From assembly GCF_032854445.1 (NCBI RefSeq), contig NC_088305.1, forward strand, positions 27,242,628 through 27,306,627: 64,000 bases of DNA, read 5' to 3'. Within the stretch, counting starts at the first letter, position 1, and each line of letters starts with the position of its first letter. The notes beneath the pieces were generated by a model. That model saw only the letters and a program-made list of their open reading frames with translations, did not search any database and was not told the DNA's origin. Positions 1 to 64,000 of the stretch are shown here, in pieces. Origin of the DNA: Liolophura sinensis (lineage: Eukaryota > Mollusca > Polyplacophora > Chitonida > Chitonidae). The position numbers and the translations under genes were made by a program.

Positions 1-1405
1 TCGGTGTCTACCCGACAGACGTGTGGTCCCACAACATGAGCTTGTGTGGACCGGTTCAGTGTGTGAAATTTGCTAGATGTTTTCCCGACAGACATGTGTG
101 GTCCCACAACATGAGTTTGTGTGGTACCACAACATGAGTTTGTGTGGACCGGTTCAGTGTGTGATGTTTACTCGATGTCTCCCCGACAGACATGTGTGGT
201 CCCACAACATGGAGTTTGTGTAGACGGGTTCAGTGTGTGAAGTTTGCTCGATGTCTCCCCGACACACATGTGTGGTCCCACAACATGAGTTTGTGTGGAC
301 ATGTTCAGTGTGTGAAGTTTGCTAGATGTTTTCCCGACAGACATGTGTGCTCCCACAACATGAGTTTGTGTGGTACCACAACATGAGTTTGTGTGGACCG
401 GTTCAGTGTGTGAAGTTTGCTCGATGTTTTCCCGACAGACATGTGTGGTCCCACAACATGATTTTGTGTGGACCGGTTCAGTGTGTGAAATTTGCTAGAT
501 GTTTTCCCGACAGACATGTGTGGTCCCACAACATGGGTTTATGTGGTACCGCAAAATGGGGTTGTGTGGACCGGTTCAGTGTTTGATGTTTGCTCCATGT
601 CTTCACGACAGACATGTGTAGTCCCACAGCATGGCTTTGGTGGACCGGTTCAGTGTGTGATGTTTGCTCGATGTTTTCCCGACAGACATGTGTGCTCCCA
701 CAACATGAGTTTGTGTGGACCGGTTCAGTGTGTGAAATTTGCTAGATGTTTTCCCGACACACATGTGTGGTCCCACAACATGAATTTTGATGGACCGGTT
801 CAGTGTGTGATGTTTCCTCGATGATTTCCTGACAGACATGTGTCCTCCCACAACATGAGTTTGTGTGGTACCACAACATGAGGTTGTGTGAACCGGTTCA
901 GTGTTTGATGTTTGTTCCATGTCTTCACGACAGACATATGTAGTCCCACAACATGGCTTTGGTGGACCGGTTTAGTGTGTGATATTTGCTCGATGTTTTC
1001 CTGACAGACATGTGTGGTTCCACAACATGGGTTTATGTGGTACCGCAACATGGGGTTGTGTGGACCGGTTCAGTGTTTGATGTTTGCTCCATGTCTTCAC
1101 GACAGACATGTGTAGTCCCACAGCATGGCTTTGGTGGACCGGTTCAGTGTGTGATATTTGCTCGATGTTTTCCTGACAGATATGTGTCCTCCCACAACAT
1201 GAGTTTGTGTGAACCGGTTCAGTGTGTGATATTTGCTTAATGTTTTCCCGACACACATGTGTGGTACCACAACATTGGTTTGCGTGGACATGTTCAGTGT
1301 GTGATGTTTGCTCGATGTTTTCCGGACTGACATGTGTGATCCTCTCATTGGTAAATGAAGAGTATCATGTCTACTCGATGTTTTCCCGAGAGACATTTAT
1401 GACTG
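1..1405. repeat. 75-bp satellite array, open at the left edge
   Basis: The unit of about 75 bp contains ACCGGTTCAGTGTGTGA, then GATGTTTTCCCGACAGACAT, then GTCCCACAACATGAGTTTGT. Some units carry an extra ~23-bp block that repeats the CCACAACATGAGTTTGTGTGG part, so monomers of about 75 and 98 bp alternate. Copies diverge and the array decays from about 1320 onward; it begins before the window. Because 75 is a multiple of three, several frames stay open on both strands. These open frames repeat the same peptide and have no other coding signal, so I do not call them genes. Confidence 0.93.
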
Positions 1406-3838
1406 AATTCCCGGGGGAGATATACATGTAGTCCATGGCCTATACTAAAATGTAAACCGCCCTCGTGAAGTCCCGCAATTTTAGCGGTGTATTAATATAA
1501 TAAGAGTCGTGGCCTTGTTCATTCAAAAATCGTAATACTGTGGTGTAAGTGGTTTTTTGTTATAGGACAATATCATTAGAATAAATAAAGAAATCTTATG
1601 AGATTTAAATTCATAGCATATCCAAGATTTCCAAACAACACTAACACAACGTATTAACATCCACGTTGCACAAAAGGGAAATCTGTTAGTCATCCTGCCA
1701 AGAAACATTCTCTATAAAGGCGTACAATTTGCATTTTCTGCCAAATTAATTACTCAATATAAAAGCCATTTACTCGTAAATTAGTCTGATTAATTAGTTA
1801 GAGCAGAATAATTCATCACAAGCATTGATTATTTATTTATTTATTTTATTTGACCATCCGCAGGTACCTTCCCACGTACATTGACTATTTAAGAAGTTCA
1901 TTTACATCGATAAATCTTTAATAAAAATCTGTTAACCTTTTGGACAGTTAATGTGCTTAAATTAATATGGAGAGAAATATAAGTACTATAAAGATACACC
2001 TATACATAAAGGAAGTGTACCAACTCACCCGATGTATTCAGAGATTCCTAGCTACTGTGTACATGGTCGTGTTGACGTGACAGCGAGGTCCGCGTCAATT
2101 CACCGATTGAGACATCACTGCAACTTTCCCTGCCCTTGTAAAATTCGGGCTCTCCTTAACTTTCAAACAAACCCAGTGTACACGTCGGAATTGTTTTGAA
2201 GAACTTCCCAGAATCTCCAGATTGGATTGGCTTTTCACAATGCCATCAATGAAGCTCTAGGGAAACTTTAGTAGTTTTGCGCAGATTACTTTTGCTCGTG
2301 CTATGGACAGAAAAATTTCTCGACGTTCCACAAAAGTCTGTGGTCTCTTTGGCAGTATAATTTGTTCTGTGAGGCTTTAAAAATAAAATCCTCTGACCGT
2401 CATCTGCAAAATATCGTAATAAAACCCACACAATTAGTGAAAAATGTCCAGAAGCAACGAGATTGTCAAGATCTACCCGCCAAAAGACATCAGATTCAAT
2501 TTAGGCCTGTCGGCTCGTCAAGTAGATATCAGCAGTATAGGCTCTCATCTCTCTGCACATCGATGGAACACAAAGGGCCTTCCAACACTGCGGCTGACTG
2601 TCACCGTTTCCGGGAAATGAGCCTCTTATCGCTATCTCCTCGGGTAGTTCCGTCAGCTAACGAAGCGCCCTCGGTATGTGTTGCGGCTGAAGCAGATAGC
2701 CCTACTTCTGAAGTATGATGAATTACACTCTAACGTTTTCCCTACTTTCGCTCCCTTTATTCTTTATCGATTCTCCCAGATACTCGAACCATATGGGACC
2801 ATGCGCCTCTGTCATTCGTCGGCCGACGGTCTCCTAGGGGAAGCTTTCAGTCATCAACAGTTGTTACCAAATCAAGCATACCGAGTACAGGATCACTGGT
2901 CTGTAAGAATAGAAGCAAAGAATGCGGAATGTTTCAAAGGGCGTTTACAGATCTGGATTCAAGCCCGTTAGAAAGTTTTATGGATATCTACAGCGACGTT
3001 GCTGTACTAAATCAGAGCAACAATGTAGGCTACTCAATGAGGTTAACATGGTTAAGGAAAAAATATTTGCCTGTATGCTTAACACATTTTTCCATTTTGG
3101 GGAAAAAGCGATTGGGTTGGGTGGTTGGAGAGGTGTAGTTGAATCATTCTCTTACAAACAAACATTATCAGCGATCCATGAAAGAACGTTAATATTAGGT
3201 ACACATCAGAAAACCCTTCTTAGGTTTCCCGAGATTTTTGTACGATAATAGTGTGCATACACCACAAACGGTTTTATAAACGCAAAATCTAATTCCGAAC
3301 CAATAACGAATATCACAAAAATAATTATAAAACCCCATGAAAAGATAATCAAAGTTAAGGCCCACACATATGTGTCAAGATTTAAAGGCGGTTTTAATAG
3401 TGGTAAACTAGGAATAAGGCGTCGCTTTTCAATGTTACGTCATGAAAATCTTCACGTCACTCAAGGGTAAGTTGTACACGGGATCACGTCTATGATTTAC
3501 TGCATTTGATTGTTTTTGTTCGTCTTACTCACGGACAAAATGGTTGTCAGTGTCATGGGGTTGTCGTTCACCCGTTAGAACGCGTAAACGGCCATTTGAG
3601 CCGTCGTACACCGCTAATTATCGCCAAGTGCCGACGATGTTTACAAATTCACCTTCCAAGGGCGGGATGGATTTGTTTGTTTCTTGTTTTTTTTTTCACG
3701 ACACTTCCGTTATAGCCAATGTACCTCTCTAGCTTTGGTAAGAATAAGCAAAGCGAACAACGACGCTCGTGTGGTTATCTAGTGTTCGCTGAAGACAACA
3801 TTGCCAATACGTTGTGCATGCCGGAACGTCATATGTGG
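1406..3838. other. No supported gene
   Basis: AT-rich DNA with stop codons in all frames at short intervals. The longest open frames (for example 2362-2718 and 2922-3248) use ordinary composition, show no domain I recognise and lack convincing splice signals. Apart from the SINE remnant at 1828-1885, nothing is recognisable. Confidence 0.6.
1828..1885 (-). mobile_element. SINE-A remnant (internally deleted)
   Basis: A run of ATTTATTTATTT tail sequence is joined directly to GACCATCCGCAGGTACCTTC and CCACGTAC. In full copies this middle part lies about 120 bp from the tail. The body between has been lost and the tRNA-like head is missing. Orientation is minus, because the tail precedes the body on the plus strand. 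Confidence 0.5.
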
Positions 3839-4181
3839 GAGAGTGAGTGAGGGAGTGTTTGGAGTTTAACGTCGTATTTAATAATTTTTCAGTCACATCA
3901 CGACGGAGTCCTTAGAGTGCACGTACGTGTAATATGCATCCTTGTTGCAGGACGATTTTCCAATGCTCTTTTATCTAGTGCTGCTTCTCTGTGACAACTT
4001 ACCGAAGGCAAGTAAGACGCCCCACCCGAGCCATTATCCTGATATGTGTCAACTAGTCGTTGCACTACCCCTTAATGCTGAACGCCAAGCGAGCTTAAGG
4101 TCTTAGGTGTGACCGACCCAAGATTGACCCTGGATCCACTGCCCGTCGAAGCGGACGCTTCACCAACTGGGCCATAGGGGC
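3839..4181 (-). mobile_element. SINE-B, near full length
   Basis: Read on the minus strand, it starts with a tRNA-like head (CCCCTATGGCCCAGTTGGTG..., then GCGTCCGCTTCGACGGGCAG). It continues through the family body containing TTACTTGCCTTCGG-type sequence and ends in the CACTCCCTCACTCACTC tail. This is the same family as the copies at 15815, 18014, 33752, 36256 and 40642. tRNA-derived SINEs are copied by RNA polymerase III and a partner LINE; none of that machinery is in this window. Confidence 0.88.
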
Positions 4182-5100
4182 AGGAGAAAGATACGGCAGA
4201 AGTTTATCAAAGGTCAGTGCTTTCATTTTCAAGAGTCCGAGCACTCCAGTTTACTCCACCCATAAAACTGGCAGCCATCGTGTAAGTGCAAAAGTTCCGA
4301 AATAATCAAATCAGCGCAGATCTTCTTCGAACCATGATGTCTGTTCTGTTCCTTTAAAGCATCCTTTATACAATTTTTAAATAAATATAAACATCCGTCA
4401 GACTACTTTCCTTGGGATATGGGCCTGTTATTATAGTTTTTATTACAATAAGCCAGAAGCTATCATTCGATCTTTCTTTGTTAATATTTCTGTTCTTCAA
4501 CTTCTCCTTAACTGACACTGCGCTTTGCTCGCCGTCCTAATTTGCTATATACGTTTGATGTGCATTTTATGTTTCGTCACGTGAATCTCGTTAGTTGTCT
4601 AGGCGCCGACTCAAGCACCTGTTGATCATGATCGTCTATCACCGAGTCTTTACGAAAGCTATTGGTCTCTTGGGTACACCCAATCAGATGTGAAAGACAC
4701 AGGGATATTGAAACCGGATGGCATGAATGGGTCAAAGAAAGCGGAATAACTGGGTGGTGAAAATGGATTCTGATTTCGGCCAACCGTAATCCGGCAGTGT
4801 TTCGCTTGCAGTCATGCTGTACATTACACCCTACGCTATTTCCATTGTTCTGAAAGACAGTTATCAATAGACGATCGCTGAGGAATTCAAATACGTAAAA
4901 TACAAAGAGGCCATTATTGGAAAAGAAACAAAACATGAACAGTCGCATGCACATCAACAGTCTCATACACATGAAAAGTCCTGTTCTTTACGCTGCTCCA
5001 ACTTTGGATTCAAAACTAATTGAACAAATGGCTCTAATTTCCCTGATATTATGAATGGCATCTGTACTAGCCGGTTACGCGATACAAGTAAGCCGAAGTA
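4182..5100. other. No supported gene
   Basis: Unique-looking sequence. An open frame of 131 codons on the minus strand (4577-4972) has a repeated MCMRLL start, no recognisable domain and no GC-biased third positions. I treat it as chance. Confidence 0.5.
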
Positions 5101-5290
5101 TGTCCAGCAATTGCTTCGGTGGCCTAATAGTTAGAACGTTCGCCTCGAAGTCAGGAGATCCGGTATCTAACCTGGACTTTGAAAATGATACTGGGTTCTA
5201 CCTCGCTTGGCCCTCAACACTGAGAGGTTAGAGCAAAGAAACACGAGTGGTTGGCCCGGTGTGAGTATAATGTGACCGGGTGTCATATAT
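5101..5290 (+). mobile_element. Third tRNA-derived SINE family (SINE-C)
   Basis: A tRNA-like head (GGTGGCCTAATAGTTAGAAC, then a degraded B box, GATCCGGTATCTAACC) is followed by a body with CTTGGCCCTCAACACTGAG and GTGACCGGGTGTCAT, ending in an A/T-rich tail. It is unrelated to SINE-A and SINE-B here, and only one copy is seen. I recall similar bodies in mollusc genomes, which is memory rather than a search. Confidence 0.55.
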
Positions 5291-5417
5291 TAAAAAATTT
5301 TTGCTTTTTTTAACAAATATGTACAAAATTTTTTCTGAGCGACTTGACGTTTTTGTTCTGAAAGCAATTCACCAAGTATATTGATTTTTTTAGGATTAGG
5401 ATTTAACGCCCTTTTGG

Positions 5418-6250
5418 TTGTGCAATCATGACGTGACGCGAACAGATACCTATGAAGTCACAGTGTTCCAAATGTCAAAGATTAGCGACGAATCTATAGA
5501 TCTATGCGTCAAACAGACATTCTTATATCAACCGTCAGCCAACAAGGACGTTTCCAGGTCGATATTTGTAAGGTTAAATCCCCAAAAGACGTATAACACA
5601 AACCACTCAGAACTAAGAAAGTATATAAAGTAGAACAGAATCATGCCAAGAGAAGCAGTCAACAGGATTCAATAATCTTGGAAAGATGCAAGGTGTGTTC
5701 TAGGGGAATGAGTTGAATCCGTATTCAGATCGTCTACCACGCTATCGATAATAAAATATGTCAGCTGCGCTTTGCTTGCAAGTGTACATATATTCAATTT
5801 ATTTATTCATTTATTTGATTGATGTTTTACGCCGTACTCAAGAATATTTCACTTATACGACGGCGACCAGCATTATGGCAGGAGGAAACCGGGGGAAACC
5901 CACGACCACCCACAGACCTTCCCACTTACGGCCGGAGAGGAAGCCAACATGAGCTGGACTTGAACTCACAGCGAGACTCCTGGGTCATTACGCTGTGCTA
6001 GCGTGCTAACCAACTGAGCCACGGAGGCCCCTCACATCATATATTCAAAGTGGCAGTCTGATTCAAAACGATAAATATACTGTCCCTAACCTCGGCTTGA
6101 GCGGAGTTAGACACAATCATGAAGGAGAGTGCCAGACATTCTGAACGTTCTGTCCATATTTAATTACATGAGAATTACTGTATACTCATTGCAAAACTTA
6201 AGAAACTTGAGTGAAGGCGTTTGACGGAATACCGTTGGCCACTACTTTCT
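5418..6250 (+). repeat. Modular repeat, G segment, interrupted by a SINE
   Basis: Sequence such as AACTAAGAAAGTATAT, GATAATAAAATATGT and GCTTGCAAGTGT recurs in the same order near 56820-57060 and 60560-60900. Those copies run straight through, whereas this one is split by the SINE-A at 5798-6037. The right-hand part (GACACAATCATGAAGG to AACTTAAGAAACTT) also recurs at 31425-31720. No frame is shared between copies. Confidence 0.7.
5798..6037 (-). mobile_element. SINE-A with perfect 11-bp target duplication
   Basis: Tail (TTTATTTATTCATTTATTTG), conserved body (TTTTACGCCGTACTCAAGAA...) and a tRNA-like head on the minus strand ending in GGGGCCTCCGTGGCTCAG at 6031. The flanks are CATATATTCAA at 5787-5797 and again at 6038-6048, an exact target-site duplication. 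A partial deletion lies between the body and head. It interrupts the modular repeat. Confidence 0.93.
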
Positions 6251-6795
6251 TCACTGATAACTGCTGACGTTGATTGAATTCGTCACACAACACACGATTT
6301 TAACAAATGCCACAGGGCAAGACATGCTCACGCCATATGTACGACCCTTCGGTATATTGCTGTGGAAGTAAGGACAATTCACGATGTCAAAAATTAAAAC
6401 CATCGTACTCGTCGTGCAGTCAGCGAGAGAGGAAATCGTTTTATTTATATACAAATACAGGTCCAGATAAGATGATAAGAGATAAGATAAGAGTCTGTGG
6501 TTTCCTTTAAATCCATCGAACGTGGATTTTTGCTATACATGGGTTGGTTAAAGCTAGCTGCCCAAGTTTGAGCGATTTATTTCTGGTGACAAATAAGCTG
6601 TGACCTTAATAATATAATTCCAGCATGGCCATTGTCGTGTGGATTTCGACAACAAATCAACCACGGTTTGCTACTTTACCTTTAAGGTTTCCAATTTCTT
6701 AAGCTGGGACACAAACCATTTTACACTGGGTCACCATTTACAAACTTTCGTAAATCAACTTTAGGTAATTTTTCCCGTCAATGAACGTCAAGTGT

Positions 6796-6940
6796 AGTTA
6801 TTTATTTATCTGATTAGTTTTTTTTACGCCGTCATCAAGAATGTTTCTCTTATACGACGGCAGCCAGCATTATGGTGGTAGGAAACCGGACAAATCCCGG
6901 GAGAAACTCACGACCATCAAGAGGTTGTTGCCACACCCAG
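6796..6940 (-). mobile_element. SINE-A, head truncated
   Basis: Tail ATTTATTTATCTGATTAG, body with TTTTACGCCGTCATCAAGAA, CTTATACGACGGC and the GGAAACCGG..GGGAGAAACTC segment. The match stops near GGTTGTTGCC, so the tRNA-like head is missing. Confidence 0.85.
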
Positions 6941-7693
6941 AACTATGTAAAACAACACATTATGGATGGATCACACGGGTTACATAAACTTTGAGATAAG
7001 ATAATTTTGCTTTTTGTGTTATGATGAATGTCAAGATTTTGAAAAAAAATTTCTTTGACAATACAGGTACATAAATTAATCAAATAATGCATGAACCCAT
7101 GAACAATTGATTAAGTCAAAGGACATATTTTTTATTGTTCGGGTTTGAAATACTTCCGTTGTTATTCAAGAATAATGGGGCAAAAAAAGTTGTGATTGCT
7201 TTTTTTAGCCATGGAAGCAAAAAGAAAAAATAACTACACACAAAAACAACAAAAGAATTACGTCTCTTGATTAATGTTTAACGCATGACTGTTACGTCTC
7301 TGGGCGACGTGAATTTAAAAGTGCCATTGATTATTTCAGTGGCTTTTAAAATCCACAATCTGAAATACAGTCGTTTGAACCGCAGACTCGTTTTTTTTTT
7401 TTTTTTTTGGCTTGGTGTTTTGGGTTTTGGCTCTGATATGGATAACAGTGATGAGTTGTTAAGGGGAATAACTCGTCGACTTACAGGCAATATTCTACAG
7501 GCCTACTTTCTGGCTCACTTGCGAAACGAATCATTAATTTGTGTTCCAAGCATGCATTGGACAGCAATACAAGTAAGCAATAACACCTGTAATGATGCTT
7601 TATGCGAGACTTGGGCACTTAAACTATTTATTAATTTACTATTATTTAAAATTATCGCACTTACTTACTCATAACTAGAATTTAAAAAGACAT
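6941..7693. other. No supported gene; T-rich runs
   Basis: A/T-rich sequence with a run of about 20 T near 7390. A 129-codon frame (7285-7674) reads through the poly-T as a run of phenylalanine, which is low-complexity rather than coding evidence. Confidence 0.55.
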
Positions 7694-7947
7694 ATTCTTT
7701 TATTTATTTTTATTTACTTGATGAGTGTTTTACGCCGTATTCAAGAATATTTCTCTTATTCGACGGCGACCAGGATTATCGTTGGAGGAAACCAGACAGA
7801 GCCCGAGGGAAACACACGACCATCCGCAAGTTACGGCAGGCCTTCCCACGTACGGCCAGAGAGGAAGCCCGGGTAAGCTGGAATTTAACTCAATGCGACT
7901 GCATTGGTAAAAGGCTCCTGTGCGTGCTAACCCCTTCGGCCACGGTT
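7694..7947 (-). mobile_element. SINE-A, diverged near full length
   Basis: The full body is present (GTTTTACGCCGTATTCAAGA, CGACGGCGACCAGGATTAT, CCTTCCCACGTACGGCC). It ends in a decayed tRNA-like head (GCTAACCCCTTCGGCCACGG). Divergence is higher than in the copy at 61874. Confidence 0.85.
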
Positions 7948-8030
7948 GTTCTTTTAGCTTAGTAGCCTATACAAAATCTTAACATACTGTTTGTACGGCG
8001 AGAAAGACTGCAGTGATTTCTTCAATAAGG

Positions 8031-8118
8031 CGGGGTTTCCTCCCACCATAATGCTGGCTGCCGTCGTATAAGTGAAATATTCCTGAGTACGGTGTAAAAC
8101 ACAATCGGACAAAATTAA
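8031..8118 (+). mobile_element. SINE-A 3' fragment
   Basis: Only the last ~85 bp of the family: TTTCCTCCCACCATAATGCT, CGTCGTATAAGTGAAATATT and GTGTAAAACACAATC. It is 5' truncated. Confidence 0.8.
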
Positions 8119-8762
8119 TACGGTAGTGAATCAGTAGAAGATCAATAAGTGCCCGTGTAGCATTGTCTGGTTGACAGTGTCGTCATTGATTCCAGTTTTA
8201 AAAACAGAGCAGAAATCGTTCCTTCAGAATCTAAATATATCACTATCGGAGACTAGCATATTAGTAGCTTCTTTTCACCTGTCGTCATATGCTTCATATA
8301 CGTGTTTCGTTTCCATTGAATAACTCGCGGCCTGGGACCACGTGAAAATCAGGCGAGATTTATCTAATTTCCAATTTCTCGACTCTCTAATTGACAGTGT
8401 GGGCCGAAAACCCGAGAATAAATACTGTACATATTCTGCGAGTTCTTCCCTTCTTGAGTCTTTTTGTTAGTGTTGTTAATACTATCCTTTTGCTTTCGTT
8501 TAATTTTTTTAGTATAACCGTATTAAAGGCCGTATTGAAATGGCTGTCCTACGAGTGTCACTAAAATCCCCAATCTCCGTGTCAGTTTATTAGGAACTCT
8601 CAAGCACATGTACACATACTCTCAGTTTTTTGTTTGTTTTTGTTTTGTTTTTGATTTTGTGGCAAACGTATTTTGATTAACTTTTCATGAATTCTTGGCC
8701 TTTGGTTTAAAAGATGTGCACGACTGCCGTCAGTTTCTAAATTTAGCTTGCCACTGTTTCAG

Positions 8763-9711
8763 CGCCTGCTGTCTGCCTCTACCTTAGAATATTCCAGAAT
8801 GCGCTCAGTTCGGTGCCTGTTTGTTTACATCAAGTGTTCAGGAATTTTCTTATTCTAGACAATTCCACCAGGCTATATAAGACCTATGAAAGCAGGTCAA
8901 AAGGAGAGAAAGGAGAGAACGGAGAGAAAGGAGAGAACGGAGAGAAAGGAGAGAACGGAGAATTATTGAGAGTTTTGGATGCTTTCGCTGTGTATTACTT
9001 TAGTAGGCCTTTTGTGCTGAATTTTGGTGTCCTTATAGCCTCTGGCTTTGTTATATCATATCTTCACCGAGCACTTGTTCAGTCCGAACTTGTATATTTA
9101 ATTTGTGCTCTTGTGTACACAGTGCTCATTAGTACACGGACCCTGTCTGTTGAATTTTGTGTATATTTCGTCATACACTCAGTTATACTGTGGATTTTCC
9201 CTCTTGTGAATTTGCCTCTGAGCATTTATGCCTATGTGGTATATATTGTGGAATATATGCGTTCGTTTGGACTTGACACCGTAAGTACTTTAGTATTTGT
9301 ATAGATACTGCTATCATTTCTTGTTAAACTTAAGTACTTTAGTATTTGTATTAGTCTTATTATCTGTTCTTGTTAAAGCTAATAAATTGTTGTAAAATAA
9401 AATCTGCTGGTTTTTGTTATTTTTTTGTGCAGCTAAACTGTCGTGTATTTTGAACAAGCCATCTCTTTATAATACAGACAGTTTGGGTCGTAACAGAAGT
9501 CTATATGATCTTTGAAATTCTCACAACGCGAAATGTGTGGAAAATTTTATCCACGTTGGTACTTTGCTTTGTATTAATGTTGTATAACAAAAATGATGAC
9601 AGTGTTTGGGGTAATTTTGGACCAGGGAAGTCAGATAAATTGCAATTATCATCACTGCATTTCTATTACCTCATTCTGCTTATCCATGCTGCTAGGGATG
9701 CATTTACATGA
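8763..9711 (+). CDS. Candidate two-exon membrane protein with collagen-like tract (partial)
   Basis: I do not recognise this protein. A stretch open from 8763 follows a good acceptor (CCACTGTTTCAG) and ends at a strong donor (GTAAGTAC at 9281) with codon phase 0. A second acceptor at 9476-9477 (ATAATACAG) opens the next exon, also in phase 0, giving an intron of 197 bp. The joined frame runs to a stop at 9709-9711. Exon 1 encodes GEK/GEN triplets (an 18-bp DNA repeat, three copies) in Gly-X-Y register, followed by three or four strongly hydrophobic segments. Exon 2 adds another hydrophobic segment and ends inside a dispersed repeat. No initiator ATG is found in frame, so an upstream exon is missing or the gene is dead. 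The intron has a 20-bp duplication (9282-9301 and 9331-9350). Confidence 0.33.
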
Positions 9712-10440
9712 ACAGTTAGAATAAAACCCTGACAGAGGTAAACTTAAAATAGGCCGTATTTCATAGGTTACGTGTGGCCATTTGCCAGATATCACACTCT
9801 TTATGCTGTACGTCTTTATAAACTTTATACTAAAAATACTCTAAGCCTTCGTTGATGTGACAAGTGAAGTTATATAATTAGTAACAAATGGCATAGAAAA
9901 AAACCTAATTCTGCAGATATAATAACGGTTTTCTAAAACGGTAATGAAGTTTTTGTCAAACGGCTCTGATGCCCACTTGAACCACACACTGTTAATTAGC
10001 TCTGAACGAACAATTGGTAGAGTTTCCCGTAATTTAATCCAATGCCGCATATAGATCTGTACGTTTTCTGAACTATCGGGAAAAATAATCTCGTTCAATT
10101 TTTAAGCGGAGATTACTGCAAGAAAATGACTGACATTTGTAGGGGAGAATTGTTATTGACACGCGCTGAGCCGTTCACTAGTTCGACTGAAATACCCCTA
10201 GAATATTTTAACACCAACTTGGCATTTCTACGTGACCTTATTAATATGGTAATTGTGTTCTGAATAGAGAAGATCACGTGCTGTGTCAGGTCACCTGAGT
10301 TTGTTGACGAAAGAGGGAATGAGAAAGCAGACAAAACTGAACAGATTGAAGGGCTTACCAAAACAAACATTCTCGAAACAGGAGTCAGCGTTGACCCCAA
10401 AACGGAAACGGTAAACATTTACAGACATATACATTGGATT
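9630..10440 (+). repeat. Modular repeat, D and E segments
   Basis: D (GATAAATTGCAATTA, GAATAAAACCCTGAC, ATAGGCCGTATTTCAT, TATCACAC) recurs at 21751, 35193 and 40606. E (GTCAAACGGCTCTGATGCCC, GGCATTTCTACGTGA, TAATATGGTAATTG) recurs at 42030 and 57870. Open frames here are not shared between copies, so the repeat looks non-coding. Confidence 0.72.
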
Positions 10441-11060
10441 AAAAATCAAAGCCATCAGTGAAATGGAACCTTTAAACCATTCCTCATGTGACTTGTCATT
10501 AAAATATCGGTGTACGCTAAATAAATTATGAGTGAGACAATACTATACAATCAGTCCTTCCGCCTATTTTGTGCTCATTAAGATCATATTTTTTGGGTGT
10601 TGAGAGGATGTTTAATGTATATCACACATGATCCTTCTCATAATGATTACAAGAAAGGTCTTGGAAAGGGACTGAAATCTCATGTTTTGTTAGAACAAGT
10701 TGCGACTTTTCACGCTTACAACAATAAGGACATCAATATTGGATAATTCTGATAATATCCTAGTAATATCGAGATGCTAAGTTCCACAGGCAGTTAATCT
10801 GTCTTCAAGATGTCTTCTTAATTTTACACCGACCACGGAATCTAATCGGATGATTTGTCAAAGTGCCCGATCCTTTTGCCACGCTGATTTACACTTTAAC
10901 GATCTTGGTCAACATTTTGGTTAGAAGACTGCTGGTAGAGTCCGACTCTAGTCACTCACAGTTTTCCTTGTCAGGTAGCAAGCGGTGTTTTAGCGTGTAT
11001 CAGCACGATATGAGTGTCGAAGTTATGCAATACCATGCTCAGGACTTATTCAGACTACAG
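10441..11060. other. No supported gene
   Basis: AT-rich sequence between the modular repeat and the 31-bp minisatellite. Nothing is recognised. Confidence 0.5.
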
Positions 11061-14000
11061 ACCGTCATGTTTCTCACTAACTGGACAACAGCCCGTCATG
11101 ATTATCTCTAACTAGGCAACAATCCGTCATGATTCTTGCTAACCAGACAATAGTCCGTCATGATTCTCACCAAGCAGACCAATTAAATAGGCAACAGTCC
11201 GTCATGATTCTCACTAACCAAACCACAGTCCGAAGTGATTCTCTCTAATCAGGCAAAAATCCGTCATGATTCTCACTAACCAGACCATAGTCCGTCATGA
11301 TTCTCACTAACCAGACAACAGTCTGTCATGATTCTCACTAACCAGACAACAGTCCCTCATGATTCTTACTAACCAGACCATAGTCCGTCATAATTCCCAC
11401 TAACCAGAAAACACTCCGTTATGATTCTTACTAACCAGACCATAGTCCGTCATGATTCTCACTAACCAGACCATAGTCCCTCATGATTCTCACTAACCAG
11501 ACAACAGTTCGTCATGATTCTTACTAACCAGACCACAGTCCGTCATGATTCTTACTAACCAGACCACAGTCCGTCATGATTCTTACTAACCAGACCACAG
11601 TCCGTCATGATTCTTACTAACCAGACCACAGTCCGTCATGATTCTTACTAACCAGACCACAGTCCGTCATGATTCTTACTAACCAGACCACAGTCCGTCA
11701 TGATTCTTACTAACCAGACCACAGTCCGTCGTGATTCTTACTAACCAGACCACTGTCCGTCATGATTCTCACTAACCAGACCATAGTCCGTCATTATTTT
11801 CACACTCGCCAGACCATAGTCCCTCATGATTCTTGATAACCAGACCATAGTCCGTCATAATTCCCACTAACCAGAAAACACTCCGTCATGATTCTCACTA
11901 ACCAGACCATAGTCCGTCATGATTCTCACTAACCAGACCATAGTCCCTCATGATTCTTACTAACCAGACAACAATCCGTCATGATTCTTACTAACCAGAT
12001 CATAGTCCGTCATGATTCTCACTAACCAGACCATAGTCCCTCATGATTCTTACTAGCCAGACAACAGTTCGTCATGATTCTTACTAACCAGACCACAGTC
12101 CGTCATGATTCTTACTAACCAGACCACTGTCCGTCATGATTCTCACTAACCAGACCACAGCCCGTCATCATTCTCACTAACCAGACAACAGTCCCTCATG
12201 ATTCTCACTAACCAGACCACAGTCCGTCATGATTCTCACTAACCAGACCACTGTCCGTCATGATTCTCACTAACCAGACCACTGTCCGTCATGATTCTTA
12301 CTAACCAGACCACTGTCCGTCATGATTCTTACTAACCAGACAACAGTCCGTCATGATTCCCACCAACCAGACCACTTTCGGTCATGATTCTCACTAACCG
12401 GACCATAATCCGTCATGATTCTCACTAGCCAGACAACAGTACATCATGATTCTTACTAACCAGACAACAGTCCGTCATAATTCGCACTAACCAGACAACA
12501 GTCCGTCATGATTCGTACTAACCAGACAACAGTCTGTCATGATTCTCACTAACCAGACCATAGTCCGTCATGATTCTTACTAACCAGACCACAGTTCGTC
12601 ATGATTCTTACTAACCAGACCACAGCCCGTCATGATTCTCACTAACCAGACAACAGTCCCTCATGATTCTCACTAACCAGACCATAGTCCGTCATGATTC
12701 TCACTAACCAGATCACAGTCCGTCATCATTTTCACTAACCAGACCACAGTCCGTCATGATTCTCACTAACCAGACTACAGTCTGTCATGATTCTTACTAA
12801 CCAGACCACAGTCCGTCATGATTCTCACTAACCAGACCACTGTCCGTCATGATTCTCACTAACCAGACCACTGTCCGCCATGATTCTTACTAACCAGACC
12901 ACAGTCCGTCATGATTCTTACTAACCAAACAACAGTCCGTCATGATTCCCACCAACCAGACCACAGTCGGTCATGATTCTCACTAACCGGACCATAATCC
13001 GTCATGATTCTCACTAGCCAGACAACATTACATCATGATTCTTACTAACCAGACAACAGTCCCTCATGATTCTCACTAACCAGACAACAGTCCCTCATGA
13101 TTCTCACTAACCAGACCATAGTCCGTCATGATTCTCACTAACCAGATCACAGTCCGTCATCATTTTCACTAACCAGACCACAGTCCGTCATGATTCTCAC
13201 TAACCAGACTACAGTCTGTCATGATTCTTACTAACCAGACCACAGTCCGTCATGATTCTCACTAACCAGACCACTGTCCGTCATGATTCTCACTAACCAG
13301 ACCACTGTCCGCCATGATTCTTACTAACCAGACCACAGTCCGTCATGATTCTTACTAACCAAACAACAGTCCCTCATGATTCCCACCAACCAGACCACAG
13401 TCGGTCATGATTCTCACTAACCGGACCATAATCCGTCATGATTCTCACTAGCCAGACAACATTACATCATGATTCTTACTAACCAGACAACAGTCCGTCA
13501 TAATTCGCACTAACCAGACAACAGTCCCTCATGATTCTTACTAACCAGACAACAGTCCGTCATGATTCTCACTAACCAGACCATAGTCCGTCATGATTCT
13601 TACTAACCAGACCACAGTTCGTCATGATTCTTACTAACCAGACCACAGCCCGTCATGATTCTCACTAACCAGACAACAGTCCCTCATGATTCTCACTAAC
13701 CAGACCATAGTCCGTCATGATTCTCACTAACCAGATCACAGTCCGTCATCATTTTCACTAACCAGACCATAGTCCGTCATGATTCTCACTAACCAGACTA
13801 CAGTCTGTCATGATTCGCACTAACCAGACCACAGTCCGTCATGATTCTTGCTAACCAGACCATAGTCCGTCATGATTCTCACTAACCAGATCACAGTCCG
13901 TCATGATTCTCACTAACCAGACTACAGTTCGTCATGATTCTCACTAACCAGACCACAGTCCGTCATGATTCTCACTAACCAGACTACAGTCTGTCATGAT

Positions 14001-14342
14001 TCGCACTAACCAGACCACAGTCCGTCATGATTCTCACTAACCAGACCATAGTCCGTCATAATTCTCACTAACCAGATCACAGTCCGTCATGATTCTCACT
14101 AACCAGACTACAGTTCGTCATGATTCTCACTAACCAGACTACAGTCCGTCATGATTCTCACTAACCAGACCACAGTCCGTCATGATTCTCACTAACCAGA
14201 CTACAGTCTGTCATGATTCGCACTAACCAGACCACAGTCCGTCATCATTCTCACTAACCAGACCACAGTCCGTCATGATTCTCACTAACCAGACTACAGT
14301 CTGTCATGATTCGCACTAACCAGATAACGGTCAGTCATCATT
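11061..14342. repeat. 31-bp minisatellite, about 105 copies
   Basis: The unit is about CATGATTCTCACTAACCAGA plus CCACAGTCCGT, 31 bp. It runs with almost no length change for 3.28 kb. Variants alternate at fixed sites: TTCTTAC/TTCTCAC, CCACAG/CCATAG/CAACAG and CCGT/CCCT. A homogeneous block lies at about 11510-11750. From about 12390 longer periods appear: the rare AACCGGACC variant recurs at 12396, 12985 and 13419. Those spacings are 589 and 434 bp, 19 and 14 units. Since 31 is not a multiple of three, it is not coding. Confidence 0.97.
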
Positions 14343-14669
14343 ATTGCAACAACGTAGAGTGAGTAATTACTTTATTTCGACCAAGTGGTGTCTGCGATTT
14401 TCGTGTCTGCGATTAACCAAAATCATGTCTCACACAAACTAATCGAATAAATCACTTTATTCCAACTAGTGGAATGTCGGGCTCAAAAGCGGGATATCCG
14501 GTGTTCATTCCACAGAACAGTTCTGTTCTATAGTTCAGTCGCCTTGTAGTTTGTAGTTGTAGTGGAGGTAAGAATGTGAGATTTGTGCTTTTTAAGTTAC
14601 ATGCCCATAAGACACGAGCTTTTTTAGACACTGTGTAGTGTTGGGGTATTGGTATAATAAGTCAAAATC
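14343..14669. other. No supported gene
   Basis: A short unique stretch between the minisatellite and the SINE-A. No open frame or motif of note. Confidence 0.5.
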
Positions 14670-14680
14670 AATTCCCGATA

Positions 14681-14940
14681 GGGGCCTCCGTGGCTCAGTT
14701 GGTTAGCGCCCTAGCGCGGCGTAATGACCCAGGAGTCTCTCACCAATGCGGTCGCTGTGAGTTCAAGTCCAGCTCATGCTGGCTTCCTCTCCGGCCGTAC
14801 GTGGGAAGGTCTGACAGCAACCTGCCGATGGTCGTGGGTTTCCCCCGGGCTCTGCCAGTTTTCCACCGACCTTAATGCTGGCCGGCGTCGTATAAATGAA
14901 ATATTCTTGAGTACGGTGTAAAACACCAATCAAAAAAATA
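14681..14940 (+). mobile_element. SINE-A, full length with target duplication
   Basis: A tRNA-like head (GGGGCCTCCGTGGCTCAGTT, B-box GAGTTCAAGTCC) leads into the complete body and a short A-rich tail. It is flanked by AATTCCCGATA (14670-14680) and AATTCCCAATA (14941-14951), a duplication matching at 10 of 11. The duplicated site belongs to, or abuts, the LTR-like segment that follows. Confidence 0.93.
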
Positions 14941-14949
14941 AATTCCCAA

Positions 14950-15797
14950 TAACGATCCTTACCTGGGTCAAACAGAGTAACACTCTCAAACACTGAAATG
15001 GTTGGTTTAACAATTTAATAAATCAAAAGGAAAATAAGGATTTAAACTACAAATAGCAATGCACAGGATATATATATAATAAATGTTACAATAAATGGGG
15101 GCAGCTTACTCGTATGTACAAATACTTCAGACCTGAGATACGCTACAGTCCTTAACTTGACTTTCCGTCCTTGTCCAATCGGCCCTGGAATGTTCCAATC
15201 CTATTTCTGGACGTCCGGTCCCTCTTTACTGGCACAGTTTGTTGATCTCCCCCAACCATAAGAAGATAGAATCCTTCGACTCGTCTTACCAAGGAAGGTT
15301 GATACTCTTCTGGTATCGAGACAATACATCCTCCAGCAAGCAATTAATATATACACGATAATCACAGTTCACATACAGCAGAATGTCCGCCAACAGTAAC
15401 CCGTTAGTCCTAGTCCGGCTAATCCAAATTACACCGGTTTTCCACTCCAAAGGTACTAACGATTTCTTCTGACTACAGGTGTGATGTAACTCAAATAAAC
15501 CAGCATTCCGTCAACAGCACCTTATAGCTGTCCAAATATCAATGTCGTATCACTATCTTATAACTGTCTATCACTGTTCTATCACTGACTGACTCTAAAC
15601 CTGCAAATCTGCCGCCTTATATATTGTCATCGAAGCTTAGAGAAAGAACAAAGAAAAAAACATAAACAAGGTCATTTCCCAGAAGCATCGGTCAATCGAA
15701 ACTGACTGGCTACAAATCTACAAGATGACACGAACACGTCACGTGACTAAGCCGCGCTAGGAAATGTACAACTATAAACATACAATGTATCGTTACA
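14950..15797 (-). mobile_element. LTR-like or promoter-bearing segment (boundaries uncertain)
   Basis: Read on the minus strand, the segment begins TGTAACGATAC and ends ATCGTTA, so its ends are short inverted repeats of the LTR type. About 175 bp in are a TATA box and an initiator at standard spacing. Downstream lies a 63-codon frame (15343-15152) I cannot identify. No pol or gag sequence and no second copy is in the window, so a solo LTR is one reading. The other is the 5' end of a gene transcribed leftward. The ends do not show a clear 4-6 bp target duplication, which weakens the LTR reading. Confidence 0.35.
15588..15624 (-). promoter_or_regulatory. TATA box plus initiator
   Basis: On the minus strand TATATAA (15623-15617) lies 33 bases before the A of a TCAGT initiator (15590). 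This is the spacing of metazoan TATA-Inr core promoters. It would drive transcription leftward. Confidence 0.45.
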
Positions 15798-15814
15798 TGA
15801 ACATTAGCCTAAAT

Positions 15815-16034
15815 GGAGTTGGACCGATGACCCGTATCAGTATAATGGCTTCGGCGGGGCGGCTTACTTGCCTTCGGTAAGTCGTCTCATTGTAGCAGCA
15901 CTAGATAAAAGAGCGGTGGAAATCCGTCCTGCAACAAGGAGGTACATTACATACACCCTAAGGATTCCTTCGTCGTCATATGACTGAAAAATTATTGAGC
16001 ACGACGTTAAACCCCAAGCACTCACTCACTCACA
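15815..16034 (+). mobile_element. SINE-B, 5' truncated
   Basis: Starts within the body (GACCCGTATCAGTATAATGG), passes TTACTTGCCTTCGGTAAG and ends AGCACTCACTCACTCAC. The tRNA-like head is absent. Confidence 0.88.
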
Positions 16035-17588
16035 AGTGCATATGTATCAACGAAAAAAAAATTATTTCATCATGCACAAATATCTTAATTTTCCCTGTAA
16101 AGTTTGGTCTAAAAAAGAGGATTGCATGTATGTGGTACTGTATCTGACATTTTGGTAATAAATCCACGATGAAGGGTGCATATGTAAGTTTGAGAAATTA
16201 TGATAACCTCTACATGTGACTGTATCTTACCCTTTCGTAGTTACTGCACGTTGGCGGCTGTAAGTTTGCGTGCACAGCTTTCTTCTGGCATAGCTCTCAT
16301 CTGATGGGATAACCTTTGAAATTTTCCTAACAGATGTTGAAAGACATACCCCGTTTCAGACATTTCACGGAGCATTCCATGGCGGACCCATGCCAAAAAA
16401 CGTCATCTCATCCTCAACGCCAGAGAGCTCTTCCTGCTAGTGAGCAAACATTTTGAGCTTTGTGGCGACGATTATACCCAGGATATCTCTATGTGTCTAT
16501 CTCTATGCAGAGCGATGAAAAGCCAGAGCTGGGTAGCGATTCTTGCTGCAATCTTCTTCATGGCTGCATCTGTAAAAATCCTATGTAGAAAGCACTTAAA
16601 TGGAAATCAATCTAGTGAAACCATTAATTGATGTGGTGACTAGCATAAAAACGCTGACAATTATGTCTTTTGTTCGGTCAGTGTTATCAACTATTCTCGC
16701 ATGACATAACTGGGCAATCTCGACGTTTACCGGTACCTCCTCTTGGCGCATCTGTTACTTTGCCTTAGAAGGTTTATTATATAATTATTATATAGGTTTA
16801 TTTTACAACATACTTAGCACAAAAGCATTAGGAAAAGATTTATGTTTTCTGAAATCAATGACTCTAACCTCTCAACGCCTGTTCGTCAACCATTAAATCC
16901 CGTACTCTCACGTTCACAAGGAGATAGCTGTTTAAGTCAATGGGATAAAGAGACGTTTGAATGGAATACAGTCATTGTTTGTCACGAGATTGCAAGCCAT
17001 TTTCCATCACAATCAATGTAACCATACATCCTCGCAATGCTAGGTATTGACACGTCACATTTACAACAGTGAAATGAAATAAAGAAGAAATGATAAAACG
17101 AAGCAACTACCTGCATTGTTTCAGTGGATGATAGTATTATACGGCAAGACAAAGGGAAGAAGACAACAGTTCTATGATTTTTACAACTACGACATGATTA
17201 AATCATCACTGTAGCGCGGTAGGATTTGTCGATGGCATGAAATAAAGTAAAGGCAGGAAACAACATATAGAGAAAAAATATATAAACTCCCCTTGAATTT
17301 CGAGGAAAAGTCGCAAAGTGTCCAAACACGCCAGTATTTTTTTGTGCGATATAAATTATTCAAATAAAAATATTACTTTATGTTACCTTGGAGGTAAATT
17401 CCATGACTAACGTAATAATATTATTAAAAAACAATATCTGTAGCAGTTAAATTAGTCACCTGCGTTATTCTCTGTCAGCAATGCCATTGTCTAGATTGAC
17501 AGAGGCATTACTTATGGATAACAACTCCTGGATTTTTTGTGTTGGTGGCGTTTCGATGTAGGTTCTTACATCGTTATCAAACCATGTG
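16035..17588. other. No supported gene
   Basis: AT-rich. A 63-codon frame at 16440-16631 has a hydrophobic middle but no recognisable domain or splice context. Confidence 0.5.
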
Positions 17589-17607
17589 AACATACAGAGA
17601 TACAAGA

Positions 17608-17682
17608 CAACATATATACAGTAAGAGAGTGAGTGGTGTCAAAACAGGCAACAATACATACAGTAAGAGAGTGAGTGGTGTC
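17608..17682. repeat. 42-bp tandem duplication
   Basis: ACAGTAAGAGAGTGAGTGGT followed by GTCA occurs twice, offset by exactly 42 bp. A third, weaker partial copy lies just upstream. Confidence 0.75.
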
Positions 17683-18013
17683 ATACGGAGTCTTTTTTGG
17701 TGGTTTGTGTTAAAGGTCGTTATTGGATTTGTCCTTCCGATTATTGAACTGGAACGTCCATTTTGGTGAACGGCTGGTATGGGATGTATATCGTATGTGT
17801 ATCGACGCGTAGACTCATACTGACTCTTCTCAATAGCCTTTACCGTAACCCTATCTTCCCCACTGTCCGATGCATAACGATGACTTGTGTTCATTCAGAT
17901 ACCGTGTACTGGAGAATGGTAATGCGCTCATTGTCACCAGGACCCCACGAACAATTAAACTCGTGTGCCATGGGAAGTCGTGTACATTACCAATGACTCA
18001 CGTTTTCCTTCCA

Positions 18014-18295
18014 TGGTGAGTGAGTGAGTGAGTGCTTAGGTTTTAACATCGTACTCAACAATTTTTCAGTCCTATGACGACGAAGGAATCCTTAGTGTGT
18101 ATGTAATGTACCTCCTTATTGCAGGACGGATTTCCACCGCTCTTTTATCTAGTGCTGCTTCACTGAGGCGACTTACCGAAGGCAAGTAAGCTGCCCCGCC
18201 CAAGCTATTGATACGGGTCAACCACTCGTTGCACTATCACCTTCAGGCTGAACGCCAAGCGAGGAAGTTACAACTTCCTCTTTTAAAGTCTTAAG
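18014..18295 (-). mobile_element. SINE-B, head truncated
   Basis: GTGAGTGAGTGAGTGAGTGC tail, body with TTACCGAAGGCAAGTAAG, and the CTGAACGCCAAGCGAGGAAG part, stopping before the tRNA-like head at AAGTCTTAAG. Confidence 0.9.
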
Positions 18296-19014
18296 TTGTT
18301 TCTATGGTAATTGAGGTCTGGAAGAGAAGCAGGCAGAGTCCTATGGGGGGCAATTCTGGAGTGGTGAAAATTGTCACCAATTTCCAGAAGTAGTTCCACT
18401 TTTAGAATCTTTGTAATGTTTTCTTCTATTTGGATATGTCAACCCGACTAAAGCATCGCTATTGTGAAGCAAAAAACCTTAGGAATTCATAAAATACCGT
18501 TCAGATGATGTTTGCTTTACAATAAATATTTAGTGTTGTCTGTTCGCACTCTTTAGCTGCATAGAACCAAATAGTCGCATTTTCATCGATTAGGCCAAGT
18601 CATGATTAAAAAATGTTTGTTGTCGGTAACCACAGGACTTGTGGAGAGTAAAAAAAAGCTGCCGAGCTCGTAGAATTCGAAAGCTATTAGTCTTCTTTAG
18701 CTGGGTAAAATTTTGGTAGGGGTACATGTCGTTATAAACGAGTGTATATGTTTCGCTAAACTATTAAACTTCTTTTTATTTTGTGAGCTTCTATTTTTTT
18801 TTTTTTTTTTTTGAGGAAGATTCTGTTCGTTTAACGGCATTCAATGCTCCAATACGGGCACCAGTTTTCATCAGCAGGCGTCCCTCGCCCTGCCGGAAGT
18901 CATACATTCGACTGGCCTAGTACTTTGTCAAGCAAATAGATCTGAGTAATGACCGTTGAGCTTTTAACAAGGTACGGGGCTATATAGTCATAGGCTTCCG
19001 GTTTGCTGCTGCTG

Positions 19015-19440
19015 GCCACAGACCCATTAAGATTTCCATAAGCGACAATGTTAACGTTTAGGGCTGTAGCTCAGCCCTAAACATTCCTGGGCCAATAAGC
19101 TTTGGTGTATACCTGGCCCAGTGTGAGAGAAAGAAGCCATTAAAATCTTGACATAGGTTGACCGTCAAAATCTGGACCTTTCTGGGTGCCTAGCAAACGC
19201 CAAGGGGACGTCACTCGCAGCCTCATCACCATCTGTCTCCTAGTGTCCTCTCGCCCAGGATTTCAAACTTTCATCATTAAAACCCATACCTGCCCAAAGC
19301 TTAGAGAATTTCCATCATTTTGATACCAAGCATGCACCTGTACACCAAAAACGATAGGCTGACAGCAAAAAAAAAGACTTTACACTCTAAAATACACAGA
19401 ATTACAATCGTAATGGGGGTCTGTGTCCTGCAGAAGCTGG
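19015..19440. repeat. Dispersed repeat J, copy 1
   Basis: Closely resembles 48240-48712 in the same orientation over about 430 bp (shared TTCCATAAGCGACAATGTTA, GTTGACCGTCAAAATCTGGA, TACCAAGCATGCACCTGT), estimated by eye at 85-90%. Copy 2 holds two extra stretches of about 20 bp. No shared reading frame. The family is unrecognised. Confidence 0.85.
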
Positions 19441-19660
19441 TGCCGCAGTGGAGACCCTACTTTGTCGTCAAAACAGCGCGATTTGCAAAATCTAAATTAA
19501 ATTACATGTTGCGTTTTATTTATTTATAAGACGGTGAGGGGGTGGCATTTGCAACAGGAGCACAGGCGTAACTATGACAGTGTGACACAAAAGATTGCCC
19601 ACAATCATTTCTTTAAAAAAAGGGTGGAAGAAAGACGTGGTTGCAGTACATGTATGACGC

Positions 19661-19996
19661 TGAGAAAATGTTATGCGGTGTCGTTGTTGGGCATGCTTTG
19701 AGTGTTATGCGATGTCGGTGTTGGGCATGCTTTGAGTGTTATGCGGTGTCGGTGTTGGGCATGCTTTGAGCGTTATGTAGTGTCAGTGTTGGGCATGCTT
19801 TGAGTGTTATGCGATGTCGGTGTTGGGCACGCTTTGAGAGTTGTGCGGTGTCGGTGTTGAGCATGCTTTGAGTGTTATGCGGTGTCGGTGTTGGGCATGC
19901 TTTGAGTGTTATGTGATGTCGGTGTTGAGCATGCTTTGAGTGTTATGCGGTGTCGGTGTTGGGCATGCTTTGAGTGTTATGCGGCATGTTTTGAGT
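19661..19996. repeat. 34-bp minisatellite, about 10 copies
   Basis: The unit reads GAGTGTTATGCGGTGTCGGT then GTTGGGCATGCTTT, with few substitutions. Confidence 0.95.
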
Positions 19997-21750
19997 TTGT
20001 CTGAAAGGTAAATATTAATTACCACTCCAACTTCATCATTGCCGAAATCGTCATTTGTTGCTTGTTTCAATAACATTCAGCTAGAGTTGTGTACCCCAGC
20101 CTTAAGCCAGGCCATATAGCTAGGTCAAATTGATTTAATTCTTTGGTGGTTGCTGGTTCACTCATCTCAGCAGTTTCCAGTGTTGGATAAAAGACACACC
20201 CATCAAAGCATTACACCATATATCTTGTGTACATTCGAATGTTTATGTATGAATAGATACATTTTACAAAAAATTGACTTACAAGTCTATCTCACTTCAC
20301 ATTTGAATACAGTTCTATCTCTGAGGGATCAGAATTGTTCGTCACAAAAGAAAAATACAAAATTTTATACATAGGATCCTTCAAGGCCCATATGTACTTT
20401 GCTGTTTAAACCGAAGTGAAATTTTGATTTAGTGAAAGTTGATGATGACTTATAATCCTGCAATTGCACTGCCCTAAAACCCTTTTAGACCCATGGGTTC
20501 TAGTTTTTAGATTTATTATCAAGGACTGTACACAGAATGGACACACGTATGTCTTTCACCACTTAGACGAATCGCCGGCTTTTGTCAAAAAATTCTTTAC
20601 ACATGTACATTGTTTAGCACGTGTCGTCCTCAACGCGGTCTTTGCGTATGGAAATTTATTACCTAATGAACTGGTTAAGGTCTTACCGCTTTCATTGCTC
20701 ACAGACCTATCTATCGGACACTTCGTTTATACCCATTAAATGTCTTTAAACGTAAAGTGTTTTGCAATTTTTACATCAGGTAATATTTTGTAAATTTAAG
20801 CGTCAAGTCGAACATTCACATACCAATCGTAAACCGCAAAGAGACGCCCTAAGTTGATAATCGCAAGACCCATTTCCATGACAACGTAAAACAACAATTT
20901 TGAAAGGAATATGTAAGAAATAATACATACATAGTAAATAAAGTTGATAACATATAAGGGAGAATCAGTCAAGAGTTTTCAGTAATATCGGGAAAATCGT
21001 TATGCTAGACATGGCATCCTTCGTATTATTTTGTTAGTTCAGTCTAGGTTAAGTGTTCTTAACGATATCCTGCTGCCCTGGAATGCTGTATCCTGTCGAG
21101 TTGGCTTCCTGTCTTCAAACCCAGTCCACGGCTGAACGGTGAACCTTTTATTGAGTTCTAACGTTCCACTCGAGAATATTTCACTCATTCCGCATCAGCG
21201 AATTCTGACCGTCCAGGAATCTACAAAATGGAAAACGGAACAAATCAATTTACAAAACCTGTAACATGAAATTTCCAGGACATGAAAAATGCAAAATAGA
21301 AAATAGGGCAGCTTCGTCTAATATTCTGTATTTTTTTTATTCATAATTTAGACAGCATGTGAGTCCCGAACACTATATGTATACAGGCCTACTCTTTATT
21401 TCATATAACCCTATATCTACTTCCACATTAATTTCTTGTCAAACCTTAGGTCTGTACACATTATTTCTTGTAATACTACATATTTATACACTGTTTGACT
21501 CGTAACAATATATATTTTTATACACGTTATCTCTCTTTAACTGTCCACGACATGAAACCTGCAACTGCCTGTCATGTTTTCTATATGGAAATTGCAAGCC
21601 CTTTTTTTTAAAAATCATGATGCGACGTAGTTTACTACTCTTTCACAAAAACTGGTACATAAAATTAATATATGCATGATGGGAAAGAGTCCATGTAAAC
21701 GTCAGGTGTATTCACTGTCCTGTATATGTAATAGGAGGGGAAGCGATATT
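19997..21750. other. No supported gene
   Basis: AT-rich sequence. A 91-codon frame (20464-20739) lacks an ATG start and recognisable motifs. Confidence 0.5.
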
Positions 21751-21890
21751 CAACAGAAATAAAACCCTAACTAAGGTAAAATGACAAGAGGCCGTTTTTC
21801 ATTGTTTATGTCTGACCATCTGCCAATTATCACACGGTCGTTGCTGCTCTGGTTTTACTCTCTATGATGTAAATATTAAGCTTTAGGATA
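21751..21890 (+). repeat. Modular repeat, D segment
   Basis: AATAAAACCCTAACTAAGG, AGAGGCCGTTTTTCATTG, CCAATTATCACACGGTCGTT and GGTTTTACTCTCTATG align in order with the D copies at 35320-35440 and 9720-9830. Confidence 0.75.
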
Positions 21891-21939
21891 AGATGTTCAC
21901 AGATAGATATATTATAATATTTATTTATATTATATTTAT

Positions 21940-22016
21940 TTTTTGATTGATGTTTAACGCCGTACTCAACAATATTTCACTTATACGACAGCGACCAGAA
22001 TTTTGGCTGGAGGAAA
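21940..22016 (-). mobile_element. SINE-A tail fragment
   Basis: TTTGATTGATGTTTAACGCC, GTACTCAACAATATTTCAC and GGCTGGAGGAAA match the 3' part of SINE-A; similarity then stops abruptly just before the Tc1-like region. The missing part does not reappear on the far side of the transposase. Confidence 0.75.
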
Positions 22017-22204
22017 TTGTGTAAATCTTTTATTATATCATATTAAGTACCTGTGCACTGATATAAATATAGTCTTCTTCCATTTGCGAACACATTCTGT
22101 CTTTTTATCTATTCATGGCCAACCAACAACCTATTGTCAATGGGCAGACAACAAGTGGTTATTCAAGTCACGTCGCAAGCGTGTTTTCAAGGTGATTGAC
22201 TGAG

Positions 22205-23104
22205 GAAGGGTGCAAATGCAGATTGGCAAGCTCAGTAACGGGTGTGTCCGTCACGAGCGTCGATAGTTTCTGTGCATGTCCGTCTCAATGAAGTCACCAG
22301 ACGAGCAAGGAATGCATGCGGAATCTCCGGCCAGATCCTGGTTAGGCCTTTAGCCATTGCCTCAACTTTTTAGGGCTTGTGTCGCTGCCGTCGATGTTAG
22401 GTACTAAAATCAGGCGTATATGCATGCCAAAGATCCACATGAAAACATCCCTAAATGCTCTCGTCACTATAGCCGTATACGAGCGAGCATTGTCATGCTG
22501 GTGCTGCAGAAAAGGGATGACATCGGGTTGAAGGATCTGGTCTCTGCGACCTGCAGCACTCAAAGTAAACAGGAAGAGGGGCATGCCAAATGTGAAATTT
22601 CCCCATACAATCATTGGCCAGATGCCAAAACGGTTTCTCTCGACAACACAGGCGTCAAAGTAACGCTCACCCCGACGATGATACACGCGCTCATGCCCAT
22701 CTGAATGGAAAGAGTAGAAACGTAATTCGTCCATAAACAGTACATTTCGCCACCAGTGGGCAGGGCGTCTGACGTCGTGTCTGCTCCACTGCAACTTTGC
22801 TTGACGATGTTGCTGCGTCAGCGACGGACGTATCCTAGAACGACGTGCGCGCAATCCAGTCTCCTGTAGACGATTTCTTACGGTTTGTGTGCGACAATGG
22901 TCTGGACTGATTCGAGCGGTTTCTGTGGTGTACCAAACGTATCCACCCATCTTGCGTAACCGTTGTTACCCGTGGGTGTCCAGAGCGCGGACAATCCATT
23001 ACGTCCTGAAAAATTCTTTGGTGTCGGGCGAGCGCTGCTATTGCGCTTCTGTGACAATGCATCTGATTGGTGACCTCCTGTTGCGTTAATCCTGCGGCAA
23101 GCAT
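22205..23104 (-). pseudogene. Tc1-like transposase, inactive
   Basis: The minus strand encodes the parts of a Tc1-type (Tc1/mariner) transposase in order. An N-terminal helix-turn-helix segment (AAGLTQQEVTNQM...ALARH, then CPRSGHPRVTT) lies at 23104-22835. The catalytic core lies at 22950-22342, with the first acidic motif FMDELRF, the MIVWGNF segment and the second motif HDNARSYTA. The C-terminus (IPHAFLARLVTSLRR, ending DGHTRY) lies at about 22330-22205. Frames change near 22900 and again near 22430. In the C-terminal frame, the position where the third catalytic acid is expected (after TPDFS) reads TAA at 22399-22397. It therefore cannot make an active enzyme. Terminal inverted repeats could not be placed. 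Confidence 0.92.
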
Positions 23105-24924
23105 ACCAATCGCCTGATTACGTTCGTTTAGCGTCAGTCTTGATGTGACGTCGTAATGCCTTTAAAACTGAATGCGTGAACGTTTGCGAAGGCTTAAAGT
23201 AAAACATCAAAGTGCAGATAGATGATTTTATGTCCCACGAGTCGATTCCGATCGTTTTAAACGTCGAAAACGGAAGAAAAAACGGTAGAAATTGGTGTTC
23301 AAACATCAGAAAATATAGTCCACTACGGTCGGACCACCCGTGACATTGTCACGACATTGTGTGAAAATTTTTTCATGCAAAAAAAAAATAAAAAAGTATA
23401 ACTTATTTGAATACCAAGTACAACTGCTGAAGAGCATGTGTTCTGCCATTTATACTTTTTGTTTTATCAAAAGGGAAAAGTAGGGTCAAAGGCAGATTTT
23501 TCCATTTTAAGGCGTTTTTCCTCAGGGAATTCCCTTCATAATAAAAACATGATTACGTGAACCAAAATCATTTCCACACAGTTGGTGTCTAGTTTGGAAG
23601 TGGTGAGCTAAAATGACGAATCGTGTTGGTTCACACAATCATATTTTTATGTATCGAAATAATTTGGAAGTTATGAGGAACTCTACATTCTCCATAACAT
23701 TTCATGGTTTGTAACGCATTGTCCGCATTGGTACAACATAACATTCACTGAAACCGAAGTGAGGAATAGGACAACAAGTTCGATTGCACACTTTGTTCTA
23801 GCGTTTAACAAAGTAAGGTAATCGAGGAGGGGGTGAATTTGAACCACCCAAGAAAATCTTTTTTTGTATTTTTTCATGTATTGTCAAGATACATGTTAAG
23901 TAAGTTTAAATATATTATTGTTAAGGTCAAGGTCAAGGCCAATGAAAAGTCAAGGCTATTCGTTTGAGCTAACAGCATATTGTACAATTAGGGGGCACGT
24001 ATTTAGCTTCGGAATAAATGTCTAATGCAGAGACTTTCATATATTTACGGTATAATTCGTAAGGCAAAACTTGTTTTAAATGCCACCAGCTGACGGAAAA
24101 TTATTATTATTATCCTATGCATTTAACGGCATACAGTAGGCTGATGGTTAGCAACCAATTATTCTATTCGCTTTACCTTTTACATAACAACTTCAACCGC
24201 ATACTGGGGAAGCCTTTGCGTCATTTCGCAGACAATCTCTCACTGCGAGCAGTTTGGCAATCGACCTGAGAATCAGGGGAACGATTTCCCATCTAGTTGC
24301 AAGGGGTCCTTTTGAGATTATTCCATGCCCAAGTGTGGCTTTGCGACCGTAATACTGTAAAGTTACATACACATGGCCAAAAAATGCCACAGATTGAGAA
24401 AACATGGACCAGATCTAATTGAATCGATCGTAGTTGTATGAGACTTCCTATTTCTGCCATGCCTACCAAAATAAGAGGCCGATGGACGAGGCTTATTCCC
24501 CCGTACCTTTCCCAAAAGCCAAACAAAAAAGAAAAGAAGTCCGGATTTTCACTGCCTGAATGCTGAAGTTGTTTAGTTACTTGCATGTTTGCAACAGCAG
24601 GTTGTGACATGAACTGAAGGGTGCCACTAGCCTTTGCTCCACAACGCCCACAGGGCGGCCCTCCAGCTCGGTTCACACCTCCCCTTCAGGTCGCTGTGCG
24701 CGCGTAATACCCACAGCATGCCGTACCTTGAAGCCCGTAACGGGAATTCAGACAAAATTTAAATTGGCATTTCTTTGCATTACCAATCGCTGTTTCCATT
24801 CAGTATAATTCAAGCCTTATTTATTTTTGCCGGTGATACTTTTTTAAAACAGAAAAAAATTGGTTCAGTTGTTAATTTCACCGGTGTTGAGCCGCAGACT
24901 GTTCTCGTCACTGTAGTTCACGGT
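23105..24924. other. No supported gene
   Basis: The first ~300 bp may still belong to the Tc1-like element. The rest is AT-rich, with a 127-codon minus frame (24676-24293) that shows no known domain. Confidence 0.45.
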
Positions 24925-24930
24925 AAGCTG

Positions 24931-24994
24931 GCCCGATTGCATGGGCAGCCGATAGGCCTATCGCCCGATTGCATGGGCAGCCGATAGGCCTATC
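24931..24994. repeat. Perfect 32-bp tandem duplication
   Basis: GCCCGATTGCATGGGCAGCC plus GATAGGCCTATC occurs twice without a mismatch. Each unit contains the palindrome GATAGGCCTATC. A third copy starts (GCCCGA) and stops. Confidence 0.9.
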
Positions 24995-27900
24995 GCCCGA
25001 CTAGGCTATAAAAATTGATAATCTGTAGACTGCTAAACTGCGACAGCTTCTCCTCGGGTATTACCATAATTACGTGGATGTCTATTTCGTTTCAGACAAA
25101 CCGTTTGCCTCATCTACAGTGGCCGGTATGTGAGTGAAAATCCGCCATCATATCGTCCAGACGCTATGCTGTACATGCTATCAAGAATCAAATGCAGGGT
25201 TTTTCAATACATAATTCCGGCATGTCTTCACGGCATGACGTCACCCCACCAGTGCTTCGCCGCAGACAAAATGGGCAGACGGTCCAACTTTAATGTTTCT
25301 CTTAAATTAAAATAATATTTTTTTAATTGCAGTTTACATACTAACATAGAACAAATATAGCAAGTAAAATAAACCATTGCGAGTAAAAACCGCAATGGTC
25401 ATGTGGATGTAGTTTCTGACCCCCCAGAAGTCACCACATATGACGTACATACAGTGAAATTTAATTTATTACCAAACGTCATGGCCTTGGTTTGCGGTGA
25501 AACCTGGTGCCACGGAACTTCAAGTGGTCTGCAAATAGCATGTGTATTCTTTGCGGGAGAGGTAGGCTTAAGTACACATGTCCGTGTCACAGACCGCGTC
25601 ATGTTTGACATGTCAATAACACTGTAAATAACACACAAGGGTTTTGATTGTATGTATTGAAGGTTAAACTAATTGTATAACGGATTTATGAGTCGTATGT
25701 ATCCATTTTAAAACGGATATTAAGCGGATGTTTAAATAAACATACCATAAAGCGTCCATAGACCTACCTGAAGAGGTTTGTACTTCGTTATGTCCGATAA
25801 CAGTGCTTCAACCCAGCCAATGGCAAATGATAATGGTGGATTTAAATCAGGTTAACTTCGTTAAAATCATTTCGAATTTTGATAATAATTATATAATAAT
25901 AGTTCTTTATTTCAGACTGAATAGTCTAGTTCACAAATTAACGTTTACAATAACCTATTTCCATAACTTTTTTCAATAACCTAGGTATAAATGTACAATA
26001 ACCTCTAGCGATAAAGCGTCTTCTGCCAATTAGCTCCGATTACATAAAACCACATTGTTAAAACAGTCACCTCACAAAAGTCAGTTTTCTCACCACTTCA
26101 CCAGCGCTACAGCTATAGCTGTAGTGGAGAGGTTATCCAAAAAAATTATTGCACACAACTTTTATCTTGCTGTAGACTGATTTGGAAAATGGCATCAATA
26201 TAAGTTATAACAATATTCAAGGAAAAGTCACTTCTTAACTATAGCGGAACAAGCAGAAAATGTCATAAGTAAAACATTGGCACGCACACTAAACTTAGTT
26301 TCTGTGCGTTAATAAGAGGATTATCAGACAAGCCGCGCGTAATAATGTCATCTATGTAGGTGTACCATTTGTTACAGTGAAAAATGATGATGTGGTGAAG
26401 TCTCACTCAACAGCAAATTGTTGTATGCTGCATCAAAAATTTAGTGGTTTACAAAAAACATTTTGACTTCCACTTCAGCTTTACAAACTTATGCAGAAGG
26501 AAGAATCACAAAAGTATTTCACTGTATACTTATTAATTTTCAGTTACATTCTTAAGGGAGCATTTAAAATTGAATAGAAACAACAGATTTGCGATATATA
26601 GCAGATCTGTATATTCGCGCGGGATTTTTTTTTTTTTTTTTGATAACTAAAACTAACCAAACAGGAAGGCTACATAAAAAATTCTAAATTTAACCCATTT
26701 ATGAAATGTTTAAGAAGTACATAATTTACCATTTGCAGTCAGCATATTCACGTAAGTTTTTAAGAGTAATCCCGAGCAATTTAAAACATTTGCCCTAGTA
26801 TTTTTTACAGTAAATTTCTAGCCAACAAGACATATAAAAGTATTAAACTCTATTTTAATTTTTTTTCCATTTTTTGGAGTTTAATAATTTACCACTGACA
26901 GTTATACAATATTAAAACACCTTACATTTTTCATATATTCATATTAGTAGTATGGAAGAGCGAAAATTAATAAAGACTTCTGAAACTGTATGAGTTCCCT
27001 GTTTAGCAATTAAATGGGCTTTCCATTTAGTGGAATCTTTGCGGTACTAAGAGATAGTTACAAAGGGTCTGTTTCACCAAAAATTAATTATCATATAAAT
27101 GATACAAGTGTAAATAGAGACGAACTCCATGACTGAAAAATCTATCAGTTATTTGTATTTACTAGAATGTTATTGTTGTTGTTTTTTTTTCATTTATTTA
27201 TTTATTTATTTATTTGATACAATGCAATACTCAAGACTCAAAATGTTAGAAATCAACAAGTCATGAAAATCATGGGGATAAAGACAAGGGCAGAAATACA
27301 AAGGGCCTAATTAAGAAAATTAATGATATATGTTAATAGTTACAAATGGCCAATCAATCATATATTATGCATGAAGCTGACTAACATACAAACACGTCTG
27401 ATGAAATTTTAAAGGGTGCAAGATTTATTGTTTTAATACATCTGGATTCGCAGAATGTTCGTTACTCTCAAAAAATCTAAAGTCTGTTTAAGTGCCGCTA
27501 GAATGTATTCTGCCATTGTAGCTCTTTATTTTGTTAAATATAACTCATATTCTCATATTAGTAAACAGCACTTTTGTGTTATAAAGTAAACATGTGGAAT
27601 TTGCTTTGTAAACACGTCACTATAGTTACATGTATCACTTTTACATGCTTATCCGTTTTTTTACATTTAATAGGTCATGTTTACTGAACTGTTTGTGCAT
27701 TGAAAATATAAACCACGTTACTAAATAAACAATAATTGTTTACCATTTAAATCACATCTCGCATAGCCTTTATGAATTTACACCAGGACGCCTTTATACA
27801 CTGCAAAAAGAAATGTGATTACTATCGAAACGCTTGTCTGTCATTCGTAGTTTCAATGAATTAAGGTGTTTTAAACAAAACAAGGCAAACTGTGAAAGTA

Positions 27901-28571
27901 AAGGGCATGGTTTTACAATTTAAAGAGTCGCTCAGAAAGATGTCTTAACTAAATGCTCTGACGACAAAATAATGTTGCTTTGATCAAATATGAAGATGAT
28001 ATCATTGAGCACATTTTTCTGTCTGTCCTGTCTTCTATGATCGAGAAGCGGAACTTGACTCAGCTGGCAGATGTAAGATTACGAACAGGCTGCCCACGAG
28101 GTGTGGGTTCCACCATGGTATTGCGCGGTTAATACCTTAATTTATCAGCTTTGATCGCGCAGCCTCAATGACAATAACCGATCGACGGCCCTCAGTCCCC
28201 GGGATCACGAAGCGATCTTAGACATATGTCAAAATTTCAATCATTAATCTTGGTGTGTTCCTTCTCGTATATTTTAGCTGAAATTTGATTTACAATAATT
28301 TATCCGGGACATTTAAAGCAACCATCCCAATTACAATATGAATGAAAACATCTATTTGTTGTAGAGGTTGTAAAAAGTTTTATGGTGTCTATAATCACAC
28401 GTGATCCTACCGTTAGCAATTCCACAGTTTGTCAACATATAGTATATTGTTCAGTACTCACTGAAAAAAAAAAAATAATCAGTATGAGGAGGTAAAATGA
28501 GCAGCTTTTCGTCAGGATTACAGAAAGAAGATTCGAACTAATACAAATATAGTTTTTAGCTACTGTTTATA
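24995..28571. other. Long AT-rich stretch without a supported gene
   Basis: About 3.6 kb of AT-rich sequence with dense stops. It includes poly-T near 26625 and an ATTTATTTATTT run near 27195. A more GC-balanced patch at about 28020-28210 holds no clear frame or RNA gene. Nothing else was recognised. Confidence 0.5.
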
Positions 28572-28710
28572 TACTTGATCATATTTAACGTCGTACTCAA
28601 GAATATTTCACTTATACAATGGCTGCCAGCATTTTGGTGGGAGGAAACCGTTCAGAGACCGGGGAAAACCCACGACCAGCCGCAGGTTGCTGACAGACCT
28701 TCCCATCTTT
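28572..28710 (-). mobile_element. SINE-A, head truncated
   Basis: ATTTAACGTCGTACTCAAGA, CTTATACAATGGCTGCCAGC and CCGCAGGTTGCTGACAGACC are present; similarity stops after TTCCCAT. Confidence 0.85.
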
Positions 28711-29191
28711 TAGCTACTGGTTTGATATATCAGGCTGCTTACATTTAGGCATACTGAGACAATATACACATTTATTATTATTGTACTGGGTTTGCTGATT
28801 AGCGTTGTTTCAGTTATATAAAATCTGACTTTAACGTAATGTGTGGAACTACACTTGTGTGAAACTAATGTTATGTTCTGGGACAACATTATATAAGTAT
28901 GGCTGCAAATGAGTACAAGAAACGAAACTTCTGTTGCTCTTGAGTCTGAACAACACTGTGGAAGTTGTATTCATTGTACATGTACTATAGTTTTAAAAGT
29001 TTTAGTAACGATGCTGTTTATATTTGGGACAAGATCTATCTTAACATTCAAGTAAGATTTCAGACTTAGATTCTTGTTTAATATCGATAAATTGTTACAG
29101 AAGATTGGAATCTAACTTGTTTGCATGCAGCATTGTAAGTTCTGAGACTTGCACAAAAAAGATACGTATAGCAATTAGAGGTGTAGCGATT

Positions 29192-29380
29192 AATAATGCG
29201 AATGTTATATTTGGTGATTTGGACAAAAAAATATTACGTAGCAAAATTTAATATTTGTCAATCAGATTTTATTTGTAGCCAAAATCTAATATTGCGAATG
29301 TTATAGTTGGTGATTTGGACAAAAATATAGTGTAGCAAAATTTAATATGTGTCAATCAGATTTTATTTGTAGCCAAAATG
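29192..29380. repeat. About 97-bp tandem duplication
   Basis: Two successive copies share GCGAATGTTATA, TTGGTGATTTGGACAAAAA, TAGCAAAATTTAATAT and GTCAATCAGATTTTATTTGT. They differ by a few substitutions and small indels. Confidence 0.85.
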
Positions 29381-30468
29381 TACATTAGTTATCATATATT
29401 AGATGTGTCTTTATTTATAATATTTGAATGTGAATGTGACCTCTGAAAATGTGATTTTCTTTCAAGTGCTGTATCTAAATATCTTGTGAATGAAATAAAC
29501 AAAGATAGGTGAAATGTTGGGCTGTTGTCCGAACTCTGTCAATAACTCTTCTCTTCATGTTATGCACAATATAAGATAAAAAGAGACTATCTCCCGCTCG
29601 TGGCCAGTTTACGCAGTGTAACCCACGTTGAAAAAAAAAACTCATCGTAAACCACTAATGCGGTGTGCAAATCTGAGCGTCACATACGGGGAAGTTTGAC
29701 AGTTACTTCCCAAGGATCGTTTATCTCGGGTACTACTGTTTCCCCTACCCATAAATTGACCACCATTGTATGGGTAAAATAGATCAATATTTAAATAAAT
29801 AAACAAACAAACAAATAAATAAATAAATACACTGCTACACAACAACAAAAGTAGTTTTGTAAAGAGGAAGGTTAGAAAATGAACATGACTTTTCCTTCTA
29901 CTATTCTATCAAGTGGTAACTGGTGGGAAGCAAAACCGTCTTTCGCCCTGGTTTAGGACCTGTGAAGGGCGAGACTCAACACGCGGCATACACGTGTCCA
30001 CTTATATTAATCTTAATTGTTTTGTTAACTGACCTGGCTGACTTCTGGCTTAAGTATGCTCGAAGAGTAAAATATAGCCAGTGCGTCATAAAACACATAA
30101 TGTATCGCCCCATACACAGAGTAATGTAAAAGAGTGATTCAATGGCCATATACTAAAACGATAAAGTTAAGATTATTTAAAATTACCGACAATTGTATTT
30201 ATTGCCTCGTTTACTTTTAGGTGTGCAACGACTGATGTATTGTTTAGAATGTTTACCGTTTATGACATGTATTTTTTTTTTTGAGGAGAGGAACAGGATG
30301 CACCTCTATAACTGGGACCTGGTGAAAAAGTTTAGTGTAATTGACTGAAACAATAGTGTATTCCGCCAATTGACGGATGTGACGTCCGATTTATTAGCAG
30401 ACAGACACTATTAGTATCAGTGTCAGTATTTTCGAAGTGCTCAAACGGCACATGTTATTTGCTGTACA
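29381..30468. other. No supported gene
   Basis: AT-rich, with an AAATAAATAAACAAACAAAC run near 29795. The run resembles a SINE tail, but the adjoining sequence does not match the SINE-A body. No coding signal. Confidence 0.45.
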
Positions 30469-31109
30469 ATGTGAGGGTTAACAAAATGTGAGTCTTAACA
30501 AAATGTGAGTGTGAGTCTTAGCAAAATGTGAGAATGAGTGTTAACAAAATGTGAGAATGAGTGTTAACAAAATGTGAGCGTGAGTCTTAACAAAATGTGA
30601 GTGTGAGTCTTAACAAAATGTGAGTCTTAACATAATGTGAGAGTGAGTGTTAACAAAATGTGAGCGTGAGTCTTAACAAAATGTGAGTGTGAGTCTTAAC
30701 AAAATGTGAGTCTTAACATAATGTGAGAGTGAGTGTTAACAAAATGTGAGTGTGAGTCTTAACAAAATGTGAGTGTGAGTGTTAACAAAATGTGAGAGTG
30801 AGTGTTAACAAAATGTGAGTGTGAGTGTTAACAAAATGTGAGAATGAGTGTTAACAAAATGTGAGCGTGAGTCTTAACAAAATGTGAGAATGAGTGTTAA
30901 CAAAATGTGAGCGTGAGTGTTAACAAAATGTGAGTGTGAGTCTTAACAAAATGTGAGTCTTAACATAATGTGAGAATGAGTGTTAACAAAATGTGAGCGT
31001 GAGTCTTAACAAAATGTGAGCGTGAGTCTTAACAAAATGTGAGAGTGAGTGTTAACAAAATGTGAGCGTGAGTCTTAACAAAATGTGAGTGTGAGTGTTA
31101 ACAAAATGT
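30469..31109. repeat. 23/17-bp minisatellite
   Basis: AACAAAATGTGAGTGTGAGT plus CTT or GTT (23 bp) alternates with a short 17-bp form, AACAAAATGTGAGTCTT. About 27 units are present. The array ends exactly where the SINE-A tail begins. Confidence 0.95.
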
Positions 31110-31317
31110 ATATTTATTTATTTGATTGGTGTTTAACGCCATGCGCAAAAAATTTTCACATAAACAGCATTGTAGCTTGAGGAAACCAGGCAGAATCCAG
31201 GAGAAAACCTACACCATCCACAGATTGCTGTCAAACCTTCCCACGTACGGCCGGAGAGGAAGATAACATGAGCTTGGCTTAAACTCACAGCGACCTGATT
31301 GGTGCGGCTCCCCTAGG
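31110..31317 (-). mobile_element. SINE-A, diverged
   Basis: Tail TATTTATTTATTTGATTGG, body GTGTTTAACGCC and CTTCCCACGTACGGCCGGAG, then a degraded head. Its tail abuts the minisatellite. Confidence 0.85.
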
Positions 31318-31424
31318 TTACTGAGGTCTGCTATATTGCAGTGTTAGATCATAAGATTTCTAGCACATAAAACGCCCAGTGCATACATACATTTCAGAGA
31401 TGTTGTGAGGGAGCAAGGTATGTT

Positions 31425-31720
31425 CTAGACACAATCATGAAGGAATTAGACACAATCATGATGCAGAGCGCTCTATCCATATTTACTTAAAAGAGAATTG
31501 TCCTGTCAGCAACGTGCAGATTCTCAGGGGTTTCCCCCGGGCTCTGAACGGTTTTCTCCCACCATAATGTTGGCCGCCGTCGTATAAGTGAATTATTCTC
31601 GAGTACGGCGTAAAACACCGCACAGACAAATAAATAAACAAATAAATAAATAAATTCAAGAGAATTATACTCACTGTAAAACTTAAGAAACTTAAAATGA
31701 AGGCGTTTGATGTAATAGCC
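31425..31720 (+). repeat. Modular repeat, right part of G segment, SINE-interrupted
   Basis: GACACAATCATGAAGG, CTATCCATATTTA and, beyond the SINE, AAACTTAAGAAACTT and GAAGGCGTTTGATG match 6110-6230, where they are contiguous. Confidence 0.75.
31500..31657 (+). mobile_element. SINE-A, 5' truncated, nested
   Basis: The last ~150 bp of SINE-A (GGGTTTCCCCCGGGCTCTGA to GGCGTAAAACACCG and an AAATAAAT tail) is flanked by AAGAGAATT at 31491-31499 and again at 31658-31666. It sits inside the modular repeat. Confidence 0.85.
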
Positions 31721-32123
31721 TTGACACTGGTTTTTGTAGTAATAATTTGTAACGTGGATTAAAATTTTATTTTACAGAGATATCTCGCGATAGTAGTTAC
31801 CATCACAATCCGACGTGTAAGATAGCTTATAGTTATGTTTCATAGTTATGGAAAAGTAATAATTACTTCTCATTCACACAGACAAGTCTTTTCACTCAAT
31901 CTCAACCTCTCAAAATGATTCTAACGGCACTAGTAGAATACAGCGATAAATCTTCCCAATACCACTGTTTCGGTCAAAGGAACATGCCATAAACAGACGT
32001 AATAAACAGTTTTATACTCACTCTTGCTACAACTCCACCTCCAGCTCAAGCTATTGTCATAAATTTCACAATTTTAAAACCTACCAGGTCATTTATGGAG
32101 GATTATTTACGATCTCCGTTTTG

Positions 32124-32132
32124 TTTATAAAG
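32124..32132 (+). promoter_or_regulatory. TATA box of the chitin-binding gene
   Basis: TTTATAAAG lies 53 bases before the ATG. A start site about 30 bp downstream (near 32155) would give a 5' leader of about 30 bases. It is the only TATA match correctly placed for this gene. Confidence 0.6.
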
Positions 32133-32184
32133 CTTCAAACGTTCTACTCTCGGCCACTCCAACGCCAAACATCAACGATCCAAC

Positions 32185-35100
32185 ATGATAAAGTTCACTC
32201 TACTGAGCATTCTGCTTGTTGCCTTGTCTCTGGCCAACGCGGCATTGCTGACATCTCAGGCACCCGAGGAAACCCAGGCACCCGAGGAAACCCAGGCACC
32301 CGAGGGAACCCAAACGCCTGTCCTGGAGGAGTATCCACCCCTGGAGGAGGCTATCACTGCTGACGAAGTTGACATCGCCGATAAGCTGAATGATCAAGAC
32401 GATCCAGAAAACCGTCAAGTAGTGTGCACCGATGGAGTGGAGTATCTGGCAGATCCAACAAACTGTGGAAGATTCTACCAATGCTCCAACGGCGTTCCGT
32501 ACCGCTTTGATTGCCCGGCCGGCCTGTATTTCAACATCAAGCTGAACGTTTGTGACTGGCCCTCTAACGTAAACTGCGATCTGGATAGATGCGGTAAGTG
32601 TCTAAGGCGAAATAAGATAACGAAAACTTCCCATCTGCTAAATATGGCCTAACAGAACAACGCAAGGGTTGTTTTAGGTCAAAATTGTAGTAAAACATTG
32701 GTATAATAAACCATATCAGGCCCCATATCTTCATCGTTTGATACATTTGTCTCTGACTTCAGTCAAACTTTAAAACTTCTACATAATACACGGTTTAAGA
32801 CCCTTGAAGTTTGTTTTAAAAAAAGAGTTCTTGTTAAATATATTAATTTGAACTCAAACAGGCTAAAAAAAGACTTTAAGTCACATTTTGAAAGTTTGAT
32901 TAAAGTTAAAACTAAATCGCCGTTATAAGACGTAATTTATTGTCCTAGATAATTCGTTCGGAGGCCCATAATCCTAGACAGTCAAGCTACAACCAGTAGA
33001 TAGTAGTTTCCAATGAAAGATATGGGTCTGGTATTACGTGTAAATGAGTCTGTACATGAGTCAGTATACGAGACGTTATACCTAATTTAGATATTTGATA
33101 AATGGATTCTCTTACCATTTTGTAACTGGAGTAAGTTTTAATCCAAACGTAAACAAGGTCCACTTCAATTTCCACTTCAACTTCATTTAACTTACTGCAA
33201 GCAGTCTGATTTAAAAAATAAATTTAAATGGGAATTTGCAGCCATTATCGATTTTTTTACCAATATCGTATTTGATGCTTAGACTATTTTCCATAACGGC
33301 AGTACTGTAAGTTATTTATATGTTGATTTGCCTAATGTTAAACACTGTACTCAACGCCGATAAATGGAGCAAAGACTATTGGAATAATTAAAAAGGAGAT
33401 GTAGTATATCTATTAGAACAATATGGTGCAATGGAGCGCCAAGAAACACGCCAAGAAACACAGATGAAGGATTAAATGAGCTGTCCGAATGAACATGATT
33501 TCTTGTCTTGCAGACAGAATTCGGGTGGGCCGCCTGTCGGGAACAGAAGACGATGCCCAGTCAACAGTTCGCTGCCCACGGGGATACTTTCCAATCAACT
33601 GTGCCGCATCTGATCAGGGAAGAAGTGACGGTGTCTTTGTGTCCGGTCGGGAATGTACCGCAGTGAACAGCGCTGGAGGTAGAGGACAGAGGGTAAGGAT
33701 GACAGGGATTCTCATCTAAACCTGTAATAAACCTACGATCTCAATTACCGTTGGTAGAGCGTCCGCTTCGGGAGCGGTGGATCCAGGATCAATCCTAAGT
33801 CAAGTCACACCTAAGACTTTAAAAGAGGAGGTTGTAACTAAGGTGATAGGGCAACGACCCGTTGATCCATACCAGTATAATGGTACGGTCGGGGCGGCTT
33901 AATTGCCTTCGGTAAGTCGTCTCAGTGAAGCAGCAAAAAGAGCGGTGGAAATCCGTCCTGCGACAAGGAGGCACATTACATACACTCTAAGGATTCCTTA
34001 GTCGTCATATGACTGAAAAATTGTTAAGTACGACGTAAAACTTCAAGCACTCACTCACTCACTCAATTACCGTACGGGCCAGTCCGGTTTTCTCAACCCA
34101 TAAAAGGGATTACCATATATATGAAAAATTCTAGCCATTGTGTCAGATAAGAATTTATCAATCGGAGTCAGTTGAAATGCAGCTAAAAAATTATCACAAT
34201 TCTAGAGTTTGCCCCAACAACTCGTTATGTATATGCGTTAACTTGGCGGAGGGTGAGATCGACTGAAGAGTTCGCAGCTATCGAATAAATTATGCTCTGA
34301 GCGTTCTTACCAAAGTCCACATATTCTATTCTTAATATGCGGGTTTTAAAAAGAATACATATTCTCAAAAAATAATACATATAGGACTTAACGCTTAACT
34401 TTCCATGGAGTGCGGTGACAACTTCACCTCGCCAGGCTGTCGCAATTAGATTTGATAGGGCTGGACTGTTAGGGTTGTGCAAGTCATTACCCACTTAATT
34501 ACGTTTGTTTTTCGATTTCTCACCAGGCAATTGCAACCTGTGTATCTGCAAATGATGGAGACTACATTTCTGTGACAAGTGGATCTTGGGAGCGGGCGCC
34601 TATTGCCCGATGCCCCCGGGGATACAGGGTGATCAACTGCTTTATCAGAAACGCGTAAGTCAAAATCATAACTCCAGTGCAGGGCCCAATTTCACGAAGC
34701 TCTCTTAACGTTACAACCTCGTAACTACCACGACGACGTAATGCCTACTTTACTGGTTGCCGTGGTAGTTACGTGAAAATAATGTTAAGAGCGCTTCGTG
34801 AAACCGGACCAAGGTCTGTCCTTGACTGAGCACTCCTGAAATAAGATACGAGCATTCCCACTGGATTCACCCGGCTTTCTACATCATGTGCCAGGTACTG
34901 GTTTACCGCTACACCGTCTTTCAGCAGTGATTTGCCCCATTCGAAACTGTAGGCATAATAGCGGCTCACTACATGGTTACATGACGTGATATGTCCTGAG
35001 TATAAGTTGACACAGAATAATATTCTTCAAGGGGCCTCCGTGGTTAGCAATCACCGTGAGTTCAATGTAGATACCGGCTTCCTCTCCAGTAAGAGTTACA

Positions 35101-35842
35101 GCAACTTGTGGGTGGTCGTGGCTTCACTGTTGTTTCATTGTGATTGTATGTTAAATGTGATCACCACACCGCATTTTGAATATTTCTAGACGAGTGACGT
35201 CTAATAAATTGCAATTAACATCACTGCATTTTCTTTACCTAATTCTGCTTAAGCCGTGGTGTTAGAGGGCGTGTAAATTGCTGCTGTTTATGCATTTACG
35301 AGAACAGAAAGAATAAAACCCTGACTGAGGTAAACTGACAAGAGGCCATATTTCATCGGTTACTTGTGACTGTTTGTCAGCTATCACACTGTCGTCGCTG
35401 CTCTCGTTTTACTCTCTATGCTATACGTCTTTAATTATATACATTTGGTACACCCTCCTAAAGAATTTTTCACTTTCCGGTTTACCAAAGTAGATTTTTC
35501 TCCTTCGCCAGATACACATACCCGATAAACCTGTTAATATCAAGTCAAGTCCCAACTCACCAGGCTTGACTCCAGCCTGCGATACATTGTCTAGACACGG
35601 CCATCTTATAAGTGAAATATGCTTGTGCAGATAAAGCGTCAGTATTTCCGTGAAGCAGTTGTGTACTGTTTCGCACACACAATTGTCAGTCTTGCATTGT
35701 CTTTATTTGCAGATGGAACCCAGTGCGCTTCGCCTACCCGTTCACAGTCCTGCCCGGGAACTATTGCCGTGCTGACTCCACATGTACAAAAGGGGATGGT
35801 TGTATTGCACAGGCTGTGTGTCGTAGACGACCCAGATCTTAA
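32185..35842 (+). CDS. Secreted chitin-binding (CBM14) protein with two C-terminal cysteine modules
   Basis: Four exons: 32185-32593, 33514-33692, 34527-34654 and 35713-35842, all GT-AG (intron phases 1, 0, 2), giving 281 residues. Residues 1-19 are a signal peptide ending in ANA, so the protein is secreted. An APEETQ hexapeptide repeat follows, then an acidic linker. Residues 81-131 are a peritrophin-A/CBM14 domain with cysteines at 81, 94, 100, 110, 123 and 131 and the aromatic residues typical of chitin binding. After it come two modules starting CPRGY..INC: cysteines 157, 166, 184, 201 and 225, 234, 257, 263, 269, 275. The modules loosely recall the cysteine-rich C-terminal repeats of PCSK9-like proteins, which is tentative. 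CBM14 proteins act in shell matrix, gut lining or chitin defence; I cannot choose between these. A basic tail (RRRPRS) ends the protein. Introns 2 and 3 carry SINEs and a MITE. Confidence 0.9.
33752..34061 (+). mobile_element. SINE-B in intron 2, 12-bp target duplication
   Basis: The copy starts inside the tRNA-like head (TGGTAGAGCGTCCGCTTCGG) and ends CTCACTCACTCA. CTCAATTACCGT is exactly duplicated at 33740-33751 and 34062-34073. The head is shortened at the insertion junction, as expected of incomplete reverse transcription. Confidence 0.95.
34682..34810. mobile_element. Hairpin MITE in intron 3
   Basis: Imperfect arms of about 50 bp (TTTCACGAAGCTCTCTTAAC and TAACTACCACG on the left, their complements on the right) enclose about 29 bp. 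The ends GGGCCC and GGACC are near-complementary. Short and non-coding, with no transposase. Confidence 0.75.
35031..35127 (+). mobile_element. SINE-A, degenerate, in intron 3
   Basis: GGGGCCTCCGTGGTTAGC joins directly to CACCGTGAGTTCAA, so part of the tRNA-like head is deleted. CTTCCTCTCCAGTAAGAG and GTGGGTGGTCGTGG follow, then similarity is lost. Confidence 0.75.
35193..35440 (+). repeat. Modular repeat, D segment, in intron 3
   Basis: AATAAATTGCAATTAACATC, AGAATAAAACCCTGACTGAG, AAGAGGCCATATTTCATCGG and TCACACTGTCGTCGCTGCTC align with D at 9640-9830 and 21751-21890. It lies less than 300 bp before exon 4. Confidence 0.8.
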
Positions 35843-36072
35843 AACTCCACGATCAATCAGAAATTTCCGCTGATAAACCCACTATAAAAGCCTATAATTA
35901 TCAAAGTGTTAAAGCAAAAGCAACAAATTTGTTTTCTTTAAACTAAAAATCTTTGTTTTCAGGTTTTTTTTCTAAGATGTGAAGGAGGTTGACTTTTATA
36001 TATTTGGGCGGTTTGAAATGCGACGAAAATTCACTCTTGCATTAACAAATCATCATTTCTAAAATCATCTTA

Positions 36073-36078
36073 AATAAA
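36073..36078 (+). terminator. Probable poly(A) signal of the chitin-binding gene
   Basis: AATAAA lies 231 bp after the stop codon at 35840-35842. No other canonical signal lies closer. Confidence 0.5.
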
Positions 36079-36255
36079 ACTGATTACGCTACTTTGACAT
36101 ATTTGATTTATTTATTGTGTATATTTCATTGTATTTAACTCAAGAATACGATGTACTGGAGAGTCTATGAAGGATGATACTTAATCTATTCCACATTTTG
36201 GTGTAGATGCTAAATCGGTTGTATACCCCTCTGTCGTAAGCATCTTCTAAATGTC

Positions 36256-36575
36256 TTCGGGAGCGGTAGATCCAAGGTCAATCCTGGGTCGAGTCACACC
36301 TAAGACTTTAAAAGAGGCATTTGTAACTTCCTTGCCTGGCGTTCAGCATGAAGGGGATAGTGCAATGACTGGTTGACCTGTATCGGTATAATGGCTCGGA
36401 CGGGGCGGATTACTTGCCTTCGGTAAGGCGTCTCAGTTAAGCATCACTAGTTAAAAGACCGGTGGAAATCCGTCCTGCAACAAGGAGGCACGTTACATGC
36501 ATTCTAAGGATTCCTTCGTGGTCATATGACTGAAAAATTGTTGAGTACGACGTTAAACCCAAAGCACTCACTCAC
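36256..36575 (+). mobile_element. SINE-B with perfect 13-bp target duplication
   Basis: Begins mid-head (TTCGGGAGCGGTAGATCC) and ends AAAGCACTCACTCAC. TCTTCTAAATGTC is exactly duplicated at 36243-36255 and 36576-36588. It is 5' truncated. Confidence 0.95.
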
Positions 36576-36588
36576 TCTTCTAAATGTC

Positions 36589-37854
36589 GTTCAACAACCC
36601 ATACTCCACATGATTACATATTTAATCTCCTGAGCAGGATTCTATATATTTGTTCTGTTGGATACTAATGACTTAACAAGGGAATTTTATAAAGCTATGT
36701 TTGGCGCATTGAAAAGTTCTTGTAAAGTACATATACCTGTGTACACAATCACGCACGTTTACACAAAGATTATTCTGAGATCTAACAAAATATGCCCAAA
36801 AACACGTCGTGACGTCTGTGTCAATGGACGCGGGTATAGCATGGTCCATATATCATGGAATATAACTCAAGTATTGCGATGACTTTCTTTCTGTTCAAAA
36901 GAATGTGTATTGGAGACAATTTTCATCTTAACTGATGATTATGATATGATTATATTTTGTCAGTCCTTATGCCGTGCAACCAAAAGCTTTACATTCAAGA
37001 TAGCATTATCGCTAATCATTCAATCCACCAACATCCTTAGTTTTGAAGCCATTTTGTTAGACCAAACTGTTCGGTCAGTTTGTTACAGCTGTAATGTTCC
37101 AATTATATCCACAACTCTCTGGTTCGGCCCCGGATGTGCACTGGGGGGGGGGATGGTTTTTTCTCATCATTTCCTTATAAGGATATTTACCACATGTCCA
37201 CGTGTATCAATGAGAGCAACTTTTCAGTGTTTATATACTAGGAGTAGCTGGTGGGAAATTCCACTCCTCTACCGCAGAATGTTAAACTTCGGATCAGGAG
37301 GCCCAAGTTCAAATCTTGGTGTTACCCACTGAAGAAATCTCTCAATTATAACATAATAATTGTCGTAATAATGGCGATTTTGCTACAAGCACCACGAAGG
37401 GTAACGTGTTAAAGTCAGGTATCTAAGAAAGGGTGCCAGGTAACTCTGAACGCTGCGATTTCATCATCATATAAACTCGACCTTCTCTGGTTTTCGTCTG
37501 TGTTGAAATACGGGACGAGAGGCAAGAATATATACACAGTGCTTAAACCTCACCCCTATAGTACACCAATAGATAATCAGCTCTTAAGTAATATAACTAT
37601 TTTAAATTAAACTAAATCATTTTATTTAATTATTTTCCGCATATTCATATTAATGTGTTTAAATTGTGAATTATAACAGCTGCTTTATTTTCAAAATGTT
37701 GTACGTATCAGTAAGTTCGTGTTTTTGTGTGACCACACCGTCGACACTGCTCTGGTTTTCTCTCTATTATGGAAGCTGGATGCGACCATGCTGTCTCTCC
37801 CGGTTTTGCCCCAAACCACCGACATTTGAACGACACTTGATTGCAACGAAACTC
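36589..37854. other. No supported gene; possible tRNA-like remnant
   Basis: A 140-codon frame (36910-37332) has no recognisable domain. Its end runs through 37248-37332, which contains AGGCCCAAGTTCAAATCTTG, resembling a polymerase III B box, so a decayed tRNA-derived element is possible. Otherwise nothing. Confidence 0.4.
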
Positions 37855-38290
37855 CAACGATATTCAGTCGAGAGTATTCTCGTTCAATTCTCGCATCCTC
37901 GTTCAATTCTCGACCAAATCTCAACTAAATCTCGACCAAATCTCGCGATGTGTAGTGAGTCTCGATTTAATCTAGCCTGTTTTCTTAATCTCGTCTAAAT
38001 GTTGCATTGTAAACTGAGTAACATTGTGGTCAATCTTAATGTATCAGAAAGGGCAACATTTGATCGAGAACGCGATATTTGGACGAGATTTGGTCGACAA
38101 CGCGACATTCCAGTGAGATTCAGACGACTTTTTAACAGATTGTCGCTCTGTCGTCCCGAATTGCGCTTAATTCAGTACTAAATCTCGCTCTGTCGTTTGA
38201 TGACGCTCGATCTAGACTAAATCTCGCGTTGTCGAATGAATTTCGTCTGAATCTCGCGCTACCGCCTGAATCTCGCACTGTCGATCAAAT
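37855..38290. repeat. Degenerate AAATCTCG repeat cluster with inverted block
   Basis: AAATCTCGACCAAATCTCGC-type units (roughly 15-25 bp apart) occupy 37866-38005 and 38170-38290. The complement (CGAGATTTGGTCGACAACGC) occupies 38053-38125, so the middle can pair with either side. Copies are too diverged for a fixed period. Confidence 0.65.
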
Positions 38291-39599
38291 TTCTGTATTC
38301 CTGTAAACTCTCACTGATGCATTGTGGCAGGTAATGACATCTAGGCTAACTGTTCACAGGCAACAAATCAATAACGAAACCCTTTGTTTTTTCCCCGATA
38401 GATGTCATATCAGGCAATGTGCTATTTTCTTTCTCCACCATTTACTGTTTTCCCTTTTCACAAGGTATCACATGAAAACCAAGCTTTGATGGATGTGACA
38501 GAAATTCTATTTATTGAAAAACACAAGCCTATGTTAAATGGTAATCAACGACCCTAATTCATATTTAACATATGAAACTGCATATCTTGACCTATTTGTC
38601 AGGTTTAACAGCTGTCTTTGTATTGTACTGTACTAGGAACATTCTGTTTGATCTCTCAATGATGTTAAGCGTAAAGTGTTAAATTCAAGTAAGTAATGGC
38701 CGCTTCTGGTTTTGTGTTGTTATACGACCACTGTTCTCGTTTACACTGACCACATACTGTATATAATCATGACTTCACACTGCCAACACTCAGTATCCCT
38801 GTTGAGAACAAAAGTTCGAAACTGCAGTTGGAATGCAACGTTGTAGAAATTTGAGGTTACCTTTGTTTTTCACTATAGCTATTTTCCACATCAAAACAAA
38901 TCAATTTCTTTATTGAAATCACCACGAACACACTGGCAAGAAACTACCACGTCATTGCTCTGCACTATAGGCTATTTATTTTAGGCACCTATATTCACCT
39001 ATAAATCAGTCATGTGCGTAAAATTGTCTTTACTCAGTTTTATTCAATATGTTTTGACAAATGGCGACAGCAATTACCAAAACTGCTATCAACTTGAATT
39101 TAAACCTTGTTTCTGACACTGTCATATTTCACATTATTCGCGCGATTTAGTATATAATTGTAGTATATAATTTCACAGAAGTATGGTTTTGGAGTAGCAT
39201 GTTAGGGGGTCTGTGATAAATAAAAAAGCAATGTAATCTATTCACTGAAACAGAAGTGTAACTGTGTTACTGCGTGGAGTTTGTTCTAACCGCATGTTGG
39301 TGCACGTATTGTAAAACAAATTACCCTCCACGCCATTGCCCATCATGCCAATCGTCTGCACTTTTCACGTATATCATAATTCATCTCTTGGATTGCAAAC
39401 AGGTAAAGCCACTCAAAAAAAAAGTTTGATCTTCAGGGTGCAGATCTTGTGCTGCATACATCTGCATAAATTACCATGCTCACAATATATTCGCTTGAAA
39501 GGAGAGAGTAGAATTGATAACCCAGGGGGAAGGAGGGTACAACGGTTTAGGGATCGATAACTTAGTATCACTAAATGGAAACTAGACGCAGAGTTCACA
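38291..39599. other. No supported gene; diverged repeat
   Basis: Part of 39390-39580 resembles 47330-47520 (ATTCGCTTGAAAGGAGAG versus GTTCGCTCCAAAAGGGAG, then ACTTAGTATCA), so it belongs to another dispersed family or an extension of the modular repeat. No coding signal. Confidence 0.45.
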
Positions 39600-40620
39600 G
39601 ATGTGATCTGATATGCAAAGGATTGGCTTTAGAACAATCACGCGTTCGCAAGAGACAGTTCTTCCAAGGGATACAATGCACGATTATAGAGATGTTGCTC
39701 GATTAAAGGCCCCAGGTGTACAAGTGTGTCTCTTTAAACAGATCTCACAAAATAGACGCAGTTGCATTTTGACAGGTATAAATGATATTTTGATGGAAAA
39801 CTGGGGTATGTATATTTTGTTTAGTTTACTCAGGACAAGCCCATAGGCCCTGGTTGTTATTTTTTTCCTATGTCCTTTCGGAAAGCACAAGGATAGTCAC
39901 AATGGCGACTCAAAATTCGTGATACTACGGGGTAAATTAGTGAAAAGCAAAACTATTTCAAATGAGTCACCGTTCAAAGCAGCCACAGAAATGGTTATTA
40001 TTTGTTAGTTTCTTACAATTTACCTAAAAACGAGTCTCAAATATCACCCCGTGAACCTGTTGTGGTCAGAACGTATCATGGACGTCATTACATTCGAGGA
40101 CAACTTGACGCTGGTAACATCTACAAACCTCAAAATCTACACAATCGGAATTTGAACGTTTGCATTTGATTTTCGTTTTAAAGAATATGTCGGGAGTCAA
40201 GGCTACGCACTCTGAGCTAAATTACAGCCACTAAATGTGTAACTCTCAGTACACATAGCTCGAGATGCATTACGTCTTAGCCCTATACATTACTCTACAG
40301 CGTTCCACATGGAATGCCATTTACCCAGAACACAATGGGGCGCCTTCACTGAGGTTTTAACAACAAATGGATACATCAAATCTAGACGGGTCGTTTGTCA
40401 ACATGCATAAAACTACAAAATAAAAGTACAGGAGAACATACAGTCTCTCCATTCCGTGTTATACCGTTACTTTATTTTATCAAACCTGAAATAGCCTTGT
40501 CCACACGGGTAAAGTGTATAACCTATCAGTATGATAAATGACCGGAAAGGAAGTGTTGTACTTAAGGCATGGTGCTAGGGTGCGTTTGATATACTGCTGT
40601 TGTACATTTACATGAACAGT
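39600..40620 (+). repeat. Modular repeat, I and R segments
   Basis: AAATGATATTTTGATGGAAA (39779) matches 55726; TATTTGTTAGTTTCTTACAA (40001) matches 57068; ATGGATACATCAAATC (40366) and ACCGTTACTTTATTTTATCA (40465) match 57590 and 57690. The order is the same as at 55590-57800, but the ~1.2-kb part containing G is absent here. Confidence 0.75.
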
Positions 40621-41100
40621 TATGATAAAACCCAAACTGAGATACCCGGCCCCGATAGCACAGTTGGTAGAGCGTCCACTTTTGAGAGCGGTAGATCCAG
40701 GGTGAATCCCTGGGTCTGGTCACAGCTAAGGCTTTAAAAGGGAAAGTTGTAGCTTCCTTGTTGGCCTTCATCATTAAGGAATAGTGGAACGACTCGTTGA
40801 CCCCGTATCAGTATAATTGCTCGGTAAGTCGTCTCAGTGAAGTAGCACTTGATAAAAGAGCGGTTGAAATCCGCCCTTCAGTGACGCACATTACACATAC
40901 TTGCACTCTAAACATGCACCTCCGTCGTCATATAAATGAAAAATTGTTAAGAACGATGTTAACCCTTAACACTCACACACCCTAACTGAGGCAAATTGAA
41001 AAGAGGCCGTATTTCACCGGCCATGCCCTACCATATGCCAACTATCGCACTGTCTTCGTTGCCTCTGGTTTTTCTGTCTGTGCTGTACGACTTTAATACA
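40606..41100 (+). repeat. Modular repeat, D segment, split by SINE-B
   Basis: TTACATGAACAGTTATGATA and ACCCAAACTGAG lie left of the SINE; CTAACTGAGGCAAATTG, AGAGGCCGTATTTCACCGG and ACTATCGCACTGTC lie right. Removing the SINE and one target copy restores the order seen at 9690-9830. Confidence 0.85.
40642..40978 (+). mobile_element. SINE-B, nearly complete, nested
   Basis: Complete tRNA-like head (GGCCCCGATAGCACAGTTGG) to the CACTCACAC tail. Flanked by ACCCAAACTGAG (40630-40641) and ACCCTAACTGAG (40979-40990), one mismatch in 12. Several small deletions in the body indicate age. Confidence 0.93.
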
Positions 41101-41771
41101 ACGATATGATCACAACATAGTACTTTAGTACCGTTTAACCTGGGGCTAGGGACCGCAAAGGCAGCCATGCTAATTACATCAGCATGATGCCTTCATGAAC
41201 AGTTGCAATTAAAGCGCGACTGAGATACTTGTTTAATTGTTATTTGACATGACACTCATTCACGGACTACGAATTTGAACTTTGATAAGGAATTCATGCC
41301 TGGAATATTCATTGTCTGCCTGACATCACTGAAAAACTGATGACCGCTTCTCTCTTGTGTGTTACCTGCTTTATTTCTTATTTGTATAATTTCTTACATA
41401 CCTTTGTCTTTGGGAGTTAGTATTAAACGTTGTTTTGGAAATGGATCTTGCGATTATCGACTTGGAACGTCCTTTACGGACTACGAGTGATATATGAATG
41501 TCGGATTTGACGCTTATATTTAGTGACTCAGCGCGCACGATAAAAATATGATTTACAAACGAATGTAGCTTGATAGTTACTGACCATGTGAATTATTCAG
41601 ACCTAGAGCCAGGTGTCCAAAACTACATTGGTAGTTTAGTCATGTATTAACTTCTGTCAGGGATGAATTCCAGGTGGTTTTTATATTAGAACAATACTGC
41701 GTGGTAGTAAGATTTGAGCCTCAAACTTTTAATGAATTCAGGCTTAAACAACTGCCCCGAGGAAAATAAAT

Positions 41772-41984
41772 TGGTGTTTTACGCCGTACTCAAGAATATT
41801 TCACCTATACGATGGCGGCATTATGGTGGGAGGAAACCGGGCAGAGCCTGTTGGAAACCCTACGACCATCCGCAGGTTGCTGGCAGACCTTCCCACATAC
41901 GGCTGGGGAGGAAGCCAGCATGAGGAACCGCAATGGTGAGAGACTCCTGGGTCATTATGCTGCGCTATCGTGCTAACGCAGCCC
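41772..41984 (-). mobile_element. SINE-A ending in a C run
   Basis: Body GTGTTTTACGCCGTACTCAA to ACCATCCGCAGGTTGCTGGC, then a deletion and part of the head (GACTCCTGGGTCATTATGCT). The final head sequence is replaced by a poly-C run near 41980-41996. Confidence 0.88.
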
Positions 41985-42029
41985 CCCCCCCCCCCTCCCC
42001 CAATAATTCTTAGGGTATGACAATGCTTT

Positions 42030-42500
42030 CGTAAAACAATAATGGACTTTTGTCAAACCGCTTTCAAACCCACTTGAAACATGCAGTCTTGTAGTTGGAC
42101 TTAAACAATCAAATGATACACCTGGTTTTCCTCCCATCATTTTGCTGGTGGCATAGGTGAAATATTCTTCAATATGGGGTAAATCACCAGTGAAATAAAT
42201 AAATTAATGAAAAAAATGGTTACAGTTTCCTCTAATTTGATTAAAGAAAACCTGGACAGACTTGCTGGTGTTCTAAGGAAGATTTCTAAGGAAAAAATTG
42301 CTGACGATGCGACGGATCACAAACTGACCCATTGACAAATGGTTTCAAATGAAATACTCCCTGAGTAACTTCACAAAATAACTGAAACGCAAAGTTTGCA
42401 TTTCTACGTGATTCTATTAAATACGGTAATTGCATTCGGAATGGAGAACATACATCACGTGGAGCATACATCAAGTGGTTCTCTACCGAGGTTAACCGCA
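42030..42500 (+). repeat. Modular repeat, E segment, split by SINE-A
   Basis: CTTTTGTCAAACCGCTTTC and CCCACTTGAAACA match 9950-9985. After the SINE, GGTTACAGTTTCCTCTAATTT matches 57900, and GCATTTCTACGTGATTC and TACGGTAATTGCATTC match 10225-10260. Confidence 0.78.
42118..42212 (+). mobile_element. SINE-A 3' fragment, nested
   Basis: CCTGGTTTTCCTCCCATCAT, GGTGAAATATTCTTCAATAT and a GAAATAAATAAATTAATG tail. Only the 3' end of SINE-A is present. Confidence 0.82.
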
Positions 42501-43379
42501 CTAGAGTCTGCTAACGAAAAGGCGGGCATAAAGAAGACAAAACTGAACAGTTTAAAAGAAACAGTTTCGAATTTGGACGCTACTTTGCAACAAAGACGGA
42601 ACGGATAAACTTTAATAGGCATAGATCAGATTTAAAATTTAAAGACAGCACGAAAATATAACAGGTTTTTTCCTCTAACGAAGGCGAAATAATATTGCAA
42701 ATAAGGTTGAAATCCTAAACATTAGATATTTGAACCATAAGATTATGTCCCCCTGCCTGCTAACGCAGAAAGAAAAAGAAATGCAGGTCTTCGAGCGGAT
42801 CAACGACATCAACGAAAGTGAATGCCTTTGCTGTCGTCATTCACATGTTTAAATTATTGGTGAATTTAAAGGTATGTGTCGTTAATATATATTTTAACAT
42901 ACCTAACATAAGCAATGGTGAGCAAAATGTGCTCAAATTCACAAAATTTTCTCCTGATGAAAAAGTAGATTGGGGGTCTCGCACATTGAGAAAGCAGGAT
43001 TGCAACACAAATGAGTATTACTCGTTTCCTGGCGATTCAGATATATGGTACATTACAGATAAATATTACAGTTTATGCTAATTGCTTTAGGCCTACTGTT
43101 TAAGCGAGATTCGCTCTCTGGCCAAGTGAATGATGTGCCACCTCTGAGTTGTCTTTGTTTATTTAATGTTTAACTTCCCTGGCCTTTCTTCGAATGCAAA
43201 ATCAGCTTTGATGTCACACGTTAGAGGTCCGTCAATAACCGCCCCCTGTTGTCAGAACGACTAAACAGTTATTACGGACTACTTTCATCATGTCGCCTGA
43301 ATGAAGCTAAGCCATAGCATCCTGGGGAAATTGTTGTTTATGTACTTGTTGGACATAAATTAGGATGAGTATAGATGTT
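42501..43379. other. No supported gene
   Basis: AT-rich DNA. An 87-codon frame (42818-43081) is not recognised and lacks splice or codon-bias support. Confidence 0.5.
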
Positions 43380-44416
43380 ACATGTTACGTTCTTCCTCGG
43401 GAACACTCCTCATAATGCATGTTACATTCTTCCTCGGGACCACTCCTCATTATGCATGTTACATTCTTCCTCGGGATCACTCCTCATAATGCATGTTACG
43501 TTCCTCCTCGGGACCACTCCTCATAATGCATGTTACATTCTTCCTCAGGATCACTGCTCATTATGCTTGTTACGTTCTTCCTCGAGACCACTCCTCACAA
43601 TGCATGTTACATTCTTCCTCGGGACCACTCATAATGCATGTTACGTTCCTCCTCGGGATCACTCCTCATAAAGCATGTTACGTTCTTCCTCGGGACCACT
43701 CCTCATAATGCATGTTACGTTCTTCCTCGGGATCACTCCTCATAATGCATGTTACATTCTTCCTCCGGATCACTCCTCATAATGCATGTTACGTTCTTCC
43801 TCGAGACCACTCCTCATTATGCATGTTACGTTCTTCCTCGGGATCACTCCTCATAATGCATGTTACATTCTTCCTCGGGATCACTCCTCATAATGCATGT
43901 TACGTTCTTCCTCGAGATCACTCCTCATAATGCATGTTACATTCTTCCTCGGGATCACTCCTCATAATGCATGTTACATTCTTCCTCCGGATCACTCCTC
44001 ATAATGCATGTTACATTCTTCCTCGAGACCACTCCTCATTATGCATGTTACATTCTTCCTCGGGATCACTCCTCACTATGCATGTTACGTTCTTCCTCGG
44101 GATCACTCCTCACTATGCATGTTACATTCTTCCTCGGGACCACTCCTCATTATGCATGTTACATTCTTCCTCGGGATCACTCCTCACTATGCATGTTACG
44201 TTCTTCCTCGGGATCACTCCTCATAATGCATGTTACATTCTTCCTCGGGACCACTCCTCATAATGCATGTTATGTTCTTCCTCGGGATCACTCCTCATAA
44301 TGCATGTTATGTTCTTCCTCGGGATCACTCCTCATAATGCATGTTACATTCTTCCTCGGGACCACTCCTCATAATGCATGTTACGTTCTTCCTCCGGATC
44401 ACTCCTCATAATGCGT
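43380..44416. repeat. 37-bp minisatellite, 28 copies
   Basis: The unit GCATGTTACATTCTTCCTCG plus GGATCACTCCTCATAAT is 37 bp, and 1037 bp divided by 37 gives 28. Variant sites are ACATT/ACGTT, GGATC/GGACC/AGACC and ATAAT/ATTAT/ACTAT. Open frames of about 72-109 codons are generated by the repeat itself. Confidence 0.97.
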
Positions 44417-46114
44417 GTAGCACGTTAGTGTACTCCATTTCCAAAAAAGGACAAGCAGGTTCATTATTTAAAAAGAAAACAAGGCATATTTCAGAGAGAG
44501 GGTGTGATATTGAATCATTAACTTTGCAACTCGCCATATTAGAGATCTAGCCTCACACAAAAAAAAAAACAATCCCTAAAGCGTAGCATAAAAATATTCC
44601 AACTTTGCTTTCGTATACTGATGTGGTGCACAATTGTGAGGTGTGAGCACTGGGGAAAGATGTTGATACTTTATGAAACGTCCATGTTTTGTACAAGAAT
44701 TACACTTGACGATATCATTTTCACCGTCTGCTTTGGCATTGCTTGGGTCTGGCTACATGATAAAAGCATTCAGTGACAACTATTTGTTATGTTTTCTTGA
44801 AAAACAGCAGATCATTATTACCAACTTTTAATTCGGGCTTTCAAAGCTGATTTTTACCGGAAAAAGCGTCATGAAGTCAAGCATTACAGCAAAAATGAAA
44901 ACAAAAAAGTCATCAATTATTTCTTCAGTATTTGGAAAGACACGGCACTGAGAAGTCCCACATGTAAGTCTATCTGGCAGCATGGGCCAGACTAAAACAC
45001 TCGCTACTAAAACCGCAGCGAAACATGTGCATGTTATTGGCACTGTATTGAGTTACTTTAATGTTTATGAAACATTTTAACATAGGCATGTTTAACGAGA
45101 TACTATGCATTTTTTATATACGTCTCTGTGATGTTTAACCGAACCAGATATAAGCTTGACAGATAAGCTGATGACACGGAGCTGATCGTTTGAAATAGAC
45201 AAATAAAATTAATTTAGTTCAAATCTCTTTTCTACATACCAAAGTTTTATTTTATATACCGGTATTTTATTTTCACAAAATGAAGTCGTCTTATACCTGT
45301 GCGACTTACTACAAGGTCCGCAATCGTCAGCTGAGAGAGAATACTACCACTCAATACGTAGATTTCGTCAGCGTACATTTATTTGCCATACCGGGTAAAA
45401 GTTAGAATCATACATTAGTTTCTTTGGTCTTTGAGGGCACATGCTGGTATAAGGCCATCATCGCATAACTTAATCATATCGGTCTCTACTGTTGACTATA
45501 TGGCTGGCGAAGTCATATGTCTATTTGTGACGTCATAAAGTCTTAAAAACTCAACGTTTTAACCTGCTCACTTTGAAAACCATACACCAAACTTTTACCT
45601 CTTGCTGCTGGACTAGAACTTTAAGTGGGTGATTATTAATGAAGAGATCAAAGTTTACATGTTTCACTAGCTTTCGGTTAGGAAGGTTCAACATCGATTG
45701 TAGATTGTAGTGGCCTTTCCACCATAGAATTTTGTCTTAAGTTGCAGATTCATAATCAGTATGATTTTCCTCTCTATGTAGTATTAGTGTCAGCTTTATA
45801 AGCGCTTGGTTAAATAAAACTGGATTGCAGGGTGATAGAAAGAGCACCACAGCCCCACCCACCACTTGCTGCACTAAAGACGAGGGTTTCTATTGTCACG
45901 TAGGTTACTTCTACCCCTCCAAACAGTCAAAGCTTTTATAGCTTTTATGTCAAACAAAGCTCAGCTGGCTCTTGGGCTACCTAGCTCTCAAACAGTGGAC
46001 AACTTCCGTCTGCTGTGCATTATCTTGGTGATTTGAGTATATCAAACTACGCTTTATTTCTTAATTAACACATTTGGGTCAGACATTTATATCTTGTCTT
46101 TACATTTTTTTAAA
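44417..46114. other. No supported gene
   Basis: AT-rich sequence with frequent stops. No motif, RNA gene or repeat match noticed. Confidence 0.5.
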
Positions 46115-46380
46115 AGGGAAACCCTTCCCGCCTAAGGTATTCGGGCCTAAGTTGTGGAGTCAACTCTTCATTCGCGTTCTTGCAGTGACGTGTTATGGGT
46201 AAAGTTGTACTGGGTTTGGCAGCAGCCTGCGAATGACCGTGGGTTCTCCTTGGCTCTTCCCGGTTCCCCCCACTAAAATGCTGGCCGCCGTGGTATAAGT
46301 GAAATATTCTTGAATACGGCGTAAAACACTATTCAAATAAATAAATAAATCTATAAATAAAAGTTGCAACGTATCATTCG
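46115..46380 (+). repeat. Modular repeat, H segment, split by SINE-A
   Basis: GAAACCCTTCCCGCCTAAGG, TTCGGGCCTAAGTTGTGGAG and GTGTTATGGGTAAAGTTG match 60035-60115 (CCTTTCCGGCCAAGGTAATT, AAGCTGTGGAGTCAA, GTGTTGTGGGCAAACTGG). A further H-like piece (CTGCCTGTGCGACGGCAAGT, AGCTTGGACCGAAGTTGCC) lies at 46830-46935. Confidence 0.65.
46215..46360 (+). mobile_element. SINE-A, 5' truncated, nested
   Basis: GGCAGCAGCCTGCGAATGAC to GGCGTAAAACACTATTC and an AAATAAATAAAT tail. Possible target copies AAAGTTGTA and AAAGTTGCA flank it, with one mismatch. Confidence 0.85.
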
Positions 46381-48239
46381 CGCAAAAAAAAAAAGAATAA
46401 AGGTCAGCCCAGCCTGAACCCTTGTCCCCTTTGCGCAGGAAAATTTCAATCATTTCTATACTATAGGACCAAATTCCTAGTAAATGTAAAAGTATTTAGA
46501 CATAATGTCGTATACGAGTTTGGCTGTCCACGATGTACCAATCATCTAGAGAAAATGGTGACATATACAGCCTTCTCCAAAAACTACAAATCGTTTAACT
46601 ACCTAATGTCAATACATACGATAGTATCCAATCCAGCCCAGAAACATATTCACCAGAGTTGTTACAAACCCTAATATGAACGCCAAAATCACAAACAGAA
46701 ACAGGCACGCTTCTATTCAAAGCAGCTCTTTCAATAAAAACAGAGAAACCTCGACAAACCTAAACTAAGCGCTAGTAAACAGCTGCATGTGTTTAGCTAA
46801 ACACCGCCTCCCTTCATAAAATTGTTCCTTCCTGCCTGTGCGACGGCAAGTTGCGGGTTGGTAACTAATAACATATTATTCGTTCATTATCGACGAAAAA
46901 AGTCAGTTCAGCTTGGACCGAAGTTGCCACTGCACGGAAAAAATATTTCATTAAGCTCATTATATACCGTTTATAATGTCAGCCACTTTTTTGTGTGGTT
47001 TTCTGGTATTGGAAGTGGTATTATAGGCAAATGGTAGCTCACCCATCCTGGGAGATTAACCGAGGACATCTGCACCCTTTCAACCTTATCATTACTAACA
47101 AACTCCATCCTGATTTGACCGAAAAAAATAAATTGAATTCGACAATCTAGAACATGATGTTATCAGTCATTTGGTGATGGCAATTCTCACTAATCATTAA
47201 GATTGCGGGGCCCACTGGCGGAAAGATTTCGTAAATCAATTTTCGGCACTTTTCTCGTAAATCATGTCGCCTTATGGGATTGCAAAACAAGCAAAGTAAA
47301 TTAACGTCAGGGGAAGAGGTCTACAAAAAAAAACGTTTACCAGCTCTTTAAAAACAATATATGGCCCTCGGGGTGTCATGTTGTGCTGTACAAATTTTTT
47401 CTTCACGTAGAAAACCCCACACATGCAATATGTTCGCTCCAAAAGGGAGTAGAATTTATAACCTATGATCGTATAATGTATCAGCGATCGAACACTTAGT
47501 ATCAGCGATCAATCATTATTATATATGAGAATATGTAATGTCACGTGTGCGTCACTATACTACAGAGACATGATCAACCATGCTGTCTTCATGAAGAAGG
47601 TCACCAATTTCCTCCATCCATACAAAGACTTAGCTGGTACGTGAAACTTCTAAAAATTCGTGATGTGGCGATTTTGCTGGAGACAGTATATAATTTCATA
47701 TAATTGCATGGGAGGTTAGGGGTTAATTTACTGTCTTGGCCATAACGTAGACTTATGAGCGCAAATTATTTTTTGGCGCCTTGATATAAGTTTTGAAGGA
47801 CACTGTTTCCGTATACCCCAGTCCTTTCCAACGTAAGAATTTTAATACTTGATGATTTAATCTGATCATTATATTCCACGTATAATACATTGACATGTTG
47901 AAGGAGTTTCTCTCCAAGTTTGGTGCTCAGATATAGTTTGGCTAGATTGCAAACAGCATTTTTCCAGCGACCTTAAGTTTGGCGAAATATCAGCCATTGT
48001 TAATATTTTGAAGTGAGAAATTCGAGTAGAGTTTCCATTACTTCTGGACAGATTCTTGTTGTAACAAACTACGTACATCATCTTTCCAGTTAAAACAGCG
48101 TTAGTACTCACTGACTGTGGCATGATTTTGGCATAAAACGTCCTTTGTACCAAGTTTAGGACACTAAATCATTTTTGTTGTTGTTGTTTCACCGCACACG
48201 GCCGTAGTTCACGGTGAACTGCAGTTTTACGAGGTTTTC
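46381..48239. other. No supported gene; diverged repeats
   Basis: Contains the H-like piece at 46830-46935 and the 47330-47520 match to 39390-39580. The rest is unique and without coding signal. Confidence 0.45.
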
Positions 48240-48712
48240 TGGCCTCGGACCCCCATTAATTTTCCATAAGCGACAATGTTAACGTCTAGCGCTGTAGCTC
48301 AGTCCCAAACATTCCGTGGCCAATAAGCTTTGGTGCATACCTGGCCCAGCCTGTAAGAAAGAAGCCATTAAAATCTTGACATAGGTTGACCGTCAAAATC
48401 TGGACCTTTCCATTCCGGCAGCTGGGAGGCGTGCCTAGCAACGCCAAGGGGACGTCACTCGCAGCCTCATCACTACCTCACACCTTGTGTCCTCTGTGTC
48501 CTCTCACCCAGAATTTCAAATTTTCATCAATAAAGCTCATACCTCCTCAAAGTTTAGACAGTTTCAAGCATTTTAATACCAAGCATGCACCTGTGCACCA
48601 AAAATGGACGCCTGGGAGCAAAAAAAGACTTTATACCCTAAAATTCACAGAACTACAATCGTCTCTACCGAAAAACGGAAGTTGTAATGGGGGTCTGTGT
48701 CCTTCTACTTTA
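48240..48712. repeat. Dispersed repeat J, copy 2
   Basis: The partner of 19015-19440 in the same orientation. A 118-codon frame (48386-48742) lies inside it but is broken in copy 1, so it is not supported as a gene. Confidence 0.85.
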
Positions 48713-48952
48713 CGACATCCTTTAGTGTTAAACTCATATTGAAGAATTTCAATAGGGGCATTAATTTGTACTTGCGAATGTAAATATTTTTACTCTTCAG
48801 GCTCATCTCCCTTTTACCTACAAGTTATTGTTCATCTTTTCATTATTAAAATCTATTTGCAGTTAGACTTTTGCTCCAGAAGATTAGATACGCATGTACA
48901 TTACATATATAGTACATGTATTTCTATACATAGATGTTGTGACTTTGGTGTT

Positions 48953-49042
48953 GGCCAATCAGTGTCCTGAGTACCATCCTTCGTACTCATGTATATTTAT
49001 GAGGTTAGACTATAAATACCGGGCAAATTCCCACTTTTAGTC
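48953..49042 (+). promoter_or_regulatory. Candidate CCAAT plus TATA core promoter
   Basis: GGCCAATCAG (48953-48962), then TATAAATA (49011-49018), then an initiator-like TTAGTC with its A at 49039, 28 bases from the TATA start. No credible coding frame follows within 400 bp; a non-coding first exon or a transposon promoter would fit. Confidence 0.35.
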
Positions 49043-49474
49043 CCAGATAATCTCGGATCACCGTCGTGTTAACATCTCAAGTTTCACCTAGTTAGCTTTC
49101 TAAGGCAGGTATTTTACATTTATATCAGCAGTTAAGTTCGACAGTTAGACAAGTTGTCAGCACTGAGGAGGGATTTCAACCTTAGAGCATAACAAGAGAC
49201 AGTGGACTGTTAGTTCCAAATTGTGACACAAGTGTTCCCAGGCTGTGGGACTGACTTTCCCAGACTGTTTGAATGATATTCCCAACCATGTTTGAGACAG
49301 TATATCTCAATAGTTTGTAACTGGGATTTTGTGGACCAAAAGTTTATAATTCCTAAGTACGTGCTGAAACATTTATACTGGGAGAAGTTGTCTATACGTA
49401 TAAGTGAAACTGAGCACCTGGAAGTATTATTTGCTGATAATTTCCCCACATATGGCTGACATATTGTGTATATA

Positions 49475-49677
49475 ACAGTAGGACATACCGGTATCATAAC
49501 AGAACTAGGATTAATACCTCCCTGATACACCTATCATATATATATATATATATAAGGTGCAGGTGCTATATACGGGCACATGACATCTGTACTTCAGTTG
49601 GTACAGGTAACTGTGTTAGGGGTGTATCAGGGAGGTATTAATCCTATTTCTGTTATGATACCGGTATGTCCTACTGT
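49475..49677. repeat. 57-bp near-perfect inverted repeat
   Basis: Arms 49475-49531 and 49621-49677 are complementary at 56 of 57 positions (left end ACAGTAGGACATACCGGTAT). The 89-bp loop holds a TA run. In addition, GTGCAGGTGCTATATACGGG and the following 14 bases occur identically at 49557-49590 in the loop and at 49676-49709, right after the right arm. So a direct and an inverted repeat interlock. Confidence 0.93.
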
Positions 49678-49912
49678 GCAGGTGCTATATACGGGCACAT
49701 GACATCTGTCATATATGTGACCCCCCACCACCAAACCAGTCGGAAGTCGCCAGCCTGTATCTGTTAAGCCAATTAGAAAGCCGTTTTCAAACCCTTTGTA
49801 TCTGCACAAAGCTATGTTTGCCCTAGCAACTGCATAACAGCCGATCAGTGATTGGTCCAATTCTTCTGCGCAAGCGTAGTGAATGTTATGCCTTCGCTTC
49901 CGTTTTTCAAGC

Positions 49913-50062
49913 ATGGAGGCTGAAATCGCGAAACTTCTGAATTTGAATGCCCAAGATTCGTCGAATTTGGAGGATTTACTCGCTGAATACGTCTCAGAAG
50001 ATGGAAAAGACGATGCAGACGGTGACGGCTCTGATTCCGATACCACAGAGGATGAATTTTGA
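49913..50062 (+). pseudogene. Short acidic N-terminal frame inside the TIR element
   Basis: ATG at 49913 opens 49 codons starting MEAEIAKLLNLN and ending in a run of D, S, T and E, with TGA at 50060-50062. I recall that DUF7869-type proteins of invertebrates often begin with a similar short helical plus acidic stretch, so this may be the original N-terminus cut off from its C-terminal half. That link is inference. Confidence 0.4.
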
Positions 50063-50305
50063 TCCAACCGAGACCACTTACGAGTCGGTAATGAAAAGCG
50101 AGGCCGCCGAAGACTGTTTTCGATCATGCGGATAGCATTGATCAAGCTGAGTGGGGAAAAGCCACACAATTCAGGTAAGACAATCAGGTCATAGACGCCA
50201 AACCCCTCAATGAGTGATTTATGACTGACTGACAGCCGAGAGAAAGAATTTCGCGCGCCACCTGAGGGGCAATCAAAATGTAAACAAAGATCAGTTGACC
50301 GTTTC

Positions 50306-51010
50306 GTGTTGTGGTATTTTGCGTGGAGAGTGGCTGTCGGTCTGCACAAATCTGTTTCGCTGAATTTTCTCATCGCCGGACACACCAAATTTGCACCAGA
50401 CTGGTGTTTTGGTCTCTTGAAGAGGGCCTTCAAGCGCAATCTTGTACCAGCACAAAGTGTATTAGAAACTGTGGTGAATGAGAGCTCATCTGTCAACATT
50501 GCGCAGGTCGTTGGGTATGAAGATGGCACCACTGTCGTTCCAGTCAGTGATTGGCAGGCCTTCTTCAAGAATTCCTGTAAACCATTACACGGAATAAAGA
50601 AGTATCAGCACTTCAGATTTGATGATGCTCATCCTGGCTCTGTGTTCGTAAAGGAACACTCAGAATCTGCGGAAACAGAGTTCAACATCCTCATGTCAGA
50701 TTCAAGCTTCCCACGGGGTGCACTGGATGTGTTAGCTCCACCTGGTCTTCCACTTCAGAGGCAACAATACTTATATAAATCTATCCGAGAGTATGTTGAT
50801 GAGCCTTTTAAAGACACAGTTTGCCCTAAACCAGATGTATTGTCAAATGTAGAACAGGATGAAACTGTGATTATCACTGAAACAAGGAAGGCCAGCGATG
50901 GACATGAACGTGTGAAACGTGGTCGTGGCAAAGGAAGTCAGCGTGGTCAGACGGGTGTTGGGCGTGGCCATAGCCGTGGGCGTGGTCAGGGGGAGAACAA
51001 TGGTGTATAA
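50306..51010 (+). pseudogene. C-terminal part of a DUF7869-type protein
   Basis: The frame is open from about 50225, with no ATG before the conserved part. It encodes LWYFAWRVAVGLHKS, then the family hallmark AGHTKFAPDWCFGLLKRAF, then a VNESSSVNIAQVVG and EDGTTVVPVSDWQAFF segment, YQHFRFDDAHPGSVFVKE, and a basic Gly/Arg tail (RGRGKG...RGHSRGRGQG). This is the end of a longer protein family seen in corals and molluscs (DUF7869, from memory). In those proteins this part follows an HADNCGGQ-type motif that I read as part of an RNase-H-like transposase fold. That motif is absent here. The antisense 313-codon frame over the same DNA is not supported. Confidence 0.75.
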
Positions 51011-51508
51011 ACTCTTCAAATTCAATTTGAATCTTCAGTACAGTTAAAAACACACCTTGTGTCACACTTGTTTGATATATACTTAAGATGAGTGGACTGT
51101 GTCACAGTCACGCCAAAACGGGCAAAATGACTGATAACGGTGAACAAGGGTATAAACTTTAAAGTAAAAGCAAAATATGTTCCTGTTAGAGTTTGTGTTC
51201 AGATTTTGGTGGAAATATAGGCATATGTATGATAAATATGTGTAGTAAATTTCATCTTGATAACTTTAGTACAACAATGCGTTGCTAAGGACTCAATTTA
51301 TGGCATTTTAATGGGTTTTTTCTCCAGTTTCTTATTTTTGCGAGCGCGTAAATTCAGGGTTTTAAATTCACAATTACATGGCCAGTTTTTATCCAATGCC
51401 AACATATCATATATTTTTGAAAAGCTCATTCAATGCTCTTTCAGAAAAATATAATATCTCATATTTGAAAAATTCACCCATGTGACTGGTTTGGTGCTGG
51501 AAGGTCAC

Positions 51509-51510
<2 letters not shown>

Positions 51511-51596
<86 letters not shown>
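51511..51596. repeat. (TA)n microsatellite
   Basis: About 40 TA repeats immediately after the right end of the TIR element. Confidence 0.97.
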
Positions 51597-51600
<4 letters not shown>

Positions 51601-52156
51601 AACCTTGAAATCGGACTTTTCTTTAGGGATAGCTAGTGGTTTTCCCGAACATACTACTGCATGACAGGGACTGACCGAAGCTGACATTCAAAAGAATCCA
51701 TAGGAGCGGACGTCCCCAGAAGTATACAGATATTGTTTCAGAGTTCGACACTGGGTATTTCACCCTACCAAAATTCATCCTGATGGGGTATCACAAAAAA
51801 ATAGTTGTAAACGGTGTTACTTTGAACTGGGATATCTATATCGTTAAGAATATCTCATAGGTGTAAATTAAAAGGTACAGTGGTCCTGTCATATTCACAT
51901 AGGTATCATGTTTGTGATTTTTGAAATGAAGTAGTTCATAGCACTGAATATACTGACTAAACTTTTGTAGCTGGCGGCAAATAATCAATTTTGAATGATC
52001 ATTACTACCAGAAACTTCCAAAATTATTGATACGGTCAGTGCCCTGGTGGGATATTACACTGTCTTACAGGACAATTACGCAGTGTTTGAAAATGTGTAA
52101 GTGTTGGAACAAAACGAGTCAAGTACAAATTTGAAAGTTTGTATCAAATATCGCAA
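51597..52156. other. No supported gene
   Basis: AT-rich and unique-looking. No motif noticed. Confidence 0.5.
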
Positions 52157-53869
52157 ATACCATTACCCTTATAAGGTGTACTAAAGGTATACTTGAGGTA
52201 CATCTGAGGTGTACCATTGGGGTGTAGCATACCTGAACTGAGGTGTGTCTAAATTATACTTGAGGTGTATCTGATGTGCATTGAAGGTGTATCTGAGGAA
52301 GCGGTACTGGCAATTATGCAAATTAGTACCTCAGTGGGGGTGTACCCTGTAAATATTATTTAAAAAATATGATATGTGAGGTGTATCTGAGGTACAACTG
52401 AGGTATAGCTGAGGTACATTCTTATAGGCAAGGTGGACGTACACTGTTTTCACTTTTATTTCGATAGAAAACAAGTTGAAAACATTTAGATGTTAGCTGT
52501 ATAAATTATAGGTAAGCTGAAGTAAGTGCTGTTCTTTGTTTACAGTATCTGTAAATCTCAGCTGACTTACAACGGCAACAGTGATATACATTTACATGAA
52601 TCTTTCTACCTGGTTAATTAAAATTTAGTGCTACTCCTTTTTTATGCCTTTTGGAACTGTTCGTTTGCACAAACATGTTACAAATTCTGTCTCAGAAAGC
52701 ATCAATCAGGCCATAACTGGGATGTTTTCCCACAGCCTGAAATATATATGCACCTTGTTCAGGGTAGCCATCTTGGAATAATCAGGGGCAAATATATCCC
52801 TGATCTGTGATTGGTCAATATTTGCACATTGAATAGCAAGTCATTATAGGTGAGACAAAGGCTTATATTTATTATACTCTCAAGGTAAACATTTTTCTTT
52901 TGCACAAAAATATTTGTAATTTTGTTCTCACCATTTTGTGTGAAGTACAATGTAAATTTGATGTCTTGTTAAGTGGCTGAGATGTACCAGAGGAACATTA
53001 TAATCATTATAATCAAAACATAGTCAAAAACTCTTGAAGTTTCTAAGGTTTTCCTGAGTTACATCATTTACTTTTTTAACTTTCAAAGTTTCTAAGGTGT
53101 CCCTGAGGTACATCTTTTAAATGTTGATTTTTTTTTTCAAGTTGTTGAGGTGTATTTGAGGCATATTATCTCGTATTCAAGAACTGCTCAAAAACTCTCA
53201 AAGTTTTTAAGGTGTACCTGAGATACATCATTCATGTTCTTTAACGTTCAAAGTTTCTAAAGCCGTACCTGAGGTACATCTCTAACATGTCTCAGTGTTG
53301 ATTTTTTAAAGTTCCTGAAATAATAGACATATGGCTGGAGTGTACTACAGGACATCTCAGATAACATAGACGGGGTGTACACTTTATCTTTATCACACTA
53401 AGATGTACATGAGGCCGTCCACCCAGTATACACGTCATCTATACCTCACACTGAGGTGTACACCTCATTTCTGTAAGGATACCGACATCAGTCAAAGATA
53501 CCCTTAATATGGGTAAGAGTGAAAACAAGCCTTTTTAATTATTTATATAAAGGTAAATGTCAGGATTTCCTTCACTGTTAAGTGAAATCTCACTGGCTCA
53601 GTTAGGTATCACTTTTGTTATTGCACACCCAGGCGCCATGACGTCAAAAAGAAAACATTTGTTTATAACGTTCCAATCCAAGCTTAGCGGAATGACGACA
53701 TAGTCAGTCAACTTTAATACTCCTATGTCAACCAGCAAGACACGATGTCATGTGCGACGTCACACCATATACACAAATCTGTGAAAATCTACAACTAAAA
53801 TATTGTTTAAACTTGATCAAATCTAAAAAAAATCATGATATTTTCAAAATATTAATAATAATAAACAAT

Positions 53870-54014
53870 ATTGCATAGTGAAGGTTTAATATTATAAATA
53901 TTTTTCTCCTGAGGGGTGGAAACGATAACACATTCGATGCTTCGCGTCTTGTGGATTATCATTTTCACCTCTCACTGGAAACATATTTATGATATTCAAC
54001 CTTCACTGTGCAAT
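53870..54014. mobile_element. Hairpin MITE near the centre of the foldback region
   Basis: Left arm 53870-53931 (ATTGCATAGTGAAGGTTTAA) and right arm 53954-54014 (its near-complement) pair over about 61 bp around a 22-bp loop (ATTCGATGCTTCGCGTCTTG). Non-coding. Confidence 0.8.
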
Positions 54015-54825
54015 TATCGTCTATTTATCCTTAACTTAACTACCATATCTCACTTGTAAATTTCATCCTGAAGGAGTAATCAACAGCTAGCACCCTTATG
54101 GACTTGAGGTGTAAACCTCAGTGTGAGGTATAGATGAGAAGTACCCAAGTATACCTCAACGATAAATATACATACACCTCAGATATACCTTTTGAACTTA
54201 GAACACTTTTTGAATGTAAGATAATTTACCTCCAGAGACACCTCAGCAAATGGATATATGTGAGGTACACCTAGAGACTTGAAAAGTCTGCAACATTACA
54301 AATGTTTGTGCATGAACAAAAAAAAAATGTTTACTAAAATATATACAAGCCTTTGCCTTACCCTTTCTGATTTTCCCAACAAACCCAAGATGCTTCCTGG
54401 CACAGAATTTGTTTCATGTGTGGACACATGAAAAGTTCTAAACTGCATCCAAAAAGGAGTAGCACTAAATTTGATCAAGCAGCTAGAAAGCCTCGTGTAA
54501 ATGTTTATCACTGTTGTTGTGGTAAAGCAGCTAAGAGTTTACAGATAGGCTTACTATAAACAAGAACTGCACTTACAACTTGTAATTAGATTTATAAATT
54601 TATAAAGCCACTCTACAAGTGTTTTGTATTCTATCAAAATAAAAATGAAAACGCTGTGTTAATGTGAGTTACACTCGGGTACATCTTCCTTGCCTATCAG
54701 CGTATATCTCAGCTATAAACTAGGCACAGCGCAGATATTTAGTTTTTACCTGCTTGTTCCAGGGTACTGCTCCACTGCGGTGTACTTTGGGTGTGCTTTA
54801 GGCATTACTTTGTATAATAGGCAGA

Positions 54826-55040
54826 ACCTCAGACACACCTTCAGTATACCCCACAAACACTCAGACACACCTTCAGTATACCCCACAAACACCTCAGACA
54901 CACCTTCAGTATACCCACAAACACCTCAGGACACACCTTCAGTATACCCCACAAACACCTCAGACACACCTTCAGTATACCCCACAAACACCTCAGACAC
55001 ACCTTCAGTATACCCCACAAACACCTCAGACACACCTCAG
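54826..55040. repeat. 33-bp minisatellite, 6 copies
   Basis: The unit CAGACACACCTTCAGTATAC plus CCCACAAACACCT is 33 bp. It is a local expansion of the leftward-facing foldback unit. Confidence 0.93.
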
Positions 55041-55589
55041 ATCATATATGTTACACTTCAATAATACACTTCTGATGTACCTCAAGTATTTATACCTCCA
55101 GCATACCTTATGAGAATGAGGGTATATATGCAGTGGGTCTTTGGGAATAGCCAGAGGCTGTCTTATCAGTCAAGAAGAGATATCCATCAAAAGATCAACC
55201 CCTTGAAAATTATGCATATACACAGTTAATCAAAGTAATCTATAAAATAGTTAATATATTGTATTCTTAGCACACAATGTCTAGAATTCATTAGGTTAAG
55301 TGATTCACTGCGTGCGCACCTAGGCTTGGTCTAATTCATATTACATTAATTTTTTTCATGCAGTATGCTATTTCTTCAGAGTTTTTTGCTTAACAATCAA
55401 CATATGAATGATAACGGGCTTTAAAGTTTCTACACCAACGACGTGTAAAAGGGTCCCAAAGATGACCATCAAAACATCACAGGATTGGCCATACCAAGCT
55501 CTGTCTAAAGACCAAAATCAGGGATCACAACTGAGCACAACGCTGGCTTTCAGGGTAGTCATGTTTTCACAAAACACAGTCCCTAGGCA

Positions 55590-58420
55590 TACGATTACAG
55601 AGATGTCTCACTATAAAAGGTCCCAGGTGCACGCGCAGGACTCTAATGCGCCCCGCGAAAGAAACCTACTCTTTAAACCACGCAAAATACACATTTAAAT
55701 TGGCAGTTAAATTCTGACAGTGAAAAATGATATTTTGATGGAAGACTGGTTTACCAGAATCCTAAATAGATCTGGGATACAGTGGAAAAAAAACAAACCA
55801 AAAACGAATGACATTTCAGGCATGTTGTGTCCTTTCTATCCTTACAGCGCGCCCTGATGTAAGAGGTAGCTAGTTTAGTATCGTGTAATTACTTGTGAAT
55901 GCTATAAGCTGACAATGAGTTCCCCGTTAAAGCGACACTCTCAGTGCAACCTGTGACCTTCAGTTACTCCGGGCACTCCTCTAATCAACACAGACAAACA
56001 ATTTGGTACGACCTTGAGCCCCAACCAAAATAAATAAATGAATGGCTCAAAATATAAGACTGACCTACCTACACCACGTAAAAGTAATACTAGCAAAGGT
56101 AAACCAGTCAGCACCCCTGCGCCAATATACACATTTCTCAATAAAACTTAACTTTACAGGTAAAGTACATAGAGTCCTTCGGCTAATATAGTGTAAATTA
56201 TCAGTTTCTGGTTTACCAAGCGAAAGAGAAATAAACTGGAAGTGTATGTTAGCAGTAGAAAAGAAATTCCTGTTCGTGTAAATGTCGATAATACGTTTAT
56301 CGATAAGGATAAATATTTATTGATATCGATGAATATTTATCGATATCAGTAATTCTTTTATCGATATCAATAAATGAATTAGTGATATCGAAAATTCTCG
56401 ATTAAATGTTAATTTGGCCCTGCGTAATGCAAATGTGTTACACGTGCCTTAAAACATGAAGGTCAGAATTCACAACTTGTCCCCTTGAAGCGGGCCCACC
56501 AATACCTGACCTATCTTCTAAGCTCACCAAACAATAAAGAATGCCAAGAGCTTTCTGAAAACTTCCGAGTAATGAGAATGACTGTGCGTCTAGCAAAAAG
56601 ACGTAGTTTCGAGTGAAGTGAAGTGTTAATGACACGGCGAGAGTAGTAAAAACGCTAAGTAACACCGTTTCTTTTCTTTTGTTTCTGCCACAATGTCGTT
56701 GATGGTCAGAGTTTACACAGGGTTAAATTACACCAAAATATATTTCAAATGGGTGTATGTGTCATAACAGACATTCACAAACAAGCTGTTAACCCAAATG
56801 GACGTTGCGGCTCAATTCCCAAAACACCAGACTAAAAAATCAAAGTATATAAAGTAGGAAATTACGACGAAATCCTATAAAAAGAAGTAACCAACTGATT
56901 TCAATGGCACTGAAAAGAAAGAAAGAATTTTTATGCGAGTAAATGAAGTCCGTATCAAAATCGTGTACCATGTTATAATAAAGTTGTCGAAATCAAAAAT
57001 ATGTATATGCATTTTGATTGCAACTGTTCATATAGCGCTCCATAAAAACTGACAGAGAAATAGCTTGTATTTGTTAGTTTCTTGCATCTTACCTAAACAG
57101 AGTCTTAAACAGAACCCCTTGAGCCTGCACTGGCCTGAACGTCATTGTATTTGAGAAGATACTGCTCTCTTCATTTACACCGGTAACATTTATGGATACC
57201 AAAATTGACAGAAGTCGGTTTTAAACGTTACCTTCCATTTTAGTTTTTAAGAACATATGGTGGGAGGGGTGGGAGAATGGGGGCGTTTAACACTAAAATA
57301 ATAGACGGGTTTGAAAATTTACTTTGACTGTACTTTTCATGGAAATATGAGCTAGGGTGTCCTGATTAACACTCAAAGCCACGTCTCCAAACAAATACGT
57401 CTTTTGCCTTCTTCTTTTCTATCTGCTTTTAAGCAAGGTGTTCCTGTTGTTATGAAAATCATTGATGTTATTGAAAAATTGATCCGATGATACATCAATC
57501 ATTGCAAAATCGCCCCGAGCAATAGCGCTCGACATGTAATGTCATTTAGCTTGAACACAATGGGACCCTTCATTGAATTTATAACGACAAACCGATACAT
57601 CAAATCGACACAGGTTTTCTGTCGATACGCAGATAAACTACAAAACAGAAACACGCCACAGCATAAAGTCTTTTTAGCGCGATTCCTGTTTACCGTTACT
57701 TTTCTTTGAAACACCAAATGTAGCCTTGTCAACAACGATAGAGCGTATAATTCATCAACATTATGAGCAACTGATTACTTTAGCTTTGTATTTGTACCGT
57801 AAAGAGAGTGTCCTATTCGATGTTTTCACGAAATGGTGCTTTTTTGGAGCAGCACATACCATGCAAATATAATCTAGTTTAATTTAAGCAAACATATGGT
57901 ACAGTTTCCTGTAGATTTATTCAAGAACCCTGAATAAAGCTCCTGATGTTCGATTTCCTGGAAAAAAATTTAGTCCAATTTTTTAGAGGAGATTTCTCCA
58001 AGAAAAATGGATAACAATTGTAAGGAAGAGTTGCCACTAGCACGTGCTGATTCACTGACAAACTGTGGAAATGAAATAACCTTGGGATAATGTAACATCC
58101 ATTCTTGCGTGACCGTACTAATACGGTAATTGTTCCAAAAAAAAAAAGGCCTGTATGTTACTTGAATCGTGCCGGGTTTTGTGAAAGTGAAGAAACAGGA
58201 AAAAGCGAAAAGTTGAACAGTTTGAAAAGTCTACGCACATGATTTGGTGCTGCATTTGGTGTATCCCTGAAATATCACTGTAAGCTAAATTATTTATGAC
58301 AGACAAAGTCATTTTTAGAAACAGACTTTTCTTTTTGTGCTCATTTCGATGACTGTTTTTTTATGAGTTTTTAATGAATTGTTTAATGTAAATTGTTTAA
58401 TGTAAAGCATATATGATCAT
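55590..58420 (+). repeat. Modular repeat, longest copy (I, G, R, E)
   Basis: In order: I (AGATGTCTCACTATAAAAGG, AAATGATATTTTGATGGAAG), G (GTACCATGTTATAATAAAGT, TTTTGATTGCAACTGTTCA at 56820-57060), R (TATTTGTTAGTTTCTTGC, ACCGTTACTTTTCTTTG) and E (GAGATTTCTCCAAGAAAAAT, GCGTGACCGTACTAATACGG). It shares I and G with 60030-60960, I and R with 39600-40620, and E with 10100-10260. The longest frame inside (about 78 codons) is not shared. Confidence 0.72.
56284..56402. repeat. ATCGATATC palindrome-rich cluster
   Basis: GATATCGATGAATATTTATC, ATCGATATCAGTAATTC and ATCGATATCAATAAATG repeat in alternating orientation. It can form several small hairpins. Only this copy of the modular repeat carries it. 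Confidence 0.7.
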
Positions 58421-60029
58421 TTCTAAAATGATCATCTTTTTGATGATCGGTTTGCCATGTTCCCAGCTTAGCTTCCACATTAGCCGCTTTGAATCCATAC
58501 ATTCACGAACCTGGAACTCGGTTCTGTCGACGGCGCTGTTCCAACGCTGTAAGCCACAAAAAGAGGTGTCCCGTGATCTTAAAGTTATTCTGAATTCATC
58601 TCACCTTATTATGCGGGAATTTGAAAGACCACAACATCACAAATAACACATATGTAACCGACGCTTGCACTCGGATGCATCAGAACTTCGCCAACTTCGT
58701 GACTTCGTTGCTACGGTGTACTCTGCTGGTCTTTCCAAAATTAGGGCAATCTCCTTTTTTCACAATAATTGATTGTAGTTCCTTTCTGTATATTATTAAT
58801 ACACAAAATAAAGTCAACACTCTCAATCAATTTGTTAATCACCCATTGCATGCTGTACATCTCATTGGTTTCAGTTAAAGCATTCCACGAATTTATCTTT
58901 TTCCGGACTATGCTGAATGATGCCGACGCGAAGGGGCAGATCTGTATTTCTAAAAGCTAAGCTGGGGGGAATTGAAACAGATCTCAGATCTTACCAAGAG
59001 TGCATATGTTTGGGGTTTTACGTCGCACGTGACACTTTTTCAATCGTATGAGGACAGAGTTCCATTTCTGAAGTTTCGTTAGTTTTGTGTACACATACTG
59101 TGTCTTCATGTGGCAAGGAGAGTCCATGCCTCCAAAGCACTGCGGCCACTGAAGTATCATGCCGAAAGCACTAGGCATGGCACCCCATTCAGTCACTTAA
59201 TACTGACATCGGGCGAACTATGCAGTCCTGATTTCTGGTCTTAAAATCTCCTTGCTGAGCGCCAGCCGATGTATAAGTAATTACCATTTTAAAGCTTTTG
59301 GTATGACACGACCCTGGTTTGATCCTTGAAACGCTTGACTTTGAGTTCGATGCTTTAATCATTAGGCCAATGAAGTGGTCACTTTCATGTCTGAGTTTGT
59401 TTAACTCTTTCCAAAGAAAAGTACTGCAGGCTTACTGGAAACCCATATGTAACCTTCATCACTACGTTACAAAAGACTTATGGTTTCATAAACGACTGAG
59501 TATTGTAGGGGAAGTTGTCACTAGCCCAGATAACAAAAAGATCTACCAATCTCAAAACTGACAACTGTCGGATTGGAACCTTTGATCTAGATTTTAACAT
59601 AAGAGTCTTTACTTTACGTCTTACATACCGAGCGATGTTGTAAAGGGCATATACTACACTCCGTACAACGTAGCTTGCAAGAACTATAATAAAAGATGAA
59701 AGGCATCGACCATGGTAAACGTTCCCCGGCGTTAGCCCCAGTGCAGTATGCAGTATGCTAATAACGCACCGCGTCGAATGACATTCAGAGCGGACCGTAT
59801 GGTGTCCGTGATTCGCCTAATGAAGGCAATCGTATACATCAAACATTTTTCCAGGTTTTAAATCAACGCCAAAGAACAAAAATACAACAAGAAAACATTT
59901 TTTTTATTATTATTGCAACCAATTAGTTAGATGTTTCAACTTTTTTGAATTGAAATGCATAAGAATATTGACCGAGTTGGGTAACACTGAGCTATTCATA
60001 TCTGACGTTTAAGACCACATGAAAATGGT
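58421..60029. other. No supported gene
   Basis: Short open frames only (up to 85 codons), none recognised and none with splice or codon-bias support. Confidence 0.5.
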
Positions 60030-60960
60030 GAGCCCTTTCCGGCCAAGGTAATTCAGGTCCAAGCTGTGGAGTCAATGGTTGATTCCTGCCTGTGCAATTA
60101 TGTGTTGTGGGCAAACTGGTAATGTACATGTCTTTTTCATATATTACAAGAGAACAATGATCTGTACAGCTTGGACCCGAGTCGCCATAGCGCCATTCAC
60201 TCAAGAGAAGATGTCGCACTGTAAAAAGTACAAAGTACAAGTATAGAACTTAAATGTGTCCTCTGAAACAAATCTACTCTATCGACTTTTCGCGAAAAGG
60301 ACACTTAAGTTCCCTCTTAAAGCAGAAATTGTGAAAGTGAAATACATGTATGATTATTGGCTGGAAGAGTAATTTACCAGAGCTCTAAACCGATCGGGTA
60401 TTCAGTCGAGAAAAAAGCCCATGGAAGAAAGCATGGCAGATCAGGCATGATATGGCTTTTCTACCTTTACAGTGTGTTCTCAATTCTATACTGAACAAAA
60501 AACAAACTTCACATTTGCAAAAATAAATTATTTTGAAAGGGTAGTAAAAGGTACTTAACACAAACTACCAAAAAACTAAGAAAGTATATTATGTTCGAAA
60601 ATAGGACGGAATCATGGAAAGAGAAGCATCTAACAGCCTTCACTGATACTGGAAAGACGCAAGGTATCATGGCGAAAAGGTGAAATGAGTATTCACATTA
60701 TGTACCATGTTAATATACAACTTGTCGATAATAAAATATGTATCTCATTTGCGCTTTGATTGCAATTGTTCGTATATCTGAAGTGGCGATCTAATTCAAC
60801 TTGATGCATATCTTGCCCCCAGCTCAAGGAACTATCTTCGTGGATGTCTGAGAATACAGGCTTAGCGTTGCCCAAGATCGCTAAGCAGATTGAATAATGA
60901 TACTCGCAGTAAAACAAATATAACAGTTTCAGAGTAAAGCACCAGTTAAATTAATCAATT
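60030..60960 (+). repeat. Modular repeat, H, I and G segments in order
   Basis: H (TTTCCGGCCAAGGTAATTC, GCTGTGGAGTCAA), I (GAAGATGTCGCACTGTAAAA, ACAAATCTACTCTATCG) and G (AACTAAGAAAGTATATTATG, GATAATAAAATATGTATCTC, GATTGCAATTGTTCGTATAT). This copy ties H to I and I to G without a break. Confidence 0.75.
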
Positions 60961-61859
60961 AATAGATGAAAGGTGTTTTAGGGTGGCGGTAATAATAGGT
61001 AAAAATCAGGACATATACTCAATATATGGCAGGTAAAGATGATCTTACAGAAACATCTACAAACTTCTAATTTAAAGTCCATGATTGTTTTGACCTCTTT
61101 AATGCTTTCTCTGGAGTATTGTGAGCCTTGATGCATTTCCAGAATATATAACACTGGCAGAGAATAGAGTTGCGAAACCTTATTCAGGGAGAGAGGACTT
61201 CACAATGTAATGTGTCCTTTTTCGGTGTTTACTTGCCGGCTACTATTGAACCTACTATTGTTGCTACTATTTTGACTGTGTAGTAGTCCAACAAAGTCTC
61301 GTGTAATCTCACGACACCTGGCGTGCAGCGGACAGTGCTGTAACGCGACATAGGAAAAGTTCCGGGGACAACAATACCACACACATGACGCTATGAAACT
61401 CCATGTGGTTCACCACCTTTGAGGCCTGCGCTGATATCCTCTTCATTACAAACACTGATGTCCAAAGAAAATTAGCATCACAGAAGACCAGTTTTTGTTC
61501 GCAAATCATACCTAAGAAAGCCAATCAAAATTCAGCGGCGCTTCAGCTGTCATTAAGTGTGTTGTTGTTGGATTAGGAACTTTTTAACATCCCCGATATC
61601 TCACAGCTCGCTGGACTCCATGTCGGTAACACGAGAAAGGCGAGAGTGCGGGAAACTAATACACTCAAAAAATAACCTGTTAATTTTAACAGAATATCTG
61701 TTCTCCGAGTGATACTATGTATTCTGTTGTTATAACAAAATAACGTGTCACATTCAACTTACAGTAATATCCTCTCAGTCTAATAAATCTATATGTTGAA
61801 TTAACAGAATATTCTACTAGAATAAAACAGTACCTTCTGTCTGCACTCATACAACAGAC
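60961..61859. other. No supported gene; ACAGAATA-rich end
   Basis: From 61660 to 61870 the motifs TTAACAGAATAT, ATTCTGTTGTTATAAC and TTGAATTAACAGAATATTCT recur in both orientations. A related A/T-rich patch lies at about 62730-62890 (CACTGTCAAAAAATAATCTG versus ACACTCAAAAAATAACCTG), suggesting an old non-coding mobile element with two copies. Confidence 0.4.
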
Positions 61860-61872
61860 TTTCTGTTAAATT

Positions 61873-62142
61873 CGGGGCCTCCGTGGCTCAGTTGGTTAGC
61901 GCGCTAGCACAGCACAATGACGCGGGAGTCTCTCATCAATGCGGTCGCTGTGAGTTCGAGTCCAGCTTATGTTGGCTTGCTCTCCGGCTGTAAGTGGGAA
62001 GGTCTGCCATCAACCTGCGGATGGTCGTGAGTTTTCCCCGGGCTGTGCCCGGTTTCCTCCCACCATAATGCAGGCCGCCATCGTATAAGTGAAATATTCT
62101 TGAATATGGCGTAAAACACCAGTCAAATAAATAAATAAATAA
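61873..62142 (+). mobile_element. SINE-A, full length, perfect 13-bp target duplication
   Basis: Complete tRNA-like head (GGGGCCTCCGTGGCTCAGTT, B-box GAGTTCGAGTCC), full body and an (AAAT)n tail. TTTCTGTTAAATT is exactly duplicated at 61860-61872 and 62143-62155. It is the best-preserved SINE-A here and the best reference copy. Confidence 0.96.
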
Positions 62143-62159
62143 TTTCTGTTAAATTTAGG

Positions 62160-62417
62160 AGTTTCTATCTTAAGGGCCAATACGGGCCATTCAAGAAAGG
62201 CTGGTGCACTCAGTGTCCAAGTATAGTCGGTAATGCTGATCTTGTCGTACTGCTCCTCGTGAGAGTTCTCGTCCAGATCCTCGGCCGCCATGTCGTGGTA
62301 TGAGTTCTGGCCTGTCATGTCCTTCATTTGAAACCTCAGAGTGGAGAACCTCCTGTGTGACTCCGGTGTCCTTCGCTGAGGTGTAAGCTCCCGGTGAAGA
62401 ACCACGCTGACGTTTTC
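62160..62417 (-). CDS. Candidate coding exon, unrecognised protein
   Basis: On the minus strand the frame is open from 62417 down through 62160 into the SINE. Between about 62390 and 62215 codons end strongly in C or G (for example the stretch encoding HDMAAEDLDENSHEEQYDK), unlike the surrounding AT-rich DNA. Several AG acceptors could open it (CTTACACCTCAG, ending near 62367, is the best). No clear donor or stop was fixed before the SINE. The peptide is acidic and has tyrosines in EEQYDKIS and TDYTW contexts that resemble a cytoplasmic tail, which is a guess. I do not recognise the family. Confidence 0.38.
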
Positions 62418-64000
62418 TTATGAAATAAATCATTGGCCAACAACTTATTATATCGAATTTAGATCAACAAAACATACCAATACATACCTTTTGGAGTACA
62501 TTAGTTGTTTAACGTATATTATTGGGATTTTCGATGGCTAAGTGGTTTAATGCAATGATCAGTGGATCCGTTAGAACTTGAACAATGACTTCGCTTAGTG
62601 TCTCATCTCTGCTCTGTTTCTTTACTCATTAACTCGTCAATATTCCTCAATACTTACAACGTAAACATTAATAAAATAAGAGACTAACAAACATATGAGA
62701 TTTAACGGAAGTCACGTGCCGTTTATTTACATCACTGTCAAAAAATAATCTGTGAAATTTAATAGAAATGCAGCAACATGTTCTATTATCTGAACATAAA
62801 ATTATACTATACTAACACCATGTTATGAATATGGCACAGGAATATGTTATAAAAACAGAATACATTCTGGCAACACTCAAACAAAAGCTTATAAAATTAG
62901 AAGATTATATTTTTCAACGTATACTGCCATGTGTCAGCATTAAATCAAGAACAAAAACGTCTGTACAAACAATAAAATATTTGACATAATTAGTGCTCTC
63001 TTAACAAGCATGAACTACAAAGAGTTCGTTGAAAAGCAGCCATGGATGTACACGTATGAGATTGATAAACAGGAATTATGGATTACGTGTAGCGCAATCT
63101 CTAGATAAAGTCTGCTCCAGTAGCCACTGCTTGTAGAACTACACTTCCTAGTCGCTTACAAGATCTGAACAAAGGCTATTACCTCCCCTGCCTTCTCCAC
63201 AACCGATCATTTCTCTTTGTCCAGTTCCATATATCAGACCGCGGTGTCATGTAGAATCGTTGATTCAATTCACAAATACGTGAAAGGGCTGACTTCAACA
63301 CCCAAAATACGGATGCTGTAACAGTTGGATTGGAGAAAGCACAAACATGCTCCGAGCAGTCCTTCTTCACGTCAGGTCAAGGGCAAGCCACGGTAGGAAG
63401 TGGCTTCTAGTCTTTTATTATGGAACGGTTTCGAATTTCGACATCTTGTTGACATCGCCACTTTTACGGCAAGTTGGGGTATAAAAGTGCATTTTAACGT
63501 GGGCAGGTAGATACAATAATGAAAATTTTCGACAAAACCTCAGATACAATCCTGAATTTGGATCCACCCTATGCGTCGCGCGTGCACACCACGATTAGTT
63601 TGAACTCCGACTTTCTGCGTATAACTAGTCCGAAATGGATTTACACGTTGATTGAGAGGATCCTCTTCTCCTCTGTCAACACAACAAAATCGACGTAATC
63701 CATGCAACAGCTTCAAAAATTTGTTCCGAAGTGAAGATTGCTGGGGCAATGGTTGGATAATACTAGCACTGCCACACAGACATTATAGGTAGTTGATGCA
63801 CTATACATTTCTGCACTCCTTTTCCACTTGTCACTTCACTTTCGACAACAGCAACTCTCAAAATGGTGGTCATGTTAGGCTGATTGTTTGGTATTTGGTA
63901 GAAAATAACGCCAGCTGTATGTGACGGTTGGGCATGGTACTACGCGAAAGAGCAACATTGCAACCCCGAAAACTGCTGTGTTCAACTTGGGGAGTAGCCC
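62418..64000. other. No confirmed gene to the right edge
   Basis: Two minus-strand frames, 63370-63179 and 63749-63540, look less random than most (the second contains NKFLKLLHGLRRFCCVDRG). They lack an ATG, splice support or a recognised domain. They could be upstream exons of the candidate at 62160-62417 or old transposon sequence. Confidence 0.35.

Follow-up and report, generated by a model that had tools for sequence, protein, structure and literature searches.

Is a gene that encodes half of a protein with a domain of unknown function, and lies between inverted repeats, a gene of its host or what is left of a mobile element, and in the second case what moved it? The question is raised by a locus of Liolophura sinensis, found in a stretch of 64,000 nt (NC_088305.1, positions 27,242,628-27,306,627, assembly GCF_032854445.1) that we refer to as the window. 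The initial annotation, made from the letters alone, had proposed that a DUF7869-type gene in the window is a shortened transposon copy and that the DUF7869-type genes of invertebrates are transposon genes. We conclude that the window element very probably derives from a cut-and-paste DNA transposon by internal deletion and is non-autonomous, and that the DUF7869 protein is very probably the transposase of this transposon.

The element in the window and its copies

The element occupies positions 49716-51509 (Table 1). Of the 26 positions at its left end, 23 agree with the reverse complement of its right end, against at most 20 for any inverted 26-mer in 300 mononucleotide shuffles of both end regions, and the 261-aa frame enclosed by these ends matches the Pfam family DUF7869 (PF25273; E 1.5e-9, 38.2 bits, cut-off 26) over profile positions 74-186 of 192; both the inverted repeats and the C-terminal half of a DUF7869 protein between them are thus as originally described. 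The acidic N-terminal stub that was said to survive upstream does exist as a frame, which terminates at the stop codon 50060-50062, and its assignment to the transposase is a probable one. The element is directly flanked by TA on the left and TA on the right, a pair that by itself tells nothing, since the right flank consists of a TA microsatellite. On its left, the element is adjoined by a hairpin-like stretch (49479-49710) whose arms (49500-49531 and 49621-49652) are 97% complementary, with a GCAGGTGCTATATACGGGCACATGACATCTGT segment on either side of the second arm.

Table 1. Features of the window element, numbered from the first nucleotide of the window.
Feature	Position	Strand	Remark
Left target-duplication copy, 2 bp, TA	49714..49715	.	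Weak by itself in the TA-rich flank; backed by the 2-bp duplications of other copies
Left terminal inverted repeat, TGTGACC...	49716..49741	+	C9 copy has the same end
Site of about 320 bp extra in the C9 copy	49761..49765	.	Second deletion here or insertion in C9
Acidic N-terminal stub, ATG to stop	49913..50062	+	Probable remnant of the first coding exon; link to the transposase conjectural
Frame with DUF7869 C-terminal half and third conserved aspartate (GHTKFAPD)	50225..51010	+	
Internal-deletion junction at 3-bp microhomology ACC	50298..50300	.	Identical junction in the C9 copy
Right terminal inverted repeat, ...GGTCACA	51484..51509	-	Same end in the C9 and C4 copies
Right target-duplication copy, 2 bp, TA	51510..51511	.	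First bases of the TA microsatellite

Two further copies of this family, which we call family A, were found in the 609-Mb genome: one on contig C9, 98.9% identical, and a longer one on contig C4, whose match is split into three pieces of about 97-99% identity. The C4 copy has about 2.44 kb at a point, between element positions 583 and 585, where the window copy runs on without a break, and the window copy carries at its breakpoint the 3-bp microhomology ACC. This additional C4 DNA codes for a further part of the transposase, and within it lies the portion of a 456-aa frame that bears the first two conserved aspartates. The C9 copy, which sits at another site with a TT duplication of its own, agrees with the window copy in its deletion junction, to the base; since the junction is common to copies at different sites, the loss of the middle came before the movement of the deleted form, and duplication of a larger segment is unlikely for this pair because the flanks differ. 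The view of the window element as a copy shortened by internal deletion is therefore borne out. Near its left end the C9 copy is about 320 bp longer than the window copy. The C4 copy gave no match to the first 405 element positions, so its 5' end is missing, and it is interrupted at element position 1436-1437 by an insert of about 3 kb, with a 2-bp overlap at the bounds of the insert. Around it, at C4:7248600-7262200 (L015, L043), nested transposon remains are clustered, with frames that we take, by eye, to resemble pogo/Tigger and piggyBac transposases.

The initial annotation had proposed, as a check, a search for full-length copies of about 3-5 kb between the same termini. When each end was searched alone in the genome, two places matched the left end and three the right end, in a kind of search where, by the method's own caveat, an absent match does not prove absence; the termini of the window element were thus found at three places only, and no intact long family-A copy between them was found in our genome searches.

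Sister families, target duplications and empty sites

The genome holds at least 31 DUF7869 matches (60 candidates, all scored; the counts are lower bounds). Terminal inverted repeats together with a matching 2-bp duplication surround 22 of these 31, and also a copy on contig C35 that came from the family-C search and lies outside the 31. The nine matches without this full signature are L062, which has termini and no duplication, the C4 copies of families A and C, with one end only, four matches of family F, and L063 and L066, for which no termini were found.

Family B is the best preserved. Its nine complete copies, 99-100% identical, lie on seven contigs (C1, C2, C4, C5, C7, C8 with three, and C12), and two additional copies are interrupted; two family-B copies that we compared over their full length differ at 9 of 2899 positions. 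Of family C there are three complete copies, another that has an insert, one internally deleted and one truncated. In both families the main frame (451 aa in B, 476 aa in C) is preceded by another (152 and 203 aa, respectively), and from this arrangement we read upstream and main frames as probable exons of one gene. Positions 2354-2708 of the family-C element at L022 match C9, C5, C1, C7 and others at about 70-80%, mostly away from the listed DUF7869 matches; this stretch may be an upstream exon of further families.

Families B, C, D (L045) and E (L044) and loci L061, L064 and L065 have termini of their own. These differ between families, and in the non-window DUF7869 families they are mostly of the TGAAGAG type. 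In family E one end is CG instead of CA; the family was missed by a strict TG..CA scan, and its boundary was set by eye. The element at L064 (L064:1533-5610; C4:261200-267000) is a DUF7869 element in its own right, about 4.1 kb long, with termini matching at 22 of 22 positions, TGAAGGGCC, and an AT duplication. As to family F, an inverted pair on C28 and C10 was rejected as termini, since it is part of a repeat that recurs several times in the locus; no termini were recognisable in L046 and L047 (C28 and C10), the two copies examined of its four matches, and three of the four carry one internal TAG.

The duplications are of one length. Among 15 copies (nine of family B, five of family C and the C9 copy of A), a duplication of 2 bp fits all 15 and lengths of 3-8 bp fit none. 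With the window copy, D, E, the two interrupted B copies, L061, L064 and L065 added, the 23 copies have TA in 11, AT in 3, AA, CA, TG and TT in 2 each, and CT in 1, which leaves 12 of 23 with a sequence other than TA. For the empty sites, the joined flanks of six family-B copies, with one copy of the duplication kept, served as queries. At the C12 site, 40 of the 40 matches listed (the best 40 of 2098 candidates) span the junction at 98-100% identity; at one C8 site, in a second search of two sites, so do 40 of the 40 listed (the best 40 of 1617 candidates), at 94-98%. These junction matches are repeats without the element, and the empty sites are therefore paralogous, not allelic; they were found, among the matches listed, for two of the six copies searched, the repeats of these two sites taking up all the listed places. 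A fixed target duplication and empty sites, both of which the initial annotation had named as things to look for, are thus present, and its claim that DUF7869 genes are mobile finds support in several families of one genome, with termini, 2-bp duplications and paralogous empty sites. Its wider statement about invertebrates is backed here by one animal genome, and the relatives extend to bacteria.

Bacterial relatives and the putative catalytic core

When 84,980 genomes of prokaryote species were scanned with a profile, 35 stretches came up as candidates and nine of these proved to be relatives, an addition to what the initial annotation had proposed. The hosts are Thiomargarita (two), Desulfobacterales, Desulfocicer vacuolatum DSM 3385, Legionellales, two Deltaproteobacteria, Verrucomicrobia and Nitrospirales, several of which we take, judging by their names, to be sulfur bacteria. 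Each of the nine genomes has one match above cut-off, and in the phylum of Desulfocicer only its own genome matched among 395, which suggests that the family is rare in that phylum. Inverted repeats of 36-50 bp surround the gene in seven of the nine (L051-L054, L056, L057 and L059). These elements measure about 2.0-2.4 kb in six cases and 3.5 kb in L059, where about 1.4 kb lies outside the frame. Their frames are of 635-668 aa in six of the seven loci, uniting an N-terminal part with the DUF7869 domain, and of 310 aa in L057. With the boundary placed at TG and the duplications judged by eye, 2 bp fits three of the seven loci (L054, AT; L056, AA; L057, TT) and does not fit the other four.

All seven bacterial proteins scanned match DUF7869 above cut-off, and the window protein is 31% identical to that of L054 in alignment. 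In one of the seven, a further match, to DDE_Tnp_ISAZ013, stays below cut-off (14.5 bits against 26.9), and NCBIfam gave nothing near cut-off for any of them. Among the pattern matches in viral contigs none of 17 and none of 44 was a relative, and plasmids and phages gave no match to the L054 protein. Several of the bacterial records are metagenome assemblies. Beside the genes, eight of ten neighbouring frames scanned gave a match, with PqqD and, below its cut-off, HPr kinase (L057), GAF (L052), SLFN_AlbA_2 (L054), DnaJ (L056), DDE_3 (L051) and an integrase core in two frames (L053). It is PqqD and the 148-kb contig of the DSM 3385 strain that speak best for a bacterial setting, the other neighbours being less telling.

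Across 12 aligned proteins from animals and bacteria, aspartate 298 (numbered as in family B) never varies, and aspartates 168 and 255 are almost invariant; the window copy has neither of the latter two, and the degraded family-F copy L047 lacks the first of the three. The three lie in the motifs FD/WD, D-x-C-x-G-Q and GH-x5-D. Structure prediction was carried out on a bacterial relative, not on an animal protein: the full protein was modelled at mean pLDDT 70 and pTM 0.54, and its catalytic domain at mean pLDDT 79 and pTM 0.83. The main strands and helices of the domain model follow the order b-b-b-a-b-a-b, the topology of RNase H; of the three aspartates, one lies on the first strand, one directly behind the fourth and one behind the fifth. 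Foldseek found no match at E <= 0.001 in the PDB or in a viral library, the first PDB matches of the domain having E 0.0065 or weaker; the first ranks are NurA, Hermes, Argonaute, Mos1 and MutS for the domain model, and TnsB, Mos1 and Hermes are among the first for the full model. The five proteins ranked for the domain are mostly RNase H-like, and the ranks weakly support the RNase H fold class and membership in none of those families. Compared by sequence, solved structures gave one match, which at E 0.44 is not credible. From the conserved aspartates and the topology of the model, we read the DUF7869 domain as a probable DDD nuclease of the RNase H type. Of the RNase-H-like core that the initial annotation had proposed to look for, the topology and the three aspartates are seen in a bacterial model, and a fold match at E <= 0.001 is not.

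The tree, unrooted, was built from 162 columns and 15 rows, leaving out L058, the fragment L007 and loci L061-L066. A branch supported at 100/100 parts family A and eight bacterial rows from B, C, D, E and F; within the former side, A and seven bacterial rows are separated from L057 with a support of 94/93, which is below the program's starred level. In this tree, the family of the window groups with the bacterial relatives and apart from the other animal families. The root being absent, the tree gives neither the direction nor the number of transfers. We put forward tentatively, at somewhat less than even chances, that DUF7869 marks a superfamily of DDD transposons which make 2-bp duplications and have so far gone undescribed, that this superfamily extends over bacteria and animals and falls into two deep clades, and that the position of family A in an otherwise bacterial, IS-like clade points to transfer between bacteria and an animal lineage.

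Mechanism, alternatives and known systems

The observations behind our reading are the termini, the shared breakpoint, the 2-bp duplications, the near-identical complete copies of one sister family, the paralogous empty sites and the bacterial inverted repeats; catalysis, movement in trans and the role of the acidic stub are deductions. The DUF7869 protein would bind the termini and excise the element by means of its DDD site, and the excised ends would be joined to target strands cut with a 2-bp stagger, TA being preferred and not required. The window copy would have lost 2.44 kb through the 3-bp microhomology and then been moved by the protein of a longer copy; since it is without two of the three aspartates, its movement must, on this mechanism, have been in trans.

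Among the other explanations, the one that survives best is that these elements belong to a superfamily already known to make 2-bp duplications, for example Plavaka/CMCT or ISL2EU/PHIS, or to a Repbase family under another name, which we hold to be unlikely while granting it some weight. PlavakaA, in the portion of PMC12730594 that deals with it, has 2-bp duplications and TGT..ACA ends, and so resembles the window family in both; the sub-cut-off match of one bacterial protein to DDE_Tnp_ISAZ013 leans the same way. However, the signature given in the same portion for CMCT (CACTA, Mirage, Chapaev, Transib and Plavaka), namely C(2)C and H(3-4)H between the second and the last catalytic residue, was not seen by eye between the second and third aspartates, and no Pfam transposase model scored above cut-off in 16 proteins. 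Much less probable is that we are dealing with divergent members of IS630-Tc1-mariner, which duplicate TA. TA is indeed the commonest duplication here, the RNase H-type fold would be in common and Mos1 is among the fold matches, but TA accounts for only 11 of the 23 duplications and no Tc1/mariner Pfam model matched in the 16 proteins.

Marginally less probable again is that DUF7869 is a passenger gene in transposons moved by another transposase. The upstream frames of families B and C, which have no significant Pfam match, could be taken for such an enzyme, but they precede the DUF7869 frame in the same orientation, like an N-terminal exon; none of the nine scanned proteins matches another Pfam family above cut-off; a single frame holds the N-terminal part and DUF7869 in six of the seven bacterial inverted-repeat loci; and the three aspartates are placed where an RNase H transposase needs them. 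That DUF7869 is a host gene lying between chance inverted repeats, with the other copies as segmental duplicates, agrees with its annotation only as a domain of unknown function and is scarcely credible, given that the copies lie in different flanks with their own duplications, two of them with matching empty sites.

If the DUF7869 protein is the transposase, as we favour, a domain so far listed without a function would be recognised as a transposase family, and the DUF7869 gene models of invertebrates would be possible transposon genes. The near-identical complete copies of family B make the testing of transposition practical, and the bacterial relatives would offer a small one-frame system for the same enzyme, as well as a case for transposon exchange between bacteria and animals.

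How do these elements stand against known systems? (i) Pfam PF25273 is the same domain, matched above cut-off by all six animal main frames scanned; Pfam assigns it no function, and here it would be the catalytic domain of a transposase. (ii) The bacterial IS-like elements share the conserved aspartates and the inverted repeats with the animal families, and differ in having one long frame, a 2-bp duplication in only three of seven, and no NCBIfam name. (iii) For hAT, P, MuDR, Kolobok and Dada, the part of PMC10045372 that treats signatures gives C/DxxH between the second D and the last E; the conserved GH of DUF7869 has no C or D three residues before its H. (iv) piggyBac and Kolobok target TTAA, and the duplications found here are of 2 bp and of varied sequence. 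(v) For PHIS (Harbinger, ISL2EU and Spy), compared by Pfam only, no such model was among the matches of the 16 proteins. (vi) Among the open-licence papers listed by our searches, none describes a DUF7869 or PF25273 family in its title or in the opening of its abstract. (vii) IS481EU, which according to the section of PMC10045372 on it duplicates about 4, 15 or 25 bp, and ISL2EU are likewise eukaryotic transposon families close to a bacterial one, and their transposase family is different (PMC10045372, same section). Taken together, and judged by Pfam models and published signatures, the DUF7869 elements are most likely an unclassified lineage of DDD transposons.
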